Assembly (NCBI GenBank): GCA_003576915.1
Contig: QEVF01000003.1
Coordinates: forward strand, 177,737-241,736
DNA from: Planctomycetota bacterium
GTDB taxonomy: Bacteria; Planctomycetota; UBA8742; UBA2392
Reading direction: 5' to 3'
DNA length: 64,000 bases
Shown here: positions 1 through 64,000 of the stretch, one piece after another
Layout of the letters: each line of letters opens with the position of its first letter
Position numbering within the stretch: the stretch's first letter is position 1
Made by a program: the position numbers and the translations under genes
Notes under the pieces: model-generated
Database searches by the model: none
The model's input: only the letters and a program-made list of their open reading frames with translations
What the model was told of the DNA's origin: nothing

Positions 1-1
1 C

Positions 2-2209
2 GCAACGCCGCTTGCGGCCCTGAACAACGGCGCCGGTGTGGACAGCGCGGGGCGCCTGCTGATCGACGTGATACCCGACGCCGCCACCGGCGCCCGCCTG
101 AGTTACAGTCTCGACATCAGCCACGCGCGCACCATCGAGGACGTGGTCGTCGCGCTCAACAACCTGCGCGATGCCTCGGGCGCACAGCTCTTCTCGGCCA
201 CCCTGCAAACGGCACCGGCAACGGGCTTGCCTCAGGGCCCGCAAAGCGCCGCAAGCTTCATCCGTCTGGCGGTGTTTCCGGGCGGCCCGCTCGACGGCGG
301 CACCCTTTCGCCCAACGCCCGCATCTTGATTGCCGACGAACCCGGCCGCACCACGGCGCGCGACCTCGGCCTTTCCACGGCCGCTTTCAGCCACCTGTTC
401 CAGAGCGAGGACCTCTCGGCTCTGGCACCTTTCACCGGACCCATCAATTTCAGCATGCAGGTCAACGGCCAGACGCTGCCCCTGAGCGTATCACCGGCTG
501 CTCCCGGCGGACTGACGGAACTGGCCGCCGCGCTCGATGCCGCCATCTCCGCCACGCTCGCCGGTGCGTCCATCGGCAACATGTCCGTCACGGTCAGCGC
601 CAACACGGGCAACGGCACGCTCCAGTTCCTCGTCAATGACAGCGGCGGCGCGGGCTACTTCGCCCTTGAGGCCGCCAACGATGCCGCCGCCGACCTGCGC
701 CTGCACCGCGGCACCAGCCTCGCCGGACCCGGCTACATCTCCGGCGCCGCTGCCTTCTCGACTGACGAAGCCCTTCTCGGCCGCGACCTCACGCCCGCGG
801 CCTTCCATCTCACGCGGCTTTCCGACCTCTTCGGCGGCGCCGGCCTGCGCCTGGAAACGGACGCCGCGGGCCGGCCTCGTTCGCCCCAGGGCCTGCGCAT
901 ACAGAACGGCGACCTCGGCGCCGTGATTGACCTCAAGCCGCTGATCGAAGACCCGGCCGCGACGCTGCACGATCTGGCGGCCGCCATCTCACGCGCCGGT
1001 GTCGAAGTCGAGGCACGCCTTGCCCCCGACGGTCGCCGCCTCGAACTCGTGAGCCGCCTCTGGGGTGCGGCGCTCAGCGTGGAGGACTTCAACGGCACGC
1101 TGGCCCACCAGCTCGGCCTGACGCGGCCTCTGCCCGAGGCTCAAAGCGCCGACCTCAATGCCGGACGGGGCATCGACAATGTAGCAGGCGCCGATTTCAC
1201 TCTGATCAGCTCCGGTGGGCACCAGGTGGCGGTGGACCTCGCCCAGGCCCGCACCGCCCGTGAAATCGCGGCGGCCGTCAATGCCGCAGCCGACAACGTC
1301 AATCCCGCGGGCGGGCGCTACTTCACGGCCGCGGCGCTTCGCCGCCGGGAGTTTGACAGCGCCGTGGTCGCCTCTCCGGGCGCGGCGCTGAACTTCAATG
1401 TCAGCTTCAACGGCGAGCCTGCGCGCAGCATCAGCGTGCCCGCGCTGGGCGGCCGCACGCTGACGCAGCTGGCGGGGGAACTGGAGCAGGTTCTGGCGCG
1501 CGCCGCCCGTCAGAGCGGACTCGATGGAATGGCCGTCTCGGTCCGCGCCGACGCCGGCGGTTTCCTCAAGTTCCGGATCGAGGATGAGTCGGGACTTGCC
1601 CGTGTCGGATTCAGCGGCCCTGACGCCGCGGCTCTGGGTCTGGGCGGCACGGCCTCGGCGCTTGGCGAAGTGCGCCTGCTCAATGAGCAGGTCAGTGAGC
1701 GGCTCGTCGTGCGCGACCACACCTTCAACACAGCGACCTATCAACCCGGCGGTCCCCAGCCCCTGACGCAACAGACGCCCGGCGCCTCGACGGCCGACGA
1801 CCTCGGCCTGGGCGGAAGCTTTGACGTCACCACGGGCCGCTTCGAGGGTCGCGACCTCGCGCCGCGCGCCATGCGCTCCGACGGCGCCTTTGACGTCCTG
1901 GCTGAGCTGCAGCAGGCGCTGGAGGGCAACCAGCCCGCGCTCGTGGCACGCGCCATGGAGAAAGTGGACCTTGCGCTGAACCGGGTACTGGACCAGCGGG
2001 CGGAGGCGGGGTCGCGCGTGCAGCGTCTGGAGCTGGCCCAAAACCGCATCGAGGCTGAAAACACGTCTTTGGCCGGCCTCTCCGCCGAGGTCATGGAGAC
2101 CGACCTGGCCCGGGCCGCGGCGGAATTCCAGCAGGCTCAGCTTGTGCTGAACGCGGGCCTGCAGGTCACCGCACAGATATCACGTGTCAGCGTGCTGGAT
2201 TACCTCTAG
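2..2209 (+). CDS. flgL: Flagellar hook-associated protein 3 (FlgL), 5'-truncated by window edge
   Basis: The reading frame is open from the first bases of the window, so the N-terminus lies outside. The C-terminal about 90 residues are typical of the flagellin/FlgL C-terminal helix: a heptad-rich stretch with RVQRLELAQNRIEAEN, then a METDLARAA segment and the ending ISRVSVLDYL, close to the usual SLLDYL end of FlgL. The long middle part is Ala/Gly-rich and repetitive, as in the variable outer domains of hook-associated proteins. FlgL forms the hook-filament junction and is exported by the flagellar type III system. It lies directly upstream of fliW and csrA, a conserved flagellar gene order. 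FlgK is the alternative, but the C-terminus and the fliW-csrA context favour FlgL. Confidence 0.85.
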   Translation, partial: ATPLAALNNGAGVDSAGRLLIDVIPDAATGARLSYSLDISHARTIEDVVVALNNLRDASGAQLFSATLQTAPATGLPQGPQSAASFIRLAVFPGGPLDGGTLSPNARILIADEPGRTTARDLGLSTAAFSHLFQSEDLSALAPFTGPINFSMQVNGQTLPLSVSPAAPGGLTELAAALDAAISATLAGASIGNMSVTVSANTGNGTLQFLVNDSGGAGYFALEAANDAAADLRLHRGTSLAGPGYISGAAAFSTDEALLGRDLTPAAFHLTRLSDLFGGAGLRLETDAAGRPRSPQGLRIQNGDLGAVIDLKPLIEDPAATLHDLAAAISRAGVEVEARLAPDGRRLELVSRLWGAALSVEDFNGTLAHQLGLTRPLPEAQSADLNAGRGIDNVAGADFTLISSGGHQVAVDLAQARTAREIAAAVNAAADNVNPAGGRYFTAAALRRREFDSAVVASPGAALNFNVSFNGEPARSISVPALGGRTLTQLAGELEQVLARAARQSGLDGMAVSVRADAGGFLKFRIEDESGLARVGFSGPDAAALGLGGTASALGEVRLLNEQVSERLVVRDHTFNTATYQPGGPQPLTQQTPGASTADDLGLGGSFDVTTGRFEGRDLAPRAMRSDGAFDVLAELQQALEGNQPALVARAMEKVDLALNRVLDQRAEAGSRVQRLELAQNRIEAENTSLAGLSAEVMETDLARAAAEFQQAQLVLNAGLQVTAQISRVSVLDYL

Positions 2210-2242
2210 CCCCGCGGCCTGGCCGCGTCCGGAGAACACAAT

Positions 2243-2689
2243 ATGAACACGACCATCGAAACGAGGCAGATCACCACGGCGCGCTTTGGCGCCATTGAGG
2301 TGGAGGAGGGGCGCGTCTTTCACTTCAGCGAAGGGCTGCTTGGCTTTGGGCACCTGCACGATTACGCGCGCCTGCCCGGGCCGGTCGGCACGCCGCTGGA
2401 GTGGCTGCAGAGCTGCGAAGACCCGGAACTGGCCTTCCTGATCATGAACCCCCTGCTGTTCAAGGATGATTACCGCGTGCCTGTAACACGGGAAGATCTG
2501 GACCTCCTGGGCCTGCCTGGCCCCGAGGCCGGCGAGGTGCGCGTGATTCTCGTTGTGCCGCAGAACCCGGCCTTGATGACGGCCAACCTGCAGGGCCCCC
2601 TGGTTTTCAACCCTGCAACACGCCAGGCACGCCAACTGGTACTTGCGGGGCCGGAGTACGTCACGCGCTTCCGGGTGTTCGCGGATTGA
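2243..2689 (+). CDS. fliW: Flagellar assembly factor FliW
   Basis: A 148-residue protein of normal FliW length. It has the family pattern of an N-terminal strand (RFGAIEVEEGRVFHFSEGLLGF), a central DPELAFLIMNP segment and a C-terminal LVFNPATRQARQLVL segment. FliW binds CsrA and flagellin in a partner-switching circuit: free flagellin sequesters FliW, which releases CsrA to repress flagellin translation. It starts 33 bp after the flgL stop, with GGAG ahead of the ATG, and csrA follows 66 bp downstream. A short palindrome (2213-2227) sits in the flgL-fliW gap. Function is known from the family; the context agrees. Confidence 0.93.
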   Translation: MNTTIETRQITTARFGAIEVEEGRVFHFSEGLLGFGHLHDYARLPGPVGTPLEWLQSCEDPELAFLIMNPLLFKDDYRVPVTREDLDLLGLPGPEAGEVRVILVVPQNPALMTANLQGPLVFNPATRQARQLVLAGPEYVTRFRVFAD

Positions 2690-2713
2690 CCCGCCGTGGT
2701 ACACTCCGCCTAT

Positions 2714-2738
2714 CAGGGGGCCCCTTCGCGGCCCCCTG
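2714..2738 (+). promoter_or_regulatory. Hairpin in the csrA 5' leader
   Basis: A perfect 9-bp inverted repeat (2714-2722 with 2730-2738) around a 7-nt loop ends 17 nt before the csrA ATG. No T-run follows, so it is more likely an RNA structure in the csrA leader than a terminator. The csrA ribosome-binding site (GGCGGAG) contains a GGA triplet, the core of CsrA recognition, so autoregulation is conceivable. Confidence 0.45.
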
Positions 2739-2755
2739 GGCCCGGCGGAGTGGCC

Positions 2756-3022
2756 ATGCTTGTCCTGACGCGGCAGGTCAACGAATCCATCATGATCGGC
2801 GATGACATTGAGGTCACTATTGTCGCCATTGCGGGAGACAAGGTGCGGCTGGGCATCAGCGCACCCGCCCGCGTCGCTGTCCACCGCAAGGAAATCGCCC
2901 AGGCCATCAAGGCGGAAAACCTGAAAGCGGCCGGGGTTGACAGCCAGCACGTAGGCGACCTTTCAAAGCTGATGGGCAAAAAGCAGCCGGGCGAGGGTGG
3001 AAAGCCGGGCCAGCCTGCGTAA
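2756..3022 (+). CDS. csrA: Carbon storage regulator CsrA
   Basis: An 88-residue protein with the canonical CsrA N-terminus ([20 protein letters not shown]) and the KVRLGISAP and VHRKEI segments that form the RNA-binding surface. The ATG at 2756 is chosen because the conserved protein starts there and GGCGGAG lies just upstream; an in-frame ATG at 2696 would add 20 residues unlike CsrA. The C-terminal tail past KEIAQAIK is about 30 residues longer than in enterobacterial CsrA. It is a dimeric translational regulator binding GGA motifs in mRNA leaders. Its position directly after fliW implies the flagellin-FliW-CsrA feedback loop. Confidence 0.95.
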
Positions 3023-3055
3023 ACTGAGCGTTTCGCTTCACGGAGACGGCGGGAA

Positions 3056-3871
3056 TTGAAGACGGTCACGCTTGACTGGAAGGGCTGGTGGCTGCTCAAG
3101 CAGCCCATGACGGAAGCGCCGGAAATGGCGCTGAAGGCGACCGTATACGCGGTCGTCGGGGCCAAGCTCGACAAGACACCGCAGGGCATTGCCTGCTCCA
3201 AGCGCGAGATCATCATGCTGGGCGCGCACCGCGGCGAGCCCCTGCGCGAGTTTCTGGTCAATCTTCAGAAGTCGGCCATGGGCCACTTCATCCGTACCCG
3301 CGCTGCCGAAATCAAGAAGCACCCCATCGTGTATGTGGCCCGCATCGACGAGAACTGGGACTTTGCCGAACAGGCCGCGCTGATCAGCCTTCTTTACGAC
3401 AACCTGCCCTTTGCGCCCAAGCACTTCGCCATGCCGGCCAAGTATGCCGGGCCGCCCCTGAAGCTCGTCAATGCCGGCCGCACCTTCGGCCTGAAGCCCG
3501 AGTACGCCCATGGCGGCACCGACGATGGCGAGGGCGAAAGCCGCCGCCTCGATTCCAACGCGACCCATAACCCCGACGCCGACGCCGCCATGTCTGCGGC
3601 CATCGCCGCCGAGGTCCAGGCGACACGCAAAGTCTCGCGCGAGGAAATGGAAGTGCGCGGCATTGCCACGGAGAAGGTGGCCAAGCCGCCGGGCATGATC
3701 GAGACCGAGCGCGTCGAGAAGGCGCCTCTGGTGCTCGCCACGGAACGCATCGACAAGCCGCCGGAGCTGTCGGACCGGCTCAAGAAGGTCGAGTCCGGCG
3801 AAACCAGCCATGGCGACACCAGCACCGCGACCAAGAGCGACGAAACTGAAATTGACCTGCCCCGTCGCTAG
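3056..3871 (+). CDS. Unknown protein with three 12-residue C-terminal repeats
   Basis: A 271-residue protein I do not recognise. The start is a TTG preceded by GGAGACGG; an ATG at 3107 is an alternative. Residues 1-155 look like a compact globular domain (VTLDWKGWWLLKQP, then LREFLVNLQKS and IVYVARIDENW). The rest is charged and low in complexity. Near the C-terminus a 12-residue unit occurs three times in tandem (3662-3697, 3698-3733, 3734-3769) with consensus (I/L)xTE(K/R)(V/I)xKxP. No signal peptide or membrane segment is seen, so it is probably cytoplasmic. It follows csrA by 33 bp and could be co-transcribed, but nothing ties it to motility. Confidence 0.7.
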   Translation: MKTVTLDWKGWWLLKQPMTEAPEMALKATVYAVVGAKLDKTPQGIACSKREIIMLGAHRGEPLREFLVNLQKSAMGHFIRTRAAEIKKHPIVYVARIDENWDFAEQAALISLLYDNLPFAPKHFAMPAKYAGPPLKLVNAGRTFGLKPEYAHGGTDDGEGESRRLDSNATHNPDADAAMSAAIAAEVQATRKVSREEMEVRGIATEKVAKPPGMIETERVEKAPLVLATERIDKPPELSDRLKKVESGETSHGDTSTATKSDETEIDLPRR

Positions 3872-3919
3872 CATGGTTGACGCCGGGATCTGGCGCCCTG
3901 CGCCTGGAAAGCCACGCAG

Positions 3920-4747
3920 TTGAACCTTCCTGAAACCATACGTGTCCTCGCGCTGGGCGACCTGGTAGGTCGCCCGGGCCGCCGCATTCTGCGCGAGCGC
4001 CTCAAATCCCTGCGCGCCGAGCGCGCGCTGGATTTCGTCATCGTCAACGTCGAAAACGCCACCAACGGTGCCGGCACCCGCCCCAAGGAAGCCGACGAAA
4101 TCCTCGCGGCCGGCGTGGATTGCATGACCAACGGCGACCACATCGTCGATCACCCGGAAATCAACGAATACCTCGAGCGCGAGCCGCGCCTGCTTCGCCC
4201 GGTCAACTACCCGCTGCCGGGCCGCGGCGCCCATGTGTATGAGGCCCGGCCGGGGCTCAAAATCGGCGTGCTTTCCGTGTGCGGCCACGTGTTCATGAAG
4301 GCGCCCCAGAACACTCAACCCGCCTTTGTCGCCCTCGAACCCAACCTGCTGCGCCTGCGCGCGGCCACTCCCATCCTCTTCGTCGACGTCCATGCCGAGG
4401 CTACGAGCGAAAAGGTCGCTATGGGCTGGCACCTCGACGGTCGCGTCAGCGGGGTCTTCGGTACCCACACCCACGTACAGACCTCCGACGCCCAGGTGCT
4501 GCCGCGCGGCACGGGCTACATCACGGACCTGGGCATGACGGGCCCCCATCTTGGCGTAATCGGGCGCGACAAGGACATGGTGCTCAAGCGCTTCATGACG
4601 GGCGAGCAGCGCTTCTTGAAGGTGGCCAAGGAGTGGGTTCGGATGAACGGAGCCATCTTCACCGTCGCAACGGCAACGGGTCGCTGCCGTGGTGTCGAAC
4701 TGTTCAGCGAGCAGCTCAACGCCGGCCCCGACCCCGAAGACCCCTGA
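3920..4747 (+). CDS. YmdB-type metallophosphoesterase (2',3'-cyclic nucleotide phosphodiesterase family)
   Basis: A 275-residue protein starting at TTG (3920), matching the TIGR00282/YmdB family along its length. Visible motifs are GDLVGRPGR (metal ligand D14), VNVEN (E45), HAEATSEK, GTHTHVQTSD (H183 and H185) and GTGYITDLGMTGPH. These are the dimetal-site blocks of YmdB. The usual GNH block reads NGDH, placing Asp73 where the metal-bridging Asn normally sits; the following catalytic His (H74) is kept. YmdB enzymes hydrolyse 2',3'-cAMP and affect RNA turnover. The family often sits beside ribonuclease Y, which is not the case here. Confidence 0.85.
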   Translation: MNLPETIRVLALGDLVGRPGRRILRERLKSLRAERALDFVIVNVENATNGAGTRPKEADEILAAGVDCMTNGDHIVDHPEINEYLEREPRLLRPVNYPLPGRGAHVYEARPGLKIGVLSVCGHVFMKAPQNTQPAFVALEPNLLRLRAATPILFVDVHAEATSEKVAMGWHLDGRVSGVFGTHTHVQTSDAQVLPRGTGYITDLGMTGPHLGVIGRDKDMVLKRFMTGEQRFLKVAKEWVRMNGAIFTVATATGRCRGVELFSEQLNAGPDPEDP

Positions 4748-4780
4748 CGCGAGTACCTTGCGAGGTTGTGCCAGCCGCGA

Positions 4781-6808
4781 TCAGCGCTCGTGGCAGCCGG
4801 CGTCCCTTGCCGCGCCCTGAGGGCGCGCCTGGCCGTCGTAGGTCGAGCTTGCGCTGGTACTGCCGCCGATGTCCACGCCCGGAGAACCTGCCGCCAGAGA
4901 GTAGTCGCCCGAGGCGGGAGCTGCGAACTGCGGCGCGGCATCCAGCGAGTTCACGGCGCCGCCTGTCAGGCCGCGCCAGCCTGCAAGGTTATAGGATGCC
5001 ACCAGGGGTTCCTCGGCAAGCGAGTACGCGCTGAGGCTGTGCAGCACGTTGAAGTCCTCGGCCAGGCCCGGCAGCGAACCTGACGTGAAGGCAATGGCCC
5101 CCCGGGCGCCGCCCACCAGCAGGTTGTGTGAAACGGTGTTGCCGCTGCTGTCATTGAACAGGGCCAGGGCAAACAGGCCCTCAGTGGCGGCGAAGGTCAC
5201 GGTGTTGTGCAGCAGCCGGTTGTTCATGGAGCCCAAGCCCGCGCCAAGCCCGTCATCATGAAGCTCGATGCCGTGTCCCTGGTTGTTGCGCAGAAGATTG
5301 TTCAGCACATCGCTGTCGCGCACGGAGCCAAGACGCAGGCCCGCGAGGGCGTTGCCCACGCACAGATTGCGGGCAATCAGGTTGTTGGAACTGATGTTGT
5401 CCTGGCCGCTGCCGCGCAGGTCGATGCCCTGGGCGCCGTTGAAATGGCAGTAATTGCCCCGCACGGTAATGCGATCGCTGCCGCCCGTTACGCCGATGCC
5501 GGCCCCCTGGCATCCCGAGGCTGTGGCGCCTTCCACGATGATGTCGGCTGCGGCATCGATGGCGACTCCGGCGCCTCCGCAATTGGCGCAGGTTACTGCC
5601 TGCAGCGACACGAAGCTGCCTCCGCTGACGGCCATGCCGGACCCGAAGGCGTTATGAACGCGCAAGCCGTGCACGGTGAGAAACGTGCAGTTGCTCAGCA
5701 GCAGGCCCTCGGGCGCGGCGGCGCTGGTGCCGCTGTCGAAGACGGCGCCGGCGCCGCGGATCACCACAGGCAGGGCGACCGTACCGGTGATGGTCATGGC
5801 GGCGCGGGGATAGCTGCCGGGGGCGAGTTCAATGATGTCGCCGGGCTGGGCCAGGTTGGCGGCGGGTTGCAGCGTGCGAAAGGGTTGGGCCGAAGTGCCG
5901 GGGTTGCTGTCGCTGCCCGTGGGCGCCACGAAATAGACGGCACTGCCTCCGGGGGCGGCCGGGGCAAAGGGTGCGTTGCCCGGTCCCAGTTGCAGCACCT
6001 CAAACAAGGCCGAGACCCGCGTGGGCAGCACTGGATTGGCGCTGAACGTAAGCGAATAGCCGGCGCCCGCGAGATCAATGGCGAGATTCGAGAAGGTGAC
6101 CAGGCCCGCCTGCGCCGTCACGGTCACGGTTCCCGTCAGTGTGGCGCCCGCTGTGCCGCTGCCGGTCGTGATGGAGGCTGTCACCTGAGTGTAGTCATCC
6201 TGCGTGTGACGCGCCCCGGATATGGACCGCAGTTCAATGACGGGCTGGCGCGCCAGAAGGTTGCCGGGGGTGGAGCCGCCGGGCTGGGTGAGGATGGCCA
6301 TGGAAGCCGTAGTCAGGCCGCTGCCCACATTGAAGAACTCGCTGGTGGCTGAGAGAAGCGAGGGCGCTGTAAAGGCCAGGCGGTACGAGTTGCCGGGCCG
6401 GTCGATGGAAAGATTTGTGAACGTGGCGCGGCCGCCCGAGGCGCGGATCGTGGTGGCCCCGGACAAGGTGGCGCCCGCCGTGCCCGTGCCCGGCACGATG
6501 GTGGCTGTGACCCATGTGGAGTTGTCGTCCTCGACGCGCGAACCGTCTTCGCGCACGATGGTGACTTGCGGCTGCACACTGAATGCCGCGCCGGGACCTG
6601 CCGTGGTTGAGGGCTGGCGGCTCATAACCAGGCGCACGGCGGGGTCAGGGGCGGGCTCAAATATGTCCCAGAACTCGGAGGTGAAGGGTGAAGTGTCCGA
6701 GGCAAAGGCCATGGCGATGAACACTTCGGGCCCGCAGCCGCTGACGTGCAGCACCCCGGCCAGCGAGAGCAGGGCAAGCAGCAGCTTTCTGAGTGTTGCG
6801 CGGCCCAT
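4781..6808 (-). CDS. Secreted right-handed beta-helix lipoprotein
   Basis: A 675-residue protein with a lipoprotein signal peptide (lipobox ending at Cys25, HVSGC), so it is probably membrane anchored. Residues about 60-280 hold two similar beta-sandwich-like segments with recurring GTAGATL and G(G/L)(R/V)TFxNL(S/A)ID blocks. From about residue 290 it has the DUF1565-like opening YFVAPTGSDSNPGTSAQPF. A parallel beta-helix follows, with Asn/Gly-rich turns such as NNLIARNLCVGN and NNRLLHNTVTF. Such folds occur in polysaccharide lyases and adhesins, but no catalytic residues can be assigned. It is the last gene of the minus-strand group starting near 9877, 53 bp after the MEMO1-like gene. Confidence 0.8.
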   Translation of the reverse strand: MGRATLRKLLLALLSLAGVLHVSGCGPEVFIAMAFASDTSPFTSEFWDIFEPAPDPAVRLVMSRQPSTTAGPGAAFSVQPQVTIVREDGSRVEDDNSTWVTATIVPGTGTAGATLSGATTIRASGGRATFTNLSIDRPGNSYRLAFTAPSLLSATSEFFNVGSGLTTASMAILTQPGGSTPGNLLARQPVIELRSISGARHTQDDYTQVTASITTGSGTAGATLTGTVTVTAQAGLVTFSNLAIDLAGAGYSLTFSANPVLPTRVSALFEVLQLGPGNAPFAPAAPGGSAVYFVAPTGSDSNPGTSAQPFRTLQPAANLAQPGDIIELAPGSYPRAAMTITGTVALPVVIRGAGAVFDSGTSAAAPEGLLLSNCTFLTVHGLRVHNAFGSGMAVSGGSFVSLQAVTCANCGGAGVAIDAAADIIVEGATASGCQGAGIGVTGGSDRITVRGNYCHFNGAQGIDLRGSGQDNISSNNLIARNLCVGNALAGLRLGSVRDSDVLNNLLRNNQGHGIELHDDGLGAGLGSMNNRLLHNTVTFAATEGLFALALFNDSSGNTVSHNLLVGGARGAIAFTSGSLPGLAEDFNVLHSLSAYSLAEEPLVASYNLAGWRGLTGGAVNSLDAAPQFAAPASGDYSLAAGSPGVDIGGSTSASSTYDGQARPQGAARDAGCHER

Positions 6809-6861
6809 GGGACCCCGGCGAGTCAGAAATCACATGATAGCGAAGCCCATGCCCCCGCGCC

Positions 6862-7656
6862 CTATATCACCCGTGCCGATGCATAGCCCACCACCTGGTC
6901 AAAGTCTCCCGAAGCCGGGCCGCTGGTCGTGTGCTCGAGCAACTCCACACGGCGCGCTCCAAGCTCACGCGCTGCAAACAGCATCAGGGCCGTGGCGGCC
7001 GCGCCGCACATGGATATGTCGTGCCCTGCGCAAACGTTGAGCAGGCCTTCAGGGTCAAAGGCGGCCACGCGTTCAAGTGCCAGGTTGTCCTTGGCCAGTG
7101 TGACTTCGTGGCTTTCGTAATGGTTCATGTCGCTGGAGGCCACCAGCAGTGTGTGTGCAAGTGCCGGAGCCATGGCGCGGGCGACGGCTTGCAGCGTTTC
7201 GGCGTCTTGGGGACCTACGCTGATGACGGCGATTCGCAAGTCTTCGCGCAGCAGGCGCAGAAAGGGAAGAACAACCTCCGCCGCGTGCTCGCGTGTGTGC
7301 GGGGCGTTGGACGCCATGATGCCGTCAACGCGCCCCAGGGCGGCGGTCAGCGCGGCGTCGGCCGGAACGTCTCCAAGCGGAGTCTCCCAGGCATCGTAGG
7401 TGGCCAGGCTGAGCATGGCGCCCCCGGCCTGGTGTTTGGTGTGCAGGATTAGGACGCTTTGGGGAATCTCGACGCTGGCGAGCGCGTGGGCGCAGACCTC
7501 GCCGGAGTACATGTAGCCGGCATGGGGTACCATGACGCCCAGGGCGCGGGCCCGGGGTCTGGCGGGGGTGGCCAGCCAGCCTTCGATCTGGCGTCGAAGC
7601 TTGCGGGGATCGGCGCTGAAGAAGGCGCCGGCAACGGCCGCGGGGCGAAGGCTCAT
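6862..7656 (-). CDS. amrB: MEMO1 family protein (AmmeMemoRadiSam system protein B)
   Basis: A 264-residue protein of normal MEMO1/AmrB length. It shows RPAAVAGAFF at the N-terminus, VPHAGYMYSG (His45), the SDMNHY block, and DISMCGAA near the C-terminus. These mark the fold related to LigB-type class III dioxygenases. AmrB normally occurs with an AMMECR1-domain protein and a radical SAM protein; neither is adjacent here. Its ATG overlaps the stop of the upstream membrane-protein gene by 4 bp (ATGA), showing translational coupling. The biochemical role of bacterial AmrB is not firmly established. Confidence 0.9.
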   Translation of the reverse strand: MSLRPAAVAGAFFSADPRKLRRQIEGWLATPARPRARALGVMVPHAGYMYSGEVCAHALASVEIPQSVLILHTKHQAGGAMLSLATYDAWETPLGDVPADAALTAALGRVDGIMASNAPHTREHAAEVVLPFLRLLREDLRIAVISVGPQDAETLQAVARAMAPALAHTLLVASSDMNHYESHEVTLAKDNLALERVAAFDPEGLLNVCAGHDISMCGAAATALMLFAARELGARRVELLEHTTSGPASGDFDQVVGYASARVI

Positions 7657-8075
7657 GGCTCGGGTTCCCCCTCACCGGCACGGGCGACTACGCCCAGGAC
7701 GCCACCGGCGGACTCCAGGGCCAGAATGAGGGCAAATATGGTCAGGGGCAGAGGCCAGAACTCGGACAGCGTGCCGAACTTGATGCGCGTGAGCGAAACA
7801 CCTGTGAGCGCCGAGGCCAGCCCCGTACCCACGATGACCGCCGGCAGCAGGGAGTAGACGGTGCCGATGCGGAAACGGCGCAGCAGAGGGGCCGAGGAAT
7901 TCCGCAGCAGCCAGGGCAGGCCGCCGGCGGCCAGCACGGAGAGAAACATCAGGGAGAACTTGGCCAGGATCTCAGGCGTGGAAACCGTGATTTCCTGGGG
8001 AATCGCCACGGCCCCGCCCTCAGGCACCACAGCCTGAAGCAGAGGCAGGCCGACATGGATGACGAAGGATCCCAT
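7653..8075 (-). CDS. Small integral membrane protein of unknown function
   Basis: A 140-residue hydrophobic protein with about three membrane segments, around residues 35-55, 70-92 and 105-128. An Arg-rich link follows the first (LLRNSSAPLLRRFR). It starts 2 bp after the stop of the RDD-domain gene and overlaps amrB by 4 bp, so the three genes are almost certainly one transcript. I recognise no family. Tight coupling suggests a membrane partner of the RDD protein or of AmrB (inference). Confidence 0.7.
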   Translation of the reverse strand: MGSFVIHVGLPLLQAVVPEGGAVAIPQEITVSTPEILAKFSLMFLSVLAAGGLPWLLRNSSAPLLRRFRIGTVYSLLPAVIVGTGLASALTGVSLTRIKFGTLSEFWPLPLTIFALILALESAGGVLGVVARAGEGEPEP

Positions 8076-8077
8076 GG

Positions 8078-9877
8078 TCAGATTTCAAGGTCGTCGGCCT
8101 GGTCTTCCGGCACCACCTCGACGATGACGAGGGTGCGGGCCAGATAGTCGCCCAGGCGCTGCTGGCGACCTGTCAGCGCCATCATGGCAATAGGGACGAA
8201 CAGCAGCGCCCAATGGGCCATCTCCGCGATGCGCAGGAAGTTGCGCAGAACGATCTGCCAGGCGGCCGGCTCGTCTCCATCAACGTTGACGACGCGCAGA
8301 TGCAGCAGGGCCTTGCCGAAGGTCTTGCCCCAGAACATCTCGCACAACATGCCGTAGAGGGCCAGAATGGCCAGGGTGACCAGTCCGGCCTGCATGGCTT
8401 CCAGCACGTTGGGCCAGGGTGCGCCGACGCTGCCAAGCATGAAGAAGCTGTAGGCCTGGCTCCATTCATAGCCATAAACCGACTTGAGCAGAATGACGGC
8501 GGGGCTGGTTACAGCGAGGTCGATCAGCAGGGCAAAGAGGCGTCCAAGCTGGCTGGCCAGCACGAGGGGCTCGCCCTTGGGCTTGCCCTTGTCGTCGCCG
8601 GACTTCTCCAGCAGCTTGGCCAGGGTCTTGTCCAGCTCCGGTGAGCGGTTGAGCAGCAGCCAGACTCCCTGGGCCGCCATGAGCACGGCCAGAATCAGCA
8701 GGCCCGCCAGCCAGGTCACCACCGGGCCAAACCCGCGCCCCGTGCCCACTTCGAGGTCCAGCGGCTCGCCAAACACGATCTTGTCCGCCGCTTGGGCCAT
8801 GCTGAGCTTGATGCTGCCTCCGTCGCTGTAGAGCGCGGCCAGGTGACTGCCCCGTGCCGACAGCGAAACGTAGCCCGCCATGCCAAGCAGGGACGCGGGC
8901 TTGAATGAAGGCTTGGGTTGCTCGACCCAGTTGCGGCCGTCATCCATGCGCCAGACTTCCCACGAATCCTGGGTTCGTTCCTTCTCGCGCATGGAAAGCG
9001 CAATCACGGGCTTGCCCTGAAGAATGGCCAGGGAGGCGGTGCGCACCTCCTTGCGTACATCGCTTGTGATCAGCCCGTCAATCTGCGCCAAGCGCACCAT
9101 GGCCGGCGCGGGCGCCTCCTTCTCCGGCACCGCGTCGCGGTCCAGATCGCGGGGCGCCTCGGCCTGGCGCTGGCCCAGGTGGGGCCTGAACGAAAGCAAC
9201 TTGAGCTGGCCCGAGGTCTTCTCCAGCACCGTCAGCCACAGCCGCCCCTCTGCCGCGACGAGGTCCAGGCTCGCGCCGCGCCGCAACGTGGAATGCACCA
9301 GGGCGGGCTCGACTTCCGTTTCCGTCAGGGGACGCAGGCGTATCTCCGTGCCGCGCACCCAGCACAGCCAGTCCACCCCGTCCAGGCTGGCCACGACGGG
9401 CGACGCGTTGGACTCGTTGATGCCCAGGTTGCCCCGCGTGACGAGCTTGGGCCAGCCGGCCTGGGCGGGGTCCCCCTGCAGGTCGTACTCGAGATAGTGG
9501 GAGTCAAAGATGACAAGCGCGCGGCTTTCACCCTTGAGCGCCAGGGCCCCCGGCACGCCAGCCGTCTCCGGCCCCTGGGTCACGCGCCCCGCCCGCATCA
9601 GCCCCAGGCGAAACGTGCCTGTGATCTCCGGCTGCACGCCGTCAATGCTCTCTTCAATGATCAGCGCATCGGGCGCGGCGGAATCCTTGACGTCCAGCAG
9701 GATGATGCCCGCCAACCGCAGGGTGGGGGAGTGACTCTGCACTACGGCGGCGCCCAGAAACAGCGCCAGGGCCAGGGCAAAGGTGAGCGCGAAGGTGATG
9801 CGCACAATGCGGACGCGCCGCTGCTGCTGGAGCAGGCGCTCGCGCAGGGGATCGGGGATGGGGCCAGGGCCAGCCAT
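8078..9877 (-). CDS. RDD-domain membrane protein with large extracytoplasmic domain
   Basis: A 599-residue protein. One membrane segment (about 25-47) is followed by a soluble region of about 330 residues with repeated LxLVAAEGRLWLTVLE-like strands that could form a propeller-like sensor domain. A second membrane segment lies at about 385-408. The C-terminal RDD domain (about 435-590) is recognised by RLFALLIDLAVTSP, GKTFGKALLHLRVVN and RQQRLGDYLARTLVIVE. RDD domains are multi-helix membrane modules, some linked to ion transport. It is the first gene of the minus-strand operon; the 146-bp gap to the divergent S41 protease gene must hold both promoters. Confidence 0.8.
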   Translation of the reverse strand: MAGPGPIPDPLRERLLQQQRRVRIVRITFALTFALALALFLGAAVVQSHSPTLRLAGIILLDVKDSAAPDALIIEESIDGVQPEITGTFRLGLMRAGRVTQGPETAGVPGALALKGESRALVIFDSHYLEYDLQGDPAQAGWPKLVTRGNLGINESNASPVVASLDGVDWLCWVRGTEIRLRPLTETEVEPALVHSTLRRGASLDLVAAEGRLWLTVLEKTSGQLKLLSFRPHLGQRQAEAPRDLDRDAVPEKEAPAPAMVRLAQIDGLITSDVRKEVRTASLAILQGKPVIALSMREKERTQDSWEVWRMDDGRNWVEQPKPSFKPASLLGMAGYVSLSARGSHLAALYSDGGSIKLSMAQAADKIVFGEPLDLEVGTGRGFGPVVTWLAGLLILAVLMAAQGVWLLLNRSPELDKTLAKLLEKSGDDKGKPKGEPLVLASQLGRLFALLIDLAVTSPAVILLKSVYGYEWSQAYSFFMLGSVGAPWPNVLEAMQAGLVTLAILALYGMLCEMFWGKTFGKALLHLRVVNVDGDEPAAWQIVLRNFLRIAEMAHWALLFVPIAMMALTGRQQRLGDYLARTLVIVEVVPEDQADDLEI

Positions 9878-10023
9878 GGAGCCTTGACGTTACCAGCCGC
9901 CGGACACTTGGCGAGGGCCTGTCTGCGAGCTTTGCGGGCCCGACGGCAAAGGGCGGGTTTTCCGCCCTGACGGCGCCGGGTTCATCGTATTATCGGAAGC
10001 ACGTATGGGCCCCTGGAGCTGCC

Positions 10024-12177
10024 ATGCATCGAGTCCCACTTGCACTGCTGTCCCTGCTGGTTGTCTGCGCGCCGCTTTGTGCGCAGGAAGAGCCCGCCGG
10101 CGTCACGGCGGAGGCCGAAAAGCTGATCACCCGCATCGCGCAAAGGCCCGAGCGCGCCTGGGATTACGCCTGCACCCTGCGCCGCATGGACGCCGGTGAG
10201 GACGCCGCCAAGCTGTCCGCCCTGTTTGAACGGGGCCTCGACCACGAGAATGCCTGGGTGCGGCTCGCCTGCGCGCGCCTGCTCCTGGCGCGCGGCAACG
10301 GCGAGACCGCCTACGAGACGCTGGGCAAGCTGCTGGGCGAGGCTGACGCGGCTGTCGTGGAAGGCGCCGCCACACTGATTTCTGACGAATGCCCCGACGA
10401 TGAAGAACTTGTGGCCCGACTCCGTGAAGCGTGGAAGAAGAGCGCCAGACTGCCCGCCGGCGCGCGCGTGGCGCTGTCAGAGGCTTTGTTCGCCTGCACC
10501 GGCGACAAACTGGCCCTGGATCAGCTCAAGGACTTCCTGCTCTCCACGGACCATGATCTCAAGGCCCGAGCAGCGCTGTCCCTCGCCGATCTGGGCGAGG
10601 TTGCCACGGCCCGGGGCCGCATGGAGCAACTGGCCAAGGAACCCGGCCAGCTCGGAAGGCTGGCGCGCATCACCAAGGGTATCGTGGACATCCGCGCGAA
10701 GATGGAGGAGATCAAGTCCGGCGCCAAGGACCGCAAGGAGCCCCTGATTGCCTCCCAGATCCGGGTGCTGCGCGCCCACTTCGTCGAGGACCGCTTTGAC
10801 TACAAGAACGAGTCCATGCCCCTGACGGTGGACAACCTGATCGACCAGTCCTGCCGCGCCATGACGGCGGCCGTGGATGATTACTGCGACTTCATCACGG
10901 CGGCCGAGCTCAAGAAGATGGAGGAGGACCAGAGCGGCCGCTACTTCGGCATCGGAGCGTTCGTGGCCAAGGGCCTGGACGAGGAGTACATCCACATCAG
11001 CCAGCCCATCTACGCCGGCCCCGCCTACAAGGCCGGCATGCGCAGCGGCGATTTTCTTGTGGGCGTGCTGGACGCCAACGGCAAGCGCGTCGATCTCAAG
11101 GGCGCCGAGGTGGACGACGCCGTGGGCTACATCAAGGGCCTCGAGGGCACGACGGCGGTGGTGTTTGTGCGCCGGCGCGGCGTGGACAAGGAACTGACCT
11201 TCGAGATCAAGCGCCAGCAGATCGAGGTGGATACGGCCCTGGAAGAGATGCTGCCCGGCGGCGTGGGTTACCTGCGCCTGACCCGTTTTGGCTCCAACAG
11301 CACGCAGGATGTCGCCAACGCGCTGCTGAACCTGAAGCGTCAGGGCATGACCAGCCTGGTGTTTGACCTGCGCGACAACCCCGGCGGCCAGCTCAGCACC
11401 GTGCTGAACATTGCCGACATGTTCCTCAAGAAGAACGACCTGATCTCCACAGCCGGCGGCGTCTGGGGCAACTGGAAGGGCCGCACCATCTATCGCGCCA
11501 AGGGCCGCACGGACGAAAACGCCGAGTACTACTTTCCCGACCTGCCGTTGCTCGTTCTGATCAACGAGAACAGCGCCTCGGGCAGCGAAATGCTCTCGGG
11601 CGCCCTGAAGGACAACAACCGCGCCCTCGTGGTCGGCCGTCCCAGCTTCGGCAAGGGCATCGGCCAATCCTTCTTCCGCATTCCCCGCACCGACCGCACC
11701 CTCAAGTGCACCGTCTTCAGCTACTACCTTCCCAGCGGCATTTCCATTGACCGCAAGAATGGAGTAGGCGGTGTCACACCCCACCTCAATGTCGAGGCCG
11801 AGTACCTCGAAGGCTGGCAGGTTTACGCCCGCGAAAAGCTGCTCAAATCCAGAAAGCTTGAGGAATATCTCGACACCTGGTATCGCGGCGACAGCAAGGA
11901 AAAGCTCATGCGCCTGGCCTCCTTTGACGGCCGCAATGCCGGGGCCTGGCCCGAGTTCGAGAAATTCTACCTGTCGCTGAATACCCAGCTCTCGCGCGAG
12001 GACGTGCGCCGTGAGTTGCGCTTCCGTCTGCGGGTGCGCGTGGCCGATGACCGCGCAGCGGAGTTCACCCAGAACTACCAGGAAGACCCCCAGTTGCTCG
12101 CCGGCCTCACCGAACTCTTCAAGCGGCAGGGCCGGGACATCAAGTCGGTCTCCGAGTATGCCGCGGTGATCCGCTAG
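10024..12177 (+). CDS. S41-family carboxyl-terminal processing protease with PDZ domain
   Basis: A 717-residue exported protease. A signal peptide ends near CAQEE. Residues about 25-235 are helical and HEAT-like. A PDZ domain (about 295-385, IYAGPAYKAGMRSGDFLVGV) precedes the S41 core, which has VFDLRDNPGG, NENSASGSE (predicted catalytic Ser519) and SFGKG (Lys544). The 25-residue Ser-Lys spacing equals that of E. coli Prc. Such Ser/Lys proteases trim or degrade periplasmic proteins from the C-terminus. The N-terminal HEAT-like extension is unusual compared with CtpA/Prc. A GC-rich hairpin follows the stop. Confidence 0.9.
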   Translation: MHRVPLALLSLLVVCAPLCAQEEPAGVTAEAEKLITRIAQRPERAWDYACTLRRMDAGEDAAKLSALFERGLDHENAWVRLACARLLLARGNGETAYETLGKLLGEADAAVVEGAATLISDECPDDEELVARLREAWKKSARLPAGARVALSEALFACTGDKLALDQLKDFLLSTDHDLKARAALSLADLGEVATARGRMEQLAKEPGQLGRLARITKGIVDIRAKMEEIKSGAKDRKEPLIASQIRVLRAHFVEDRFDYKNESMPLTVDNLIDQSCRAMTAAVDDYCDFITAAELKKMEEDQSGRYFGIGAFVAKGLDEEYIHISQPIYAGPAYKAGMRSGDFLVGVLDANGKRVDLKGAEVDDAVGYIKGLEGTTAVVFVRRRGVDKELTFEIKRQQIEVDTALEEMLPGGVGYLRLTRFGSNSTQDVANALLNLKRQGMTSLVFDLRDNPGGQLSTVLNIADMFLKKNDLISTAGGVWGNWKGRTIYRAKGRTDENAEYYFPDLPLLVLINENSASGSEMLSGALKDNNRALVVGRPSFGKGIGQSFFRIPRTDRTLKCTVFSYYLPSGISIDRKNGVGGVTPHLNVEAEYLEGWQVYAREKLLKSRKLEEYLDTWYRGDSKEKLMRLASFDGRNAGAWPEFEKFYLSLNTQLSREDVRRELRFRLRVRVADDRAAEFTQNYQEDPQLLAGLTELFKRQGRDIKSVSEYAAVIR

Positions 12178-12191
12178 GGCATCCTGTTCAG

Positions 12192-12218
12192 GGCGGCCGG
12201 CGCGCGGCGTCGGCCGCC
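12192..12218 (+). terminator. Candidate terminator after the S41 protease gene
   Basis: An 8-bp GC-only inverted repeat (12192-12199 with 12211-12218) starts 15 bp after the stop and is followed by a pyrimidine-rich run with three Ts. The weak T-tract leaves readthrough into the next gene possible. Confidence 0.5.
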
Positions 12219-12285
12219 TGTTTCCTCTTGCGTCTGGCCGCGCCGGACATTGACTTCGGGCTTTCGTTCTGCCCGGCCCAGGTCC

Positions 12286-13428
12286 TTGAAGCAGAAACTG
12301 GCCAACCTGCTGAAGCGATTCCTGCCGCTGCTCTTTGGAGTGGCGGTGCTGGCCTATCTGTTTGCGTACCAGATTCAACTGGAAGATGTGGCGGTCCAGG
12401 CCACGGTGGTCGAGCGCCAGGGGGTACGGCTCGTCGTCGAACTTGAAGAAGGCCGAAAGACCATTCCCGCTCACGAGTTCGCGCCCGTGCAAAGCCCCGA
12501 GCAGGGCGTCTGGCACAAGCCCGGCGTCCTGACCGTGGCTCGCAAGGTCGAGTCCTCGATGTTATGGATGGCGCTGGGGTTGGGCGGCGTGGGCTTTGCC
12601 GCGGGTGCACTGCGCCTGCAGTATCTCGTCCAGTTGCTGGGCTATCGGCTGAACTTCCTTCGCGCCATCATCTATACCCTCATCGGCCAGCTCTACAACA
12701 GCGCCATCCCCGGCGGCACCGTCGGCGGCGATGCCGTCAAGGCCCTCTATCTCGCCGGTCACACCCAGCGCCGCGCCCATGCCTTTGCCGCCGTGCTCAT
12801 TGACCGCATCTGCGGCCTGTTCACCCTGGGCACACTGGCCCTCGTGGTGCTGTTGCCGGACATCGGCGAAGAGTCCATGCGCGCGGCAGCCTTCGTGATC
12901 GTCGGCTTTCTAGCCGCCGGCAGCACGGCAGTGACGCTCATGCTGTCGCGGCGCGTGCGAAGGCTCTTTCCGGAGAACGCCGTCTCGCGTCTGCCCTTTC
13001 GCGAGGCCCTCAACGCCTTTGACGAAGCCGTCCAGGTCTATCGCGGGCGCATGGGCGGCATTCTCACGGCGCTGGCCCTTTCCGTGCTGCCGCAACTGGG
13101 CTGGATTACCATGCACGTCGCCCTGGGCGACGGTTTGAACATCACGGCCATCGGCTGGTACGACTATTTCGTGCTGGTGCCCGTCAGCGGCATGGTGGCA
13201 GCGCTGCCCATCAGCTTCGGGGGCTGGGGCGTGGGGGAGGCTGCGACCATGTATTTCTTCGGCCTCCGGGGGGTGGCCGCGGAGCCCGCATTCGTGCTCT
13301 CGGCCCTGGGGCGCCTGATTCAGCTGGCCTGGGCCCTGGCAGCCCTGCCTGTCAGCTTCTTTCTGCCAAGGCCCTCGGCGGTGGCCGCCAGACTCGAGCA
13401 GGAGGCCCTGTCCGCGCACCCGGGCTGA
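12286..13428 (+). CDS. UPF0104 / lysylphosphatidylglycerol synthase-type transmembrane protein
   Basis: A 380-residue polytopic protein of the LPG-synthase-TM (UPF0104) family. Family blocks are IPGGTVGGDAVKALYL, AAVLIDRICGLFTL, VPVSGMVAALPISFGGWGVGE and the late LGRLIQLAWALAALP. About eight membrane segments are predicted, with an extra soluble loop of about 75 residues after the first. The TTG at 12286 gives a sensible MKQKLANLLKRF start; a TTG at 12250 would add 12 residues. Relatives act in lipid or polyprenyl-linked export, or carry a fused aminoacyl-transferase domain that is absent here. The substrate is unknown. Confidence 0.8.
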   Translation: MKQKLANLLKRFLPLLFGVAVLAYLFAYQIQLEDVAVQATVVERQGVRLVVELEEGRKTIPAHEFAPVQSPEQGVWHKPGVLTVARKVESSMLWMALGLGGVGFAAGALRLQYLVQLLGYRLNFLRAIIYTLIGQLYNSAIPGGTVGGDAVKALYLAGHTQRRAHAFAAVLIDRICGLFTLGTLALVVLLPDIGEESMRAAAFVIVGFLAAGSTAVTLMLSRRVRRLFPENAVSRLPFREALNAFDEAVQVYRGRMGGILTALALSVLPQLGWITMHVALGDGLNITAIGWYDYFVLVPVSGMVAALPISFGGWGVGEAATMYFFGLRGVAAEPAFVLSALGRLIQLAWALAALPVSFFLPRPSAVAARLEQEALSAHPG

Positions 13429-13447
13429 AGAGCCGGCCATCGACAAC

Positions 13448-14566
13448 GTGGGCCGGCCATCGGACAATGGCTCCGTGCGCATTGCCTACCTGGGTCTGGA
13501 CCCCGACGAGGCCCGCAAGGCCCTCACTGAAAAAGAGCTGCTCAAGCTCTGGAACCAGCTGCTGCTCATGGCCTCGGGCGACGTCCAGCAGGCCCTGGAG
13601 TGGCTCAAGCAGCTGGCCCAGCGACACGGCCTGGGCGATGAAAGCTGGTTCGAGAGATTCCTTCAATCCTTGACGGACCAGGGCCTGGTCCGCCCCGACG
13701 AGCAGGGACTGCTGGTGCCCACCCGCAAGGCTGAACGCGCCATCCGCAAGGATTCACTCGATCAGGTGTTCCGCAACCTCGAGGGCATGGGCCAGGGCGA
13801 GCATCGCACCTCCGGCAGCGGCGCCAGCCTCGAGCGACTGCCCGAGACCCGGCCCTTCACGTTCGGCGACCTCTCCAGCGACATCGACTACAAGCTCAGC
13901 ATCACCAACGCGCTCAAGCGCGCCGGCCTTGACGATATGGACCTGCGCGAGGATGACCTGGAGGTCTTCGAGACCGAACACTTCGCGAATTGCGCCACGG
14001 TGCTGATGATCGACATCAGCCATTCCATGATTCTGTACGGTGAAGATCGCATCACCCCGGCCAAACGCGTGGCCATTGCGCTGGCCGAACTGATCCAGAC
14101 GCGCTATCCCAAGGATTCCCTGGAGGTCATTACGTTTGGCGACGAAGCGCGGCAGGTTTCCCTTTCGCGTCTGCCCTATCTGCAGGTTGGGCCGTTTCAC
14201 ACGAACACGCGCGCGGGGCTGCAACTGGCGCAACGGCTGCTGGCGCGCAAAAAGCACACGAACAAGCAGATTTTCATGATCACGGACGGCAAGCCCAGCG
14301 CGGTGTTTGAAAACGGCCGCCTTTACAAGAACCCCTTTGGGCTCGATCCGCGCATTGTGGCGCTGACGCTGGAAGAGGCCGACCACTGCCGCCGGCGCAA
14401 CATCTCGATCTCGACCTTCATGATCGCCCAGGATGCGGTGCTGGTGGACTTCATTGACCGCCTGACGCGCACGAACAAGGGCCGGGCCTATTACTCCGCG
14501 CTGGACTCTCTGGGCGGCAACATCCTCGTCGATTACATGCGCAATCGCCGCCGCCGCGTCCGCTGA
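13448..14566 (+). CDS. VWA domain protein
   Basis: A 372-residue cytoplasmic protein. Residues about 1-130 are helical and charged. A von Willebrand A domain follows, with a complete MIDAS: MIDISHS (Asp189-x-Ser-x-Ser193), a later Thr in TNTRAGL, and MITDGKPS. This resembles the VWA proteins paired with MoxR-type AAA+ ATPases, which act as metal-dependent assembly factors; no MoxR gene is adjacent. The GTG start at 13448 sits inside a 15-16 bp direct repeat (13432-13446 and 13452-13467), so the start is uncertain; GTG at 13475 (MRIAYLGLD) is a good alternative. Confidence 0.8.
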   Translation: MGRPSDNGSVRIAYLGLDPDEARKALTEKELLKLWNQLLLMASGDVQQALEWLKQLAQRHGLGDESWFERFLQSLTDQGLVRPDEQGLLVPTRKAERAIRKDSLDQVFRNLEGMGQGEHRTSGSGASLERLPETRPFTFGDLSSDIDYKLSITNALKRAGLDDMDLREDDLEVFETEHFANCATVLMIDISHSMILYGEDRITPAKRVAIALAELIQTRYPKDSLEVITFGDEARQVSLSRLPYLQVGPFHTNTRAGLQLAQRLLARKKHTNKQIFMITDGKPSAVFENGRLYKNPFGLDPRIVALTLEEADHCRRRNISISTFMIAQDAVLVDFIDRLTRTNKGRAYYSALDSLGGNILVDYMRNRRRRVR

Positions 14567-14625
14567 TTGCCGCTGTGTCGCGATGGCGGGCGGCCCCGGG
14601 GCCTCGACGGCGGGGCCACCAGCGA

Positions 14626-15933
14626 TCACCGCACGGATTCCAGGAGGGCTTTGACGCGGGGCAGGCAGGTCTCGATGTCCGTCGGGGTGACCGCGCCCAC
14701 GCTGAGCCTGAACCAGCCGCTTTCCTCACGCAGGCCGAAGGCCTGGAAGGGCACGACCGCCATGCCCGCGCGTTCCAGCAGCAGTTGGCCGATGTCCGCG
14801 TTGCTCGCGATTTTGCGGCCTTCAAAGCTCTTGCCGATGAGCTTGAGCTGCAGCGACAGGTAAATCGCCCCCTGGGGCTGCACGCAGTCCAGGGGAAGGC
14901 CCGATTGCTTCATCTTCATGAAGCCGGCATAGAGGGCGTTGAGCAGTGCCTGCACCTTGGCGTCCATTTCCTGCCGGAAGGCGGCAAGGGCCTGGGTGTT
15001 GCCCAGAAAGTCCGCCACCGCCACCTGCTCGGCGCGCGGAGCCCAGGCGCCCACGTGTCCCAGAAAGTCCCGCATGCGCGCCACGACCGCCGGCGCCGCC
15101 AGCACCCAACCCACGCGCACGCCCGTGCCCGCCAGCGACTTGGAAATGGCGTCGAGCGAAATCACATAGGGCGCACACTGCGGCACCAGGGCGCAGGGGT
15201 GCACATGCCTGGCTTCGCCGAATACCAGCGAGGCATAGACCTGGTCATGGAGCACGAAAAGCAGACGTTTGCCCGCCCTGGCGCGACGCTCGTTTTCCTC
15301 CACCACGCCCAGCATCAGTTCGCGCAGGACCCCGGGCTCCATCACGGTGCCCGTGGGGTTGCTGGGCGTGCAGAGGCAGAACAGGTTGGCGTCCTTGAGG
15401 TGGGGGCGGAAGTCGTCCAGGGTGGGCTGAAAGCCATGCCTTGCCTGAGTGACAACCTCGACGGCGTTGGCCTGGGCGATCCAGGAGTAGTGGTTGTTGT
15501 TCCAGCTCGGCAGGCCATAAACGACCTTGTCGCCGGGGTTGAGCACGCAGCGGTAGGTGCCGTAGAGAATGGGCCGGGCGCCCGCAGCAATCAGCACGCC
15601 CTCGACGGGGTAGCGCACGTTGAATTCGCGCGCCGCATACTCGGCCACGGATTTGCGCAGCGCCAGCACGCCATCGGAGGGGGGGTAATTGGTTTCACCG
15701 CCGGCGAGGGCACGGGCGATGCCTTCACGCAGCGCCGCAGGGATGGGGAAGAACTTCGGGTTGAAGTCGCCCACGGTCAGGTTGCAGACCTGTTTGCCCT
15801 GGGCGATCATCTCGCGTACTGCGGCGGCGATTTTGAGGATTTCGCTGCCCTTGAGTCCGCGCACGTTGTCCGAGAGAGAAGCGTCAAGCGCCTGGGTGTC
15901 GCCGAAGCTGAGTTGTGCTGTTGCCGTGGTCAC
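14626..15933 (-). CDS. PLP-dependent class I/II aminotransferase
   Basis: A 435-residue fold-type I aminotransferase. Motifs are TNYPPSDGVLALRKSVAEY, TPSNPTGTV (Asn192), HDQVY (Asp230), SLDAISKSLAGTGVRVGW (Schiff-base Lys265) and the carboxylate-binding FRLSVGA. The GTG at 15933 is chosen: it has a TGAGG motif upstream and gives a typical length. The open frame continues upstream, but only by reading across the folD promoter and folD itself. It resembles aspartate/aromatic aminotransferases; the substrate cannot be fixed from sequence. It is divergent from folD. Confidence 0.85.
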   Translation of the reverse strand: MTTATAQLSFGDTQALDASLSDNVRGLKGSEILKIAAAVREMIAQGKQVCNLTVGDFNPKFFPIPAALREGIARALAGGETNYPPSDGVLALRKSVAEYAAREFNVRYPVEGVLIAAGARPILYGTYRCVLNPGDKVVYGLPSWNNNHYSWIAQANAVEVVTQARHGFQPTLDDFRPHLKDANLFCLCTPSNPTGTVMEPGVLRELMLGVVEENERRARAGKRLLFVLHDQVYASLVFGEARHVHPCALVPQCAPYVISLDAISKSLAGTGVRVGWVLAAPAVVARMRDFLGHVGAWAPRAEQVAVADFLGNTQALAAFRQEMDAKVQALLNALYAGFMKMKQSGLPLDCVQPQGAIYLSLQLKLIGKSFEGRKIASNADIGQLLLERAGMAVVPFQAFGLREESGWFRLSVGAVTPTDIETCLPRVKALLESVR

Positions 15934-16117
15934 GTCTTGCCTCACTGGGGACAAGGGCAATCTAGCAGTGTCGGGCAAAGCGCAAGCGATAAAGTGCTTG
16001 ACGTTTATAGCGAGCGCGCCCCGGGTTCCCCTGTCTGCCTGCGGCCCCGTTGCTAGGATTGCCGCCCCCCGCAGACTTGCAGCCGCGCCTTTTTTTGGCG
16101 CGTACATTGAGGGTTCC

Positions 16118-16966
16118 ATGCCCGCTAAGATCCTGGACGGCAAGGCCGTCGCCAAACGCATCAAGGAAAAGCTGGCCCTGGAGTTCGCCGCCCTGCGCGC
16201 AGGGGGCAGGGCCGCAAAGCTGGTCAGTTTCGCGGTGGGGGTCGATGATGGGACCACCAGTTACCGCAAGAGCCAGAAGAAGCAGGCCGAGGCCCTGGGC
16301 GTGGACTACGCCATGGTGGACCTGCCCGCCGAGGCGCCCAAAGACGCCGTCGTGGCGAAGCTGCATGAACTCAACGCGGATAAGTCGGTCACGGGCATCA
16401 TTCTGCAGTTGCCGGTGCCCAAACATCTCAACGGCGAGGAGCTGGCGCGCATGATCGCGCCCGCCAAGAACATCGAAGGCATCGACGAAGTCAACCTCGG
16501 CGCCATCGTGATGAAACGTTATCTAAACCTTCCCTGCACGGCGCGTGCGGCCGTGGAGCTTGCCGCGGAAAGCGGCATCGACATGAACGGGGCCAACGCC
16601 GTCGTGATCGGGCGCAGCACCATCGTGGGAAAGCCCGCGGCACTGCTGTTGCTTGATCGCAACTGCACCGTCACGCTTTGCCACAGTCGCAGCAGGGATC
16701 TGCCTGCCATCGCGCGCCAGGCGGACATTCTGGTCACGGCCATCGGAACCCGGGCGGGCATGGTAACGGGCGACTGGATCAAGCCCGGTGCCGTGGTGGT
16801 CGATGTCGGCATCATCGACGTCGGCGAAGGCAGGATCCGCGGCGACGTGGACTTCGACTCCGCCTCGCAGGTTGCGGGTTTCCTTACCCCCGTACCCGGC
16901 GGCGTGGGGCCGGTCACCACCCAGATGCTGTACCTGAACCTGCTGGATGCGGCAAAGAAGGCCTGA
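16118..16966 (+). CDS. folD: FolD-type methylenetetrahydrofolate dehydrogenase/cyclohydrolase, divergent active site
   Basis: A 282-residue protein aligning with FolD without gaps through the first 60 residues. Family blocks are ILQLPVP, LPCTARA, VVIGRSTIVGKPAALLLL (NADP site), CHSRSRD, KPGAVVVDVGI and TPVPGGVGPVT. FolD interconverts 5,10-methylene-, methenyl- and 10-formyl-tetrahydrofolate. Catalytic Tyr49 and Gln97 are present. The lysine four residues after the Tyr (E. coli Lys54) is Gln53 here, and the folate-binding DVDG block reads NIEG, putting Glu120 at E. coli Asp121. Activity may therefore be altered. The selenoprotein gene follows 52 bp downstream. Confidence 0.85.
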   Translation: MPAKILDGKAVAKRIKEKLALEFAALRAGGRAAKLVSFAVGVDDGTTSYRKSQKKQAEALGVDYAMVDLPAEAPKDAVVAKLHELNADKSVTGIILQLPVPKHLNGEELARMIAPAKNIEGIDEVNLGAIVMKRYLNLPCTARAAVELAAESGIDMNGANAVVIGRSTIVGKPAALLLLDRNCTVTLCHSRSRDLPAIARQADILVTAIGTRAGMVTGDWIKPGAVVVDVGIIDVGEGRIRGDVDFDSASQVAGFLTPVPGGVGPVTTQMLYLNLLDAAKKA

Positions 16967-17018
16967 ACAAGCTATGCTGCCGCGCACTGGGCCACTGGTT
17001 TTCAATCACGGAGATGCC

Positions 17019-17999
17019 ATGCGCTTTATCCTGCTGGCCCTGTTGTTGTTTGCTCCCCTGGTCCGCGCCCAGACTCAGGGTTCGCCTGCCCCTGACTTCA
17101 CCATGGGCGGCCTCAGCGCCTACAGCGACGCCACCACCCGCGCCGACTGCCTGGGCAGTGTCATCGTCATCAAGATCTGGGGCATCACGTGAGCGCCCTG
17201 CCTGCGGCAGTTGCCGCACCTGCAGGAAGTGTGGGAGAAGAACAAGGCGCGCGGCTTGCGCGTGTTTGCGGTGGAAGGCGACGGTCTGACGGCGCTTGAG
17301 AACTTCGCCTTTGCGGGCGAAAACAAGTACACATTTCCGATTGTGACCGCGTCGGAGAGTTCGCTGGCGAGCTGGGACATCAAGACGATGCCCAACACGT
17401 ATGTGGTGAACGCCGAGGGCCTGCTGGTGTTCAAGGGCTCCGAGGGATGGGACGGCATCGTCGAGAAGGAACTGGCCCGGCGCCCCTACACCGGCCTGAA
17501 CAAGGACAAGGTCGAGAAGGACTGCGAGAAGGCGGCGGCGGCCTTTGGCAAGGGTGATTACGTCAAGGCGGCGGAGTTGGCCAAAGCAGTAGTGGAAGGC
17601 AAGCCCTCGGAGGCCGCCGTGGCCGATGCACAGATGATCATCGAGGCCTGTGCCGCCACGGAGCAGAAGCTGCGGGCGGCGGCGGACCTGGCCAAGGGCG
17701 AGAAGCGTTACGCCGATTGCCTGGAGGCCCTGGACAGGCTGGCCTCGGGCTTCAAGGGCACGGAGAGCGGCACGAAGGCTGAAGCGGAGGCCAAGGAGTT
17801 GCGCAAGGACAAGGACGTAAAGAAGGAGTTGGGCGCCTGGCAGGCCCTGCGCCAGGCCCTGGAGTCGAACAAGAAATTGAAGAAGGCCGAGAAGGTGAAG
17901 GCGCTGCGCGGCGTGCAGAAATCGCAGGAAGGCACGGAAGCCGGCGCCAAGGCCAAGGAACTGGCCACGGCCATCGAGGGCTCAAAGTACTTCCGCTGA
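17019..17999 (+). CDS. Selenocysteine-containing exported thioredoxin/TlpA-like protein (in-frame TGA)
   Basis: Read through an in-frame TGA at 17190-17192 this is one 326-residue protein. It has a signal peptide (MRFILLALLLFAPLVRAQ), a TlpA/AhpC-type thioredoxin fold opening with SPAPDF, the active site WGIT-Sec58-APC61, the cis-Pro block TMPNTYVVNAEG, then a charged helical tail of about 160 residues. In TlpA proteins the motif is WxxWCxPC, so Sec replaces the first redox cysteine. The start ATG has GGAG upstream. A stem-loop right after the TGA fits a bacterial SECIS. A paralog with the same TGA and the same total length lies at 49828. Read as stops, the TGA would leave a 57-residue fragment ending just before the active site. 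It probably acts as a periplasmic thiol-disulfide oxidoreductase; the tail may bind partners. Confidence 0.88.
17197..17226 (+). promoter_or_regulatory. Candidate bacterial SECIS element (selenoprotein 1)
   Basis: The element begins 4 nt after the TGA. The lower stem CCTGC (17197-17201) pairs with GCAGG (17222-17226). After a 1x3 internal loop comes a 6-bp upper stem, TGCGGC (17203-17208) with GCCGCA (17213-17218), capped by loop AGUU. The loop G is at 17210, 18 nt after the last base of the TGA, within the spacing known for SelB-binding elements, which need a G in the first two loop positions. It lies inside the coding region. Confidence 0.75.
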
Positions 18000-18029
18000 A
18001 CCGGGCGAGCCAACGGGACCGGAAACAGA

Positions 18030-18050
18030 GCGCCGCCCCCGGGGCGGCGC
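18030..18050. terminator. Convergent hairpin between selenoprotein 1 and the coiled-coil lipoprotein gene
   Basis: A near-perfect GC palindrome with 10-base arms (18030-18039 and 18041-18050) lies 30 bp after the selenoprotein stop and 29 bp before the stop of the minus-strand gene. The following plus-strand sequence is TTGTTGG. It probably ends transcription from both sides. Confidence 0.6.
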
Positions 18051-18079
18051 TTGTTGGTTCGGGGGTGGCGCAAGGCGTG

Positions 18080-18985
18080 CTACTTCTTGTTGGCGTCCTG
18101 ATATTTCTTGAGGCGTTGCAGGTAGAAGTCCGTGAAGGGGTCGCCTTCGAGCCCTTCGAAATCCGTCCAGTCGGCGTGGGCTCGGTCGAGCTTTTTCTGG
18201 TCGTCGGGTGAGAGTATCCGGCCGATGGTCTGGCGGTTCTTCTTCTTGATGTCCTCCAACGCCTGGGCGTAGCTGCGGTTGTCAGCGTCGCCCGGCACGC
18301 GGGTGTTGGCGAGGTCGGCGAAGAGATTGAGCAGTCGGGCCTGTGCGCCCTCGGCGCCCATCTGCGAGGCGATGAAGGCATCAATTACCTCTTCCCCGAA
18401 GTTGCGACCCTCTGCCGTGGGCACTTCCAGCAGTTCGAGGATCTCCTTCTTGGACTTCAGAATCTCGTCCTTGACGGCCTGTTTCTCGGCCTCGCTGGCG
18501 CTGAGGCGGGCGATGGCCTGGTCGAAATTCTTGGTGGGCGCGTTGGCCGCCTGTTCCTCGGCCAGCTTCTTTGCAGCCATCTCGGCGATGCGCTGTTCGT
18601 CCACGGCGCCGCCGCCCTGGCCCTTGCGTGCTTCGTCCATGGCCTCGGTCTTTACGCTCTCGACGCGGGTCTCGACGGCCGCGATGCGCTTTTCCAGGGC
18701 GGCCTTTTCCTCGCCGGAAGCGGCCTTGGCCAGTTCAGCCTTCAATGCCGACAGCTCCTCCTGCACGCTGCGCTCTCCGGCGGCGCCCTCGCGTCCCAGG
18801 CGGGCCTCCAGCCGCGCCAGCCGCTCCTGGAGGCGGGTCTGATCGAGCCTGGCCTCCTCGCGGGCGTCACTCAGTTCGGTCTTGGTACGTGCCAACTCGG
18901 CGCGCAGGGCTTCCATTTCGCGCTGGTCGCCGCAGCCCAACGCCGCAAGCGGCAGCGCCATGGCCAGCAAGAGCAGTGGTTTCAT
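18080..18985 (-). CDS. Coiled-coil lipoprotein, tandem paralog A
   Basis: A 301-residue lipoprotein (lipobox LAALGC, Cys18). Residues about 20-160 form a long charged coiled coil (RLQERLARLEARLG and similar heptads). The C-terminal about 130 residues are shared with the neighbouring gene at 19002: TKNF(D/E)xA, EVPTA(E/G)GR, (R/K)ILSPxD and HADWxxFE followed by DPFT. No known family is recognised. It is the downstream member of a tandem pair, 16 bp from the paralog. Likely role is a periplasmic or outer-membrane structural or adaptor protein (inference). Confidence 0.7.
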   Translation of the reverse strand: MKPLLLLAMALPLAALGCGDQREMEALRAELARTKTELSDAREEARLDQTRLQERLARLEARLGREGAAGERSVQEELSALKAELAKAASGEEKAALEKRIAAVETRVESVKTEAMDEARKGQGGGAVDEQRIAEMAAKKLAEEQAANAPTKNFDQAIARLSASEAEKQAVKDEILKSKKEILELLEVPTAEGRNFGEEVIDAFIASQMGAEGAQARLLNLFADLANTRVPGDADNRSYAQALEDIKKKNRQTIGRILSPDDQKKLDRAHADWTDFEGLEGDPFTDFYLQRLKKYQDANKK

Positions 18986-19001
18986 GGGTTCTCCCCGGGG
19001 A

Positions 19002-19694
19002 CTACTTGCCGTCTTTCTTGCGCGCCGTCTTGTTCACACGGGCCAGGTAAAGCTGGGTGAAGGGGTCGTCCTCGCCCAGTTCAAACTCCGACCAGTCCGC
19101 GTGGCAGGCATCCAGGCGCTTGCGGTCGGCGGGCGAAAGGATCTTCGCAATGGTCTCGCGATTGACTTTCTTGGATTCCTCAAGGGCTTGCAGGTAGCTG
19201 CGTTTCTTCTCGTCGCCGGGCACTTTTTCCGTGCTCAGGAACAGGATGAGTTTCTGGAACTCCTCAGCGGCACCTTCTTCCTGATCCTGCATCTTGACGA
19301 GACAATCGATGACTTCTTCGGCGGGAATGCGGCCGCCTGCCGTGGGCACCTCCAGGGTTTCCACCATCGCCTTCTTGCACTTCAGGATGGAGTCGCGGAT
19401 GGCTGACTTCTCGGCGTCGCTGATATCCAGCTGGACCATGGCCTCTTCGAAGTTCTTGGTGGCCGTAACCTCCGCAGGGGAGGCCCCCTTTTCAAGTTTG
19501 GCCAGGCGGGCCTCGAGTTCAGCCAGCTTCTTCTTCAGCGCCGCCACTTCCTTTTCAAGTTCAGCCACGCGTGAGGCGTCGTCCCTGGGTTGTGTGGAGG
19601 GTGCATCGGTCTCGCCGGCGTAAACGCGACCGGGCGGACAAACGGCAACGAGAGAAAAGGCCAGCAGGGAGGTCGCAAGGCTCAGCGCTTTCAT
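19002..19694 (-). CDS. Exported coiled-coil protein, tandem paralog B
   Basis: A 230-residue protein with a signal peptide ending around VYAGE, a short coiled coil (VAALKKKLAELEARLAKLE) and the same C-terminal domain as its neighbour at 18080. The shared motif KILSPADRKRLDACHADW followed by DPFTQLY sits at the same distance from the end. Unlike paralog A it lacks an obvious lipobox at the cleavage site and has a coiled coil about 100 residues shorter. The pair arose by tandem duplication (inference from the shared domain). Function unknown. Confidence 0.7.
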   Translation of the reverse strand: MKALSLATSLLAFSLVAVCPPGRVYAGETDAPSTQPRDDASRVAELEKEVAALKKKLAELEARLAKLEKGASPAEVTATKNFEEAMVQLDISDAEKSAIRDSILKCKKAMVETLEVPTAGGRIPAEEVIDCLVKMQDQEEGAAEEFQKLILFLSTEKVPGDEKKRSYLQALEESKKVNRETIAKILSPADRKRLDACHADWSEFELGEDDPFTQLYLARVNKTARKKDGK

Positions 19695-19749
19695 GGCAGC
19701 TCCAGTGGGTTCCCTTGATTGTTGCCGGACCGCGCATTCTGCTTTCAGA

Positions 19750-22008
19750 TTAACGTCTTTCGGGAAGGGTTTCCGGCTTGTATTCCCGGCTGCGCAGGTT
19801 GCTGACCGTCACCTTGACCATGCGGTCACCGGCGCGCAGCCGCCGCGCCACATCCATTCCCTCGATCACGCGCCCGGCCACTACGTAGCTGCCGCTGAGG
19901 TTGAGCACGTTGGGGCCGTTGGAGGTGCATATATAGAACTGGCTGCCCTCGGTGTTGCCCTTGGGTTGCGAGCAGGCCATCGCGAAGGTCCCCATGAAGT
20001 GGTTGCGCCGGCTTACCTCGCTTTTGAGGCGGTAGCCGCCGCTGCCCGAGCCGTTGCCCTGGGGGCAGCCGCCCTGAATCACGAAATTGGGTTCGTAGCG
20101 GTGAAAGGAGAGACTGTTGTAAAAGCCCTTCTGGGTCAGGCTCACCAGGCTGGCCACGGTGTTGGGCGCGTCGTCTTCAAACAGTTCCACGACGATGCTG
20201 CCTTTCGTCGTCTCCAGAGTCAGGCGCGGGTTCTGCTTCTTTGCATCCTCGGCGATGAACTTGAGTTCCTCTTCCCACTGGCTCTGGCCCTTGGTCTGGA
20301 ACTCAAGCAGTTGCCTGATGCCGGCGATCTGCTGTGCCGTCAGCCTGGCCTGCTCCGTCTCCAGAAGTTTGCGATAGATCTCCGCCGCGGCCTTCATGTC
20401 GCCCTGGGCTTCTCTGCAGCGGGCCAGCCCGATGTGGCAGCCAAAGCGCGTCACGTCATCGCCCGCGAAGTGCCCGCTCTTGAGGGCGGCTTCATATTGC
20501 GCGTAGGCTTTGTCCGCCGCGTAGTTCGTGCGCAGCAGGTACTCGGCCATGTCGATGCGCACCTGAGAGTGCACGCTGCCGCTCTTGGAAAGCCAGGGTG
20601 AATCGCACAGCACTTCCGCGGCGCGCACGCCCTCATCTTCGTAGCCGAGCTGGAACAGCGAGCGGGCATAGTCCACCAGCGGCTTGACCTCGGCGTGGCT
20701 GAAACCGGGCTCGCGCGCGGGCAGGTTCATGAGCGCCGCTTCGCGCTCGCGGTTGCCCAGCGCGGCCGCCGCGCGCGACGCGCCCACGGTGTAGCGCAGG
20801 CGCTGAAGCAGGTCGGTGTTCAGCACCGGCGAGTCCTTGATCGCATCATAGACCTTCTCGGCCGCCGATGCCTCCTGGGCGTCAATCAGCAGGGGGGCCA
20901 TGTCCAGGTGCACCCGCACCCTGGTGGGCTCGTGGCCCTTGGCCATGTCGCTGGCCAGCAGCAGGTCGATATGCTTGAGGGCCTCGGGCTTGCGCTGGGC
21001 GCGAATGAGGGTGTCAATGTAATTGACATGCACGCGCAACTGGCTGGGACAGGCCTCCAGATAGTCCTTGAGCAAGCCAATGGGATCCACTCCCTCGCCG
21101 GCACCCAAACGCAGGCCCAGTTGCCAGAGCAGGAATTTGACCAGCAAAAGGTCCGGGTAGGCCTTGCCCATGGTCTTCAGCGCGGCAAAGCCCTTGACGA
21201 AGGCCTCCTGCACCTGGGCCTGGCTGGCGTTCTGGGGCACGCTGAAGGTGGCCAGCAGGGACTGGATGTCCTTGTAGATGCTGTCTTCGCGCGCGGCTAT
21301 GGCGGCCAGGGGGTCCTGGGCTTCATCCTGGCGCTGGGGCAGGGTGCTGAATTTGAAGGTGAACATGCGCTCGGGCGTGATGGCGGGGTTCTGGCCGTTG
21401 ACCCCTTCGGGGAAAACCTGATAGGCGGCGCTGTCACCGGCGTGGAATGCGGCGCGCCAGTGGTCGGCCGGACTGTCCGGCGTGTTGCCCGCGGTGATCA
21501 GACGGCGCAGATTGACCCAGTAGGTGGTGGTCCAGCGGTCGGAGAAGCGCACGTTGCTGGTCGCGGCAAAGCCAGGGCTCTGGGCTGAATTGACGGGCGC
21601 GCTTTCCTTGGTGTAGGTCTTCTCGTAGCGGAACACGGGCATGGCGGCCTTGGGCACCCAGACGGCGTTGGGGTAGTGCATCAGGATGCGGCCGTTGTAG
21701 CCGTCCACTGAAAGTACCAGGGCCACGGCGCTTCCGATGGAGCGGTCGCCGTCTCCCGCGTTGTAAAGCAGTTGCACCTCGGCATCGACGCGCAGATAGC
21801 CGTTCTGGCGCGAGAGCGTGAGGTAGCCCTTGCCGCGCGGATAGGGCACTTCAAAGCGCAGGCCCTCGGGCGAGACCTCGCCGGCGGGCACGGGGGGCAG
21901 CTTGACGGGTTCGCCCTTGTCGGGTTTTTCCTGGGCGATGCCGGGTTGGAGGCAGACGAAAGCGGCGGCGAGCGCGGCGAAGGCACAAAGAGCAATAAAG
22001 CGGGTCAC
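19750..22008 (-). CDS. Exported protein with C-terminal cyclophilin-type peptidyl-prolyl isomerase
   Basis: A 752-residue protein with a signal peptide (cleavage near GIAQE). The N-terminal about 210 residues look like a carbohydrate-binding or other beta-sandwich domain. Residues about 250-580 are helical and TPR-like. The C-terminal cyclophilin domain (about 590-745) shows FHRYEPNFVIQGG, the GTFAMACSQPKGNTEGSQF block and VAGRVIEGMDVARRL. Cyclophilins catalyse prolyl cis-trans isomerisation. The catalytic Arg in FHR and the Gln in FVIQGG are present. A periplasmic folding role with a large scaffold is likely. Confidence 0.85.
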   Translation of the reverse strand: MTRFIALCAFAALAAAFVCLQPGIAQEKPDKGEPVKLPPVPAGEVSPEGLRFEVPYPRGKGYLTLSRQNGYLRVDAEVQLLYNAGDGDRSIGSAVALVLSVDGYNGRILMHYPNAVWVPKAAMPVFRYEKTYTKESAPVNSAQSPGFAATSNVRFSDRWTTTYWVNLRRLITAGNTPDSPADHWRAAFHAGDSAAYQVFPEGVNGQNPAITPERMFTFKFSTLPQRQDEAQDPLAAIAAREDSIYKDIQSLLATFSVPQNASQAQVQEAFVKGFAALKTMGKAYPDLLLVKFLLWQLGLRLGAGEGVDPIGLLKDYLEACPSQLRVHVNYIDTLIRAQRKPEALKHIDLLLASDMAKGHEPTRVRVHLDMAPLLIDAQEASAAEKVYDAIKDSPVLNTDLLQRLRYTVGASRAAAALGNREREAALMNLPAREPGFSHAEVKPLVDYARSLFQLGYEDEGVRAAEVLCDSPWLSKSGSVHSQVRIDMAEYLLRTNYAADKAYAQYEAALKSGHFAGDDVTRFGCHIGLARCREAQGDMKAAAEIYRKLLETEQARLTAQQIAGIRQLLEFQTKGQSQWEEELKFIAEDAKKQNPRLTLETTKGSIVVELFEDDAPNTVASLVSLTQKGFYNSLSFHRYEPNFVIQGGCPQGNGSGSGGYRLKSEVSRRNHFMGTFAMACSQPKGNTEGSQFYICTSNGPNVLNLSGSYVVAGRVIEGMDVARRLRAGDRMVKVTVSNLRSREYKPETLPERR

Positions 22009-22179
22009 AGGTTCCCCTGTCGTGAAGGTCAGTTGGCCCAGGCCCCAATCGGGCGGGGCTTGGTCATTAAACGTGTTTTTGGCGGACTTGCGGCATGGAA
22101 ACCGGGCTTGGGCATTGCTCTTGAGTCAGGGGCAAGTCAGCGATACAGTCCCCGCCCTTGAACCACGGGAAGCTGCGCC

Positions 22180-22632
22180 ATGGACCTCGACGAAATCAAT
22201 CGCCTCATCGAGCTGATGAACAAGAACGACCTGTTGGAGGTCGAGCTGGTGGAGGATGCCAAGAAGATACGCCTCAAGAAGAAGTATGACGGGGGCATGA
22301 GGGTGGTGCCGGCCATGGCGCCCATGGCTGCTGCGGCGCCGGCGGCCCAGCAACCGGCGGCGGCCCCGGCTCAGGCCGCGCAGCCGGCCGGTACCGTTGC
22401 GATCAAGAGTCCCATGGTGGGCACGTTCTATCGCGCCGCGAACCCCGAGGCCCCGCCCTATGTTCAGGAAGGCGACAGCGTCAACAAGGACTCGACGGTG
22501 TGCATGATCGAGGCCATGAAGGTTTTCAACGAGATCAAGGCGGAAATGGAGGGCACCATCGCCGCGATCCTGGTCGAGAACGGCCAGAGCGTCGAGTACG
22601 GCCAGCCCCTGTTCCTGGTGAAGCCTGCGTAA
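22180..22632 (+). CDS. accB: Acetyl-CoA carboxylase biotin carboxyl carrier protein
   Basis: A 150-residue AccB. The N-terminal segment MDLDEINRLIELMNKND is typical, followed by an Ala/Pro-rich linker (about 45-70) and the biotinyl domain (about 72-150) with the MIEAMKVFNEI block. Lys114 is the biotinylated residue. AccB carries carboxybiotin from AccC to the carboxyltransferase in the first step of fatty acid synthesis. accC follows after 77 bp that hold an inverted repeat. The divergent cyclophilin gene starts 171 bp upstream. Confidence 0.97.
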   Translation: MDLDEINRLIELMNKNDLLEVELVEDAKKIRLKKKYDGGMRVVPAMAPMAAAAPAAQQPAAAPAQAAQPAGTVAIKSPMVGTFYRAANPEAPPYVQEGDSVNKDSTVCMIEAMKVFNEIKAEMEGTIAAILVENGQSVEYGQPLFLVKPA

Positions 22633-22636
22633 GACC

Positions 22637-22704
22637 CGTGTTTCGTGTCTCGGGGTCCGGGTACTGCCCTGGGCCACGCGGCGGAACACGCAGCACGAAA
22701 CGCG
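22637..22704 (+). promoter_or_regulatory. Inverted repeat in the accB-accC gap
   Basis: An 11-bp stem with one G-U pair can form between 22637-22647 and 22694-22704, enclosing 46 nt; the right arm ends 5 nt before the accC ATG. It could mask or expose accC translation initiation. No SD-like purine run is evident outside this structure. Confidence 0.35.
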
Positions 22705-22709
22705 AACCC

Positions 22710-24056
22710 ATGTTCTCAAAAATCCTTATCGCCAACCGGGGTGAAATCGCCCTGCGCGTCATCCGCGCCTGCCGCGAACTCGGCGTGCGCTGCGTCTGCG
22801 TCTTCTCCGAGGCTGACCGCGGCGCTCCCTACCTCGACCTCGCCGACGAAGCCATCTGCATCGGCCCCGCGCCCAGCGCCAAGAGCTACCTCGACATCTC
22901 CCGCATCATGAGCGCGGCCGAGATCTCTGACGTCGACGCCATCCACCCCGGCTACGGGTTCCTGAGCGAAAACGCCCACTTCGCCGAGGTCTGCCGCAGC
23001 TCCGGCATCGCCTTCATCGGCCCCTCGCCCGAGAGCATCCGCCTGCTGGGCAACAAGACCAGCGCCCGCGAGGTGGCCGGACGAGTCGGCGTGCCCATGC
23101 TGCCGGGCGTGAAGGAGAATGTGGACAGCGAAGAGCAGGCCATCGAGATCGCCAACAACATCGGCTACCCCGTCATCATCAAGGCGGCCGCCGGCGGCGG
23201 CGGCCGCGGCATGCGCGTGGCCCACAACGAGATTGCCCTGGTGCAGGGCTTCCTTCAGGCCAAGAGCGAGGCCGCCATCGCCTTCAAGGACGACAGCGTA
23301 TACGTTGAGAAGTATCTCGAGCGCCCGCGCCACGTCGAAATCCAGATGATCGTCGATTCCCACGGGAACTTCGTCTACTGCGGCGAGCGCGACTGCTCGC
23401 TCCAGCGCCGTCACCAGAAGCTCGTTGAAGAAGCGCCCTCGCCGATCATGACGGCTGACCTGCGCCGCAAGATGGGTGAAGCCGCGCTGACGCTGGCCAA
23501 GGCCGCCAACTACGTGACGGCGGGCACCTGCGAGTTCCTGGTGGACTCGAAGAACAACTTCTACTTCATGGAAGTGAACACCCGCATCCAGGTCGAGCAC
23601 CCGGTGAGCGAACTGGTCACACGCACCGATCTGATCCGCGCCCAGATTCTTGCGGCCGCCGGCGAGAAGCTGCCGTTTTCCCAGAGCGATGTCGAAGTGC
23701 GCGGCCACGCCATCGAGTGCCGCATCAACGCGGAAGATCCGGACAACGACTTCCGCCCATGCCCCGGCAAGATCACGCGGGTGTTCATCCCCGGCGGGCC
23801 GGGCGTGCGTTGGGACAGCCACATCGAGGCGGGCTACACCATTCCGTCGAATTACGACAGCATGGTGGGCAAGCTGCTGGTGTTCGCGCCGGACCGCATG
23901 CAGGCCATCACGCGCATGAAGCGCGCGTTGCAGGAGATGCGCATTGAGGGCATCAAGACCACCGTGCCCCTGCACCTGCGTATCATGAGCGACAAGCGGT
24001 TCATCGACGGCACCGTTCATACCAGTTACATAGAGAAGGAACTCTTGGCCAAGTAG
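22710..24056 (+). CDS. accC: Acetyl-CoA carboxylase biotin carboxylase subunit
   Basis: A 448-residue biotin carboxylase of normal length. It starts MFSKILIANRGEIALRVIRA. ATP-grasp features are AAAGGGGRGM (glycine loop), the HVEIQ block, GERDCSLQRRHQKL and FMEVNTRIQVEHPV with catalytic Glu and Arg. It carboxylates biotin on AccB using ATP and bicarbonate. The ATG at 22710 matches the conserved N-terminus; the frame is open upstream into accB but not conserved there. accA and accD are not in the window. Confidence 0.97.
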   Translation: MFSKILIANRGEIALRVIRACRELGVRCVCVFSEADRGAPYLDLADEAICIGPAPSAKSYLDISRIMSAAEISDVDAIHPGYGFLSENAHFAEVCRSSGIAFIGPSPESIRLLGNKTSAREVAGRVGVPMLPGVKENVDSEEQAIEIANNIGYPVIIKAAAGGGGRGMRVAHNEIALVQGFLQAKSEAAIAFKDDSVYVEKYLERPRHVEIQMIVDSHGNFVYCGERDCSLQRRHQKLVEEAPSPIMTADLRRKMGEAALTLAKAANYVTAGTCEFLVDSKNNFYFMEVNTRIQVEHPVSELVTRTDLIRAQILAAAGEKLPFSQSDVEVRGHAIECRINAEDPDNDFRPCPGKITRVFIPGGPGVRWDSHIEAGYTIPSNYDSMVGKLLVFAPDRMQAITRMKRALQEMRIEGIKTTVPLHLRIMSDKRFIDGTVHTSYIEKELLAK

Positions 24057-24158
24057 ACGGCCCGCGCGGGTGTGACCTTTGCACGCGCGATTTTCCGGAA
24101 TTCCTGCACCCAAAAGCCCCTGCCGCGACATTGGCATGCAGAGCCCTGGAGCCCTGCC

Positions 24159-24755
24159 ATGTCCACTGAGCACTCCGTCCCGCCCCCGGTTTCCGCCAAG
24201 CTGGAGCAGCCGTCCATCAGCCACATCCTGCTGCCGACGTCTGTGAAGCTGGATGCGCTCGAGCTGCTGGCTGAACTGCGCCATGTCATTGAAAACGGCT
24301 GTGACGCCGGCACGGCCCTGGATCTTGTCGAGGAGGTGGAGGAAGCCCTGCGCCAAGACCCGCGCGGAGCCCTGAGCGCGCCCCACGCTGACGCACCCCA
24401 GGAGCTGGAACTGGAAGACCTGCTCGACCAGTTGCTCCTCGCCTGGGGCCCTACACTGGAGCAGTGCGGTGTGGTCGTGCTGCGGCGCTACCGCGGCGTC
24501 CACAACGTTCTCGTGCGCAGGCGGCAGCTTCAGAATCTGCTTGCAGAACTGCTGCAACTGGCCTCGGTCCATTGCGGAACGGCGCAGGATCGCAGGATCC
24601 TGCGTTTCATGGTGCGCAAGGATCCCCTGGGCCGCACCGTGTTGGTGCTGGAGCACTGCGGTCTTCCGGCCCTGGACTGGCTTGCCAATCCCGTCGAAAA
24701 CGTGGCCATCGGGCAGAACGCGCTGCAGAACACGCTCACCATCACGTTCCTGTAG
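24159..24755 (+). CDS. Unknown helical cytoplasmic protein
   Basis: A 198-residue protein I cannot assign. The ATG at 24159 is preceded by GGAGCCCTGCC. Most of the sequence is predicted helical (LDALELLAELRHVIE, TALDLVEEVEEALRQD, QLQNLLAELLQLASVHC). The middle helix resembles a sensor-kinase ATP-binding entry (RRRQLQNLLAELL) but the later N, G1 and G2 boxes are missing. It could be a degenerate GHKL-type or phosphotransfer protein (weak inference). It lies between accC and the RNase HII-like gene on the same strand, 55 bp before the latter. Confidence 0.6.
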   Translation: MSTEHSVPPPVSAKLEQPSISHILLPTSVKLDALELLAELRHVIENGCDAGTALDLVEEVEEALRQDPRGALSAPHADAPQELELEDLLDQLLLAWGPTLEQCGVVVLRRYRGVHNVLVRRRQLQNLLAELLQLASVHCGTAQDRRILRFMVRKDPLGRTVLVLEHCGLPALDWLANPVENVAIGQNALQNTLTITFL

Positions 24756-24810
24756 GTCCCTGCCGCGTGTTTTCAGTTGCCGCAGAGGACGGACGCGACA
24801 CAATTTGGCC

Positions 24811-25809
24811 ATGGCGCAGGCCCACTATCAGGTCATCGCCGGCATGGATGAAGCCGGGCTCGGACCCATCTTGGGCCCCTTGACCCTGGGCTATTCGGCC
24901 TTCGCCCTGCCCCAAGCCCTGAGTGCTGACGCCCTGCTTGCGGAGAACCTCTGGCAGCGCATGGGGGGAGCCATCGGCCGCAAGCCCGGAGAGCGCAAGC
25001 AGCGGCCCGTCGTCTGTGACTCCAAACAGATCTACAACCCTTCGAGGGGTCTCAGACCCCTCGAAGAAGAACTCCTCAGCTGGGCCTGCCTGCACGGCTT
25101 CAATGTGTCCAGCTTCGAACACTTCTATGCCTCCTTCTGCCCTCTGGCCCGTGAAAGACGCGGCGCCTACGACTGGTACGCTGCAACCCTTGCGCCCTTC
25201 CCGCTCCAGGCCGGCACCGGGCGAGCCGCGCTGCGCGCCGAGGCCCTGTCGCGGGCCCTGGCGCAGGGGGGCCTGGCCCTGCGCGAACTGGGGGCTGTGC
25301 CCGTGTTCGAGGGCGAGCTCAACCGGCTCATCGGCCGCACCGACAACAAGTCCAAGGCCGAGTTCGAAGTCGTGGGACGCGTCGTCGGCGAACTCTGGCG
25401 GCGGCACCGGCACCTGGCGGTGGTCTGTGACCGTCAGGGCGGCCGCGAACGCTATGGCCGCGCGCTCAAGAGCCAGTTCCCGGAGGCCGAAGTCTCGGCC
25501 TTTGTGGAATCGACCAAGATCTCCAGTTACGAACTGGTGGTGCCGGGCGAGCGCGATGAGCCGCGCTTGTTCATCGCCTTTGTCGAAGAAGGCGACAACG
25601 ACCATCTGCCCGTGGCCCTGGCCAGCATGGCGGCAAAGTACCTGCGCGAGACCATGATGCAGCTCTTCAACGACTGGTTTGTCGCCCGCCAGCCCGGGCT
25701 GGAGCGTACGGCGGGCTACTACCAGGACGGCCGCCGTTTCCTGCAGGACACCGCCGAGCTTCGCCGCAGCCTGGGCCTCGACGACGCCCGGCTGATTCGC
25801 GCGCGCTAG
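24811..25809 (+). CDS. RNase HII-like nuclease-superfamily protein
   Basis: A 332-residue protein whose N-terminus (GMDEAGLGPILGP, Asp13-Glu14) matches the RNase HII pattern GxDEAGRGPxxGP. Later blocks also fit: DSKQIY (RNase HII has DSKxL), VVCDRQGGRERY around an acidic position, and LASMAAKYLRE (compare SIxAKVxRD). The Arg of DEAGRGP is Leu here, and the protein is about 130 residues longer than RnhB, with an insert near residues 75-180. It may be a divergent ribonuclease H cleaving RNA in RNA-DNA hybrids. A perfect 12-bp inverted repeat (25040-25066) lies within the coding sequence. Confidence 0.7.
   Translation: MAQAHYQVIAGMDEAGLGPILGPLTLGYSAFALPQALSADALLAENLWQRMGGAIGRKPGERKQRPVVCDSKQIYNPSRGLRPLEEELLSWACLHGFNVSSFEHFYASFCPLARERRGAYDWYAATLAPFPLQAGTGRAALRAEALSRALAQGGLALRELGAVPVFEGELNRLIGRTDNKSKAEFEVVGRVVGELWRRHRHLAVVCDRQGGRERYGRALKSQFPEAEVSAFVESTKISSYELVVPGERDEPRLFIAFVEEGDNDHLPVALASMAAKYLRETMMQLFNDWFVARQPGLERTAGYYQDGRRFLQDTAELRRSLGLDDARLIRAR
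25040..25066. repeat. Perfect 12-bp inverted repeat inside the RNase HII-like gene
   Basis: Arms 25040-25051 and 25055-25066 are perfect reverse complements around a 3-nt loop. In the coding frame it specifies part of PSRGLRPLEEE. No T-run follows. Confidence 0.7.
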
Positions 25810-25853
25810 TGCAGCCGCTTTTGCTTCTCCCGCGTCAACGCTAAAACACAGGC

Positions 25854-26606
25854 GTGAGCGACCTGTCTCCCGTGCTGCGCGGCGACCGCCTGACCAAGCG
25901 CTTTGGCAGTCGCAGCGTCGTGCGCGGCATCTCTGTCAGCGTGATGCCGGGCCAGATTGTGGGACTCCTGGGTCGAAACGGCGCCGGCAAGAGCACCACG
26001 TTCAAGATGCTGGCGGGACTGCTGCCGGTGGATGGCGGAGAGGTGGAACTTGGCGGCCGCAATGTGACGGCCTTGCCCATGCACAGGCGCGCCAGGCTGG
26101 GCCTGGGCTATCTGGCCCAGGAGCCCACCATCTTTGCCCGGCTCAGCGTTGAGGACAACCTGCGCATCGTGCTCGAGGGCAGCCCCATCAGGGGCCCTGA
26201 GCGAGCCCAGAGGCTGGAGGAACTGCTGGCCGACTTCGGCCTAGCCCGCGTGCGGGGCAACCTCGCCGGCCGCTGCAGCGGCGGAGAACGTCGGCGGCTG
26301 GAGATTGCCCGTACCCTGATCAACGAGCCCAAGGTCATCCTGCTGGATGAGCCCTTCGCCGGCGTCGATCCCATCGCTGTGGAAGACCTGCGCGGGCTCG
26401 TTTCGGGGCTGGTGCGGCGCGGCATGGCCATCCTGCTGACGGACCACAACGTGCGGGAGGTTCTGCCGATGACCGACAAGAGCTACATCATCGTTGAGGG
26501 GCAGGTCATCAAGGAAGGAGCCCCGCGCGAGATCGCGGAGGATGCCGTGGTGCGTCGCGAGTATCTGGGCGAGCGTTTCAAGCTGGACGAAGACCGCATG
26601 GTGTGA
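25854..26606 (+). CDS. lptB: LPS export ABC transporter ATP-binding protein LptB
   Basis: A 250-residue ABC ATPase with GRNGAGKSTTFKML (Walker A), Q-loop LAQEPTIFARLSVEDNL, signature CSGGERRRLEIARTL, LLDEPFAGVDPIAVED (Walker B and D-loop) and switch LLTDHNVREVL. FAGVDPIAVED and TDHNVRE are hallmarks of LptB over other branched ABC ATPases. LptB powers LPS extraction by LptFG at the inner membrane, implying an LPS-like outer membrane. The usual neighbours lptA, lptC and rpoN are absent. Start is GTG. Confidence 0.92.
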   Translation: MSDLSPVLRGDRLTKRFGSRSVVRGISVSVMPGQIVGLLGRNGAGKSTTFKMLAGLLPVDGGEVELGGRNVTALPMHRRARLGLGYLAQEPTIFARLSVEDNLRIVLEGSPIRGPERAQRLEELLADFGLARVRGNLAGRCSGGERRRLEIARTLINEPKVILLDEPFAGVDPIAVEDLRGLVSGLVRRGMAILLTDHNVREVLPMTDKSYIIVEGQVIKEGAPREIAEDAVVRREYLGERFKLDEDRMV

Positions 26607-26726
26607 ACCTGGATGCCGGGCCGGCCGGGCAGCGGTGAGGGGGTCCGCGGGCCTGGCGTTTGGGCCCCGGCTGCGGCAGGGTCCGGTAATCCAAGTGCTG
26701 ATGCAGCGTTACTTTGCGCACGACAA

Positions 26727-26755
26727 TTGACAGTCTTTCGCCAAGCGGGTACGTT
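26727..26755 (+). promoter_or_regulatory. Candidate sigma-70-type promoter upstream of the PP2C gene
   Basis: A perfect -35 hexamer TTGACA (26727-26732), a 17-bp spacer and a weak -10, TACGTT (26750-26755). The phosphatase ATG at 26816 is 60 bp downstream. Confidence 0.5.
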
Positions 26756-26815
26756 ACGGGACTACTTGAAGTTGTGAGGCGTGTGTTTCTGTGCGTTTAG
26801 CCTGGACTACCCTCC

Positions 26816-27583
26816 ATGCCTGACACCGATGTGGGGCACAAGGACGGCGTCATGGTCGTAAGATTTGCCGCCGCCACAGATGTAGGGATGCAGCGCAAGA
26901 ACAACGAAGACGCTTCGATCGTCATCGAGGAGTCCTGTTTTTGCGCTGTGGCTGACGGCATGGGCGGCCACCTCGGCGGTGAAATCGCGTCCCACATCGC
27001 CATTGAAACGCTCCAACAGGCCTTCAAGTCGCGCAACGGCAGTTCCAACGAGCGCAAAGACGCCGAACTGCTCACCAAGTCCATCAAGAACGCCAACAAG
27101 GAAATCTACCGGCGGGGCAACTCCGATGCCGCGCTTCGCAACATGGGCACGACCATTGTTGCCGTGGTGATTTCGGGCGATTACGTCGTGTTTGCCAATG
27201 TGGGGGACAGTCGCATTTACCGCATGCGTGAAGGTGAGCTGAGCCAGATCACGGAAGACCATTCGTGGGTGGGCGAGCTGCGCAAGAAGAACCTGATTTC
27301 AGCCGAGGATGCCCGCTCACACCCGCTGAAGAACATTATCACGCGGGCCCTGGGCATGGAGCCTGCTGTGGAAGTGGACGTCAAATGGGAGAAGGTCAAG
27401 GCCGGTGACCTGTTCCTGCTTTGCAGCGACGGCCTCACGGACCTCGTGCCTGACGAGCAGATCAAGTCCATTCTTCTCAAGCATGGCAAAGAGCTTGAGG
27501 CCGCCACCAGGGACCTGGTGGCAGCGGCCAACGCGGCGGGGGGCAGCGACAACATCACAGTCAGCCTTGCCCTTGTGGAATAG
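26816..27583 (+). CDS. PP2C-family Ser/Thr protein phosphatase
   Basis: A 255-residue stand-alone PP2C phosphatase of the Stp/PrpC type. Motifs are MQRKNNEDA, VADGMGGHLGGE, MGTTIVAVV, NVGDSRIYRM, DHSW, RALGME, LLCSDGLTDLV and GSDNITV. These give a complete set of metal-binding Asp and Gly residues. The enzyme is Mn/Mg dependent and reverses Ser/Thr phosphorylation. A kinase partner lies in this window at 51778 but is not adjacent. It is followed by a 300-bp gap and an ECF sigma gene. Confidence 0.93.
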   Translation: MPDTDVGHKDGVMVVRFAAATDVGMQRKNNEDASIVIEESCFCAVADGMGGHLGGEIASHIAIETLQQAFKSRNGSSNERKDAELLTKSIKNANKEIYRRGNSDAALRNMGTTIVAVVISGDYVVFANVGDSRIYRMREGELSQITEDHSWVGELRKKNLISAEDARSHPLKNIITRALGMEPAVEVDVKWEKVKAGDLFLLCSDGLTDLVPDEQIKSILLKHGKELEAATRDLVAAANAAGGSDNITVSLALVE

Positions 27584-27883
27584 CCGGTTGCGGAAGATGT
27601 CCTGTTTGGCCTCCGATTCCGTTACTTCTGCCGGAAAAGTCGAATCCTGGATGCCGGCAGCGACCTGCGGGGGGCGGTTTTTTCCCTGCGACAAGTCCCC
27701 TTCGCGGTGGTTTCATAGGCACACGAAGCGCGATGGAGTTCGCGGGCGGCGAGCAAACCTGTCCGGCGCCGGCGTTTAGCGTGGGGCCGCCCCGGGGGCC
27801 ATTCGTATTTCCGGAGTTTCCGTGAATTCCAATTGAGGAATGCGGGTGGCAGTTTCGTTCAATTCAGTGTGGTGATCGCCCCG
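27584..27883 (+). other. Intergenic region between PP2C and the ECF sigma gene
   Basis: No gene was found in these 300 bases. A run of six Ts (27678-27683) follows a G-rich stretch and could be a weak terminator. The last 60 bases before the sigma gene are AT-richer and probably hold its promoter; no consensus could be assigned with confidence. Confidence 0.4.
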
Positions 27884-28420
27884 ATGACGGACGTTTCGGA
27901 AGCCGAACTGCTGGCCCGTTATCAGCGGGGCGACCTTGAGGCGTTCACGCGCATCTATGAGCGCTTCAAGGCCGGCCTCTATGGCTACGCTCTGAGCCTG
28001 TGCGGCAGCGCGGCGCGGGCCCAGGACGTCACCCAGGAAGTCTGGATGAAGTTCATCGAGCGCGTGGAGAAACTGGCGCCGGACACGAGGCTGGGCGCCT
28101 ATCTTTACACGGCCCTGCGCAACCGGGTGATTGACGAGGCCCGTCGGCGAAAGAGCGAGCAGAAGGCTCTGGAACATCAGGGCGGACAGGAAACGCTGGT
28201 GCTGCCGGCGGACCCCCTGACGGGTGCGGAGGAAGCGGCCCGGCTCAATGAAGCCCTGGCCGAGCTTCCCGAGGAGCAGCGCGAGACAGTTTTATTGAGG
28301 CTTTACGGCGCGTTTACGTTTGAAGAAGTGGCGGAGTTGACGGGCGCGCCGGCCAAGACCGTGATGTCGCGGTACAGGCTGGCCCTGGACAAACTCAGGG
28401 CCGCCCTGAGCGCCCGTTAG
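27884..28420 (+). CDS. ECF-type RNA polymerase sigma factor
   Basis: A 178-residue sigma-70 family ECF factor. Region 2 is seen in LLARYQRGDLEAFTRIYERF through DVTQEVWMKFIERVEKL and ALRNRVIDEARRR. Region 4 is LPEEQRETVLLRLYGAFTFEEVAELTGAPAKTVMSRYRLALDKLR. The ATG at 27884 (MTDVSEAELL) fits the usual start; the frame is open for 17 codons before it. The next gene encodes a zinc-ribbon membrane protein that takes the place of an anti-sigma factor. The stop codon TAG forms part of the left end of the small repeat element at 28418. Confidence 0.9.
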   Translation: MTDVSEAELLARYQRGDLEAFTRIYERFKAGLYGYALSLCGSAARAQDVTQEVWMKFIERVEKLAPDTRLGAYLYTALRNRVIDEARRRKSEQKALEHQGGQETLVLPADPLTGAEEAARLNEALAELPEEQRETVLLRLYGAFTFEEVAELTGAPAKTVMSRYRLALDKLRAALSAR

Positions 28421-28598
28421 GCTCTGTCCTGTGAATCGTTTGTCGCGAGCACGTGCGAGCACGACAGATGGCGAGCTTTGGAGGCGACTTGGAGCCGGAG
28501 GCGCGGCCGAGCCACGTTGAGGACACCAGGTGCCTGAACAGGCCGCAAACAGGCCGCACAGCCCTGTGTAGCAAGGGGATTCACGGAAACAGAGCCTA
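28418..28598. mobile_element. MITE-like element with terminal inverted repeats and TA flanks
   Basis: This 181-bp stretch has ends TAGGCTCTGT (28418-28427) and ACAGAGCCTA (28589-28598), which are perfect inverted repeats. The repeat continues after a short mismatch with GTGAATC (28431-28437) and GATTCAC (28578-28584). The TA at each outer edge fits the TA duplication of IS630/Tc1-mariner elements, leaving GGCTCTGT as the terminal repeat. There is no ORF inside, so it would be non-autonomous. It fills the gap between the sigma gene and the gene at 28607. Confidence 0.55.
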
Positions 28599-28606
28599 GA
28601 GCAACC

Positions 28607-31378
28607 ATGACGCAAGACGACGCATTTCTGGATAACCTGAGGCCGCCGCAGCCGCCTTCCGGCCTGGACGCCGCAATCCTGGCCCAGGCCTCGGCCAAGG
28701 CTGCGGCATTGGCCGCGGGCGGGGGTGTGCCGCCTTTTGTTTCGGGACAGAAGTCCTACGATGTTGAACCACAGCGCAAGGCAGGACCGGCCAAGGCCGG
28801 GGCGAAGGAGCCACCGATGGAACCCATTGTTTTCCCGTGCCCGGCGTGCGGCACGAAGTACAGCGTGCCCCAGCAGCATGCGGGCAAATCCACCACCTGC
28901 AAGAAGTGCGGCGCCTCGATCATGGTGCCCGTGCCGCAGGTCGCCAACCCGACCATCATCGGCGGCACCCGCACCATCCGCCGGTCGGACATCGAGGACG
29001 CGAGCTCCTCTGAGCGCGCGGCCCCCGTGGTGAAGAAGGCCACGGCGCCGGTGCCCAAACCCGGCCCCAAAAAGCCTACGGCTAACTTTGACGTGGACAT
29101 GAAGGGCGGTGACTCGGTCCTGCGCAAGGAAGAGACTGTGATCTCGCACCCGCCCACGGGCGTGGGTACGAGGCCCCATCCTTCGCGCGTGCCCCCGCCG
29201 CCCGCGCGCGGCCAGGGCCGACCTGTGCCCGGGGGGCGCCCCGCGCCATTGCCCGGCCAGCCCGGCGCGAAGAAGAAGAACCCCATGCCGCTCTATCTCG
29301 GCATCGGCGGCGGCGTCATCGTTCTGATCATCATCTTGGGCGTCATCATCGGCAATTCGGGCAAGACTCCGGGCACCTCCGGCGGGGGCGGCGGCAAGGA
29401 CGGCCAGACCTCCGGGGACGGGCCCAGGACCCCCGCACTGAGCGAAGACGAAAAGCTGCTGGCTCAGTTCGACACGGACCTCAAGAACGAAATCGGCCTG
29501 CAGTCGGAAGACATCAAGAACCGCTACGTGCAGGCCCGCGACAAGGCCAAGGCCGAAGGCAAGTTCAAGGACCGGTTCAAGAGCTACCAGAACCAGTTCC
29601 AGTCTCTGCTTGAAAAACGCGTGACCGGATCGAGCAGCAAGCGCGAGGTTACCGAAGTCGCCCTCATGCTGCACAACGACGGCTACCAGGTGAACGCGCT
29701 GCTGGAGAAGGCCCGCACTCTGATGGACCGTTATCGCGTCGTGCGCAAGGTTGAAAACGGCGTGGAGCGCGAGTTCAAGGTGCCCAGCGAAGCTTACATG
29801 CAGATCTGCGAAATCCTGGGCTATCGCAAGTATGAACAGCCGCCGGAGTTCGACGACTACCAGGCGTGGGCCCTCAAAGAGTGGGGCGAGTGGGCCAGGC
29901 GCCTGCGCGACATCCAGAACGATGTCGGCGGCGACGACTTCTTCAACCCCCAACAGCTCGAAGAAATCAAGGGCTACGAGGCCAAGTGCCGCGAGGCAGG
30001 CGAGGCCCTCAAGGCGCGGCACGCCAAGGACGGCTTTGCCATCAACGCGCGTGAAGCCTTCCTGCGCTTCAAGCAGGCCAACGTCAAGGGCATGAAGAAG
30101 GCGATGTTCTCACCCGATGCTCTGGGCCGCGGCAACGAAGAGTTTGAAGATGTCTGGGGATACACCTACTGGAATCCCTTCCTGGTGCTCGTCGAAAAGG
30201 CGCCGGGCCGCGACGTGGCGGACCTCGAGCGCAGTTTCGCCGTCAAGGCCAACATGCTGCGCCAGCTTGTGAGCTGGTTCCAGGAGAACCTGGTCAAGCC
30301 CTTCAACCTCCAGCGCACGGTTCCCACGGAAGGCTCCACGGTCAGCCGTAAGGCCGAACTCAAGGGCCGCAAGTTTGATACCCCCGGCCAGCTTGCGGAG
30401 GCCGAGGGCTGGGCCCTTGAAATTCTGGTGCTCAAGGACGGCCAGACCTACCAGCAGTTCCTGGAGGACTTCATGGGTGGCGGCATGCCCGGCGCCCGCG
30501 CCCACTATTACCTGCCCCTGCGCCACATCGTGACCTGGGACGACCCCAACGCCGTGGCCGGCAACGAGGAGGACTGGTCCAACGAGTCCACTCTCATGCA
30601 CGAGACGTTTCACATGCTGTCGGACCACTATGCCGCCAACCCCCTCGATTGGGAGCGCGTCAACCGCCAGTGGCGTCCCAAGGAAGTCCGCCCCCGGTAC
30701 TTCAACGTCATGATCCAGGAGGGCCTGACGGACTCCGTGGCCGGCTTTGCCAAGTCCGACGACACCGAGAAGGCCGAGTACAAGTTCATGCAGACCAACT
30801 TCCTGCGCCTGAACAACTGGAAGCTGGTCTACGAGAAGTATACGGGCAAGAAGAACCTCTTCCGCATCCAGGACATGCTGCGCTGCATGAACTACCCCCA
30901 GTGTGCCCAGGTCGGCTTTGAACGCATGCGCGAACTCAAGCTCAACCTTCGCGTGGACCAGAACTTCTTCGTGGCGGTGTTCTATGCCGCCTCCTGCCAG
31001 GCCAGCACCTTCCTCTTCCACTACAAGGAAAACGGCCGCCTCAAGTATCGCGACAAGTGGCTCGACTACATCAAGGCCGACTACGCCGGCGAAGTCGAGA
31101 AGAAGTCCTTCGACTCCAAGCCCTTCATCGATCACTTCAAGAAGGTGTTCGGCATCAGCAGCGACAAGGACTGGGACAAGCTTGACGAGGAGTTCGTCAA
31201 GTTCACCCTCGACCTCGAGGCCAAGAACGTCGGCAAGGACACCTCCGGCGCCCGCGTCCGTGATGACGAAGACGGTGACGGCTCGCCCAACGGTCCCCAG
31301 GGTCAGCGCAGCTTCGGCAGGAAACTCGCCCTGCCCTCGCGCGACGAGGAAGAGAGGCACGCCCTGCGCGCCGCCTAG
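28607..31378 (+). CDS. Membrane protein with zinc ribbon and gluzincin-type HExxH domain
   Basis: A 923-residue protein. The N-terminus (MTQDDAFLDNLRPPQPPSGL) resembles the start of planctomycete anti-sigma-type proteins. A zinc ribbon with CPAC (Cys78, Cys81) and CKKC (Cys98, Cys101), like MJ0042, is followed by a Pro-rich linker and one membrane helix (229-249). The large outer domain contains HETFH (His665, Glu666, His669) and QEGLTDSVAG (Glu705), the spacing of a gluzincin metalloprotease of the peptidase-MA/DUF1570 type. It follows the ECF sigma gene on the same strand. It may couple an outside signal to the sigma factor through its cytoplasmic ribbon (inference). Confidence 0.75.
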   Translation: MTQDDAFLDNLRPPQPPSGLDAAILAQASAKAAALAAGGGVPPFVSGQKSYDVEPQRKAGPAKAGAKEPPMEPIVFPCPACGTKYSVPQQHAGKSTTCKKCGASIMVPVPQVANPTIIGGTRTIRRSDIEDASSSERAAPVVKKATAPVPKPGPKKPTANFDVDMKGGDSVLRKEETVISHPPTGVGTRPHPSRVPPPPARGQGRPVPGGRPAPLPGQPGAKKKNPMPLYLGIGGGVIVLIIILGVIIGNSGKTPGTSGGGGGKDGQTSGDGPRTPALSEDEKLLAQFDTDLKNEIGLQSEDIKNRYVQARDKAKAEGKFKDRFKSYQNQFQSLLEKRVTGSSSKREVTEVALMLHNDGYQVNALLEKARTLMDRYRVVRKVENGVEREFKVPSEAYMQICEILGYRKYEQPPEFDDYQAWALKEWGEWARRLRDIQNDVGGDDFFNPQQLEEIKGYEAKCREAGEALKARHAKDGFAINAREAFLRFKQANVKGMKKAMFSPDALGRGNEEFEDVWGYTYWNPFLVLVEKAPGRDVADLERSFAVKANMLRQLVSWFQENLVKPFNLQRTVPTEGSTVSRKAELKGRKFDTPGQLAEAEGWALEILVLKDGQTYQQFLEDFMGGGMPGARAHYYLPLRHIVTWDDPNAVAGNEEDWSNESTLMHETFHMLSDHYAANPLDWERVNRQWRPKEVRPRYFNVMIQEGLTDSVAGFAKSDDTEKAEYKFMQTNFLRLNNWKLVYEKYTGKKNLFRIQDMLRCMNYPQCAQVGFERMRELKLNLRVDQNFFVAVFYAASCQASTFLFHYKENGRLKYRDKWLDYIKADYAGEVEKKSFDSKPFIDHFKKVFGISSDKDWDKLDEEFVKFTLDLEAKNVGKDTSGARVRDDEDGDGSPNGPQGQRSFGRKLALPSRDEEERHALRAA

Positions 31379-31414
31379 CCCCGGTCCCGGCCTTCGCGGA
31401 CGCGGAAACTCAGC

Positions 31415-31437
31415 GGGGCGGCCCTCAGGGCCGCCCC
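31415..31437. terminator. Convergent terminator hairpin
   Basis: A perfect 10-bp GC stem (31415-31424 with 31428-31437) and 3-nt loop lie between the converging genes ending at 31378 and 31485. A second perfect 9-bp stem (31455-31463 with 31472-31480) follows. T-tracts are weak. Confidence 0.6.
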
Positions 31438-31484
31438 CGCCCGCTTCATCGCCTGCCCGCCGGAACACCAGCCGGCGGGCTGGC

Positions 31485-33560
31485 CTATTTCGGTTCCGCT
31501 TCCACCAGGCGGCCCGCGTTCAGCCGCGCCACGGTGTCGAGGTAGTGACGCCATTGTTCCTTGGCGTGGAGGCTGACCACTTCGATGTTCACCCGGGTAA
31601 AGGCGTTGCTGCGCTGGACCTGCTCGATCAGGGCCAGGCTCAGGGGGTCGCCGTCGGTCAGCACCAGTATGGTGTCGGCCTCGCCCCGCTCGCACAGCAC
31701 ACACAGCGCGGCCTTGATATCCGTGCCGCCCTTGATTTCGCTGGAAAGCAGCCAGCTCAGGGCGTTGCGCCTGGACTCCAGGTCGTTGACCACGCGCTTG
31801 TCGCCCATCATCACGCTCTCCGTGTTGAACAGTGTGATGCCGAACTTCGCCTTTTCGTTCATGCCGTCCAGGGCCGCCGCGATTTCGCAGGCCGCCACGT
31901 GAAAGCGCGGCAGGAAGCCGTCACGCACCAGCCGGTTGACCTCAGCGCGGCGCTTGAGCACGTCCGCCTTGCGGGCCTTGAAATCGGGGCGCCTGGGCTC
32001 CCGTGTGACCGGGTCGATCATGGAGATGCTGCGGTCGATGGCAAACTCGACGTTTTCGCTGTCGATCTCAAGGCCGTAGAAGCGCGCCCGTGTTTTCTTG
32101 GCCGTGCGGGTGACCTTCGCGCCTCGCAGGGTTGCGAGCTTGCCCTCGGCGGGCTTGAAGTTGGGGTTGGCTGAAAACCATTGCTCCCACTTGGCCAGGT
32201 CGTCACCGAAGTCCACGCCCGTCAGGTCCGCCAGCAGCGCCATGGCCTCGTGGAAAAGGCGGCCATCGCCCTGGCGCCTGGCCAGGGCAAAGGCCAGGGG
32301 CGCGCCTTCGGGCAGGCGCAGGGCCAGCACGTACTCAAGGGCGGCGCTGGCCACGTACCAGCAGTCGTCTGCCAGCAAGTCGAGGGCCGCCTGCTTGCAC
32401 TCCGGCAACTTGCCCTTCGCGGCGGCCAGCAGTGCGGCCGAGCGCCTCTGGGGCCTTTCCTTGTCCGCCAGCCAGGCACTGAGGCGCCCCTGGAAGGCCT
32501 CCCCCCTTACGCCCGCCGCCGCAGCGGCCAAAAGCGCATGGCCTGCGAGCTTGTCGCTGTCGGAGTTCAACAGGGGCAAGAGAGCCTCGGCGGTCCTGGC
32601 CAGTTCGTCGCCTTCCAGGGCCTTGGGCGCACGCTGCAGCCAGCGCAGGCCCAGAAGAATCTCATCGGGTTCGCTGCGACCCAGGGCGCCCAACGCCAGC
32701 TTGACGTCAACGCCACAGGCGCAATAGCTGAACAGCCAGGAGAAAAGCTCCATGTCCACGCTTTTGTCGATGGTGTCCCGGGCCTCGAAAATGGCCTGAT
32801 GCGACTCCTTGCGCGTCAACCTCGACAGCAGGCTGCCGAACAGGTGCGGCCGCACCCCCACGCCCAGATTCACGCGCTTCTTCGCGAACTTCAGCACTTC
32901 GCTCAGGGCGTCCGTTTCCAGCGCGCCGCCCACGGCAAAGTGGGCGGCAAAGCTCGCATCCTCAATTCCTGCCAGCTTTGACAGGCCGTCAATGCCGCGC
33001 CGGTCCCCGTGTTTGAGCAGCCCGCCCACGGCCAGACGCCGGGCGTCGGCGCTTTTTGAAATCTGGGCCACGGTGTCGAGCTGCTTGAGGCCTTCCGTGC
33101 CGCCGGCGTCAATCAGGGCGAGGGCCGCGGCGGCGGCCGAGCCGTCGTCGGTCAGGGCGACGTCCTTGAGTTCGCGCAGGGGGGCTTCAGCGCCGTAGCC
33201 GCCCAGCCAGCGCACACAGGCGGCGCGGCGCTGGGGTTCCTTGCAGCGGTTGTAGAGTTTGAGCAGGTCCTTGCCGTCCTTGGCGAGTTTATGGGCCACG
33301 AGGGCTTTGGCCGCCTCGCCGGCGGTGTCGAAGTCAGCTTCTTTTTCAACGAGTTCGAGCAGGAAATCGTCAACCGTTCGCTCGCTTTCCAGCCCCAGCT
33401 CCGTCAGCCACTCGAGGCGCTCACTCTTGGGCGCCTTGGGCCAGGCCTTCTTGATGTCCTTGAGGCGGTCCTTCAGGGCCTTGGCGTCGGCCACGGCGGC
33501 CTGTGTGCCCAGCAGCAGGCAAAGCAGCAGCGGGAAGATCCGGCCCAATGTTCTCGTCAA
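31485..33560 (-). CDS. Exported HEAT-repeat protein with C-terminal VWA domain
   Basis: A 691-residue protein with a signal peptide (about residues 1-25, ending near AVADA). Residues about 30-450 are helical repeats of HEAT type. The C-terminal VWA domain (about 500-690) has the MIDAS motif IDRSIS (Asp509-x-Ser-x-Ser513) and VLTDGDP. Such proteins are common in planctomycetes and probably act in protein-protein contacts in the periplasm or at the surface. Partners are unknown. It is divergent from the DUF1549/DUF1553 gene, with 224 bp between them. Confidence 0.8.
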   Translation of the reverse strand: MTRTLGRIFPLLLCLLLGTQAAVADAKALKDRLKDIKKAWPKAPKSERLEWLTELGLESERTVDDFLLELVEKEADFDTAGEAAKALVAHKLAKDGKDLLKLYNRCKEPQRRAACVRWLGGYGAEAPLRELKDVALTDDGSAAAAALALIDAGGTEGLKQLDTVAQISKSADARRLAVGGLLKHGDRRGIDGLSKLAGIEDASFAAHFAVGGALETDALSEVLKFAKKRVNLGVGVRPHLFGSLLSRLTRKESHQAIFEARDTIDKSVDMELFSWLFSYCACGVDVKLALGALGRSEPDEILLGLRWLQRAPKALEGDELARTAEALLPLLNSDSDKLAGHALLAAAAAGVRGEAFQGRLSAWLADKERPQRRSAALLAAAKGKLPECKQAALDLLADDCWYVASAALEYVLALRLPEGAPLAFALARRQGDGRLFHEAMALLADLTGVDFGDDLAKWEQWFSANPNFKPAEGKLATLRGAKVTRTAKKTRARFYGLEIDSENVEFAIDRSISMIDPVTREPRRPDFKARKADVLKRRAEVNRLVRDGFLPRFHVAACEIAAALDGMNEKAKFGITLFNTESVMMGDKRVVNDLESRRNALSWLLSSEIKGGTDIKAALCVLCERGEADTILVLTDGDPLSLALIEQVQRSNAFTRVNIEVVSLHAKEQWRHYLDTVARLNAGRLVEAEPK

Positions 33561-33784
33561 GGTGATCCCCTGTCTGTGTCCGGCTCTGTGCCTGCGCGCC
33601 GCAAAAGCTTACGCGCCAAGAGCGCGCCTTTCCCTGCCGAATTTCTGTAAGGGTGAGAAATGACAAGCCACCCACAGAGTGATGATGCTTGAAACTTGAA
33701 GAATCCGGTGACTCTCCCCTGGAACCGGCTTAGAATCGACATTGTCACGCTTTGCGCGAATCATACCAGCTCCATGGAGGCAGC

Positions 33785-35479
33785 ATGTCACCTTCCGGCC
33801 GCGGCGTCGTCGCCTTTGCCCTGCTGACCCTCTCCGCCCTCTGCGGCGTTCTGGCCCTGGAGGGCCCTGAACCCCTGCAGGCCCAGAAGAAATCCGAGAC
33901 CCGCGCTGAAACGGAGGCCATGGGCAAGGACTGGACACGGGCCCGGGACTTCCTTGATGAAACCCTGCGGGCCAAGCGCAAAGCCGCGAGAATGCCCCTG
34001 GCCGAGCGATGCACCGACGCCGAGTTCATCCGCCGCGCTTACCTCGACGTTCTGGGCCGCATTCCGTCGCGCGAGGAAGTGAAGACATGGCTGATCCCTG
34101 ACCTCACAACGCCCGAAGGTCAGGAGTTCGCCCGCCTCAAGCCCCATCAGCGTCGCGAAAAACTGATCGAGGCCCTCCTGGCCAGCCCCGAATACGCGGA
34201 GTACTGGGCGCGCTTCTGGGCCATTACGCTGATCGGCCGTGAGGCCGACGCGACCTATCGCAACATGCTTCAGGAGTGGCTGCAGGGCCAGTTCGCCCAG
34301 AATCGCCCCTTTGACAAGTTGGTCTATGACCTCGTGACCGCCAGCGGCTCCAGCGAGAACAACAAGGCCGTCGGTTACGTCATCAGCTTTGAGAACGACC
34401 GGCCCGCACTGACCGGCATCACCAGCAAAGTCTTTCTGGGCAAACAGATCCAGTGCGCCCAGTGCCACAAGCACCCCTACGAAGAGATCACCACCGACGA
34501 CTTTCTTGGAGTCCAGAACTTCTTCAGGTTCACCGACACCCGCATGACGCAGCAGGCCGAAAAAGGCCTGCCCGCCATCTACGAGGCCAGGGACCGCTCC
34601 CTCCCAGCCAATGTTGAATTGTTCAAGCGCGCCCTGACCGACGAAGGCAAGGCCGTGCTGCCCAAGTTCCTGTTTGGCGAAACCTACAAGCTGGATCCCG
34701 CCAACCCGCCCCGCAAGGCCCTGGCGGCCTGGATGACCAGCCCCGACAACGTCTACTTCCGTGAAATGACGGTCAACCGCTACATGGCGCGCTTTCTGGG
34801 TGTGGGCTTCGTCCACCCTGTGGACGACTTCAACAGCAACAACACCCCCAGCCACCCCGAAGTGCTCGACCGCATGGCCCGCGAGTTCGCCGCCAGCGGC
34901 TTCGACCTCAAGTACCTCATCCGCATGATCTGCAACAGCGAACCCTACCACCTCTCCTCCGTCCCCAGGAAAGCCGGCGCCAGATACAGTGAGGACCGGG
35001 CCACCTACAGCCGCGCCATGGTGCGCCGGCTCAGCCCCGAGCAGGTGGTGTTCTCCGTCATGCGGGCCATCGGAGCGGGAGACTTTGGCAGCCGAAACAA
35101 CCGTGAGCGCCGCGACCAGACCCTGGCCTACATCCTGCAGAGCTTCAACTACGCCTACTCCGACGACGAAGGTTCCCGCGACATAGACGATTACTCGGGT
35201 TCCATTCCCCAGGCCCTGATGATGCTCAACGGCCGGCTGCTCAACGACGGTACGGACCTCGCCCAGGACAACACGCTCAAGCGCATCATTGCCGAAAGCG
35301 GCAACGACAAGCTGCGCGGCGGCCTGGACGTCTTTCTGGCCACCCTGGGCCGTCCGCCCGAGAAGTGGGAGGCGTCGCGCATGAAGAAGCACGTGGAGGG
35401 TGAAAGCGACCGCAACAGGGCCTATGAAGACATCTTCTGGGCTCTGCTCAACACGACGGAGTTCGCCACCAACCACTGA
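33785..35479 (+). CDS. DUF1549/DUF1553 exported protein with CxxCH motif
   Basis: A 564-residue exported protein starting at ATG 33785, with a signal peptide up to about LQAQ. The first half matches DUF1549 (CTDAEFIRRAYLDVLGRIP; RWAITLIG-like ARFWAITLIG) and the second half DUF1553 (VNRYMARFLGVGFVHPVDDF; NTPSHPEVLDRMAREFAASGFD). A single heme-type motif CAQCH (Cys224, Cys227, His228) lies between them. In planctomycetes this family is almost always followed by a DUF1501 gene, as here. Biochemical function is unestablished; proposals link it to polysaccharide use or periplasmic electron transfer. Confidence 0.9.
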   Translation: MSPSGRGVVAFALLTLSALCGVLALEGPEPLQAQKKSETRAETEAMGKDWTRARDFLDETLRAKRKAARMPLAERCTDAEFIRRAYLDVLGRIPSREEVKTWLIPDLTTPEGQEFARLKPHQRREKLIEALLASPEYAEYWARFWAITLIGREADATYRNMLQEWLQGQFAQNRPFDKLVYDLVTASGSSENNKAVGYVISFENDRPALTGITSKVFLGKQIQCAQCHKHPYEEITTDDFLGVQNFFRFTDTRMTQQAEKGLPAIYEARDRSLPANVELFKRALTDEGKAVLPKFLFGETYKLDPANPPRKALAAWMTSPDNVYFREMTVNRYMARFLGVGFVHPVDDFNSNNTPSHPEVLDRMAREFAASGFDLKYLIRMICNSEPYHLSSVPRKAGARYSEDRATYSRAMVRRLSPEQVVFSVMRAIGAGDFGSRNNRERRDQTLAYILQSFNYAYSDDEGSRDIDDYSGSIPQALMMLNGRLLNDGTDLAQDNTLKRIIAESGNDKLRGGLDVFLATLGRPPEKWEASRMKKHVEGESDRNRAYEDIFWALLNTTEFATNH

Positions 35480-35566
35480 TTTTTTCCGAAACCCGGCGGC
35501 TGAGGCGGGGTTCCTTGAAATCGCAACGGTCGATACGGCAAACATCGTTACCCAGTGAGGCTGAAC

Positions 35567-36865
35567 ATGGCTAACCCGCTCGTCTCCGTCAAACGCCGCG
35601 ACTTCCTCCGCGCCACGGCTGCCGCCGGCGGCATCCTGGCCACCTCCCACTTCTGGTGGGGGAGCGACCTCCTGGCCCAGGGCAGCGACGACAAAAAAAC
35701 CACGGCCAAGCGCGGCGGCAAGTGCAAGCAGGTCATCCTGTTGTGGATGGAGGGTGCTCCCTCGCAGCTCGATACCTTCGACCCCAAGCCCAACAGCAAG
35801 GACACCGGCTCACCCTGGAAGGTCCTGGAAACGGATACGCCCGGATTCACTCCCGTCGAGAACCTGCCGAACGTGGCGAAGATGGCCAAGGACATCTGCG
35901 TCATCCGCAGCCTCAACAGCAAGGAAGGCAACCACAGCCGCGGCAGCTATCTGCTGCACACCGGCTATATTCCCAACCCCACGCTCAAGCACCCGAGCCT
36001 GGGCAGCATCGTGAGCCACCAGCTCGGCAAGAAGGACTTCGACCTGCCCAATTTCGTGAAACTGCGCGGCGGGCCCTTTGGCGCGGGCTACCTTGGCGTG
36101 GAGAATAACCCCTTCGTCATCAGCAATCCCGGCGCGCGCATCGAGAACCTGGACTACGCCGGAGGCGTGGACAAGGCGCGCATGGACAAGCGCATGAAGC
36201 TGGTGGACGAAATGGAGAAGGACTTCGCCCGCCAGCGCGGGGCGGAAGCCGTCGAGGCCCACAAGGCCATGTACGAGAAGGCCCGCCGCCTCATGGACAG
36301 CCCGCTCAAGAGCAAGTTCTACATCGCTGACGAGCCCGATGACGTCAAGAAGGCCTATGGCAGCGGCCGCTTCGCCGAAAGCTGCATCATCGCCCGCCGC
36401 CTGATTGAGGCCGGCGTGGCCTGCGTCGAAGTCGTGCTGGGCGGATGGGACACCCACGACAACAACTTCGTGCGCACCAAGCAGCTCTGCGGCGAATTTG
36501 ACCAGCCCATGGCCGCCCTGCTGGCCGATCTCAAGAAGCGCGGCCTGCTGGAAACCACCCTCGTGGTCTGGATGGGCGAGTTCGGGCGCACGCCCCGCAT
36601 CAGCGCCACCGAAGGCCGCGACCACTGGCCCAATAACTTCTGCGCAGTGCTGGCCGGCGGCGGCGTGAAGGGCAACCAGGTGATCGGCGAAACCGACGAG
36701 CGCGGCATGACCATCACCAGGGAACCCGTGGGCGTGCAGGACCTGTTCTGGACCTTCGCCTCGCTCATGGGCTGGGACACGGCCAAGGAGTTCGAGGCGG
36801 GCAACCGTCCGGTGTGGCTGACGGACAAGACGGCCGGCAAGCCCATTGAAAAAGTGCTGGGCTAG
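35567..36865 (+). CDS. DUF1501 protein with Tat signal
   Basis: A 432-residue DUF1501 protein starting at ATG 35567. The N-terminus has a twin-arginine motif (KRRDFLRA, Arg10-Arg11) and a hydrophobic stretch, so it is probably exported folded. Family blocks include WMEGAPSQLDTFDPKP, RSLNSKEGNHSRGSYLLHTGY, VVLGGWDTHDNN, VVWMGEFGRTPRI and GRDHWPNNFCAVLAGGGVKG. The fold belongs to the alkaline phosphatase/sulfatase superfamily. It is 87 bp downstream of its usual partner DUF1549/1553. Confidence 0.92.
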   Translation: MANPLVSVKRRDFLRATAAAGGILATSHFWWGSDLLAQGSDDKKTTAKRGGKCKQVILLWMEGAPSQLDTFDPKPNSKDTGSPWKVLETDTPGFTPVENLPNVAKMAKDICVIRSLNSKEGNHSRGSYLLHTGYIPNPTLKHPSLGSIVSHQLGKKDFDLPNFVKLRGGPFGAGYLGVENNPFVISNPGARIENLDYAGGVDKARMDKRMKLVDEMEKDFARQRGAEAVEAHKAMYEKARRLMDSPLKSKFYIADEPDDVKKAYGSGRFAESCIIARRLIEAGVACVEVVLGGWDTHDNNFVRTKQLCGEFDQPMAALLADLKKRGLLETTLVVWMGEFGRTPRISATEGRDHWPNNFCAVLAGGGVKGNQVIGETDERGMTITREPVGVQDLFWTFASLMGWDTAKEFEAGNRPVWLTDKTAGKPIEKVLG

Positions 36866-37192
36866 CGGTCGGCTGAAACTCACCTCTTGTCAGCTTGACG
36901 GGGCGCGCATGGTTGCGGGCCCCGTCGCCCCATTGACGGCCCCCAAGGCTCGGTTAGTCTTGCGCCTGCCTCGACGGGTGTGGCCGCCGGGGCACGATGC
37001 GACGGTGGGCGTTGCCACCGCGCCAGATAAATGAAGAGGCCAACCTTCCCGTGACGCATGGCGTCACGCCACAGGCCTGCTGGGCCTGTTTTCGTTGACG
37101 AGCCGCGCGCGTAAGCAAGCGGTCCGATGGCGCCCGCCTTTCCGGACCGCACATTGACGTTCGCGGTTCGTTGCGGCCTCGAAAGGACTCCC
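36866..37192 (+). promoter_or_regulatory. Structured leader region upstream of thrS
   Basis: This 327-bp gap has no credible gene. Three inverted repeats are visible: 37051-37057 with 37061-37067 (7 bp, 3-nt loop); 37072-37077 with 37083-37088 (6 bp) followed by four Ts, a weak terminator or attenuator; and 37120-37126 with 37143-37149 (7 bp). A purine run (GAAAGGA) precedes the thrS ATG. Leader structures controlling threonyl-tRNA synthetase are known in other bacteria; no T-box consensus was recognised. Confidence 0.45.
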
Positions 37193-39160
37193 ATGATTTC
37201 CGTGAAACTTCCGGACGGCTCTCCCCGTGAACTCAAGGATGGCGCCTCCGCCGCCGACCTCGCCACGGCCATCGGCTCGCGGCTGGCCAAGGACGCCGTG
37301 GCCGCCAAGGTGGACGGCAAGGTCGTGGACCTCGCCTTGCCCCTGCCCAACGGCGCCACGGTCCAGATTCTGACCAAGAAGGACAAAGAAGCCCTGGAGG
37401 TGCTGCGCCACAGCGCGGCGCACATGATGGCCGACGCCATCTTGCGCATCTTCCCCAAGGCGCAGCTCACCATCGGCCCCGTGGTGGAAGACGGCTTCTA
37501 CTACGACATCTTCCTGCCTGAGGGCAAGATCACCGTCGAGGACTTCCCGAAGATCGAAGGCGAAATGGCCAAGATCGCCAAGGAGGGGTTTGTCTTCCAG
37601 CGCTGCGTGGCCCGCTACGACGAAGCCAACGAGTTCTACGCCCGCTACAAGGCCATCGACGGCGGACACAACAAGTTCAAACAGGAACTCGTAGACGGCA
37701 TCGCCCGGCGCGGCGAGGAGCTGACCTTCTACAAGCACGGCGACTTCATCGACCTGTGCCGCGGCCCCCACGTGCCCTCCACGGCCTGGCTCAAGAACGT
37801 GAAGCTGACCAAGGTCAGCGGCAGTTACTGGCGGGCCGACGCAAGCCGCGAGCAGCTTGTGCGCGTCTACGGCACGGCCTTCTTTTCGAAGGAAGAGCTT
37901 GACGAGTACTTCCGTGTGCTGGAAGAGGCCAAGAAGCGCGACCACCGCGTGCTGGGCGAGCAGCTCGAACTGTTCATGTTCAACGAAGAGGCCCCGGGCT
38001 TTCCGTTCTATCTGCCCAAGGGGGCGGCTTTGTGGAACAACCTGGCCAACTATGCGCGCAACAAGCTCAGGAAGCGCGGCTATCAGGAAGTGAAGGGCCC
38101 CATCGTGCTGGCGGAAAGCCTCTGGCACAAGAGCGGGCACTACGCGAACTACCTTGAGAACATGTTCTTCACCAAGATGAAGATGTTCGACGAGAAGAAG
38201 CCCGATGCTGTGGTGGAGGTCGAGGAAGAGCGGCCCATGGCCATCAAGCCCATGAACTGCCCCGGCCACTGCATGATCTTCAAGCACAAGCTGCGCTCGC
38301 ACAATGAAATGCCGCTGCGCTACAGCGAACTGGGGCTGGTGCACCGCCGCGAGCTGTCCGGCGTGCGCCACGGCCTGTTCCGTGTGCAGGCGTTCACGCA
38401 GGACGACGCCCACCACTTTGTCACGCCGGACCAGATCGTGGGCGAAGTCAACATGCTCATCGACTACTTCAAGGAGGTCTACGCCGACTTCAACATCAGC
38501 GAGTACCACATGGAACTGAGCACACGACCGGCCAAGCGCGTAGGCAGCGAGGAAATGTGGGACCGCGCCGAAAGCGCGCTCAAACAGGCGCTGGAATCCG
38601 GCGGCTACAACTACAAGCTCAACCCCGGCGATGGCGCCTTCTACGGGCCCAAGATCGACTTCCACATCAAGGACACGCTCAAGCGCACCTGGCAGTGCGG
38701 CACGATCCAGCTCGACTTCTCCATGCCCGCCCGCTTTGAGCTGGAGTATGTCGGCGCAGACGGCCAGCGGCACACGCCCGTGATGATCCATCGCGCGGGC
38801 CTGGGCTCTCTGGAACGCTTCATGGGCATGATCATCGAACACTACGCGGGCGCCTTTCCGCTCTGGCTGGCGCCCGTGCAGGTGTGGGTGATTCCCGTGA
38901 GCGAGAAGTTCGCGGACTATGCCCGCGAGGTCCACGGCAAGCTGCTGGACTTCGGCTTGCGCGCTGAATGCAACCTGAAGGATGACCGCCTCGGCTACAA
39001 GATCCGCGAGGCCAGCCTGCAGAAGATTCCCTACGTGATCGTGCTCGGCGACAAGGAGCAGGCCGCAGGCTCCATCAATGTTCGCTCGCGTGACAAGGGC
39101 GAACTCGGCGAGATGACCCTCGACAGGTTCTTCAGCCAGCTTGAGTGCTGGCAGAAGTAA
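37193..39160 (+). CDS. thrS: Threonyl-tRNA synthetase
   Basis: A 655-residue class II synthetase of normal length. It opens with a TGS domain (MISVKLPDGSPRELKDG), then the second additional domain with HSAAHMMADA and the later CRGPHVPST editing site. The catalytic core has MNCPGHC (zinc ligand Cys356), RYSELGLVHRRELSG (motif 2 region), GDGAFYGPKID and HRAGLGSLERFMGMIIE (motif 3). The anticodon-binding domain follows (APVQVWVIPVSEK). It attaches threonine to tRNA-Thr and edits Ser-tRNA-Thr. The ATG at 37193 has a good ribosome-binding site. Confidence 0.97.
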   Translation: MISVKLPDGSPRELKDGASAADLATAIGSRLAKDAVAAKVDGKVVDLALPLPNGATVQILTKKDKEALEVLRHSAAHMMADAILRIFPKAQLTIGPVVEDGFYYDIFLPEGKITVEDFPKIEGEMAKIAKEGFVFQRCVARYDEANEFYARYKAIDGGHNKFKQELVDGIARRGEELTFYKHGDFIDLCRGPHVPSTAWLKNVKLTKVSGSYWRADASREQLVRVYGTAFFSKEELDEYFRVLEEAKKRDHRVLGEQLELFMFNEEAPGFPFYLPKGAALWNNLANYARNKLRKRGYQEVKGPIVLAESLWHKSGHYANYLENMFFTKMKMFDEKKPDAVVEVEEERPMAIKPMNCPGHCMIFKHKLRSHNEMPLRYSELGLVHRRELSGVRHGLFRVQAFTQDDAHHFVTPDQIVGEVNMLIDYFKEVYADFNISEYHMELSTRPAKRVGSEEMWDRAESALKQALESGGYNYKLNPGDGAFYGPKIDFHIKDTLKRTWQCGTIQLDFSMPARFELEYVGADGQRHTPVMIHRAGLGSLERFMGMIIEHYAGAFPLWLAPVQVWVIPVSEKFADYAREVHGKLLDFGLRAECNLKDDRLGYKIREASLQKIPYVIVLGDKEQAAGSINVRSRDKGELGEMTLDRFFSQLECWQK

Positions 39161-39182
39161 ACCCAGCCGCAGGCGGTGTTTT

Positions 39183-39210
39183 CGGGGGCGGTGTTGACCG
39201 CCCCCGTTTT
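39183..39210 (+). terminator. Rho-independent terminator of thrS
   Basis: A perfect 10-bp GC stem (39183-39192 with 39197-39206), GTTG loop and four Ts lie 22 bp after the thrS stop. This is the cleanest intrinsic terminator in the window. Confidence 0.85.
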
Positions 39211-39305
39211 CATGTTCGCCGCCTGCGTCGGCGGTCTTGGGAACGGTGCAGCATGCGGATGCGATGCTGGCCGCGGGCGGCAGCCGCGGCCGCAATCCCA
39301 ATGAT

Positions 39306-39428
39306 CTAACGCCCCTTGGGCTTGCGTGCTGAGGCCTTGGAGCGCGTGACCCGCTTCTTGGCGGTCTTGGCGTCGCGGATGGTGCGGGATTTCTTCAGCT
39401 TGAAGTCTTTGCGTCCGACGTTGGCCAT
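39306..39428 (-). CDS. Very small basic protein (40 residues)
   Basis: A 40-residue protein starting MANVGRKDFKLKKSRTI, with about 40 percent Lys and Arg and an Ala/Lys/Arg-rich tail. The ATG at 39428 has AAAGGGA six bases upstream; another ATG at 39434 would add two residues but leaves no spacing. It follows the DegT aminotransferase stop by 17 bp on the same strand. Its composition suggests nucleic-acid or ribosome binding. PVC bacteria have small basic proteins, but I cannot match this to a known one. Confidence 0.6.
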   Translation of the reverse strand: MANVGRKDFKLKKSRTIRDAKTAKKRVTRSKASARKPKGR

Positions 39429-39445
39429 TTTCATTCCCTTTCCAT

Positions 39446-40564
39446 TCAGACAGAGGCCAGCACCGCCGCGGCCACTTCCTGGGCCTGGGCGTTCGTCATT
39501 TCCGGATACATCGGCAGGCTGATGACGCTGCGCGCCAGCCGCTCGGCCACTTTCAGGCTGCCTTCGCCCTGGCCCAGGTGAGCAAAGCATTCCTGACGGT
39601 GCAGGGGCACAGGGTAGTAGATCATGTTCCCGATGCCCTTCTCGTTGAGTTTCACGATCAGCTCGTCGCGGGCCTTGGCATTTGCGCCATCTCCCACCTG
39701 CAGCGTGTACTGGTGGTAGATGTGCGTGTTGCCCCTGGCCGTGACGGGCGTCTTGAGTTTCGGATGGCCGGCCAGCTTCGCATCATAGAGGTGTGCGATT
39801 TCCGCGCGCCGTGCATTCCAGGCATCCAGATGCCGCAACTTTACCCGCAGCACCGCGGCCTGCAGGGCGTCCAGCCGGCCGCACATGCCCACGACCTTGT
39901 TGTAATACCGCGGCCGTTCGCCGTGGGTATGCAGGAGCTTGATCGTGTCGGCCAGGGTGTCGTCATTGGTAGCCACCATGCCGCCGTCGCCCGCGCCGCC
40001 GAGGTTCTTGGTGGGGTAGAAGCTGTAAATCGTCATCTGGCTGACCTGCCCGGCCTTCTTGCCGTGGCGCGTGGCGCCGAAGGCCTGTGCCGCGTCTTCG
40101 ATGACGACCAGCTTGCGCTTGTCGGCCAGTTCCCTGACGCCCTCGAGGTCAGCGCACTGGCCATAGAGGTCCACGGGCATGATGGCCCGGGTCTTGGCCG
40201 TGATGCGGCGCTGGGCGTCCGCAAGGTCGATGTTGAAGGTGTCGGGCTCGACGTCGCAGAACACGGGCCTGGCCCCCAGGCGGGCCACGGCGCCGGCCGT
40301 CGCGAAATAGGTGAACGCGGGCACGATGACTTCGTCGCCGGGCTTGATGCCCGCGGCCCAGAGGCAGAGCAGCAGGGCGTCAGAACCTGAGTTCACGCCG
40401 ATGGCGTGTTTGACCCCCAGATAAGCCGCGGCCTCTTTCTCGAAACCCTCGACGATGGGTCCCAGAATGAAGCTCTGGTTGGCAAACACTTCGGCGACGG
40501 CGGCGTCGATTTCTGGCTTGATGGATGCGTACTGCGCCTTGAGGTTCATCACGGGAACGGGCAT
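39446..40564 (-). CDS. DegT/DnrJ/EryC1/StrS-family sugar aminotransferase
   Basis: A 372-residue PLP enzyme. It starts MPVPVMNLKAQYASIKPEID and has the family blocks FILGPIVEGFE, GVNSGSDALLL, PAFTYFATAG, VDLYGQCADL, IEDAAQAFGA and SFYPTKNLGGAGDGG (Schiff-base Lys186). The C-terminal YYPVPLHRQECF block is also present. It aminates a nucleotide-linked keto-sugar for cell-surface glycans. No other sugar-nucleotide genes are adjacent, so the exact product is unknown. It shares a transcript with the small basic protein gene. Confidence 0.92.
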   Translation of the reverse strand: MPVPVMNLKAQYASIKPEIDAAVAEVFANQSFILGPIVEGFEKEAAAYLGVKHAIGVNSGSDALLLCLWAAGIKPGDEVIVPAFTYFATAGAVARLGARPVFCDVEPDTFNIDLADAQRRITAKTRAIMPVDLYGQCADLEGVRELADKRKLVVIEDAAQAFGATRHGKKAGQVSQMTIYSFYPTKNLGGAGDGGMVATNDDTLADTIKLLHTHGERPRYYNKVVGMCGRLDALQAAVLRVKLRHLDAWNARRAEIAHLYDAKLAGHPKLKTPVTARGNTHIYHQYTLQVGDGANAKARDELIVKLNEKGIGNMIYYPVPLHRQECFAHLGQGEGSLKVAERLARSVISLPMYPEMTNAQAQEVAAAVLASV

Positions 40565-40630
40565 GGCCGGGCTCGCTGGAAAGCGGCACTATCGCAATAA
40601 GGGCTTCCGGGTCAAGCCGCGCGGGTGCCG

Positions 40631-43015
40631 TCACTCCGTCAGACCGGCGCGGGCATCAAGGATGTCACGAACCCGGCGAGTCAGGGCGGCGTGGGTGAAC
40701 GGCTTGTGCATGAACTCGACATGGGCGTCGAGTTCGCCCTGGTGGACGATGGCGTTCTCCGTGTAGCCCGATATGTAGAGCACAGCCAGCCGCGGGCGCG
40801 ACGCCATGAGCGCGTCGGCGAGTTTTCGGCCACCCATGCGCGGCATGACCACGTCGGTCAGAAGCAGGTGAATGGGCTGGCTGATGTCAGCCGCGCGGGT
40901 GAGGGCTTCTTCCCCATTGGAGGCTTCCAGCACGGTGTAGCCCAGGGAAGACAGCGTGTCCACGATGAGCCGGCGGATCATGGGCTCGTCTTCCACGACC
41001 AAGATGGTCTCGGTGCCGCCCCGGGTCTTGTCGATGTTGTCGGAGATGTGGCGGGTGCTGGCCGGCATGGCAGTGCGCGGCAGGTAGATCCTGAACATGC
41101 TGCCCCGGCCGGGTTCGCTGTAAACGGCGATGTGGCCTTCTGCCTGCTTGACGATGCCGAACACGGTGGCCAGGCCCAGACCCGTGCCCTTGCCCAGCTC
41201 TTTGGTGGTGAAGAACGGCTCAAAGAGGTGAGATTTGACCTCGTCGGACATGCCCGAGCCGGTGTCCGTTACGGAGAGCACGACGTATTCACCGGGGCGC
41301 AGGTCCGGCCGGCTGGCGCAGTACTGTTCATCCAGGGCTGCGTTGCCCGTCTCGAGCACGAGTTTGCCGCCGTGGGGCATGGCGTCGCGCGCGTTGACAG
41401 CCAGGTTGAGCAGGACCTGCTCGATCTGGGTGGGGTCAACACGAACAAGCCAGAGTCCCCGGGCGGGCAACGTGACGATTTCGATGTTTTCCTGAAGCAG
41501 GCGGCGCAGCATTTTGTCCATGGATGAGAGCACGTCGTTCAGGCAGATCACCTTGGGCTCGATGATCTGTTTGCGCGCAAAGGCAAGGAGCTGCTGTGTC
41601 AGCGCCGCAGCGCGGTCGGCCGCCTGCCGCACATGGGCCAGATGCCTGTAAGCCGGCGAGTCCGGGGCGCTTGCCTTCTGGGCCAGCTCCGTGTAGCCGA
41701 GAATGGCCGTCAACAGGTTGTTGAAGTCGTGAGCGACCCCGCCGGCAAGGCGGCCGATGCCCTCCATCTTCTGGGCCTGATGCAGTTGTTGCTGCAGACG
41801 CGCCTTCTCACTCACGTCCTGCGCGGTGCCGCGCATGCGGACGGGCTTGCCGTCTTCATCGCGCAGGACCTCGCCCTGGACAAGCACATGGATGGGCCGG
41901 CCGTCGGGACGGTTGAAGCGGTACTCCAGCGCAAAGGGTTTGACGCCCTGAAGGCTTTCCCTGAAAGCCTGTCGAAGGGCTTCCCGGTCCTGGGGAAGCA
42001 CCATCTGCATGAACTGTTCCGTGCGGGGCGGCCCGGCCTCCGTGGGCAGCCCATAGACATGAAACGCCTCGTCGGACCACTCGAGCGAGTCATCCGTGAT
42101 GTTCCAGTCCCAGGTGCCCAGCCTGGCCACCTTCTCGGCCATGCGCAGGCGGGCCTCACTGCGGGCCCGGGTTTCGTCCAGTTTGCGGCGTTCAGCATCG
42201 ACGGAGTCAAGCCGCAGCGCCGTATGCCACACCACGAACGAGACAATGCCGACTCCTGTGGTGATCAGAAAGGCGATGCCGAAGCCCGTTCCGAAGAGCC
42301 CATAGACCTGTCCGAAGTGGCGCAGAATTCCGAGCGTGATGGGCACCAGCACGGCTGCCGGAAGCAGCCTGCGGGCGGCCTGTCCGCCCGGCGTGTCGCG
42401 ATGCAGAAGGGCCATCAGCCCGGTCTCCCGGCCTGAGCAGAAGACTCCCCAGGAGGCCACCAGAAAACAGATGGCTTCCAGCAACCCGAGTTGTCCGATC
42501 ACCAGGGGCGCGTCAGATGGGGTTTGGATGAAAAGGAAAGTCAGCGATACCACGAGAAAGGACAACACAGCCATCAGGGCCAGCCCCTGCCCCAGGCGCA
42601 ATCCCCGGCGCGACTTGACCAGCAGCAACGCAAGGGCCACGCCCATGATGCCCAGCCACTCCAGCCAGCGCAGGGACTCAGGCCCGCCCGGGCCCGGAAG
42701 GACGGGCGTGGAGGACCAGAGCAGGGAAGCCAGTCCCGTCAGCACCGCCGACCATGCCGCGGCGCGCCCGGCCTTCAGCGCAAGGGGAGTGGCCGAAGAG
42801 CAGAGCAGAAGGGCCGAGCCCAGCAGGATCATGGCCACAGCCGAGGCCGCGCTCATGGGCGGGAGGTCAGCGATTTCTCCGGCGAAGTTCGGGCGGTTGG
42901 CCAGGGTGCCGCCCAGCGAGATGCCGCCCGCGACAAGCAGCAGGCCGCCGGCGAGCCGGGGACAGAGGTCCATGCCGCTGCGAAACCAGGCGAGATGCGA
43001 CGGAATCGAGGGCAA
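40631..43015 (-). CDS. Hybrid sensor histidine kinase with receiver domain
   Basis: A 794-residue membrane sensor kinase. About eight hydrophobic segments in residues 10-265 form an integral-membrane sensor. A PAS domain (about 285-405, [23 protein letters not shown]) precedes HisKA with [15 protein letters not shown] (phosphorylated His429). The HATPase domain has [19 protein letters not shown] and [15 protein letters not shown]. The C-terminal receiver has [13 protein letters not shown] (Asp721). Signal and output are unknown; there is no DNA-binding domain and no response regulator next to it. A good promoter lies upstream. Confidence 0.93.
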
Positions 43016-43097
43016 GGAAAACTTCCGATAAGTGGATAAGGAAGTAGATAGTGGCTGTGCGCTTGGTTTCCAAACTGGGGGAGAGGAACGCGGAGAG

Positions 43098-43131
43098 TTT
43101 TCATCTTATGAAAATACGCTCATAACAGCAA
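43098..43131 (-). promoter_or_regulatory. Promoter with overlapping palindrome upstream of the hybrid kinase
   Basis: On the minus strand a -35 TTGCTG (43131-43126), a 17-bp spacer and a -10 TAAGAT (43108-43103) fit a sigma-70-type promoter 88 bp from the kinase start. The 7-bp inverted repeat TTTTCAT/ATGAAAA (43098-43104 and 43108-43114) is centred on the -10 box, an operator-like placement. Confidence 0.6.
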
Positions 43132-43199
43132 CTTGAGCGTGCATCGGTCATGGCCTCTGCTGTCGCCGGATGGTCGGGTCGGGGGTCCAGGCGCGCGGA

Positions 43200-43676
43200 C
43201 TAAAGACCCTTGCGCAACGTGATGGCGTGGGACGTGTAGCCCAGTTTTTCGTAGAGCCTGCGCGCCGCGGCGTTGTGGGCCATGACCTGCAGGCCCAGGA
43301 AGGTAAAGCCCCGAGCGCGCAAAAAGTTGTGCGCCGCAGCCAGCATGGCCTGGGCGAGGCCGCGGCGGCGGAACTCCGGCATGACGGAAATGTCAAAGAT
43401 CCACGGTTCGTCCGCGCGCGTGAAGAAATCCGTCTGCATGCCGATCCAGCAGTGGCCGGCATAACGGCCGTTGACCTCCGCCACGAGCACGGTGTTGCGT
43501 GTTCCGTCATGGGGCGCGTAGCGCTCAAGCAGCCAGCGGTGGTGGCGCCGGAAGAACTCTTCGTCAACGGTCTCGCGCGGCGGAATGGAGTCGCGGAACG
43601 TGCGGTAGTTGAGCGCAACGAAGGCTCTTTCGTCGCGGGCGTGCTCATAGAGCCGGATCTGGAAGGCGTCGCTCAA
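43200..43676 (-). CDS. GNAT-family N-acetyltransferase
   Basis: A 158-residue acetyltransferase. The family core is clear: VLVAEVNGRYAGHCWIGM (strands 2-4), PWIFDISVMPEFRRRGLAQAML (motif A, acetyl-CoA pyrophosphate loop RRRGLA) and LQVMAHNAAARRLYEKLGY (motif B). The start is uncertain: TTG at 43676 (MSDAFQIRLYEH) is the best placed, but no clear ribosome-binding site is seen. The frame is open far upstream only because it lies opposite the next gene. The substrate is unknown. Confidence 0.8.
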   Translation of the reverse strand: MSDAFQIRLYEHARDERAFVALNYRTFRDSIPPRETVDEEFFRRHHRWLLERYAPHDGTRNTVLVAEVNGRYAGHCWIGMQTDFFTRADEPWIFDISVMPEFRRRGLAQAMLAAAHNFLRARGFTFLGLQVMAHNAAARRLYEKLGYTSHAITLRKGL

Positions 43677-43766
43677 GGGCCGCGAGACTAATCGCGGGCA
43701 GGCCGCGCGTAAAGCAACCGGCAGTTTTCGCTTTACGCGAGAGCCCCGGCTTCCTTGCCTCTTGCC

Positions 43767-44819
43767 ATGGAATCTGCCCGGAATCTGCTGCTGCTGATTG
43801 TGCCCGGCCTTTCGGTGCGACTGCTGCAGAACTATCGCCGCCAGACCAGTTATCTGTCCATGCTCGGCCGCGAGGGCTTCATGACGCCCGTGGTGCCGAT
43901 CTTCCCCGCCATCTATCCCGCGCTGGAAGCCACCTACCTCACGGGCATGCTGCCGGCCATGCACGGCATCTCCAGCGACTCGCAGGTGGACCTCGTCGCC
44001 CGCGGGTTGCGCGAAAACCGCCAGGTGGCAGACCCAGCCAAGGGCTGGATCGAAGACCGACTCACACTCTGGCACCGCGCGCGCCGGCGCCGGCCGGAAC
44101 TTGCCGTGGCCTCCCTGGGGGAACTGCCCACCGGCGTGCGCGAGCAGGGCTCCATCATGCGGCGCGTGCGGGAGGCCGGGGAATCGCTGCTCATCGCCTA
44201 TCAGGAGAGCGTTGTGGGAGTGCCCCTGGTGGACGGCAACAGGTTCAGTCGGGCCATGGCGCCGACCATGGAAAGCTTCGACGCTGACTGCTTCCGCCTC
44301 GCCCAGGCCTGCAAGGCCGCCGGCCGCGCGTTTTGCGTGATCGGCGCCAGTGCCCTGACGCCCGTGAGCCGCTGTCTCGACCTGGGCCGCGAAGTCTTCG
44401 GACGCGAGGCGCCCCAGAGCGTGCTGTTTGCCCGCTCCTACTCGCAGATCCAGCACATCTACGCCGCGCCGCAGGAGGTGCCCGATCTGCTCCAGCGCCT
44501 GCGCGCCCTGGATTGCCTTGAGCGCGTGCTGACGGGCGACGATCTGGAGGAGTTCGCATTGAATCACCCCACCGCGGGCAACATCGTGGCTGTGGCGCGG
44601 CGCGACATCGGGTTCTGGCCCGGCGAAAGCCTGGATCGCTTCAAGCCGCCCATGCGGCCGCCCTCATGCAGCCACGGCCACGTGGCCGAGGACCCCCTCG
44701 ATCGACCCGTGATGATCGGCGTGGGATTTGAACAGTCCAAGGCCCTGATCGGCGCCTGCGAGGTTGCCGGAATCCTCGATCGCGTGCTCACGGGCGTGGC
44801 CGTCAACGACAAGGCCTGA
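43767..44819 (+). CDS. Alkaline-phosphatase-superfamily protein with degenerate active site
   Basis: A 350-residue protein that resembles the type I phosphodiesterase/nucleotide pyrophosphatase group. It starts LLLLIVPGLSVRLL, then has PVVPIFPAIYPALEATYLTGMLPAMHGI, and SCSHGHVAEDPLDRPVMI late. In active members the first block is usually VDGL (metal Asp) and the second FPxxTxP (nucleophile Thr). Here these read VPGL and FPAIYP, so the metal ligand and nucleophile appear lost. Normal length is kept, which argues for a non-catalytic role. The ATG at 43767 is used. A lipoprotein gene begins 1 bp after the stop. Confidence 0.65.
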   Translation: MESARNLLLLIVPGLSVRLLQNYRRQTSYLSMLGREGFMTPVVPIFPAIYPALEATYLTGMLPAMHGISSDSQVDLVARGLRENRQVADPAKGWIEDRLTLWHRARRRRPELAVASLGELPTGVREQGSIMRRVREAGESLLIAYQESVVGVPLVDGNRFSRAMAPTMESFDADCFRLAQACKAAGRAFCVIGASALTPVSRCLDLGREVFGREAPQSVLFARSYSQIQHIYAAPQEVPDLLQRLRALDCLERVLTGDDLEEFALNHPTAGNIVAVARRDIGFWPGESLDRFKPPMRPPSCSHGHVAEDPLDRPVMIGVGFEQSKALIGACEVAGILDRVLTGVAVNDKA

Positions 44820-44820
44820 C

Positions 44821-45372
44821 ATGACACGCTGGCTTTCACTCCTGCTGGTACTGGGCCTGGCGTCCTGCGCCTCGACACCTCCGCCACTGGCCACGGTGGC
44901 CCGAGAGCCCCTGGGGCTCATGCCGCTGAGAAACCTCGCCGGCGTGCCCCTGAAGGTGCCGGCCATCTACTTCGGCGACGCTCTGGGCACCGCCGAAGCG
45001 CTCGAAGTGGAGAAGCTTGACCTGATGCAGTTGGGGCGTGCCGCCCTGCTGGCCCGGTTGCGCGAGCGCGGCTATGCCATCGACCTCGTAGAGGAGCCCG
45101 GGATGCGGGTTACGCTGCACGGGGCCATCACGCGCTTTGACCTCGATGCACTGAAGGAAACGGGCCGCATCACGCTGGGTTTGGTTGTCATGGTGGTCAA
45201 CGCCGCGGGCGCCGAGGTGGGGCAGGCGGCGGTGGAACGCGAGTTCCAGCTCATGGCCCGCGCGCCCAACGAAGGCGGCGCCCTGGGCGAGGCACGCTTC
45301 ATCGAGGCGCGGCTCAAAGCCTACGTGGAAGCGCTGGCGCAGGAAGCCGTGGACCTGCTGGACGGCCGCTGA
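44821..45372 (+). CDS. Lipoprotein of unknown function
   Basis: A 183-residue lipoprotein with lipobox LGLASC (Cys16). After a short Pro-rich linker the domain has alternating strands and helices (ALLARLRERGYAIDLVEEPGMRVTLHGAITRFDL, shown here only in part by these blocks). The pattern of an Arg-rich helix followed by VTLHGAI and LGLVVMVVNAAG resembles small outer-membrane or transport-auxiliary lipoproteins, but no family can be named. It begins 1 bp after the phosphatase-like gene, so the two are coupled. Confidence 0.7.
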   Translation: MTRWLSLLLVLGLASCASTPPPLATVAREPLGLMPLRNLAGVPLKVPAIYFGDALGTAEALEVEKLDLMQLGRAALLARLRERGYAIDLVEEPGMRVTLHGAITRFDLDALKETGRITLGLVVMVVNAAGAEVGQAAVEREFQLMARAPNEGGALGEARFIEARLKAYVEALAQEAVDLLDGR

Positions 45373-45429
45373 CTGGCCGGTCCTGAACTGCCCACTTGCA
45401 GGTTGGCCAACGGGAGAGATAAGGGCCCC

Positions 45430-45882
45430 ATGGGCTCTGCCAGACAGCGATTTGACGACCTTGCCGGCGCGCTCAACTTTGGCGCTGCGCAGACGGCCAG
45501 CATCCGTGAAAGCCTGAACCTGCTGCTGCCGCGCCTGGGCGAACTGGTAGGGAGCTTTGACGCCGCGCTGAAGTGCCCGGCCGGGGCCCGGTTGTTTGCA
45601 GGCCTGGAGGGCGAGAGGCGCGACCAGCTTCAGAGCCTGATGGCGAGCTTCATCCTGCGGACGGTGAATTGCAACTTCGACGAGGCCTATTGCGACTATG
45701 CCGTCGAAGTGTCGGGGGGCGGGCAGGTTCCGCCCGGCTTTTTTGCTCTGGGGCTGTCTCTGGCGCAGGACTTCGTGTGCGGCGCGCTTCCCGCCGTCGA
45801 AAGGGACAGCGCGAAACTGAGCGCCATGCTCACGGCCTGGAACCGGCTGCTGGCCGTGCTGAAGGAGCTCACACGCCCATGA
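45430..45882 (+). CDS. Protoglobin-like protein lacking the heme-binding His
   Basis: A 150-residue all-helical protein. The order of blocks resembles a protoglobin or globin-coupled sensor domain: NLLLPRLGELVGSFDAAL, ARLFAGLEG, LQSLMASFILRTVNCNFDEAY, then VPPGFFALGLSLAQDF. In heme-binding members the segment before the last block is IGxxHxxxGLPP, with the proximal His. Here it reads AVEVSGGGQVPP, with no His. It may be a heme-free sensor domain. The ATG at 45430 is used; a TTG at 45403 is possible. Its stop overlaps the next ATG by 4 bp. Confidence 0.55.
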   Translation: MGSARQRFDDLAGALNFGAAQTASIRESLNLLLPRLGELVGSFDAALKCPAGARLFAGLEGERRDQLQSLMASFILRTVNCNFDEAYCDYAVEVSGGGQVPPGFFALGLSLAQDFVCGALPAVERDSAKLSAMLTAWNRLLAVLKELTRP

Positions 45883-46589
45883 CCCCCGAGGCTACGGCAC
45901 GGGAGTTCGTTCAACGCCTGCGGCGCTGCGCCGACCGGGCCCGTATGGCGGCGACGTTGAGCTACTATCCTTCGGCCCAGGAGAACCTGGGTGTCTCCAC
46001 GCCCCGCATGCGCGCACTGGTGCGCGAGTACAGGCCGCGCCTGAAGGCCCAAAGCCCGGGGCAGGTACTTGCCCTGGTCCGCGCGATCCTCGATCAGAAT
46101 ACCCTTGAAGGCCGGCAGGCCGCCTATGAGCTGCTGGCGGGGCACAGGCCCGCCATGGCCTCCCTCAAGGCCCGGGATGTCCGGCAACTGGGCCGGGGGA
46201 TCGACAACTGGGCCAGTGTGGACGGCTTCTGCTGCACGATTGCCGGCCAGGCCTGGCGCAACGGCGTTTTGAGTGATCGCGAACTGGAACGCTGGTCCCG
46301 CAGCCGGAGCCGCTGGTGGCGGCGGGCCGCGCTTGTGGCCACGGTGCCGTTGAACGTCAAAAGCCGCGGGGGCAAGGGCGACAGCGCACGCACTTTGGCG
46401 CAGTGCGAACGACTCGCCGGCGATCACGATGACATGGTGGCCAAGGCCTTGAGCTGGGCCCTGCGCGAGCTCATCCGCTGGGATCGCAAGGGAGTCGAGG
46501 CCTTTCTGGCGCGGCACGACAAAAGGCTTGCGCGCCGCGTGGTGAGGGAGGTGAAGCGCAAGCTCGAAACGGGCCGTAAGTCCGGGTGA
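45879..46589 (+). CDS. AlkD-like DNA alkylation repair protein
   Basis: A 236-residue helical-repeat protein of the DNA alkylation repair (AlkC/AlkD, PF08713) type. Recognised blocks are YYPSAQENLGVSTPRMRALVRE, the helix pair around GRQAAYELLAGHRP, IDNWASVDGFC, SRWWRRAALVATVPL and DDMVAKALSWALRELIRWDRKGVEAFL. AlkD enzymes excise N3- and N7-alkylpurines through HEAT-like repeats. IDNWASVD and the RRAALVA block are the typical active-site surface, with Asp and Trp kept. Translationally coupled to the protoglobin-like gene. Confidence 0.85.
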   Translation: MTPEATAREFVQRLRRCADRARMAATLSYYPSAQENLGVSTPRMRALVREYRPRLKAQSPGQVLALVRAILDQNTLEGRQAAYELLAGHRPAMASLKARDVRQLGRGIDNWASVDGFCCTIAGQAWRNGVLSDRELERWSRSRSRWWRRAALVATVPLNVKSRGGKGDSARTLAQCERLAGDHDDMVAKALSWALRELIRWDRKGVEAFLARHDKRLARRVVREVKRKLETGRKSG

Positions 46590-46955
46590 GGATGAGGACC
46601 GGCTGTTTCTGGGGATCGGGATTCCGCTTGAGCATCCGCCCCCTGACTTCCACAATATTTCTAACTCGGCGATGATTTGGTATAGACTCGGCGGCCGTGA
46701 CATTAGCTGCGCCCTGAATGCTGGCCGGCCGACACGTGTGATTTACTGCTCGTTTATGCTTGATTTTTGGCGACAGTTGAGGACTTTCCTTGCAGTGGGA
46801 CACTCATAGTGCACATACTGCACAAAGCAAAGTGAAACAGTTTGGCGTTGAATAGTTCGGTATTTTCGAGTGCAGGATTCCATTCCGATACCTCATGCTC
46901 AAGCCGCGTCGCCGCTCGGGGGCTGAAGGGCGACAATCTCTCAGGGAGAAGGCCA
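46590..46955 (+). promoter_or_regulatory. AT-richer intergenic region upstream of the Fis-type regulator
   Basis: This 366-bp gap is visibly richer in A and T than its surroundings and has no convincing gene. A TATAGA (46681-46686) may be a -10 box, with a poor -35 (TTTCTA, 46658-46663). Short direct and inverted repeats of TGCA occur around 46810-46832. A strong ribosome-binding site (AGGGAGAAGG) precedes the GTG at 46956. A long controlled leader is likely. Confidence 0.4.
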
Positions 46956-49178
46956 GTGTCCACGAACGTCGCAGTTCTCTCCAGTACCCGGCACATCATC
47001 GCGACGCATCGCAGCCTGGCGCGACTCGTTCAATACGGGCAGGAATTCGCCGCGGGTGAAGTGGCGCAGGGTCGGCGCGTGATCTGGGCGCCCTGCCACG
47101 CCCTTGGCCGCTCTCTCAGCCTGAGAAGCTGGATCATCGAACAGGCCAACGAACTTCTCGGCGCCTCCTCTTCCGTGGATGCCCCGACGCTGCTGTCCGG
47201 CGCGGCTGACTGCGTCGTGATCGCCGATCCGGGCGTGGCCGACCGCGAGAGCCTGCGCTGGCTTTCCGACATGCTGGCCTGCGCCGAGGAAGTCAAGGGC
47301 GTAACGGCGGCTCCGCCGCTGCCGCGCCTGGTGGTGCTGCTGCCGTTGCGCGTCAGCGGTGCGGACGCGGTGCACGATTTTACGAACCAGTTGATTTCCC
47401 TGGGAAGCGAGGACGCCAAGCTGGTGGGGCGCGAGGCCGACTTGTCAACCATCGAGATTGACGGCCTGCTGCGCGCCATGCCTCTGCGCAACCACGTGTT
47501 CCAGGCGGCCGTGAGTCTGGCTCCTTTGCCCCTGTCACGCGAGGAGTACCACGAATTGATGGAGGAGGCCTCGGCCTCCCAGGCGGAGTTCGACGCCCTG
47601 TTCGGTTCGCCGCTTTATGCCGAAGTTTCGGGGTATCTCGTGCCGACCTCCACCGAAGTGCGCGAGCGCCTGCGCGCCAATCTCCCCCCGGAGGCGCTGA
47701 CGCGTGGCGCAAAGCTGCTGCTTGAGGTCTGCCGCAGTCGCCTCGAGGCCCTGCCCGACGCCGCCATCGAACTTCATGCCCGCGCCGGAGACCAGAAGCA
47801 GGCGGCGCGTCTGGCCAAGCGCCGCGTCAATGACCACGAACTTGCGGGGCGCTTCTCCGAGGCGTTGCGCGTGCTGCGCCTGGGGCGCGAACTGGGTTTT
47901 GCCATCGACAGCGCCACGCCGGAAATCGACGAGGCCCGCACGGCTGGCTTCATGGCTGAAGTCGGTGATTTCGCGGCTGCGCGGGAAATCGTCAAACCGC
48001 TGATCCGGCGCCGCAACCTCTATCGCAATTCGGAGTTTGTCGAGTCCCTTGCCCTGGCCATGCGCGCCCTGGCCATGAAGGACAACTTCGAGCCCCGCAT
48101 GGCCGACAGCCTGCTGCGCCGCGCCATCCGCCTCAACCGCGGCGACCTCGACAGCAAGGTGAGGCTTACCGTGCTGCGTGTTTCGCTGCTGCGCTCGGGT
48201 GCCTTTGGCCTGGATGAGCGGGCAGACTGGCTTTTGACCCACGTCAACCAGGAAACCCTAAGCAAGGTCAGCGCTGCCACCCAGGCTCTGTATCTGCTCG
48301 AAACCGGACGGCAACTTGCCCAGGACGGCATGTACAAGCGCGCCTACAAGCGCCTGCGCCGCATGATTTCGCTCGCGGGTTCCGACCAGCAGCTGGCCTC
48401 GGCCCTCCTGCTCATGTCCCGCTGCCGCCTGCACTTCGCCGACACCGAAGGTGCTACGCGCTTTGCCGCCGGCTCCATTCAGTATGGCCTGCGCAGCGCC
48501 ACACTCAGCCTGGTGCGGGAGGCCGCGGCCCTGCTGCGCAACGCAGGCCAGCAGGCCCAGGCCGAGATCAAGCCTCGGCGACGCGACAAGGTCAAACCGC
48601 GCCTGGCACAGGTCGATGTGCCGACGCGCGTGGTGGCGCCGCCGGAACAGATGTTTGACATTCTCCAGCGCCGCTTCGGTGTGCTGCGCTGGGCCCGGCG
48701 CCGTGCCGGCAAAGTCGAGTCATACGGGTCGACCAATCCGCCCGTGGCCGACAGCACGGCCGTGTATGAAGAGGTCGAAGGCCAGGTCAAGCGCGTCTCC
48801 AAGGATGGCGGCGGCAGCGGCGTACGTGCTGTGGTTCTGCTTCGCCATGGCGGCGATGACCTCGTGCATCTCTCGGCCGATGCTCCTTCAGACGTCACCG
48901 ACGAAAGCATCGTGCGCTTCCTTCTCGGCGACCGCGATACCACCCCGCTTATGGATACGGGCACGCCCTCGCGCAAAAACGTAGTCGATGAGTACATGCG
49001 GCGCGCCACCAGCCAGCCCGCCAAGCGCGGCTTGCACAAGGCCATCGAAACGCTTTTCAACAAGGACCTGTTGCTCTACCTTGAGGACCAGGGCTTCACC
49101 AAGGAGGACATGGCCGCCCACCTTGGAGTCAGCCGCGCCACGCTGTATCGCATGTATGCCCGGGCCGGATTGAACTAA
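46956..49178 (+). CDS. Large regulator with C-terminal Fis-type helix-turn-helix
   Basis: A 740-residue protein starting at GTG 46956, with an excellent ribosome-binding site. Residues about 1-230 have an alpha/beta pattern (TRHIIATHRSLARL, DCVVIADPG, RLVVLLPLRV) but no Walker A motif. Residues about 270-560 are helical and TPR-like. A Ser/Lys linker leads to a C-terminal Fis-type HTH, EDMAAHLGVSRATLYRMYARAGL (in two blocks here: EDMAAHLGVSRATLYR and MYARAGL). The last motif is the sigma54-activator DNA-binding form, yet the AAA+ domain is missing. It is probably a transcription regulator; targets may include the redox genes just downstream (inference). Confidence 0.7.
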   Translation: MSTNVAVLSSTRHIIATHRSLARLVQYGQEFAAGEVAQGRRVIWAPCHALGRSLSLRSWIIEQANELLGASSSVDAPTLLSGAADCVVIADPGVADRESLRWLSDMLACAEEVKGVTAAPPLPRLVVLLPLRVSGADAVHDFTNQLISLGSEDAKLVGREADLSTIEIDGLLRAMPLRNHVFQAAVSLAPLPLSREEYHELMEEASASQAEFDALFGSPLYAEVSGYLVPTSTEVRERLRANLPPEALTRGAKLLLEVCRSRLEALPDAAIELHARAGDQKQAARLAKRRVNDHELAGRFSEALRVLRLGRELGFAIDSATPEIDEARTAGFMAEVGDFAAAREIVKPLIRRRNLYRNSEFVESLALAMRALAMKDNFEPRMADSLLRRAIRLNRGDLDSKVRLTVLRVSLLRSGAFGLDERADWLLTHVNQETLSKVSAATQALYLLETGRQLAQDGMYKRAYKRLRRMISLAGSDQQLASALLLMSRCRLHFADTEGATRFAAGSIQYGLRSATLSLVREAAALLRNAGQQAQAEIKPRRRDKVKPRLAQVDVPTRVVAPPEQMFDILQRRFGVLRWARRRAGKVESYGSTNPPVADSTAVYEEVEGQVKRVSKDGGGSGVRAVVLLRHGGDDLVHLSADAPSDVTDESIVRFLLGDRDTTPLMDTGTPSRKNVVDEYMRRATSQPAKRGLHKAIETLFNKDLLLYLEDQGFTKEDMAAHLGVSRATLYRMYARAGLN

Positions 49179-49342
49179 AGCAAGGTCTGCAATAGGTTTG
49201 CATCGTTTTCAATGGTCCTGAGAAACTCGCGATTTGATGTTTGAAGTGCGAAATTGCGGTATTTGCACAAGTGACACCAGGTGCCACTGGCCTGGAGGGA
49301 ACTCCGTGCTAGCATTGCCGCCTCTGAATTTCGGAGTGGAAC

Positions 49343-49645
49343 ATGCCTGTTGTGACCGTGCAGAACGAAGCCCTGCAGTTTGAAGTGGAGGCCAACGCCA
49401 ATCTGCTGGAGGCGCTCAAGAAGAACGGCTGCTCGCCCTACGGTCTGATGAGCAAGTTCGCGCCCTTCCTTTTCAAGGGCGCCGACGACGTGCTGGTCAT
49501 TGAGGGTCGCCGAAACCTCTCGGAGCCGACCGAGAAGGAAAAGACCATCCTGGGCCCGCGCCTGGACGAGAACTTCCGCCTCGCCGGCGAAACCCTGGTC
49601 AACGGCGACATCGAGATTCACACGGCAGCCCGCATCAAGGTCTGA
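49343..49645 (+). CDS. 2Fe-2S-ferredoxin-fold protein without cluster cysteines
   Basis: A 100-residue protein with the order of a plant-type ferredoxin of the kind in which SPPTExExxxLG and LAC follow the cluster loop. It has VTVQNEALQFEVEANANLLEALKKNG, then LSEPTEKEKTILGPRLDENFRLAGETLVNGDIEIH. The four Cys ligands are missing: the cluster loop reads GCSPYGLMSKFAPFLFKG with one Cys (Cys30), and the usual RLAC is RLAG. The fold may now serve for binding rather than electron transfer. A hairpin terminator follows. Confidence 0.6.
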   Translation: MPVVTVQNEALQFEVEANANLLEALKKNGCSPYGLMSKFAPFLFKGADDVLVIEGRRNLSEPTEKEKTILGPRLDENFRLAGETLVNGDIEIHTAARIKV

Positions 49646-49680
49646 CCCGTCTTGCGTATGCTGGGCCCTGCGTCGTCGAT

Positions 49681-49706
49681 GGCAGCCGCAAGTATTTGCG
49701 GCTGCC
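49681..49706 (+). terminator. Candidate terminator after the ferredoxin-fold gene
   Basis: A perfect 11-bp stem (49681-49691 with 49696-49706) and GTAT loop are followed by TGCTTT. It lies 35 bp after the stop, upstream of the second selenoprotein gene. Confidence 0.65.
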
Positions 49707-49827
49707 TGCTTTGGAGGCGACAATTTCTGCCCTCAAAGCATGCAATGGCCGTAAGCAAAGGGGCTTCTCCCACACTAGATTGGGTCCGCCCATAAGGGTG
49801 GCATTACGTCATTCGGAGACGAATTCT

Positions 49828-50808
49828 ATGAAGACGCTGGCATGGGCATTTCTCCTGGCCGCGCTGAGTCTGGCTGCGCCCCTGAGTGCGCAGCTCAAGG
49901 GCAAGCCGGCGCCGGATTTCTCGGCGGGTGAAAGTTTGACGGCAAGGCAGGACCACCGCACCCTCGCGGACTGCAAGGCTGAGGTCGTCCTGATCAAACT
50001 GTGGGGCATCAAGTGACCGCCCTGTGTGAAGGCGTTGCCTTCACTCCAGGGTCTCTGGAACGAATACGGAGGTAAGGGTCTCAACATGTTTCTGCTTGAG
50101 TCCCAGGGCACCGAGGAAGGCGCCCTGAAGAAGTTCCTTTCGGACCGCGGCATCACGGCGCCGGTTTACAAGGGCGGCCTGAGCGGCTACGACGGTGATA
50201 ACGGCCTGCCTTTCACCTACGTGATCGGCGTGGACGGCACGGTGGTGTTCGAGGGTCGCGGAGACTACCACTCGGTGGTCAAGAGCGAGATGGCCAAGAT
50301 CAAGTACCCCGGCCTGGGCAAGCTGGAAGTGGCCAAGGGCCTTGAGAAGGCCGCCATGAGCTTTGTCGAGAAGCAGTTCGCCAAGGCCATCGAAGACTGC
50401 AACAAGGTGATCGAGAAGGGCAAGGACGAAGCGGCGGTCGAAGACGCGAAGTTCATCATTGATCGCTGCAACGCCGAGGGCGCGAAGATTCGCGCCAACG
50501 TGGACAAGGCCAAGGAAGAAAAGCGCTACCTCGACGCGTTTGCCGGCCTTGAAACCCTGGCCGTCGGCTTCAAGGGTATGGAGCTGGGCGATGCGGCTGC
50601 GGCTGAACTCAAGGAGCTGAAGAAGGACAAGGAAGTCAAGCGCGAGGTGGATGCCGCGACCGCCCTGCAGCGACTGATCGAAAGCCAGAAGACGGTCAAG
50701 AGCAAGACGGACCGGGCCAAACAGCTGCGCGACTTTGCCAAGAAGAACGACGGCACCCGCGCGGCTGAAGACGCCAAGACGCTGGCCGATCAGATTGAGG
50801 CGGGTTAG
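49828..50808 (+). CDS. Selenocysteine-containing exported thioredoxin/TlpA-like protein, paralog 2 (in-frame TGA)
   Basis: Read through the TGA at 50014-50016 this is a 326-residue protein, the same length as the paralog at 17019. It has a signal peptide (to about LSAQL), KPAPDF at the start of the thioredoxin fold, the active site WGIK-Sec63-PPC66, and FTYVIGVDG at the cis-Pro strand. The final about 150 residues are charged helices (KGLEKAAMSFVEKQFAKAIED; LETLAVGFKGMELG) that match the paralog segment LDRLASGFKGTESG. The ATG at 49828 has GGAG upstream. A SECIS-like stem-loop follows the TGA. Downstream is a Cys-type thioredoxin lipoprotein with WCPYC. Likely a periplasmic redox enzyme; substrate unknown. 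Confidence 0.88.
50020..50051 (+). promoter_or_regulatory. Candidate bacterial SECIS element (selenoprotein 2)
   Basis: The lower stem CCCTG (50020-50024) pairs with CAGGG (50047-50051). After a 1x2 internal loop with a U comes a perfect 8-bp stem, GTGAAGGC (50026-50033) with GCCTTCAC (50037-50044), capped by loop GUU. The loop G (50034) is 18 nt after the TGA, identical to the first element. The U in the internal loop on the 5' side recalls the bulged U of known SelB targets. Confidence 0.78.
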
Positions 50809-50832
50809 TTTCCTGCCCCAGCCTGGCTTCTG

Positions 50833-50856
50833 GGCGCCCCGGTTCGCCGGGGCGCC
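50833..50856 (+). terminator. Terminator after selenoprotein 2
   Basis: A perfect 10-bp GC stem (50833-50842 with 50847-50856), TTCG tetraloop and a TTGCTTT tail lie 24 bp after the stop. Confidence 0.75.
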
Positions 50857-50968
50857 TTGCTTTGCCGGCCTGTGCCATTTTGCAAAAAGTTGAATAACAG
50901 GCTATTGTGGCGTGTTCGTAAGACCTTGAAGCGTTGAAGCTTCTAGCGATGTTTCACCAGGAGAAACC

Positions 50969-51706
50969 ATGTCCACGATGGTCCAACGCAGTCTCAACCT
51001 CGTCCTCGCCCTGGCCTTGGGCTCGCTCGTCGTGGCCGGCTGCACGCTGGCTTCCGAGAATCCCGAGTCTGGCTACGGCACAGACGCCTCGGGCAACGAA
51101 ACCTACAAAGGCCACAACGTTTCCAAGTACCATCCGCGCCGCGCTTCGAGCGAGGAACCGGAGACGCCCAAATCCGGCGGCGGTGAGGTGTGCCCCCTGC
51201 CGCCCACGGCCGAAAAGGACGTGCTCCAGAAGTTCAAGGTGGGCGACCTGTTTCCTGACTTCGTCCTCAAGGACGTCGTCAGCGGCAAGGAAGTCAAACG
51301 CAGCGAGCACGGCAAGGGCCACTATCAGATGATATTGATGTGGGCCTCCTGGTGTCCCTACTGCCGCACCGCGCAGGAGAAGTCGGCCAAACCCATCTTC
51401 GAGGAATTGAACAAGGACGGAAAGACCCGCCTGGATGTCATTGGCGTGGGGGTCAACTTCCTGGACGACACTCCGGCGGCCCAGAAGACCTTCATCCAGA
51501 GCAACAGGATTCCGTGGACCTGCGTGTTTGACCAGGACGCCCAGGTGAAGGACGGCATCGGCAGCGACTTCATTCCGGCGGTGATTCTGCTTGATGAAAG
51601 CGGCAAGATTGTCACTTACGGCTACTACATGGACGACTACGCCCGTAAGCTCAACAACTACCTGCGCGACGCCTGCGAGTTCAAGGACAGGAACCCTGGA
51701 AAGTAG
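50969..51706 (+). CDS. Thioredoxin/TlpA-like lipoprotein (Cys form)
   Basis: A 245-residue lipoprotein with lipobox VVAGC (Cys24 when starting at ATG 50969). After a linker of about 60 residues a TlpA-type fold opens with VGDLFPDFVLKDVVSG. The active site WASWCPYC has both cysteines, followed by VGVNFLDD and the cis-Pro block DFIPAVILLDESGK. It is a membrane-anchored periplasmic thiol-disulfide oxidoreductase. It lies downstream of the Sec paralog but has its own leader of 112 bp after the terminator. An ATG three codons later is an alternative start. Confidence 0.85.
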   Translation: MSTMVQRSLNLVLALALGSLVVAGCTLASENPESGYGTDASGNETYKGHNVSKYHPRRASSEEPETPKSGGGEVCPLPPTAEKDVLQKFKVGDLFPDFVLKDVVSGKEVKRSEHGKGHYQMILMWASWCPYCRTAQEKSAKPIFEELNKDGKTRLDVIGVGVNFLDDTPAAQKTFIQSNRIPWTCVFDQDAQVKDGIGSDFIPAVILLDESGKIVTYGYYMDDYARKLNNYLRDACEFKDRNPGK

Positions 51707-51777
51707 CAGACGCCGTCGGACGCCTTGGCGTGATGCAGCCCGGGCCAAGCCGATGATCGAAGATTGGCCACCGAGAC

Positions 51778-54700
51778 ATGCCTGAAGCAGATCCCATCCT
51801 CGCCGAACACAAGACGCTGGGCCCCTACACCCTGATCAGGAAACTGGGCGAAGGCGGCATGGGAGGTGTTTATCTGGGCCGCCACAACGTGCTGCACGTC
51901 GAGCACGCCATCAAGATCATCCGGCCCCGCATGGCAGCCGACCCGCAGCTTGTCGAGCGCTTTCTGCGCGAGGCCCGCCACGCGGCGAGGCTGATTCACC
52001 CCAACATCGTGCAGGTGCTGGCCGCTGATGTGGCCGACGGCCTGTACTACCTGGCCATGCAGTTCGTGCCGGGCCAATCCCTGGCTGACGCCGTGGCCAA
52101 GGGCAAGCTCTCGCCCCACCGCGCCACCCGCTACATTCATATGTCGGCTTTGGGCCTGGCCTACGCCCACAAGAAGCAGATCATTCACCGCGACATCAAG
52201 CCCGGCAACATCCTCATCGACGAAGACGACAACTGCAAGATCACCGACTTCGGCCTCGTGCGCGACATGACCGCCGACGACACGGGCCAGAACAACCTGA
52301 CGCAGACCGGCCTGATCATCGGCACGCCCCATTTCATGCCGCCCGAACAGTGGCACGGCGAAGGCGTGGACCATCGCAGCGACATCTATGCCCTGGGCGT
52401 CACCCACTACCACCTCATCACACGCAGCTATCCTTACCCCGGCCGCACTCCGCCCCAGATTCTGGGCCTGCTCATGCAGGGGCGGCCCGAGCCCCTGAAG
52501 AAGTTCGCGCCAGCCTGCGACGACGACCTCTGTGCGCTCATCGCCAAGGCCATGCATGTCGATCCCGCCCAGCGTTATCAGAGCGCGCTGGAATACGCCC
52601 AGGCCATCGACAAGTGGTGGGCCGCCCATCCACCCACGGAGGCGGAGTCCGCCCAACTGGCCCTGGCCGCCGGCGAGGGCGGCGGCACCCGTCTCGTCAG
52701 CCCCACCCAGCTGCGCACCGGGCCGCAAAGCAGCGCGGCAGCGGCCTCCTCGGGCTCCTCGCGCGAGGGGGTGGTGCAGCCCGGCGTCACGCTTGTGGCC
52801 GTCACGCCGCCAGCCACGTCGGCGGCAGCAACTTCGGCGGCTCTTGCCGGCGCGACGCGGGCCAACCAGGCTTCGGCCCCGGCTGTTTCGCAGGCCACCT
52901 TGGCGCCTGCCAGCGCGTCGGGCACCCCCACGTTCACCCAGGGGCCCGTCACCATCGTTCAGGAAAGCTCCAAGACCGGGCTTCTGGTGCTGATTGCCCT
53001 CATTGCCATTGCCGCGCTGGCCGTAGGCGCCTATGCGGCGTTCTCCACGGGCAAGAACGGGGGCAACGAGCCGGTGTCGAAGGGTGACACGGGCAAGCCC
53101 CCGGCTCCCGCGCCCGAGTTCAGCCTGGCCCTGCCTTCCACGGAAGCCACGGCCGACGCTCCCCTGTTCACGTCATCGGCCAGCTACGTCATTGAGGGCA
53201 GGAGCAACGTGCCCGTCACGCTCAACGGCAATCCCTACAAGCTGGGAGATCCCGTCCCGCTCAAGCCCAGGCTCAATGTGCTCAAGGTTTCGGCCAGGCT
53301 TGGAGAAGACAGCGCCCAGCGCGAACTGCATGTGTTTCTCGACCAGCAGGCCCCCGAACTGGCCTGGCGCCAGTTTGATGAGGCCAGGGGCGGCGTGTTG
53401 CCCACGGCGGAACGCAGCGTGAGCCTCGTCGGGGTGGCCACCGACGACGACCCCCAGACCGAAATCCTCTGCACGATCGGCAACGTGGTCCGGCCGCCCC
53501 TCATCGTCGACAAGGGCGGGGCGTTCAGCATCCCCGTGCAGGTGGGCGAAGAACCCGTGTTCGTCGAGCTGTGCGCCCGGGATCGCGTCGGCAACAAGTC
53601 GGAGGCCCGACGCATCGAGATCGTGCCCGACCGGCTCGAACTCGCCCTCAACTGGTTCGACCTCAAGGGCGAGCGCACGGTCTGGAGCCCCCAGGAGGTC
53701 GTCAGCCTCAAGGGCAAGCTCAACAAACAGCGCGGCTGCACGCTCACCCATGAGGGCAAGCCGTTGACGCTGGCCGCTGACGGCAGCTTCACGCTGGAAA
53801 AGACGCTGCCCGCCGGACGCCACAGGGTCGCCGTCGAGGCCGCCGACTGGCTCAAGGGCAGCCTCAGCTCCGAGCTGACGGTTGTGGTGGACCTTGAGGC
53901 GCCGAAGTTCCTCGATCTCGCGCCCGCGGCCGGGGACGCGCTGCTGGCTGATGCTTTTCCGTTTGAAGTGAAAGTGTCGGGGCGGCTGGATGACGCCGAA
54001 GCCCGCCTGAAGCTGGGCCAGGAGACGCTCAAGCTCGAGGGCGGCAGGTTTGAGAAGACGTTGTCGGTGAATGAGGCGGGCGAGGTGAAGCTGGAGTTTG
54101 TGGCCAAGGACCTCAATGATCGCGAAACCCGGGTCAGCCACAGCTTCAGCGTCAGGTTGCGCCGCTACAAGCCCCTGGGCAAGAACCCCCAGGGCTTCAT
54201 GGAGTACGAGCGAGTCAGTGACGGCATGGTCATGATCGAACTGCCCGCCTCGAAGTTTGTCCAGGGCGTGGCGGAGGGACTGCCCGACGCCCCAAGGCGC
54301 GAAGTCGAGCTTTCCGGATTTCTCATCGGCAAGTTCGAGGTCACCAACGACCAGTTTGCGCGCTTCCTCAACGCCCGCGCCGTCAGCCCCGCCGAAGCCG
54401 TGCAGCAGGGTCTGATCGCGCGCAGCGGCGAGGGCTTCCTGCACCTCGCTCACGACGGCAAGTCCTGGATGGCTGAAGAGGGCTTTGGCAACTTTCCCGT
54501 TGTCAACGTGCCCTGGAAGGGCGCCGATGCCTACTGCCGCTGGGCCGATGACGGCGGTTCCCTGCCCACCGAGGCCCAGTGGGAACTGGCCGCGCGCGGC
54601 AGCGACGCCCGGGTCTATCCCTGGGGCGCCGACCGCCCCAACGGCGAGCGCAGCGTGTTCAAGCGCAGCGGCTATGCGGGCATCCAGAACGTGGGACGCG

Positions 54701-55008
54701 CGGCCAAGGGCGCTTCGCCCTGCGGCGCGCTGGATATGGCCGGCAACGTGGAAGAGTGGTGCTTCGACTGGTACGACGACACGGCATACACCCGCGGGGG
54801 CAAGGACCCACTGGTCAAGGACAAGCCGTCAACGTCTGACCGGCGTGTCGTGCGAGGCGGCAGCTTTGAAACGGATGCCGCCTCGGAAGTCAGGCCCAGC
54901 GACAGCGACGCCGCCAGCGACCTGCGCACTTTCTTCCGCGGCCGGCGCGCCCCGGCCAGCGTTTCGGAGTTCCGCGGGTTCCGTTGCGCAGCGCGCAGCG
55001 CGCAATAA
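51778..55008 (+). CDS. Ser/Thr protein kinase fused to a formylglycine-generating-enzyme-like domain
   Basis: A 1076-residue membrane protein. The kinase domain (about 14-280) is complete: GEGGMGGVYLG (P-loop), HAIKII (Lys46), IIHRDIKPGNILI (catalytic Asp), ITDFGLVRD and GTPHFMPPEQW. An Ala/Ser-rich linker and one membrane helix (about 400-422) follow. Residues about 440-810 form beta-sandwich-like repeats. The C-terminal FGE-sulfatase (SUMF1) domain (about 815-1075) shows FLIGKFEVTNDQFARFLN, PVVNVPWKGADAYCRW, LPTEAQWELAARG, MAGNVEEWCFDWY and VVRGGSF. The outer part may sense or bind, as in related planctomycete proteins. The PP2C at 26816 is a possible opponent. Confidence 0.92.
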   Translation: MPEADPILAEHKTLGPYTLIRKLGEGGMGGVYLGRHNVLHVEHAIKIIRPRMAADPQLVERFLREARHAARLIHPNIVQVLAADVADGLYYLAMQFVPGQSLADAVAKGKLSPHRATRYIHMSALGLAYAHKKQIIHRDIKPGNILIDEDDNCKITDFGLVRDMTADDTGQNNLTQTGLIIGTPHFMPPEQWHGEGVDHRSDIYALGVTHYHLITRSYPYPGRTPPQILGLLMQGRPEPLKKFAPACDDDLCALIAKAMHVDPAQRYQSALEYAQAIDKWWAAHPPTEAESAQLALAAGEGGGTRLVSPTQLRTGPQSSAAAASSGSSREGVVQPGVTLVAVTPPATSAAATSAALAGATRANQASAPAVSQATLAPASASGTPTFTQGPVTIVQESSKTGLLVLIALIAIAALAVGAYAAFSTGKNGGNEPVSKGDTGKPPAPAPEFSLALPSTEATADAPLFTSSASYVIEGRSNVPVTLNGNPYKLGDPVPLKPRLNVLKVSARLGEDSAQRELHVFLDQQAPELAWRQFDEARGGVLPTAERSVSLVGVATDDDPQTEILCTIGNVVRPPLIVDKGGAFSIPVQVGEEPVFVELCARDRVGNKSEARRIEIVPDRLELALNWFDLKGERTVWSPQEVVSLKGKLNKQRGCTLTHEGKPLTLAADGSFTLEKTLPAGRHRVAVEAADWLKGSLSSELTVVVDLEAPKFLDLAPAAGDALLADAFPFEVKVSGRLDDAEARLKLGQETLKLEGGRFEKTLSVNEAGEVKLEFVAKDLNDRETRVSHSFSVRLRRYKPLGKNPQGFMEYERVSDGMVMIELPASKFVQGVAEGLPDAPRREVELSGFLIGKFEVTNDQFARFLNARAVSPAEAVQQGLIARSGEGFLHLAHDGKSWMAEEGFGNFPVVNVPWKGADAYCRWADDGGSLPTEAQWELAARGSDARVYPWGADRPNGERSVFKRSGYAGIQNVGRAAKGASPCGALDMAGNVEEWCFDWYDDTAYTRGGKDPLVKDKPSTSDRRVVRGGSFETDAASEVRPSDSDAASDLRTFFRGRRAPASVSEFRGFRCAARSAQ

Positions 55009-55080
55009 TCGTCAGTGAAGGTTGGAAATCTCCCGCTGAATTGTGCAAACTTCGACGCCAGTGAATCTTGGGAGACTTGC

Positions 55081-55620
55081 ATGAGATCCGCTTCCATCCT
55101 CGCTGTCATTGCGCTGGCCTTGGGCCTTGCCGGCTGCGGCGGTATGCCCAAGCCCAACATCACGGCGCAGAAGGCCAAGCCAGGCACGGTCAACGCCCGG
55201 GTTGCGCTGGTGGCTTCCAACTACGGCTCGGACTGGGACAAGGAGAACGTCACGCTCTTTGTCGTGCAGCAGTGGCGTAACCGCGACGGCGTTCCCGTCA
55301 AGGAAGAGACCGTGGCGGAGAAGGCCTTTGCCAAGGGCCACGCCGGCGCTCGCGGCAGCATCTCGCTCAAGGACGCCGAAGGCAGCGAGACGCGTCGCGT
55401 GTTTCTGAAGTTCGAGCTCAAGAGCGGGCCTGACCCCCTGAACCAGAATGTCTCGGCGGCCATTACCCGCGAATGGAAGCTTTCTTCTTCGATGGCTGAG
55501 GCCGACCTGGTGTTCCTCGCCGCGATTTCGCGCACGGGGGGCAACAACTACGCCATTGACGTGGTCTACGCGCAGAACCTGGCCACGGGCGAAATTGAAC
55601 AGGTCCTGCCCGCGAACTGA
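55081..55620 (+). CDS. Lipoprotein of unknown function
   Basis: A 179-residue lipoprotein with lipobox GLAGC (Cys19). The mature part has a beta-rich pattern (VNARVALVASNYGSDWDKENV; RVFLKFELKSG; DLVFLAAISRTGG; IDVVYAQNLATGEIEQVL, seen as separate strands). No family is recognised. The ATG at 55081 is preceded by GGGAGACTTGC. It follows the kinase-FGE gene by 72 bp and may share its transcript. A strong bidirectional terminator follows. Confidence 0.7.
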   Translation: MRSASILAVIALALGLAGCGGMPKPNITAQKAKPGTVNARVALVASNYGSDWDKENVTLFVVQQWRNRDGVPVKEETVAEKAFAKGHAGARGSISLKDAEGSETRRVFLKFELKSGPDPLNQNVSAAITREWKLSSSMAEADLVFLAAISRTGGNNYAIDVVYAQNLATGEIEQVLPAN

Positions 55621-55645
55621 CGCGCCGGGCCATGCAGAAAACACC

Positions 55646-55672
55646 GCGGGGAGCAGCGAGGCTGCTCCCCGC
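55646..55672. terminator. Bidirectional terminator between the lipoprotein gene and mrp
   Basis: A perfect 12-bp stem (55646-55657 with 55661-55672) with a GAG loop lies between converging genes. It is followed by TTTGTGTT on the plus strand and, on the minus strand, by a GTGTTTTC tail. Confidence 0.8.
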
Positions 55673-55684
55673 TTTGTGTTGAGC

Positions 55685-56749
55685 TCAGGCCGTGACAGGC
55701 TGGTTCCTGTTGGCGTGAATGGCGACCTGCTGGGCCACGCGCATTGCGAACTCCTTGAGCGCGAGGCTCGCGGGGTCCGCCGGGTGGCTGACGAGAATGG
55801 GCTTGCCGCTGTCTCCCGAGGCGACCACGGCCTCCGTCAGGGGGATCTCGCCGAAGTAAGCAATGCCGTACTTCTCGGCGCAGCGCCGGCCCGCACCCTT
55901 GCCGAAGATGTCCGTGCGCTGCCCGCAATGGGAGCAGATGAAACCCGACATGTTCTCGACGACGCCCAGCACGTTGACCTTGACGGTGTGGAACATGCCG
56001 ATGGCACGTTTTACATCGGCCAGCGCCACGTCCTGCGGCGTCGTCACGATCACGGCCTGCGCTGTGGGCACCATGCGCGTGAGGGAGAGCTGCACGTCGC
56101 CTGTGCCGGGGGGCATGTCCACGATCAGGTAGTCCAGGTTGCCCCAGTCCACCTGTCCCAGAAACTGGCGAATGGCGCTGTCAAGCATGGGGCCGCGCCA
56201 GACCACCGCCTGCCCTTCGGCCAGCAGAAAGCCCATGCTCATGAGCTTCAGGCCGAACTTCACGTGGGGGATGATGCGCTGCTCTTCCGTCGCCACGGGC
56301 TGCTCATGGATGCCGAACATCGTGGGAACGCTGGGTCCGTAAATGTCGGCGTCCAGCAACCCTACTTCGGCGCCGTGCTGGGCCAGGGCATTGGCCAGGT
56401 TGGCTGCCACGGTGCTTTTGCCCACGCCGCCCTTGCCCGCCGCCACCATGATGACGTTCTTGATGCCGGGGATCAGGTCCTGGGCCGTGAGGTTCGTGGC
56501 CGCGGTGTTGGAACTCCAGTTCAGTTTGACCTCCCCCGCCCCCAGCCGGCGCGTCAGGGTCTGCCTGATGTCTGCACCGATCTGGTCCTTGAGGGGGCAG
56601 GCGGGCGTGGTCAGCTCGACCGTCAGCTCAATGCCGGTCCCCTCTGACTTGACGTCCTTGATCATCCCGAGGTCCACCAGGTCTTTGTGCAGGTCCGGGT
56701 CCTGTACGCCCTTGAGCGCCGCCAGTATCTCTTGCTTTGAAAATGCCAT
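55685..56749 (-). CDS. mrp: Mrp/ApbC-type iron-sulfur cluster carrier ATPase
   Basis: A 354-residue P-loop protein. The N-terminal about 90 residues form a MIP18/DUF59 domain (EILAALKGVQDPDL; ELTTPACPLKDQI). The ATPase has AAGKGGVGKSTVAANLA (deviant Walker A), DADIYGPSVP, DYLIVDMPPGTGD and VVENMSGFICSHCGQ with a CxxC for cluster binding. It carries or assembles Fe-S clusters for apoproteins. The ATG at 56749 follows GAGAGGA; an upstream ATG adds eight residues. The upstream gap holds a hairpin-array element. Confidence 0.93.
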   Translation of the reverse strand: MAFSKQEILAALKGVQDPDLHKDLVDLGMIKDVKSEGTGIELTVELTTPACPLKDQIGADIRQTLTRRLGAGEVKLNWSSNTAATNLTAQDLIPGIKNVIMVAAGKGGVGKSTVAANLANALAQHGAEVGLLDADIYGPSVPTMFGIHEQPVATEEQRIIPHVKFGLKLMSMGFLLAEGQAVVWRGPMLDSAIRQFLGQVDWGNLDYLIVDMPPGTGDVQLSLTRMVPTAQAVIVTTPQDVALADVKRAIGMFHTVKVNVLGVVENMSGFICSHCGQRTDIFGKGAGRRCAEKYGIAYFGEIPLTEAVVASGDSGKPILVSHPADPASLALKEFAMRVAQQVAIHANRNQPVTA

Positions 56750-57106
56750 TGCGTCCTCTCTCTCGGCCGCCACCTAAGCATCCAAGACGCCGGGAGTCCA
56801 GTTTCCCGCAGCGTGCGGACTTCCCTGGCAGGCTGCTGAAAGAGTGGCATCCGGCCACCTTTTCAGCACGGTCGGGCCAAAGTGAATCGGGCCCGACCTT
56901 CATTTCAAGCGGCTTTTCAGCCGCTTGAAATGCGCAAGCCATCCATGGCTTGCGTCCGCAGGCCGTACTTCAGCGGCCTGCCAGCCATGCAAACTGTAAA
57001 GCGGACAAAATAAGTCCAAAAAAGAATCGCCAAATCCGCTCTCTTGTGGCAAGATCCCTCCGCAATTCGCAACAATCCTGGCCCCCGCCTGTTCTCTGGA
57101 GCAGCT
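56750..57106. other. Intergenic region holding a hairpin-array element
   Basis: No gene is seen in the 357 bases between the divergent mrp and radical SAM genes. Its centre (56825-56984) is filled by five consecutive hairpins. The remaining about 120 bases before the radical SAM gene are AT-richer and should hold its promoter; GGAGCAGCT precedes the ATG at 57107. Confidence 0.6.
56825..56984. repeat. Five-hairpin array with terminal inverted repeats (REP/MITE-like)
   Basis: The ends CTGGCAGGCTGCTGAA (56825-56840) and TTCAGCGGCCTGCCAG (56969-56984) are 16-bp inverted repeats with one mismatch. Inside are stems 56834-56847/56855-56868 (14 bp, two mismatches), 56870-56878/56890-56898 (9 bp), 56901-56914/56919-56932 (14 bp, perfect), 56933-56942/56945-56954 (10 bp, perfect) and 56958-56965/56974-56981 (8 bp, perfect). 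No ORF of note. It looks like a non-autonomous mobile or REP-type element. Confidence 0.7.
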
Positions 57107-58678
57107 ATGCGCGTGATTCTGGTTCACGTCCGTGATCCGCAGTTCTACGCCATCCAGAAGGGACGCCGCGGCAAGACAGGCAACCCCGAGGTCATGGGGT
57201 TTCCGCCCATCGGCATCATGTGCCTGTCCGCCGTGCTCAAGCAGGCCGGGCATGAGTGTTTCATGTTCGACCAGGCCAACCCCGACACGCCCAACGAGAA
57301 GATCCTCGCCGAAATCAAGGAAAAGAAGCCCGACCTCATCGGGCTTTCATTCCTCAGCACGACCAGCTACCCCTACGCCAAGATTCTGGCGCGGGCCATT
57401 CGCAGCGAGGTGCCCGACGCAAAGATTGCCTTTGGCGGCGTGTTTGCCACGCTCAACGCCCTGCAGGTGAAGGAGCAGTGCCCCTACGTTGACTTCATCT
57501 GCCGCGGCGACGGCGAGGCCCTGATTCTGGACCTGCTCAACAACCTCGAGAATCCCAGCGGCGTCCTGGGCCTGACCTGGGCCAAGGACGGCAAGATCGT
57601 CCATAACCCCGACCGCAAGCTCGAACGCGCCCTGGACCAGTGGCCCTTTCCCGATCGCGCGGGTGTGCCCGTTGATTACATCGAGAGCATGCCCCTGGAC
57701 GTTCCCGTCGTGCTTTCCCGCGCCAAATTCACCACCATGCAGACTTCGCGCGGCTGCCCCTGGCCCTGCATTTTCTGCGACATCCCCATCTTCAACGAGG
57801 GCAAATGGCGTTACCGCAGCGCCGAGCACGTCGTGGCTGAACTCAAGCACCTGCAGCAGCAGGGCTACGGCGCCGTGGCCTTTGTGGACGACCACTTTCT
57901 GCTTCAGCCCCCGCGCATTGAGGCCATCTGCAACGGCATCATCAAAGAGGGCATCAAGATCAAGTGGGGCGTCGAAGGCCGCGTTGATTCCGTGTGCCAG
58001 AAGCTGTTTCCGCTCATGGCCAAGGCGGGTTGCCGCACCATCATGTTCGGCATTGAAAGCGGCAGCCAGAAGATCCTCGACCGCCTGAAGAAGGGCGACA
58101 CGCTCGAACAGGTGGAGGCGGCCGTCAAGGCCGCCAAGAAGGCCGGCATCGAGATCGTGCATGGCTTCTTTGTCGTGGGCAACCCCGACGAAACCGAAGA
58201 AGACATGAAGGCGACCTTCGACTTCGCCGCCCGCCTGCCCCTGGACACCTTCGGCTTCAACCGCCTCTGCGTTTACCGCGGTACTCCGCTGTGGCACGAG
58301 TACATGCAGCGCGGCTTGGTCAACGACCAGGAAGACTGGTACAAATACTTCAAGTGCAGCGAGATCGATCCCACCTGCCTCAAGGGAGAGCGCATCAATG
58401 AGCTGCGCGCCCAGGGCCTGCGCCGGCTGATGCTGCGCAAGCTGTTCCTGCACCCCTGGCAGACGCTGCGCCTGCTGCGGCGCTTCATGCGCTACATGCC
58501 CCTGCGTGACATCATCACGCTGCTGAGCAAACCCTTCCGCGGCAAGAAGAAGGGGGCGACGCGAGCCGAGATCCTGTCCCGCGCCGTGGAACACGGCGAC
58601 ATGAAGACCGCCGCCGCCGACCTCACTCAGGTGCCGGACGAGAAGCTCGAGGCCGTGCTTCAGAAGACCGGCAAGTAG
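57107..58678 (+). CDS. B12-binding-domain radical SAM protein
   Basis: A 523-residue protein of the BchE/HpnJ-like class. The N-terminal about 150 residues have the cobalamin-binding Rossmann arrangement (PPIGIMCLSAVLKQAGH; PDLIGLSFLSTT; AKIAFGGVFAT). The radical SAM core has TSRGCPWPCIFCD with the CxxxCxxC cluster ligands Cys217, Cys221 and Cys224. FVDDHFLLQPPRIEAIC, FGIESGSQKILDRLKKG and HGFFVVGNPDETEED follow. The C-terminal about 100 residues are helical and basic. Members act on lipids, hopanoids or tetrapyrroles; the substrate cannot be told. The start ATG has GGAG upstream. Confidence 0.9.
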   Translation: MRVILVHVRDPQFYAIQKGRRGKTGNPEVMGFPPIGIMCLSAVLKQAGHECFMFDQANPDTPNEKILAEIKEKKPDLIGLSFLSTTSYPYAKILARAIRSEVPDAKIAFGGVFATLNALQVKEQCPYVDFICRGDGEALILDLLNNLENPSGVLGLTWAKDGKIVHNPDRKLERALDQWPFPDRAGVPVDYIESMPLDVPVVLSRAKFTTMQTSRGCPWPCIFCDIPIFNEGKWRYRSAEHVVAELKHLQQQGYGAVAFVDDHFLLQPPRIEAICNGIIKEGIKIKWGVEGRVDSVCQKLFPLMAKAGCRTIMFGIESGSQKILDRLKKGDTLEQVEAAVKAAKKAGIEIVHGFFVVGNPDETEEDMKATFDFAARLPLDTFGFNRLCVYRGTPLWHEYMQRGLVNDQEDWYKYFKCSEIDPTCLKGERINELRAQGLRRLMLRKLFLHPWQTLRLLRRFMRYMPLRDIITLLSKPFRGKKKGATRAEILSRAVEHGDMKTAAADLTQVPDEKLEAVLQKTGK

Positions 58679-58738
58679 CGCCATTTGCGCAAGCCAGGCG
58701 CGCTGCTTTGCCGATGAACGAGGCGGGAGATTGCCGCC

Positions 58739-61435
58739 TTGTTCAACTCCAAGCTCAATTACCTGACCTGCGGCTTTGCCCTGGCCTTTCTTCTGCTGTT
58801 GGGCCGCTTCTTCTTCATGCAGGTGGTCAACCACGAAGCCTATGTGGCGGCCGCCGAAGACGTGCGCCTGCGCAAAGAGCTCCTTCCCCCCTCCCGCGCC
58901 TCCATCTACGCCGCCGGCGGTACCCTCGTCGCGCGCAGCGAAACCGTCTGGGATGTCTACGTTGACTGGAACGAGTTCGCCCAGCCGCGCTCCATGCGTC
59001 TGAGGGCCCTGGTCGCCCCGGGCGACTATGACCCCGCTGCCGTGCAGGCCTTTCTCGAGGGGCCGGCGCGTGAGGTGGAGGCCGCATCCCTGGCGGCCCC
59101 CGCCGCGAGGCGACGCTTCTTCCTTGCCTGGCGCCTGCGCGAGCAGGAAGCCGCCCGCCACGACCTGCGGCAGTCGCTGGCCCGCCTGAGCCTGGTTACG
59201 CGGGTGCCCCTGGAGCGCATCGAGGAGAAACTGGCCCTGGTCCAGGCCGAGGTGGACGGCCTGCTGGCCGAACTGGGGGATGTCACCACGGCCAGGTCCA
59301 ACGACGTCAACGTCGCCTGGCTGCGCGCCAAACCCGCCCTTTCCGACAGCGAGTACTGGAACCGCGTCAGGCGCTACCCGCGCAGCGCGGCTTTCCTGCC
59401 CGTGCTGGAGGCCCGCGTGAAGTGGTCGCGCCACGAGGCCGAGTATCTCCAGGCCCTCCTGCAGCGCCTGGGTGATGACCGCCAGGCACGCGACCTCTGC
59501 GGCCAGGCCGCCCGCAACTGCGAGGCGCGGGCCCTGGCTCTGGCCCGGGACGACGAGTCGGCCATGAATCTGGAGCCTGCCGCGCGCGAGGAGCGCGCGG
59601 CATTCAAGCGCCTCTTCGGCGCCTGCAGCGACGGCGTGCACCGCGGCGCCGTGGCGCTGCGCGAGGCCCTTGACGCGCTGGAGGGGCCGGCGGGCCGCAT
59701 CGCCGCGCTGGAAGACCGCGCCTTGAGCCTGCGTCGCGACACCGTCGAGCGCTTCCAGGGCGACTACGAGCGGCGCTGGCGCCACTACACGTTCGAGGAA
59801 AGCCCCCTGCTGCTGCTGCGCGACGCGCCCCGCGACGTCGTGGAACTGCTCAAAGTCAACGCCGACCTGCTGCCCGGCGTCTCCTGCCGTTTGCGCGCCA
59901 GCCGCGCCTATGCCCACGCTTCGCTGCTGGCGCCCGTGCTGGGGGCCGTGATGCTGCCCGACGCCGACCGCCTCGACGACCTGCTGGAGCGCGGCGTCTT
60001 CAGCGAGGGCCTGGAGGAGTTCATCGAAACCTGGTTTGACGGCGACCGCGAGGCCTTTGTGCGCTTTGCCGACGGTGTCGTGGCCCAGCAGCCCGCGGGC
60101 AGTTTCGGTGTCGAGCGCGCCTATGACGCGCGGCTGTCCGGCAGCTACGGCGCGCGGGTTTCAGTGCATGACGCCCGGGGACGCATCCGCTCCATCGAGT
60201 TCGAAAGGGCACCGGTCAATGCCGAGCCCCTGCACCTGACCATCGACCTGGACCTGACGCGGGACATCCTCGAGTCGGTCGCGCGCTGGGAGCCCCGACT
60301 GGCGGCCAAGGCCGCCAACAAGACCTCGGAGATGCTGCGCAAGGGACAGATACCCCTGGACCGCTGGCAGCGCTACAAGTGGTCGTTCCGGGGCGCGGCC
60401 GTGGTGCTGGACGTCAAGACCGGCGCCGTGCTTGCCCTGGTGAGCTTTCCCACCTATGACCCCGAGCGCATGTCGGGCGCGTCCGACGCCGACCGCGTTT
60501 ACCGCCTGCAACTCAAAACCGAGGCTGAAGTCGAAGGCAAGATGCCCTACTGGGCGCGCAAGACGCGGCAGGTCAACCGCGCGAGCGGAGCCACCTACCA
60601 CCCGGGTTCAACGTGGAAGGTGCTCACGAGCATCGCGCTGCTGGAAGAAGGGGGCCTGAGCCTGTCCGACCGCTTCGATGAGGTAAGCAACACCATCGAG
60701 ATCGCGGGGGTCAAGCTCAAGACCGGCCACCCCGCGGGCCCCGATCTGGGCATTCTCGACGCGCTGGAGCGCAGCTCCAATGGCTTCTACTACTACTTTT
60801 CGCAGCGCCTGGCCGAAGGCGGCGGCACCTCCGACTGGGAGACCATGCGCCTGTGGGCCGAGAAGTTCGGCTTTGGCACGGAGTCCGGATTCGAACTTCC
60901 CGGCACGCGCCGCGCGAACCTGGCCGACATCGGCCGTGTCGGGCAGGCGGAGGTCTCCACCATGAGCATCGGACAGGGCAAACTGCTGGTCACCCCCCTG
61001 GAGATGGCGCGATTTTACGCCTGCGTGGCGGCCCGGGGCCGGCTGCCGCAGCCGCACCTGAGCGAAGAGGCCATGGCCCTGGCCCAGGAGCTGGAGGTGC
61101 GTCCGGGCACGTGGGATACGATCCATGAAGGCCTCAAGCGCGTGGTGATGGGCGCCCACGGGACGGCGAGGCCGGAGAAGATCGACCGCAACCGGGTGTT
61201 GGTGGACATTCGCTGCGCGGGCAAGACCGGGACGGCGGAAAACGGCAAGGGCGTGCCTGACCACGCCTGGTTTGCGGGCTTTGCGCCCTTTGAAGACCCG
61301 CAGGTGGCCTTTGTGATGCTGGCAGAGTACAGCGACCTCTACGGCGCCGACGTCGCTCCGGTGATCGGCGAGTGCATCCAGCGCTATCTGGTGCGGCGGG
61401 GCGTGCTGCCGGCGCCCGTGGTACAGCGCCGCTAA
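58739..61435 (+). CDS. mrdA: Penicillin-binding protein 2-type transpeptidase
   Basis: An 898-residue class B penicillin-binding protein. One N-terminal membrane anchor (about 8-26) is followed by RASIYAAGGTLVARS (compare RGxIxDRNGxxLA). A helical insert of about 350 residues makes the pedestal region much longer than in E. coli PBP2 (633 residues). The transpeptidase domain has the three active-site motifs: PGSTWK (Ser624-x-x-Lys627), SSN (Ser679-x-Asn681) and KTG (829-831). It crosslinks peptidoglycan in cell elongation. The TTG start at 58739 follows GGGAG. MreBCD and RodA are not in the window. Confidence 0.88.
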   Translation: MFNSKLNYLTCGFALAFLLLLGRFFFMQVVNHEAYVAAAEDVRLRKELLPPSRASIYAAGGTLVARSETVWDVYVDWNEFAQPRSMRLRALVAPGDYDPAAVQAFLEGPAREVEAASLAAPAARRRFFLAWRLREQEAARHDLRQSLARLSLVTRVPLERIEEKLALVQAEVDGLLAELGDVTTARSNDVNVAWLRAKPALSDSEYWNRVRRYPRSAAFLPVLEARVKWSRHEAEYLQALLQRLGDDRQARDLCGQAARNCEARALALARDDESAMNLEPAAREERAAFKRLFGACSDGVHRGAVALREALDALEGPAGRIAALEDRALSLRRDTVERFQGDYERRWRHYTFEESPLLLLRDAPRDVVELLKVNADLLPGVSCRLRASRAYAHASLLAPVLGAVMLPDADRLDDLLERGVFSEGLEEFIETWFDGDREAFVRFADGVVAQQPAGSFGVERAYDARLSGSYGARVSVHDARGRIRSIEFERAPVNAEPLHLTIDLDLTRDILESVARWEPRLAAKAANKTSEMLRKGQIPLDRWQRYKWSFRGAAVVLDVKTGAVLALVSFPTYDPERMSGASDADRVYRLQLKTEAEVEGKMPYWARKTRQVNRASGATYHPGSTWKVLTSIALLEEGGLSLSDRFDEVSNTIEIAGVKLKTGHPAGPDLGILDALERSSNGFYYYFSQRLAEGGGTSDWETMRLWAEKFGFGTESGFELPGTRRANLADIGRVGQAEVSTMSIGQGKLLVTPLEMARFYACVAARGRLPQPHLSEEAMALAQELEVRPGTWDTIHEGLKRVVMGAHGTARPEKIDRNRVLVDIRCAGKTGTAENGKGVPDHAWFAGFAPFEDPQVAFVMLAEYSDLYGADVAPVIGECIQRYLVRRGVLPAPVVQRR

Positions 61436-61469
61436 TCGAGCCTAGGAAGAATCTTTCCGGCCCCGAACA

Positions 61470-62339
61470 TCACGTGGACGGGAGGATGTCTCCACGGTCT
61501 GGTTCGGCGGGGGTGTCCGGAGCGTCGGGAGCGTTCGGTAATGCACTTGGCTCAACAGTGGGAACGCCTTCGAATTCGGCCTCCCGGCGAGTGCGCTTTC
61601 GAAGCGCCTGCGTTTCCCTCCTATCGACCTTCGCAGCCGCTTTGTCAGCCAGAGGACCTTCTACGGCATCCCGTTTGATTACGTCGTTTCGCAACACACG
61701 CAGTACATCTTCCTCGTCAACAGCGACGTCGACTACGCGTCTCAATTCCCTACGCAACACTTGCATGACTGCCTCATTGCCCACCAGTAGTGCGGCGATG
61801 AGGTACTTGCTGGTTGCTTCCTGCCGATCGCGAAGTTCCATATGCGAGCCTTTGCTGAAGCCCTCGCGAGTAAACGGGAACATGAGGTCTTGGTTGCTCT
61901 CTTTGCGATAATCCAGCGTGAGAAGGTCGAGCTCAACGATAAGGCGCTTGTCGATCTTGCCGTCCAGAGTCATCACTTCAAACATCCGCCAGCATACGCC
62001 GTTTGTCAAGATCACCCATTTGACGCCTTCATTGGCGGCATAATCAACAGCCTGCTTGACATGCTTGTCGTCCAAGCTCAACCCAATGGCCTTCACCTCG
62101 ATAAGCATCGCCAATTTGCCCTCGAGTTTGATGGCCAAATCGCAACGAGTTCCGCGAATGGCGTACTCACTTGTGAGTTCGGTGTATTTGTCGTATCCAA
62201 AGACCTCCGAGAGAATGTCCTTGACCAGAGTGACCGTGTCTGCCTCGGAAACGTCTCGGTCCTTGAGTTGCTGGAGTAGCGGAACGAACTGCTTCATGCC
62301 ATTGACGACTCGTTCCTGCACCCGTTTTGGAATTGCCAT
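61470..62339 (-). CDS. Orphan HsdR-N-like PD-(D/E)xK nuclease-domain protein
   Basis: A 289-residue protein. Residues about 45-150 match the type I restriction enzyme R N-terminal domain: VKDILSEVFGYDKYTELTSEYAIRG (here in two parts: VKDILSEVFGYDKY and TSEYAIRG), TRCDLAIKLEGKLAMLIEVKA with the catalytic D and ExK, and WVILTNGVCWRMFEV. The C-terminal about 120 residues are charged and Pro-rich. No HsdM, HsdS or helicase part is present. The ATG at 62339 follows GAGGGA. Base composition is less GC-rich than its neighbours, which suggests acquisition by transfer. It may be a stand-alone defence nuclease or a remnant. Confidence 0.75.
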   Translation of the reverse strand: MAIPKRVQERVVNGMKQFVPLLQQLKDRDVSEADTVTLVKDILSEVFGYDKYTELTSEYAIRGTRCDLAIKLEGKLAMLIEVKAIGLSLDDKHVKQAVDYAANEGVKWVILTNGVCWRMFEVMTLDGKIDKRLIVELDLLTLDYRKESNQDLMFPFTREGFSKGSHMELRDRQEATSKYLIAALLVGNEAVMQVLRRELRRVVDVAVDEEDVLRVLRNDVIKRDAVEGPLADKAAAKVDRRETQALRKRTRREAEFEGVPTVEPSALPNAPDAPDTPAEPDRGDILPST

Positions 62340-62534
62340 GACGTCCCTCGCCGAATTGGGGCCTGATAAATACACTCAATATTGCGACGCGGGATTTGCA
62401 AGAAGCTGGACTAGCTACTGGCGCACATCTACCGTGTGCGGTGCCCATCTCAGGCAGCGACGTGATGAGCGGACTTCTACGCGATGTAATTGATTAGTCT
62501 AGGCCGGACGGGCAAAGTAATCGATACCATCAGG

Positions 62535-64000
62535 CTAGAACGTGTCGCGCTGGGTGATGGTGGCCACTTCCTCCAGCGTGGTCTGGCCCATGATGGCCTT
62601 CTGAACGCCGTCCATGCGCAGCGTCCGCAGGCCGCCTTCCTTCACCGCCACGCGCTTGATTTCGCCGGAAGGAACCTTGTCCACGATCTGCTGCTTGATG
62701 GTTTCCGTAATCGGCAGCACTTCATGGATGCCGGTGCGGCCCGTGTAGCCCGTGTTGAAGCAGGCCGGGCAACCCTTGCCCTTCCACAGGTGCCCCTGCT
62801 GCAAGTCGGCGGGCGTGAGGTCAAAGCCGTGCAGTTCGGCCAGGTCCGGCGCGTAGGCGTGCTTGCACTCGGGGCAGATGCGCCGCACAAGGCGCTGCGC
62901 CACCACGCACAGCACCGAAGAAGAAACCAGAAAGGGCTCCACGCCCAGGTCCACGAGGCGCGTCACGGTGCTGGGCGCGTCGTTGGTGTGCAGGGTGCTG
63001 AACACCAGGTGGCCCGTCAGGGCGGACTGAATGGCGATCTGCGCCGTCTCAAGGTCGCGGATTTCGCCCACCATGATGACGTCGGGGTCCTGGCGCACCA
63101 AGCTGCGCAGGCCGCGCGCAAAAGTCAGGCCCTTCTTCTCGTTGACCTCGATCTGCGAGGCGCCCGCCATGTGATACTCGATGGGGTCCTCGATGGTCAT
63201 GATGTTGAGGTCGGACTTGTTGATGGCTGTGACGCCGGCGTACAGCGTGGTGGTTTTGCCCGAGCCCGTGGGGCCCGTCAGCAGCAGGATGCCGTTGGAA
63301 TAGGTCAGGTATTGTTTGAAGACCTGGAGATTCTCCGGCAGGAAGCCGATGTCCTCGAGGTTGTAGGTCTTGCCTGACTTGTCGAGCAGGCGGATCACCA
63401 CGCGCTCTCCGAAGTTCGTCGGCACGCTCGAGACGCGCAAATCCACCTCGTTGTCGCCCATCTTGATCGTGGCGCGACCGTCCTGGGGCAGGCGGCGCTC
63501 GGCGATGTCCATCTTGGACATGACCTTGATGCGCGCCGTGATCGCGTCCTGCAGTTTCTTGTTGGGCGTCATGATGTCGTACAGCACGCCGTCCACGCGA
63601 AAACGCACCTGCAATTTGTGCTCGAAGGGCTGGATGTGAATGTCCGACGCTCTCATGCGCAGGGCCTGGGCCAGAATCGTGTTGACCAGCTTGATGATCG
63701 GCGCCGCGCTTGCCACATCGAGAATGTTCGTGGACTCGTCAAACTCGACGTCGTCCTCGAGCATGCCCTCTTCTTCGAGTTCCTTTTCAACTTCCTCGTT
63801 GAGGTCGCTCTTCTGGGCGTAGGCCTTGTTGATCAGCGCCGAGATCTCGACGCGCGGGGCCAGCACGGGTTCCACGGGCTGGCGCAGCATGGCCGCCAGT
63901 TCGTCCATGGGGTAAAGATCGAGGGGGCGGCAGGTAGCCACCCGCATCTGCCCGCCCACTTCTTCAAGGCCGACCAGGTTGTAGTTGCGCGCGAAGTTGA
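62535..64000 (-). CDS. GspE/PilB-type secretion ATPase, 5' end beyond the window
   Basis: The frame stays open to the right window edge, so the N-terminus is missing. Visible parts are the end of an N-terminal GspE_N-like domain (QMRVATCRPLDLYPMDEL) and the N2 domain with RASDIHIQP. The ATPase core follows with GPTGSGKTTTLYAG (Walker A), MTIEDPIEYH (Asp box), VGEIRDLETAQIA (Walker B) and HLVFSTLHTNDAPS (His box). A tetracysteine zinc site is also present (CPECKH and GCPAC). It powers a type II secretion or type IV pilus system. GspE and PilB cannot be separated without the neighbours. Confidence 0.92.
   Translation of the reverse strand, partial: NFARNYNLVGLEEVGGQMRVATCRPLDLYPMDELAAMLRQPVEPVLAPRVEISALINKAYAQKSDLNEEVEKELEEEGMLEDDVEFDESTNILDVASAAPIIKLVNTILAQALRMRASDIHIQPFEHKLQVRFRVDGVLYDIMTPNKKLQDAITARIKVMSKMDIAERRLPQDGRATIKMGDNEVDLRVSSVPTNFGERVVIRLLDKSGKTYNLEDIGFLPENLQVFKQYLTYSNGILLLTGPTGSGKTTTLYAGVTAINKSDLNIMTIEDPIEYHMAGASQIEVNEKKGLTFARGLRSLVRQDPDVIMVGEIRDLETAQIAIQSALTGHLVFSTLHTNDAPSTVTRLVDLGVEPFLVSSSVLCVVAQRLVRRICPECKHAYAPDLAELHGFDLTPADLQQGHLWKGKGCPACFNTGYTGRTGIHEVLPITETIKQQIVDKVPSGEIKRVAVKEGGLRTLRMDGVQKAIMGQTTLEEVATITQRDTF

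Follow-up and report, generated by a model that had tools for sequence, protein, structure and literature searches.

Relation to described families

Selenoproteins of the Prx/TlpA-like kind with selenocysteine (Sec) in a UxxC motif have been known since 2005 (PMC1088965, PMC13188914), and Sec use by planctomycetes is likewise already known (PMC4807772). The gene analyzed here, at 17019-17999 of a 64,000-nucleotide stretch of planctomycete DNA (the window), appears to be of this kind: with the Prx-like UxxC selenoproteins (PF00578) it shares an AhpC-TSA type fold, a predicted Sec as the first residue of UxxC, and a SECIS-like element directly downstream. It differs from them, as they are described, in a predicted eight-helix tail of about 160 residues, in predicted export, and in the presence of at least six TGA-containing paralogs in a single planctomycete genome.

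Three other described families are related to parts of the protein. ResA/TlpA proteins (NF002854; PDB 1st9, 2h1b, 4nmu) have the same fold over residues 20-153 and the same active-site position, but here Sec would take the place of the first Cys, an extra helical tail is present, and a membrane anchor is not evident; the product scores 55.6 bits against NF002854, below the cut-off of 170. The VPGUxxT thioredoxin-like (seleno)proteins, type 1 (NF041382), are selenoproteins of the same bacterial family and share the C-terminal tail, but they have another N-terminal domain and the motif VPGUxxT where our protein has WGxxUxPC (WGITUAPC); the match to NF041382 (42.8 bits, below the cut-off of 350) covers the tail only. 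Finally, the ResA-like WAxxUGC motif-containing proteins (NF041054) also combine a ResA-like, Sec-containing domain with a long C-terminal part, but carry UGC rather than UxxC, and the match scores just 20 bits (cut-off 300).

A literature search covering few subscription journals found no planctomycete family of this tailed, expanded kind, and the string “Planctomycet” has 0 occurrences in a 2026 review of prokaryotic selenoproteins. A preliminary description of the locus, made from the sequence, had called the gene a probable new selenoprotein. The selenoprotein reading is supported by the results below, but “new” must be qualified to a new architecture and a lineage expansion of a known kind, since UxxC Prx/TlpA-like proteins are on record and the tail is common with the VPGUxxT proteins. 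As far as we have found, what is new is the architecture with the tail, the expansion into paralogs and a conserved array of Sec, Cys and redox-dead genes. The family would thus add to the bacterial selenoproteome a tailed subfamily expanded by duplication, one that would be missed or split because standard annotation cuts such genes at UGA.

The gene and its in-frame TGA

The features of the locus, and of a second family member in the window, are as follows.

17010..17013, forward strand: GGAG, likely Shine-Dalgarno sequence, 5 nt before the ATG, read directly from the sequence.
17019..17999, forward strand: whole putative selenoprotein gene, from ATG 17019 to terminal TGA 17997-17999, 326 residues from start to terminal stop, with TGA 17190-17192 read as Sec.
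17019..17072, forward strand: probable signal peptide, MRFILLALLLFAPLVRAQ, from the sequence; Ala17 is invariant in the family.
17076..17477, forward strand: TlpA/ResA-like thioredoxin domain, about residues 20-153, from PF00578, ResA chains in the PDB and structure Z of 16-18.
17190..17192, forward strand: TGA, codon 58, almost certainly decoded as Sec, first position of UxxC, from the sequence and aligned relatives.
17199..17201, forward strand: Cys61, putative resolving Cys of UxxC, from the sequence; nearly invariant in A1.
17203..17218, forward strand: putative upper stem-loop of a bacterial SECIS with an AGUU loop, stem 14-19/24-29 in numbering that starts at the U of UGA.
17496..17996, forward strand: C-terminal tail of eight predicted helices, probably TPR-like, homologous to the NF041382 selenoprotein tail.
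49828..50808, forward strand: second family member in the window, with TGA 50014-50016 in WGIKUPPC and a stronger hairpin, z = -3.3.

The N-terminus of the product, MRFILLALLLFAPLVRA, resembles a signal peptide. The TGA at codon 58 lies in WGIT-U-APC, at the first Cys of the TlpA/ResA-type WxxxCxxC site, so that the motif is UxxC in place of TxxU (WGIT-U-AP-C). Pfam identifies an AhpC-TSA domain (PF00578) at residues 21-137 (44.2 bits; cut-off 26), and Redoxin is matched as well. The ORF reading, the PF00578 match and the AlphaFold2 model described below agree with the preliminary description of a frame that passes through TGA 17190-17192 with a signal peptide before it and a thioredoxin fold after it.

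Could UGA be globally reassigned, as in genetic codes 4 and 25? When the whole 64-kb window was scanned for in-frame TGA codons with long coding-like runs on either side, only five sites emerged, and a redox motif is found at just two of them, 17190 and 50014, both in members of this family. Moreover, 17019-17999 itself terminates at a TGA, beyond which homology does not extend, and other genes also have TGA as their stop codon. Global reassignment, for which no support was found, is therefore of negligible probability, as had been noted at the outset.

Within 4 kb of the gene, no conserved neighbours were found beyond those in one close relative (96% identical). Two neighbouring genes on the reverse strand at 18080-19694 encode long stretches that are helical and coiled-coil-like; the genes are apparently tandem duplicates (48–49% identical over about 169 residues) and have no Pfam match.

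Conservation of codon 58

Searching 60 related genomes yielded many matches with exactly one internal TGA, and where this TGA was read through it fell at the same codon every time. Among 80 distinct aligned members, codon 58 is TGA in at least 53 and Cys in at least 12; by site class there are 52 UxxC, one UxxS, 11 CxxC and one CxxS, and 15 members have neither Sec nor Cys at the position, 13 of those having Asp. These state counts are minima, as they leave out some members and at least one Sec copy (in genome G015). The placement of the TGA at the first Cys of the TlpA CxxC, first proposed from WGIT-U-APC in this one gene, is thus shared by 53 of 80 relatives, and the alignment of homologs contains both TGA and Cys at codon 58 without frameshifts.

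A nonsense mutation, a pseudogene or a sequencing error at TGA 17190-17192 would leave the stop itself as the sole evidence in its favor. The 53 relatives with TGA at the same codon span many genera, have intact frames and conserve residues on both sides of it, and the region shows selection at silent sites (see below); we regard such a reading as refuted by conservation across species and its probability as vanishingly small.

Close relatives were identified by a genome-contig scan, whose profile was made from a tighter set of members since 21 diverse members were too divergent. They are uncultured Planctomycetota MAGs, the nearest being JABARW010000019.1 with 96% identity; a search of viral contigs found no relatives. 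In a tree of family members, made by a quick method and containing long branches, Sec, Cys and residue-less members fall in distinct clusters, with 9 changes between states compared with 25 expected by shuffling. One member, L061 (G001:C46), has U-G-P-S, where Sec is kept and the resolving Cys is replaced by Ser; this protein would need an outside resolving thiol.

The stem-loop downstream of the TGA

A stem-loop immediately after the TGA had been part of the preliminary description, and we find it with a folding energy of -22 kcal/mol (z = -2.0, 7 of 200 shuffles being as stable). By itself, this hairpin is only moderately unusual; it becomes decisive in comparison across the family. The apical loop, AGUU or GUU, occupies positions +20/21 to +23 relative to the U of UGA, and a small apical loop with a G is a published hallmark of bacterial SECIS elements (PMC1088965).

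We compared the local stem with a 3-5 nt loop against random synonymous recodings of the same peptide. At p < 0.05, the stem stands out in 25 of 41 TGA genes, in 0 of 11 Cys genes and in 0 of 14 genes with neither residue. The combined p-value of 2.6e-19 treats related genes as independent and is not quotable as it stands, as combined p-values overstate independence when the tested sequences are related. TGA and Cys genes are not distinguished by plain folding energy over the 50 nt that follow the codon (mean -16.0 vs -16.7 kcal/mol); only the local upper stem, measured against synonymous recoding, distinguishes them.

The codon usage and covariation of the stem point in the same direction. 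Leu65 is encoded by TTG in 25 of 26 cases, while TTG makes up 11% of Leu codons in these genes; TTG is used here because U22-U23-G24 form part of the loop and the closing pair. The Pro66 codon varies with codon 63: CCT accompanies AAG (AAR), and CCG accompanies CGG. Across 16 distinct AGUU-loop sequences, C-G, A-U, G-C and U-A are all seen at pair 16/27 without a break, and both G-C and C-G at pair 17/26; the signal is lost when the partner is slid by 1-3 columns. The compensatory changes in the stem fall partly at silent sites, and such synonymous covariation makes it possible to call Sec codons cleanly from sequence alone in uncultured genomes. Taken together, the hairpin looks like a bacterial SECIS. 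The exact hairpin is not clear in the most divergent subfamilies (WATWU, WKIHU), which may use another SECIS form.

Selenocysteine machinery of the genome

The window belongs to G000, an uncultured Planctomycetota MAG of 3.9 Mb in 59 contigs (87% complete). The genes whose absence was to count against a selenoprotein, selA, selB, selC and selD, are all found in it: selA scores 548.8 bits (cut-off 267.9), selB 312 bits (cut-off 242) and selD 385.8 bits (cut-off 125), and a tRNA-Sec with a UCA anticodon (73.7 bits, cut-off 47) is located a short distance downstream of selA. The selD gene has its own in-frame TGA, in GAGUGCK, which we take to be the classic Sec site of SelD.

The distribution of TGA copies follows the machinery. 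Among the 43 genomes with a listed best match, 28 of the 37 that have selB or tRNA-Sec contain TGA copies, compared with 0 of the 6 that lack both (Fisher p = 0.0008); when the window's own family is set aside, the corresponding numbers are 12 of 21 and 0 of 6 (p = 0.02). In two genomes with TGA copies, G016 and G048, selB is present and tRNA-Sec was not detected, possibly owing to incomplete assembly.

Unusual tRNAs with a UCA anticodon that decode UGA as another residue exist in some bacteria, and Cys is the residue in homologs that lack the TGA, so that decoding of codon 58 as Cys or another residue by such a tRNA has to be considered. We judge it very improbable: the only strong UCA tRNA found in G000 scores as tRNA-Sec and lies beside selA, selB and a Sec-type selD are present, and the SECIS-like hairpin, for which plain Cys decoding would have no need, is confined to TGA genes. 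Codon 58 of 17019-17999 is thus almost certainly read as Sec, as judged from comparative sequence evidence.

Predicted structure and the C-terminal tail

The AlphaFold2 model, based on an alignment of 42 members, has a mean pLDDT of 93.1. The modelled thioredoxin fold is of the TlpA type, its active site lying where the first long helix begins, and residues 18-154 best match ResA-type oxidoreductases (Z 16-18; top 18.1, rmsd 2.2 over 133 residues), with Prx chains aligning at a Z of about 15. Since Sec often serves peroxidases, these Prx alignments and the AhpC-TSA and Redoxin matches in Pfam could also describe a selenoprotein that works mainly as a Prx-like peroxidase. The motif, UxxC at the TlpA/ResA position, is neither TxxU nor TxxC, and ResA-like proteins give the best structural matches; we consider a predominant peroxidase function unlikely, although less remote than the decoding alternatives above, and a periplasmic thiol-disulfide oxidoreductase is the likely function suggested by fold and motif.

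The helical tail of about 160 residues noted in the preliminary description is predicted as eight helices, and when modelled alone it reaches a pLDDT of 93.7. No match above background to a known PDB fold was obtained for the tail; the weak best matches are the TPR proteins BamD, YbgF and P58IPK (Foldseek E >= 0.13, Z <= 9.1), and Pfam reports a TPR in 1 of 42 members. Based on the model, the tail is probably TPR-like. In sequence, it matches the C-terminal part of NF041382 in 39 of 42 members. Two related genomes encode true NF041382 members with TGA; these share the tail (32% identity over 158 residues to one such member) but not the N-terminal domain. As the tail is common and the N-terminal domains are different, one kind of tail has been combined with two distinct Sec domains.

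Proposed mechanism

Our proposal is that 17019-17999 encodes an exported selenoprotein in which the AGUU stem-loop directs Sec to codon 58, the UxxC site performs periplasmic redox chemistry, a DsbD/CcdA-type protein re-reduces it, and the tail picks the partner; we place the probability of this reading at roughly 0.93. Sec insertion is its well-supported step, and we infer export, periplasmic UxxC chemistry, re-reduction and partner choice from fold, motif and gene content. UGA would be decoded by tRNA-Sec(UCA) with SelA, SelD and SelB, for which the comparative data make a strong case. After export, the Sec58 selenolate would act as the nucleophile together with Cys61 in the TlpA/ResA-like UxxC site, reducing periplasmic disulfides or possibly small oxidants. 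Re-reduction may proceed through a DsbD/CcdA-type membrane protein; G000 has one DsbD_TM gene, at C27:145605. The tail might serve as a TPR-like binding module that chooses the partner protein.

Paralogs and the gene array

G000 contains seven full-length family members, at least six of them with TGA. A redox-dead paralog of G000, at G000:C14:169900-170883 (L049, L102), has DIGS instead of UxxC, and redox-dead members group in a single 13-member clade of the tree. In six related genomes (G003, G009, G010, G013, G014 and G015; loci L066, L071, L075, L084, L086 and L087), family members form a same-strand array in the fixed order Sec (UxxC), Cys (CxxC) and redox-dead with Asp. With Sec, Cys and redox-dead paralogs adjacent to one another, nature provides a setting in which to ask what an exported oxidoreductase gains from selenium.

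The occurrence of UxxC, CxxC and redox-less paralogs suggests a set of partner-specific oxidoreductases together with non-catalytic relatives. A broader scenario, which we put forward tentatively and hold to be somewhat doubtful, is that within this planctomycete lineage one exported module, ResA-like domain plus tail, radiated into a partner-specific redox network, with Sec, Cys and redox-dead forms in a conserved three-gene array, and that the tail was also joined to the unrelated VPGUxxT Sec domain. If so, the tail would be a docking module, mainly of periplasmic selenoenzymes.

Two other thioredoxin-like genes of G000, L110 (C52:99432) and L108 (C8:41673), have an in-frame TGA in WATWUGPC and are likely further selenoproteins of this genome. 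The second family member in the window (49828-50808) is followed directly by 50969-51706, which encodes a putative lipoprotein whose thioredoxin-like domain has an ordinary CPYC motif. A fusion of a protein kinase with an FGE-sulfatase (formylglycine-generating enzyme-like) domain is encoded at 51778-55005.

Follow-up and report, generated by a model that had tools for sequence, protein, structure and literature searches.

A short hairpin after an in-frame UGA as the probable SECIS element of a ResA-like selenoprotein gene in a Planctomycetota bacterium

Results and discussion

We conclude that a 6-bp hairpin lying directly downstream of an in-frame UGA codon (17190–17192) in the 64,000-nucleotide stretch of DNA analysed here (the window) is a bacterial SECIS element directing selenocysteine (Sec) insertion at that codon, a reading to which we give a probability of about 0.95. 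The evidence supports the upper hairpin and its GU-containing loop as the SECIS core (Table 1), while the lower stem and internal loop that can be drawn beneath it are probably without function. The mechanism is a known one; the ResA-like selenoprotein subfamily, which seems to be unnamed in the databases searched, has seven UGA copies in this genome.

Table 1. Positions in the window of the two UGA-containing genes, their predicted Sec codons and the associated RNA elements
Feature	Position	Strand	Basis
Gene for a secreted ResA/TlpA-like selenoprotein	17019..17999	+	ORF with TGA read through, 326 residues
UGA, predicted to be read as selenocysteine	17190..17192	+	Shared as UGA by seven genes of the genome and by relatives; other homologs have Cys
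SECIS core: 6-bp stem 17203-17208/17213-17218, loop AGUU 17209-17212	17203..17218	+	Folding, covariation, excess over synonymous null, TTG bias
Lower stem (17197-17201/17222-17226) and 1x3 internal loop of the sequence-only reading	17197..17226	+	In the sequence, not conserved
Second UGA paralog (UPPC)	49828..50808	+	43% identical, one internal TGA
Predicted Sec codon (UGA) in the second paralog	50014..50016	+	
Second paralog, SECIS core: stem GUGAAGGC/GCCUUCAC, loop GUU	50026..50044	+	Synonymous-null p 0.003; motif shared with 18 relatives

The UGA-containing gene and its product

The gene starts at ATG 17019, with GGAG 5 nt upstream, and is closed by a second, terminal TGA at 17997–17999. 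Judged by eye, its product has an apparent signal peptide (MRFILLALLLFAPLVRA); this is followed by an AhpC-TSA/ResA-like domain and then by a helical domain at the C-terminus, with Sec as predicted residue 58 opening the active-site motif UAPC. The Pfam AhpC-TSA match (44.2 bits, cut-off 26) spans the UGA, as does the alignment with ResA structures, in which UAPC falls on CEPC and Sec on the first active-site Cys of ResA. The AlphaFold model (mean pLDDT 92) has a thioredoxin-like fold with UxxC, in place of CxxC, opening the first helix: residue 58 lies immediately N-terminal to helix 59–78, and the position just before such a helix is the usual site of the reactive Cys. Foldseek gave as its best matches a thioredoxin-family protein of Geobacter and the ResA of Bacillus.

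The likeness to ResA (1st9, 2h1b, 4nmu) extends to the fold and the position of the active site, but ResA itself has Cys there (CEPC) and is without the helical domain at the C-terminus. Because its score stays under the curated NCBIfam ResA cut-off (55.6 vs 170 bits), the product is ResA-like and not ResA proper. We regard it as a predicted thiol-disulfide oxidoreductase of the ResA/TlpA-like kind, secreted and with Sec-Ala-Pro-Cys as its active site, its redox role being the one that the established biology of the system would lead one to expect. The usual annotation would truncate this protein at residue 57.

UxxC selenoproteins with an AhpC-TSA domain (Prx-like thiol:disulfide oxidoreductases) are already known (PMC9312934). 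Compared by description, they share with the present product the AhpC-TSA/ResA-like domain and Sec as the first residue of the CxxC motif, and differ from it in that here a C-terminal helical domain of ~150 residues is found, together with an expansion to seven UGA paralogs in a single genome. Window positions 17511–17966 (residues 165–316) match the C-terminal half of the VPGUxxT family model (NF041382), a match also seen in 32 of 35 relatives; the active-site motif is a different one and the score is far from the cut-off (42.8 vs 350 bits). Because of this partial match, the results suggest that the C-terminal helical domain is common to different selenoprotein families. The cut-off of the WAxxUGC model (NF041054) was likewise missed (20.2 vs 300 bits). 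No matching NCBIfam model reaches its cut-off, these two selenoprotein families included, and the subfamily therefore seems to be unnamed in NCBIfam. The selenoprotein literature searched, which took in few subscription papers, contained no account of the subfamily in Planctomycetota and did not mention Planctomycetota.

UGA, Cys and Asp at the same site in homologs

Homologs were sought in the same genome and in 40 relatives (41 Planctomycetota genomes in all), and the column containing the UGA was aligned across 149 sites, 136 of them distinct. UGA occupies 95 of the distinct sites, Cys 23 and other residues (mostly Asp) 18, so that UGA and Cys exchange at the position of a conserved redox Cys. 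Seven UGA paralogs are present in the genome studied, two of them within the window, and the family tree requires at least 13 changes among Sec, Cys and other residues. In the 3.9-Mb genome the family-derived motif TGANNNCCNTGNNTNNNNNMGTTGC matches at four places, each of which belongs to this gene family (reversed-pattern control, 0); across the 41 genomes there were 49, of which 47 lie at family sites by coordinates (control, 2). In homologs listed with two TGAs a second in-frame Sec was considered and rejected, the extra TGA being the normal terminator.

One clade (L017:1501-2469 and 16 related loci, e.g. L072, L073 and L091) has, in place of UxxC, a motif that starts with Asp and contains no Cys (DGTA, DIGS, DLDS). 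The downstream hairpin is absent from these paralogs, some of which stand in tandem with Sec and Cys copies (e.g. L033). They are probably redox-dead copies.

Selenocysteine machinery

The genome, a draft of 87% estimated completeness, encodes SelA (548.6 bits), a SelB (312 bits) with two of the SECIS-binding SelB winged-helix domains, SelD (385.8 bits) and a tRNA-Sec (73.7 bits, cut-off 47), which is located 0.7 kb downstream of selA and has the anticodon UCA according to ARAGORN. The selD gene (L152:1531) has an in-frame UGA of its own, in GAGUGCK, and after it, at a spacing of 26 nt, a hairpin whose loop is CGUGC. UGA stands at the family site in 26 genomes, and 25 of these score above 58 bits for tRNA-Sec. 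The one that does not, a draft from the same order (G016), has UGA in two homologs (L041 and L127) and no tRNA-Sec match above 48 bits, which may reflect a missing contig or loss of the system.

Geometry and folding of the hairpin

The sequence-only reading had described a two-stem SECIS-like element after the TGA, with an AGUU loop whose G lies 18 nt downstream, and each of these parts is indeed present in the sequence. The AGUU loop starts 16 nt after the UGA, and its G (17210), which is 18 nt past the A of the UGA, is followed by U (17211). Folded alone, the 6-bp hairpin gives −10.0 kcal/mol. The 41-nt fold reproduces the two-stem drawing at −20.0 kcal/mol (z −2.5, equalled by 4 of 200 shuffles). 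The pair probability of the upper stem is ~0.99 in three of four sequence contexts and 0.32 in the longest; in the 61-nt context the upper hairpin is retained and the lower stem is displaced by rival pairings. A more stable fold without the apical loop, named beforehand as evidence against the element, was not the case: the best longer fold keeps the apical hairpin.

A generic SECIS-like stem follows 386 of the 1862 TGAs in the window (21%), and such a stem alone therefore means little. The exact geometry, defined as 16-nt spacing, a perfect stem of at least 6 bp and an NGUN tetraloop, occurs after UGA 17190 only among the same 1862. An Rfam search of the window gave no match above the gathering score, and BLAST of the 41-nt element against plasmids gave no match. 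The classic example of a bacterial SECIS is that of E. coli fdhF. When set against the published consensus model with its numeric criteria (PMC13188914), the element lies within every numeric limit, in agreement with the fit to bacterial rules that had been proposed: the hairpin is located directly past the UGA in the coding region, with 16 nt from UGA to loop, a 6-bp stem of the stability given above and a 4-nt loop with G at position 2, then U. It departs from the model in that the spacing is at the lower limit, the GUU loop is nearly fixed in two of the main groups and the lower stem is unconserved.

Conservation, covariation and codon choice

Hairpin stability was compared with a synonymous null in which the protein is kept fixed and codons are redrawn from family usage. 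UGA sites (n=95) fold at −8.4 vs −4.0 kcal/mol for the null, with p≤0.05 in 63% of them. No excess structure is seen at Cys sites (−3.2 vs −3.4 kcal/mol) or at sites with other residues (−3.0 vs −3.4 kcal/mol). SECIS-like stems of 5 bp or more are located downstream of 62% of Sec sites; the corresponding figures are 2% for non-Sec sites, 11% for terminal UGAs and 7% for other in-phase positions. In the narrow geometry that this count used, the remaining 38% of UGA sites are without a 5-bp stem.

Covariation was assessed in 27 distinct AGUU-loop sequences, which were chosen by loop and are related, so that the counts represent non-independent events. Changes on both sides are seen in four of the six stem pairs: pair 16–27 appears as CG, AU, GC and UA, and pair 17–26 as GC and CG. 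Paired cells make up 94.4% (76.2% when shuffled) and the covariation score is 0.441 (0.121 when shuffled), values reached on either measure by 0 of 500 shuffles, and the signal is lost in slid-structure controls. The RNAalifold consensus is exactly the 6-bp hairpin. The third base of the Pro codon follows its pairing partner (CCG/CGG in 21 sequences; CCC/GGG, CCA/TGG and CCG/GCG in one each), and 50 of 55 UGA genes use TTG for the Leu that forms the loop, compared with ~10% over the rest of these genes. Part of the change in the stem is thus silent in the protein. The compensatory change that had been asked of the homologs is clear, in part at synonymous codon positions, and the upper stem with its AGUU loop is real.

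In the second UGA paralog of the window the hairpin is longer still, with 8 bp and a GUU loop, and is probably what the earlier reader had called 'element 2'. Three further UGA paralogs of the same genome (L019, L021 and L022, on contigs C16 and C8) are without a strong GUU hairpin; their codons after the UGA are still family-like, and they may rely on a weaker or differently placed element.

Proposed mechanism and alternative explanations

By analogy with the established selenocysteine system, the winged-helix end of SelB would bind the GU-containing loop of the hairpin and deliver Sec-tRNA (anticodon UCA) as UGA 17190–17192 enters the A site, and Sec would then be inserted instead of termination taking place. 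The terminal UGA of the same gene, where a SECIS-like hairpin is absent, would stop translation. Weighing against the SECIS reading are the three UGA paralogs without a strong GUU hairpin, the 38% of UGA sites lacking a 5-bp stem and the tRNA-Sec result for G016.

We consider it highly improbable that the internal UGA is an ordinary stop in a pseudogene or between two ORFs, with the hairpin a by-product of conserved PCLRQLPHL coding in GC-rich DNA. UGA does terminate normally in this genome, the end of this very gene included, and generic SECIS-like stems are frequent by chance, but a UGA at the exact same codon in seven paralogs and in relatives, with frames intact on both sides, argues against it. 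So does the excess of hairpin structure that persists with the protein fixed, in UGA genes only, as do the choice of TTG and the synonymous covariation, which track the RNA. Just as improbable is the reading of UGA as Cys or Trp, through a reassigned code or near-cognate readthrough, with a hairpin that merely slows the ribosome. This would account for the frame being open past the UGA, yet UGA ends the same genes (27 of 79 terminators examined), selA, selB, selD and a tRNA-Sec with UCA anticodon are all present, and among the 41 non-UGA sites Cys occurs in relatives but Trp never does.

The internal architecture of the element is a separate question, and here it seems unlikely that activity requires the full two-stem structure, in which a 5-bp lower stem and a 1x3 internal loop are added to the upper hairpin. 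The two-stem form is the best fold of the 38–41 nt after the UGA, and the sequence of the element is retained in a 96%-identical copy (L023). However, its lower-stem pair probability ranges from 0.03 to 0.63 across contexts, the RNAalifold consensus has the upper stem alone, and pairs 11–34 and 9–36 can form in only 6 and 10 of 30 homologs, respectively. The upper hairpin of the two-stem drawing is consequently upheld, and its lower stem and internal loop were rejected as conserved parts.

Significance

With seven UGA genes, plus selD, the bacterium exceeds the threshold of six for a selenoprotein-rich organism (PMC5029168). The aligned UGA, Cys and Asp homologs offer a good basis for telling constraint on the RNA apart from constraint on the protein, and for working out which target features a bacterial SelB requires. 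We tentatively suggest, at somewhat less than even odds, that a Planctomycetota family uses a compact class of SECIS, consisting of a short hairpin with minimal spacing, a near-fixed GUU loop and no lower stem, with a co-adapted SelB and an expanded paralog family. If this is true, the Sec, Cys and Asp versions of these genes would constitute dozens of natural experiments in which a recoding signal embedded in codons is gained or lost.

Follow-up and report, generated by a model that had tools for sequence, protein, structure and literature searches.

A predicted exported selenoprotein with a thioredoxin-like domain and a C-terminal helical domain, from an apparently large family in planctomycete bacteria

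The window, the whole 64,000-nucleotide stretch of planctomycete DNA analyzed here, comes from an assembly of 3.9 Mb in 59 contigs. At 49828-50808 on the + strand, it carries a single frame of 327 codons that runs from ATG to TAG, preceded by a Shine-Dalgarno-like GGAGA and interrupted only by an in-frame TGA. Translation bore out the earlier note, which had placed this TGA (50014-50016) in WGIK-Sec-PPC within one continuous frame of that length. The TGA occupies the position of the first residue of the thioredoxin UxxC motif, and ordinary gene calling cuts the gene in two there. GC at third codon positions is 0.79 before the TGA and 0.82 after it, and codon-position GC is alike on both sides. 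The locus and a paralogous gene in the window hold the following features.

17019-17999, + strand: paralogous predicted selenoprotein gene, 326 aa, with Sec TGA 17190-17192 in WGIT-U-APC and stop TGA 17997-17999
17203-17218, + strand: predicted bSECIS of the 17019 paralog, UGCGGC-AGUU-GCCGCA, from folding and covariation
49828-50808, + strand: complete predicted selenoprotein gene, 326 aa, with Sec63 and TAG stop
49828-49893, + strand: predicted Sec-type signal peptide MKTLAWAFLLAALSLAAPLSAQ, with hydrophobic core, AxA-like cleavage site, and AF2 helix 4-14
49900-50310, + strand: ResA/TlpA-like thioredoxin domain (AhpC-TSA/Redoxin), with UxxC at 63-66 and probable cis-Pro128
50014-50016, + strand: in-frame TGA, predicted to be read as Sec (U63 in WGIK-U-PPC), from homologs, selection, SECIS-region codons, and Sec machinery
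50019-50052, + strand: predicted bSECIS of the window gene, with lower stem 50019-50024/50047-50052, upper stem 50026-50033/50037-50044, and apical loop GUU 50034-50036
50320-50805, + strand: C-terminal eight-helix domain, common to NF041382 VPGUxxT selenoproteins, from profile match and structure prediction
50833-50856, + strand: 10-bp G+C hairpin with UUCG loop, directly 3′ of the TAG, found by sequence inspection
50969-51706, + strand: neighboring Cys-type redoxin lipoprotein (WASWCPYC), of a family distinct from that of the window gene; synteny kept in the closest relative

Judged by its signal peptide, the window protein would be exported and extracytoplasmic. The hairpin after the stop codon is the probable end of the transcript, though a terminator scan did not score it as a terminator because its T run is weak. 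Rfam matches near the gene were sub-threshold sRNA hits only and were rejected, their source being this same G+C hairpin. Beyond the redoxin lipoprotein, a Ser/Thr protein kinase fused to an FGE-sulfatase domain (51778-55008) is also syntenic in the closest relative. Scanning the window for additional frames with TGA readthrough, with a filter that also missed the gene at 49828-50808, yielded no further convincing candidate of the UxxC type.

We then examined whether the TGA column is conserved across 81 distinct full-length homologs. The catalytic position is TGA in 48, Cys in 17, Asp in 15, and Ser in 1; none of the 81 has a second internal TGA, and none ends at the catalytic TGA. The genome itself holds a selenocysteine tRNA with a UCA anticodon, SelA approximately 800 bases away on the same contig, SelB, and SelD, whose own frame contains a TGA. 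Selection was estimated by pairwise Nei-Gojobori comparison of the window gene against three orthologs, at 93, 74, and 65% identity. Omega after the TGA was 0.116, 0.207, and 0.200, respectively, and in the mature part before it, 0.066, 0.232, and 0.465. In the closest pair, the 20 codons past the TGA have an apparently high omega of 0.60 because constraint at the RNA level lowers pS, which is 0.071 there versus 0.26-0.48 elsewhere. A premature TGA usually marks decay and this one lies on a single MAG contig, but a pseudogene, whether from nonsense mutation or assembly error, is refuted by 48 homologs with TGA at this very position, some of them in MAGs of separate projects, by the low omega past it, and by the presence of a SECIS.

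The published bSECIS model calls for a loop of 3-9 nt with G in the first two loop positions, a stem of 4-16 bp, a distance of 16-37 nt from the UGA, and an MFE of ≤ −7.5 (PMC13188914). With an upper stem of 8 bp and a GUU loop 17 nt from the UGA, the window hairpin agrees with all four published criteria (PMC13188914). The 39 nt from the TGA fold with an MFE of −22.6 kcal/mol (z = −5.25), as good a value being reached by 0 of 200 shuffles. Mean folding z was −1.48 for Sec copies (n = 48), −0.19 for Cys copies (n = 17), and −0.52 for Asp copies (n = 15). The stem in the clade of the 17019 paralog (type B) has another sequence than that of the window gene clade (type A) and is shifted by one base in register; four of its six pairs show changes on both sides, equaled in none of 500 shuffles. 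Pairs of the type A stem are nearly invariant, and their covariation comes mostly from one distant sequence, so the weight of the SECIS evidence falls on type B covariation and on synonymous constraint. Synonymous variation is absent from codons 67-71 throughout the 19 sequences of the window gene clade. Leu at +7 is encoded by TTG in 38/38 Sec copies with Leu there, against a TTG background of 11.8%, and in 0/8 Cys or Asp copies.

In-frame UGA aligned with a catalytic Cys, a hairpin fitting the bSECIS model, and Sec machinery in the genome are three of the criteria for a bacterial selenoprotein, and the window gene shows each of these three. A reading in which this lineage uses TGA for an ordinary amino acid, or generally reads it through, would accommodate the several genes in this genome with one internal TGA, but we consider it highly improbable. 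TGA terminates 25 of the 81 family genes, including 14 of the 48 Sec-type genes, and therefore is not reassigned genome-wide; moreover, a tRNA-Sec is present, catalytically intact relatives without the TGA have Cys at the aligned site, and the region directly past the internal TGA is synonymously constrained. Collectively, the sequence data constitute strong evidence that TGA 50014 encodes selenocysteine. The earlier note's reading of this TGA as Sec is upheld by the Sec machinery, the SECIS with covarying pairs, and the Cys or Asp at the aligned site in paralogs without TGA; both the homologs ending at the TGA and the loss of purifying selection past it that it had named as contrary outcomes were looked for and are absent.

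The window gene and the gene at 17019 do share length and layout, as had been noticed: both encode 326 aa with one TGA at the catalytic site, and the proteins are 42% identical over 309 aa. Their equal length is a coincidence, since other family members span ~324 to 348 aa. Nine matches to the window protein were found in its own genome, seven of them with exactly one TGA, and the Sec active sites are WGIKUPPC, WGITUAPC, WGSNUGPC, WATWUGPC (twice), WKIHUEPC, and WGCGUPPC. The two matches without TGA are a paralog with WQIRDIGS and a more distant protein with WATWCGPC. One short WATWUGPC Sec member (L008, contig C8, minus strand) has no helical tail but instead a C-terminal membrane segment and an end resembling a zinc ribbon. 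The proposal of a planctomycete selenoprotein family thus stands, but not as a pair, with at least seven Sec paralogs in this genome. Nor are the two window genes independent copies: they are paralogs in a larger family, and Sec was most likely inherited before duplication.

Next, we compared the protein with known folds and families. It exceeds the Pfam gathering scores for AhpC-TSA/Redoxin (PF00578/PF08534; 33.7 versus 26 and 29.3 versus 26.6 bits), and its AF2 model has a pLDDT of 93.7 overall and 97.3 in the tail. The model and Foldseek both give a thioredoxin fold with the redox pair two residues apart (UPPC), and the best PDB matches are of the ResA/TlpA type. For what the earlier note called a charged helical extension, structure prediction gives eight helices folded into a compact domain rather than a loose extension, and the already named selenoprotein family NF041382 has this domain too. 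Searched alone in Foldseek, the tail found no significant solved relative, only weak TPR matches such as BamD and YbgF. It does match positions 190-348 of NF041382 (E = 1.6e-22), a model hit by 51 of 54 family members.

NF041382 (VPGUxxT type 1) resembles the window protein in having a C-terminal helical domain behind a thioredoxin-like selenodomain, but has its own N-terminal domain and a VPGUxxT active site where the window protein has UxxC. The window protein scores 80.3 bits against its cut-off of 350, through the tail only and with the motif WGIKUPPC, and so falls outside full membership. One sister genome encodes a genuine VPGUxxT selenoprotein (L103, 1420-2550) that has the same helical tail. 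Between the tail of the window protein and a VPGUxxT protein in a sister genome, identity is 39% over 158 aa, and this common tail indicates one helical module on two different Sec thioredoxin types. NF041054 (ResA-like WAxxUGC), also a long ResA-like selenoprotein family, matches 15 of 54 members weakly, but has a UGC motif rather than UxxC; the window protein is not among its matches at E 0.1, and the 17019 paralog scores 20.1 bits against a cut-off of 300. ResA, TlpA, and CcmG (NF002854, NF047696, TIGR00385; PDB 4nmu, 1st9, 1jfu) share the fold, the active-site position, and an exported thioredoxin-like domain, but have Cys where the window protein has Sec and lack the helical tail, and the window protein falls below their cut-offs. 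UxxC TlpA-like, redoxin, and Prx-like oxidoreductase selenoproteins (cd02966, PF08534, PF00578), with a thioredoxin fold and Sec first in UxxC, are already known (PMC13188914), and the window family is a variant of these. Their entries in Table 1 of that review give domain and motif only, without helical tail, tandem Sec/Cys/Asp copies, or planctomycete expansion; the term planctomycet is absent from it (PMC13188914), and planctomycete selenoproteins of other kinds are already on record (PMC4807772). No NCBIfam model covers the window family at its own cut-off, and a literature search, with subscription papers mostly outside it, returned no description of the family.

Each of the 15 remaining genomes in the taxonomic family has homologs of the window protein, and the named records that hold close relatives are Planctomycetota MAGs. 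Of 294 Planctomycetota genomes, 222 are hit by the family profile at 1e-20, a count in which only seven candidates were scored per genome and some matches may be to the thioredoxin domain alone. From these sequences, this appears to be a large selenoprotein family without a previous name, with many copies per genome in planctomycete bacteria. In a tree of 81 proteins, all Asp copies group in a single clade (100/100), and Sec and Cys labels require eight and six changes, respectively. Because Sec occurs in both deep subdivisions of this midpoint-rooted tree, it was probably the original residue, later replaced by Cys on separate occasions and by Asp once. One Asp-type protein and its relatives (L003, 1474-2490; 15 sequences) form a monophyletic clade, kept across the family, with a conserved Asp for Sec and no second Cys. 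The thioredoxin-like proteins of the Asp clade are apparently redox-dead.

Sister genera (L068, L071, L072, L073, L074, L075) carry tandem arrays of Sec, Cys, and Asp copies, with a PCMT (protein-L-isoaspartate methyltransferase) gene after them and, in most, a divergent ABC-F-type ATPase facing them on the other side. A fourth thioredoxin at the end of these arrays was rejected as an overlapping-frame artifact, the real gene being the PCMT methyltransferase. In another genome of the same family (L059, 5866-10600), four members are clustered, with two Sec genes on one strand and a Sec and a Ser-type gene on the other. The closest relative (93%) has a Cys copy after the Sec gene and ahead of the redoxin lipoprotein gene, and the flanking genes are conserved on both sides; the absence of this Cys copy from the window genome is most likely due to loss.

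The genome has one match to DsbD_TM (L121, 304-2847, contig C27), in a frame with two internal TGA codons. These lie at IDFNGEY-U-TAC and IDFTGPA-U-KDC, in thioredoxin-like domains on either side of the membrane domain. The two further genomes of the genus (96 and 74% identical) retain both codons, and most of the family retains the C-terminal codon. A SECIS-like hairpin with a GGUCU loop follows the first.

We favor, at roughly 80%, a reading in which the window protein is an exported Sec thiol-disulfide oxidoreductase, made by SECIS-directed UGA decoding, re-reduced by DsbD, and equipped with a tail that binds a substrate or partner. SelB and tRNA-Sec would decode UGA codon 63 as Sec under the direction of the adjacent downstream SECIS. 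Fold and motif suggest that the Sec63/Cys66 pair reduces disulfides or other oxidized thiols outside the cytoplasmic membrane. What is generally known of such enzymes, together with gene content rather than gene neighborhood, points to the membrane protein DsbD as the reductant. The C-terminal eight-helix domain probably binds a substrate or partner protein, and paralogs with differing active-site loops probably act on different substrates. Where Sec was lost, the products would be Cys enzymes and, for a single clade, Asp forms without redox activity, which perhaps serve as binding partners or competitors.

Two other readings accept Sec and are each improbable, though clearly less so than reassignment. 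In the first, UGA is a selenium-responsive switch, giving full enzyme with selenium and, without it, a stop after 62 residues, with Cys paralogs substituting. The tandem Sec, Cys, and Asp copies of sister genera and the Cys copy adjoining the Sec copy in the closest relative would suit such a switch, but no regulatory element was found, and the window genome has no Cys copy at the site. In the second, the protein is not a general disulfide reductase but a peroxidase or a metal/metalloid-handling thiol protein (peroxiredoxin-like, copper-chaperone reductase, or mercury/arsenic-related). The Pfam calls, AhpC-TSA and Redoxin, count in its favor, as do the common use of Sec by peroxidases and the reduction of cysteines in copper chaperones by relatives of TlpA. 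Against it, UxxC, the probable cis-Pro, and ResA, TlpA, and CcmG as closest solved relatives argue for disulfide exchange, and no metal genes adjoin the window gene.

Beyond the thiol-disulfide oxidoreductase reading itself, a DsbD with two UxxC sites reached by readthrough makes a selenium-based relay plausible. A tentative and rather doubtful extension is a relay outside the membrane in which the double-Sec DsbD would feed at least seven Sec thioredoxins, all with the same helical domain dedicated to docking; the redox-dead Asp paralogs would be their conserved partners.

Members of the window family are probably truncated or missing in annotation because ordinary gene calling splits genes at TGA. 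The family points to a selenoprotein expansion in a phylum that a recent review leaves unmentioned, and the Sec-to-Cys changes suggested by the tree would enlarge a class that the review calls rare (PMC13188914). With Sec, Cys, and Asp all kept at the same position among paralogs of one genome, the family amounts to a natural experiment on the benefit of Sec over Cys. Together, the window family and the two-Sec DsbD would make a selenium-dependent pathway of extracytoplasmic reduction directly testable.

Follow-up and report, generated by a model that had tools for sequence, protein, structure and literature searches.

The hairpin that follows the in-frame TGA at 50014 (element 2) is almost certainly a bacterial SECIS within the coding region of a selenoprotein, with UGA 50014 very likely read as Sec and not as a stop. 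Computation here established the open frame through the TGA, the retention of that TGA in relatives, RNA-level selection on the hairpin and the presence of the Sec machinery. Coordinates refer to the window, the whole 64-kb stretch of DNA that was analysed.

Table 1. Features of the two selenoprotein genes and their SECIS hairpins in the window
Feature	Position	Strand	Basis or description
Selenoprotein gene	49828-50808	+	326 codons including a single in-frame TGA; encodes a signal peptide, a ResA/AhpC-TSA-like domain and a helical C-terminal domain
Sec codon TGA	50014-50016	+	sequence; residue U63 of motif LWGIK-U-PPC; aligned to Cys of paralogues' CxPC
Element 2, lower stem, 5 bp	50020-50024/50047-50051	+	fold, pair counts; not conserved beyond close relatives
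Element 2, unpaired U, internal loop	50025	+	fold
Element 2, upper SECIS hairpin GUGAAGGC-GUU-GCCUUCAC	50026-50044	+	fold, pair counts, zero synonymous change
Element 2, upper stem, 8 bp	50026-50033/50037-50044	+	fold
Element 2, inner 6 bp and loop, invariant in relatives	50028-50033/50037-50042	+	pair counts
Element 2, apical loop GUU, G 18 nt after TGA	50034-50036	+	fold; invariant in 18 distinct homologous elements
Paralogous selenoprotein gene with element 1	17019-17984	+	43% identity to the 49828-50808 product, one in-frame TGA
Element 1: TGA 17190-17192 and hairpin UGCGGC-AGUU-GCCGCA, loop G at +18	17190-17218	+	fold; R1 model 57.5 bits, by construction, as element 1 is in that model

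Translation of the gene at 49828-50808 with TGA as Sec yielded a single 326-residue protein with the active site U63-P-P-C66, where its relatives carry C-x-P-C. The Pfam domain AhpC-TSA was detected above its cut-off (E 3.9e-8, 33.7 bits vs 26), and a hydrophobic signal was judged by eye to be present at the N terminus. In the predicted structure (mean pLDDT 89) the first half matched ResA-like proteins, U63 immediately preceded a helix beginning at residue 64, and the last 155 residues or so formed a helical domain that is also found in NF041382 selenoproteins. The product is most likely an exported ResA-like thiol:disulfide oxidoreductase. The neighbouring gene (50969-51706) encodes a Cys-type redoxin (WASWCPYC) that is probably a lipoprotein.

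Conventional gene prediction closes an ORF at 50016 and opens a new one at the GTG at 50026, which would fit TGA 50014 being a true stop, or a lesion in a pseudogene or from a sequencing error, with ORF 50026-50808 a separate or dead gene. We consider this very improbable. Every one of the 16 family genomes contained homologues, as did 18 of the 20 genomes of the class (E ≤ 1e-30), the orthologues in every genus of the family carry the same TGA at the same codon, and there is purifying selection on both sides of it. On its own, ORF 50026-50808 would also encode a thioredoxin fold missing its nucleophile and its first strand, and the host genome carries Sec machinery, as described below.

With the UGA taken as a Sec codon, we turn to the hairpin itself. 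The preliminary description had proposed, at 50014-50051, a 5-bp lower stem, a U in an internal loop, an 8-bp upper stem and a GUU loop; the fold reproduced all of these, and the loop G lies exactly 18 nt after the TGA in both elements, as had been stated. The minimum free energy of element 2 was –20.5 kcal/mol compared to a mean of –9.4 for shuffled sequences (z = –4.6), and 0 of 200 shuffles folded as well. The window is GC-rich, and a SECIS-like stem of at least 4 bp stands behind 806 of its 1862 TGAs (at least 8 bp behind 31). With hairpins this common behind TGAs, the shape by itself is weak evidence. The combination of a stem of 6 bp or more with a GTT loop placed exactly at +18 was far rarer: only two TGAs in the window had it, those of elements 1 and 2, where 0.16 would be expected. 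Ranking the TGAs by folding energy proved a poor discriminator (element 2 came sixth among 258 candidates), a pattern scan of the genome was too loose (710 hits), and no Rfam family matched at the gathering threshold. On the minus strand, a strong 12-bp hairpin (55646-55687) lies behind the stop codon, also TGA, of a gene for an Mrp/ApbC-like ATPase; this hairpin may be a terminator rather than a SECIS.

A structure of this kind had been predicted to recur beside the TGA codons of homologues, and it did. A hairpin with a G-U loop (stems of at least 4 bp) accompanied 68 of 79 distinct TGA sites compared to 0 of 18 Cys paralogue sites, although these sites are related by descent and the counts are not independent. 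The loop G was at +18 in 48 of the TGA sites, at +19 in 12 and at +31 in 8. In the +31 group the closing pair alternates between C-G and G-C (CACCTC-GTT-GAGGTG, ACCTG-GTT-CAGGT). No clear hairpin was seen at ten Sec sites in the searched range of +12 to +31, and an eleventh had one at +12 only. At loci L019, L101, L121, L122, L123, L124, L126 and L127 the TGA is conserved, but the +12 to +31 range shows no clear hairpin with a G-U loop; their SECIS may sit farther downstream or include a bulge.

Could the hairpin be a mere by-product of the amino-acid sequence, with the UGA read as Sec and the real SECIS elsewhere? The palindromic codons of K-A-L-P-S could pair by chance, and some paralogues have their hairpin at +31 instead. 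The codon usage makes this most unlikely. GTG-AAG-GCG-TTG-CCT was identical in 19 element-2 homologues, that is, five consecutive codons without synonymous change, including the rare TTG (7% of Leu codons in a sample from the window). Four- or sixfold degenerate residues occupied 34 conserved columns, and only the four of these that lie in the hairpin were codon-invariant. Synonymous recodings of the same peptide rarely folded as well as element 2 (p = 0.006, 1000 recodings), and the Cys paralogues have no hairpin at the same place. The same folding test was modest for many homologues (mean z of –1.4 at Sec sites and –0.1 at Cys sites).

Base pairs were compared within each class. Among the 26 sequences of the element-1 class, three pairs had changed on both sides, with a covariation score of 0.432 compared to at most 0.115 in slid controls. 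The 18 sequences of the element-2 class showed no variation at all in the loop or the inner six pairs, and covariation is therefore silent there. Four of the five pairs of the element-2 lower stem were broken in 4 to 14 of the 18 homologues, and the upper stem's two outer pairs were broken in many of them.

The two elements had been described as having the same geometry, which holds for the position of the G-U-U; it does not extend to the loop sizes, to the lower stem, which is lineage-specific, or to a shared covariance model. The loop is AGUU on a 6-bp stem in element 1 and GUU on an 8-bp stem in element 2, so that exact sharing is limited to the position of the G-U-U. A covariance model of the element-1 class (R1) recovered its own class, but as a finder of element 2 it failed, scoring it at 11.2 bits with a window-wide E of 0.25.

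The host genome (3.9 Mb, 59 contigs) encodes a tRNA-Sec with the anticodon UCA, selA directly upstream of it (307 bits vs a cut-off of 268), selB and selD, which is the set of SelA, SelB, SelD and tRNA-Sec looked for in a bacterial SECIS host. Across the order, selB was above its cut-off in 16 of 17 genomes and Sec-type homologues were present in all 17. TGA still serves as a stop elsewhere in the host, for example at 49643-49645 and in selA. The host's close relatives in named collections are metagenome bins assigned to Planctomycetota. Stem-loops shortly downstream of a stop codon can boost readthrough, but decoding of this UGA by another tRNA such as Trp is barely credible given the complete Sec pathway, the alignment of the UGA with the catalytic Cys of CxPC, and a loop and spacing that fit the bacterial SECIS model. 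Covariation in the element-1 class, the five frozen codons of element 2 and the full Sec machinery together support the initial reading of a conserved RNA structure.

Selenocysteine insertion thus remains the preferred reading, and it would most likely proceed as follows. SelB-GTP with Sec-tRNA(Sec) would bind the stem and GUU loop as the ribosome reaches the UGA, UGA 50014 would be decoded as selenocysteine instead of stop, and an exported ResA-like oxidoreductase would result, predicted to be redox-active with U-P-P-C in place of C-x-P-C.

The host genome has nine members of this redoxin family including the 49828-50808 product, and seven have a TGA active site. Three further genes with in-frame TGAs were found outside the family. 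The selD gene (L133, G000:C56:18581-19701) is itself a selenoprotein gene, with its TGA at 133-135 (GAGU-GCK) and a possible hairpin, GACCU-CGUGC-AGGUC, whose loop G is about 28 nt past the TGA. L173 (G000:C14:67166-67206, minus strand) is a deiodinase-like selenoprotein candidate (PF00837, E 3.5e-22; GSYT-U-PPC), and L174 (G000:C52:99546-99598) is a ResA-like one (DVWATW-U-GPC). Together with the seven redoxins, this brings the selenoprotein candidates of the host to at least ten. No further selenoprotein genes were seen within the window. Genomes with at least six selenoproteins have been termed selenoprotein-rich, and the three phyla named as having such genomes do not include Planctomycetota (PMC5029168).

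In the redoxin family tree, elements 1 and 2 fell in sister clades, each mostly Sec, with Cys and Asp copies nested or adjacent. The Sec, Cys and Asp labels required 7 changes in total compared to 28 in shuffles, on a midpoint-rooted tree that gives no direction for the Sec/Cys changes. Tandem copies whose active sites carry Sec, Cys or the chalcogen-free Asp lie side by side, for example at G001:C3:277519-280689 and G007:C4:120204-123378. We tentatively suggest, at somewhat less than even odds, that this uncultured Planctomycetota lineage has a dedicated extracytoplasmic selenium redox system made of roughly seven exported Sec-redoxins in each genome, accompanied by Cys and Asp copies in tandem, and with SECIS elements at +18/+19 in some members or about +31 in others. 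If so, both the relocation of a SECIS and Sec/Cys exchange could be traced inside one gene family. In any case, Sec, Cys and Asp versions alongside SECIS elements of known geometry make a good test case for Sec/Cys exchange and for the constraint that a SECIS places on protein sequence. Because ORF callers normally break these genes in two at the TGA, annotation is likely to miss the selenoproteome of the group. In the openly licensed literature searched, no relevant paper on selenoproteins in Planctomycetota was found by title or abstract.

Element 2 resembles the bacterial SECIS consensus of Zhang and Gladyshev, whose criteria we took as restated in PMC13188914, in its 3-nt loop starting with G-U and its 8-bp upper stem (6 bp conserved). 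The upper stem (8 bp, 6 of them invariant in homologues) falls within the 4-16 bp of the model, the UGA-to-apical-loop spacing of 17 nt within 16-37 nt, and the folding energy of –20.5 kcal/mol below the limit of –7.5; the GUU loop conforms, the element follows an in-frame UGA, and the gene has Cys homologues. The SECIS of E. coli fdhF has a bulged U, and no such bulge is obvious in element 2.

The protein itself corresponds to the UxxC redoxin or Prx-like thiol:disulfide oxidoreductase selenoproteins (PF08534 and PF00578 rows, Table 1 of PMC13188914): its AhpC-TSA/Redoxin domain exceeds the Pfam cut-off and Sec is the first residue of the CxxC motif, as UxxC. It differs from them in the extra C-terminal helical domain (~155 residues) and in having 7 paralogues in one genome. 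That C-terminal domain resembles positions 190-348 of the NF041382 profile (VPGUxxT type 1; E 1.6e-22), whereas the catalytic half carries UPPC and not VPGUxxT. Full membership of NF041382 was rejected at 80.3 bits vs the curated cut-off of 350, with the match confined to the C-terminal half, and no full members were found in the host genome. Compared to ResA, TlpA and CcmG, the predicted N-terminal fold is similar (best PDB matches ResA-like, TMt 0.7-0.77, 23-28% identity), but Sec replaces Cys and the C-terminal helical domain is absent from those structures. The mechanism, a bacterial SECIS serving a UxxC redoxin selenoprotein, is already known; the gene set is new, and the expansion of Sec-redoxins in Planctomycetota is notable.
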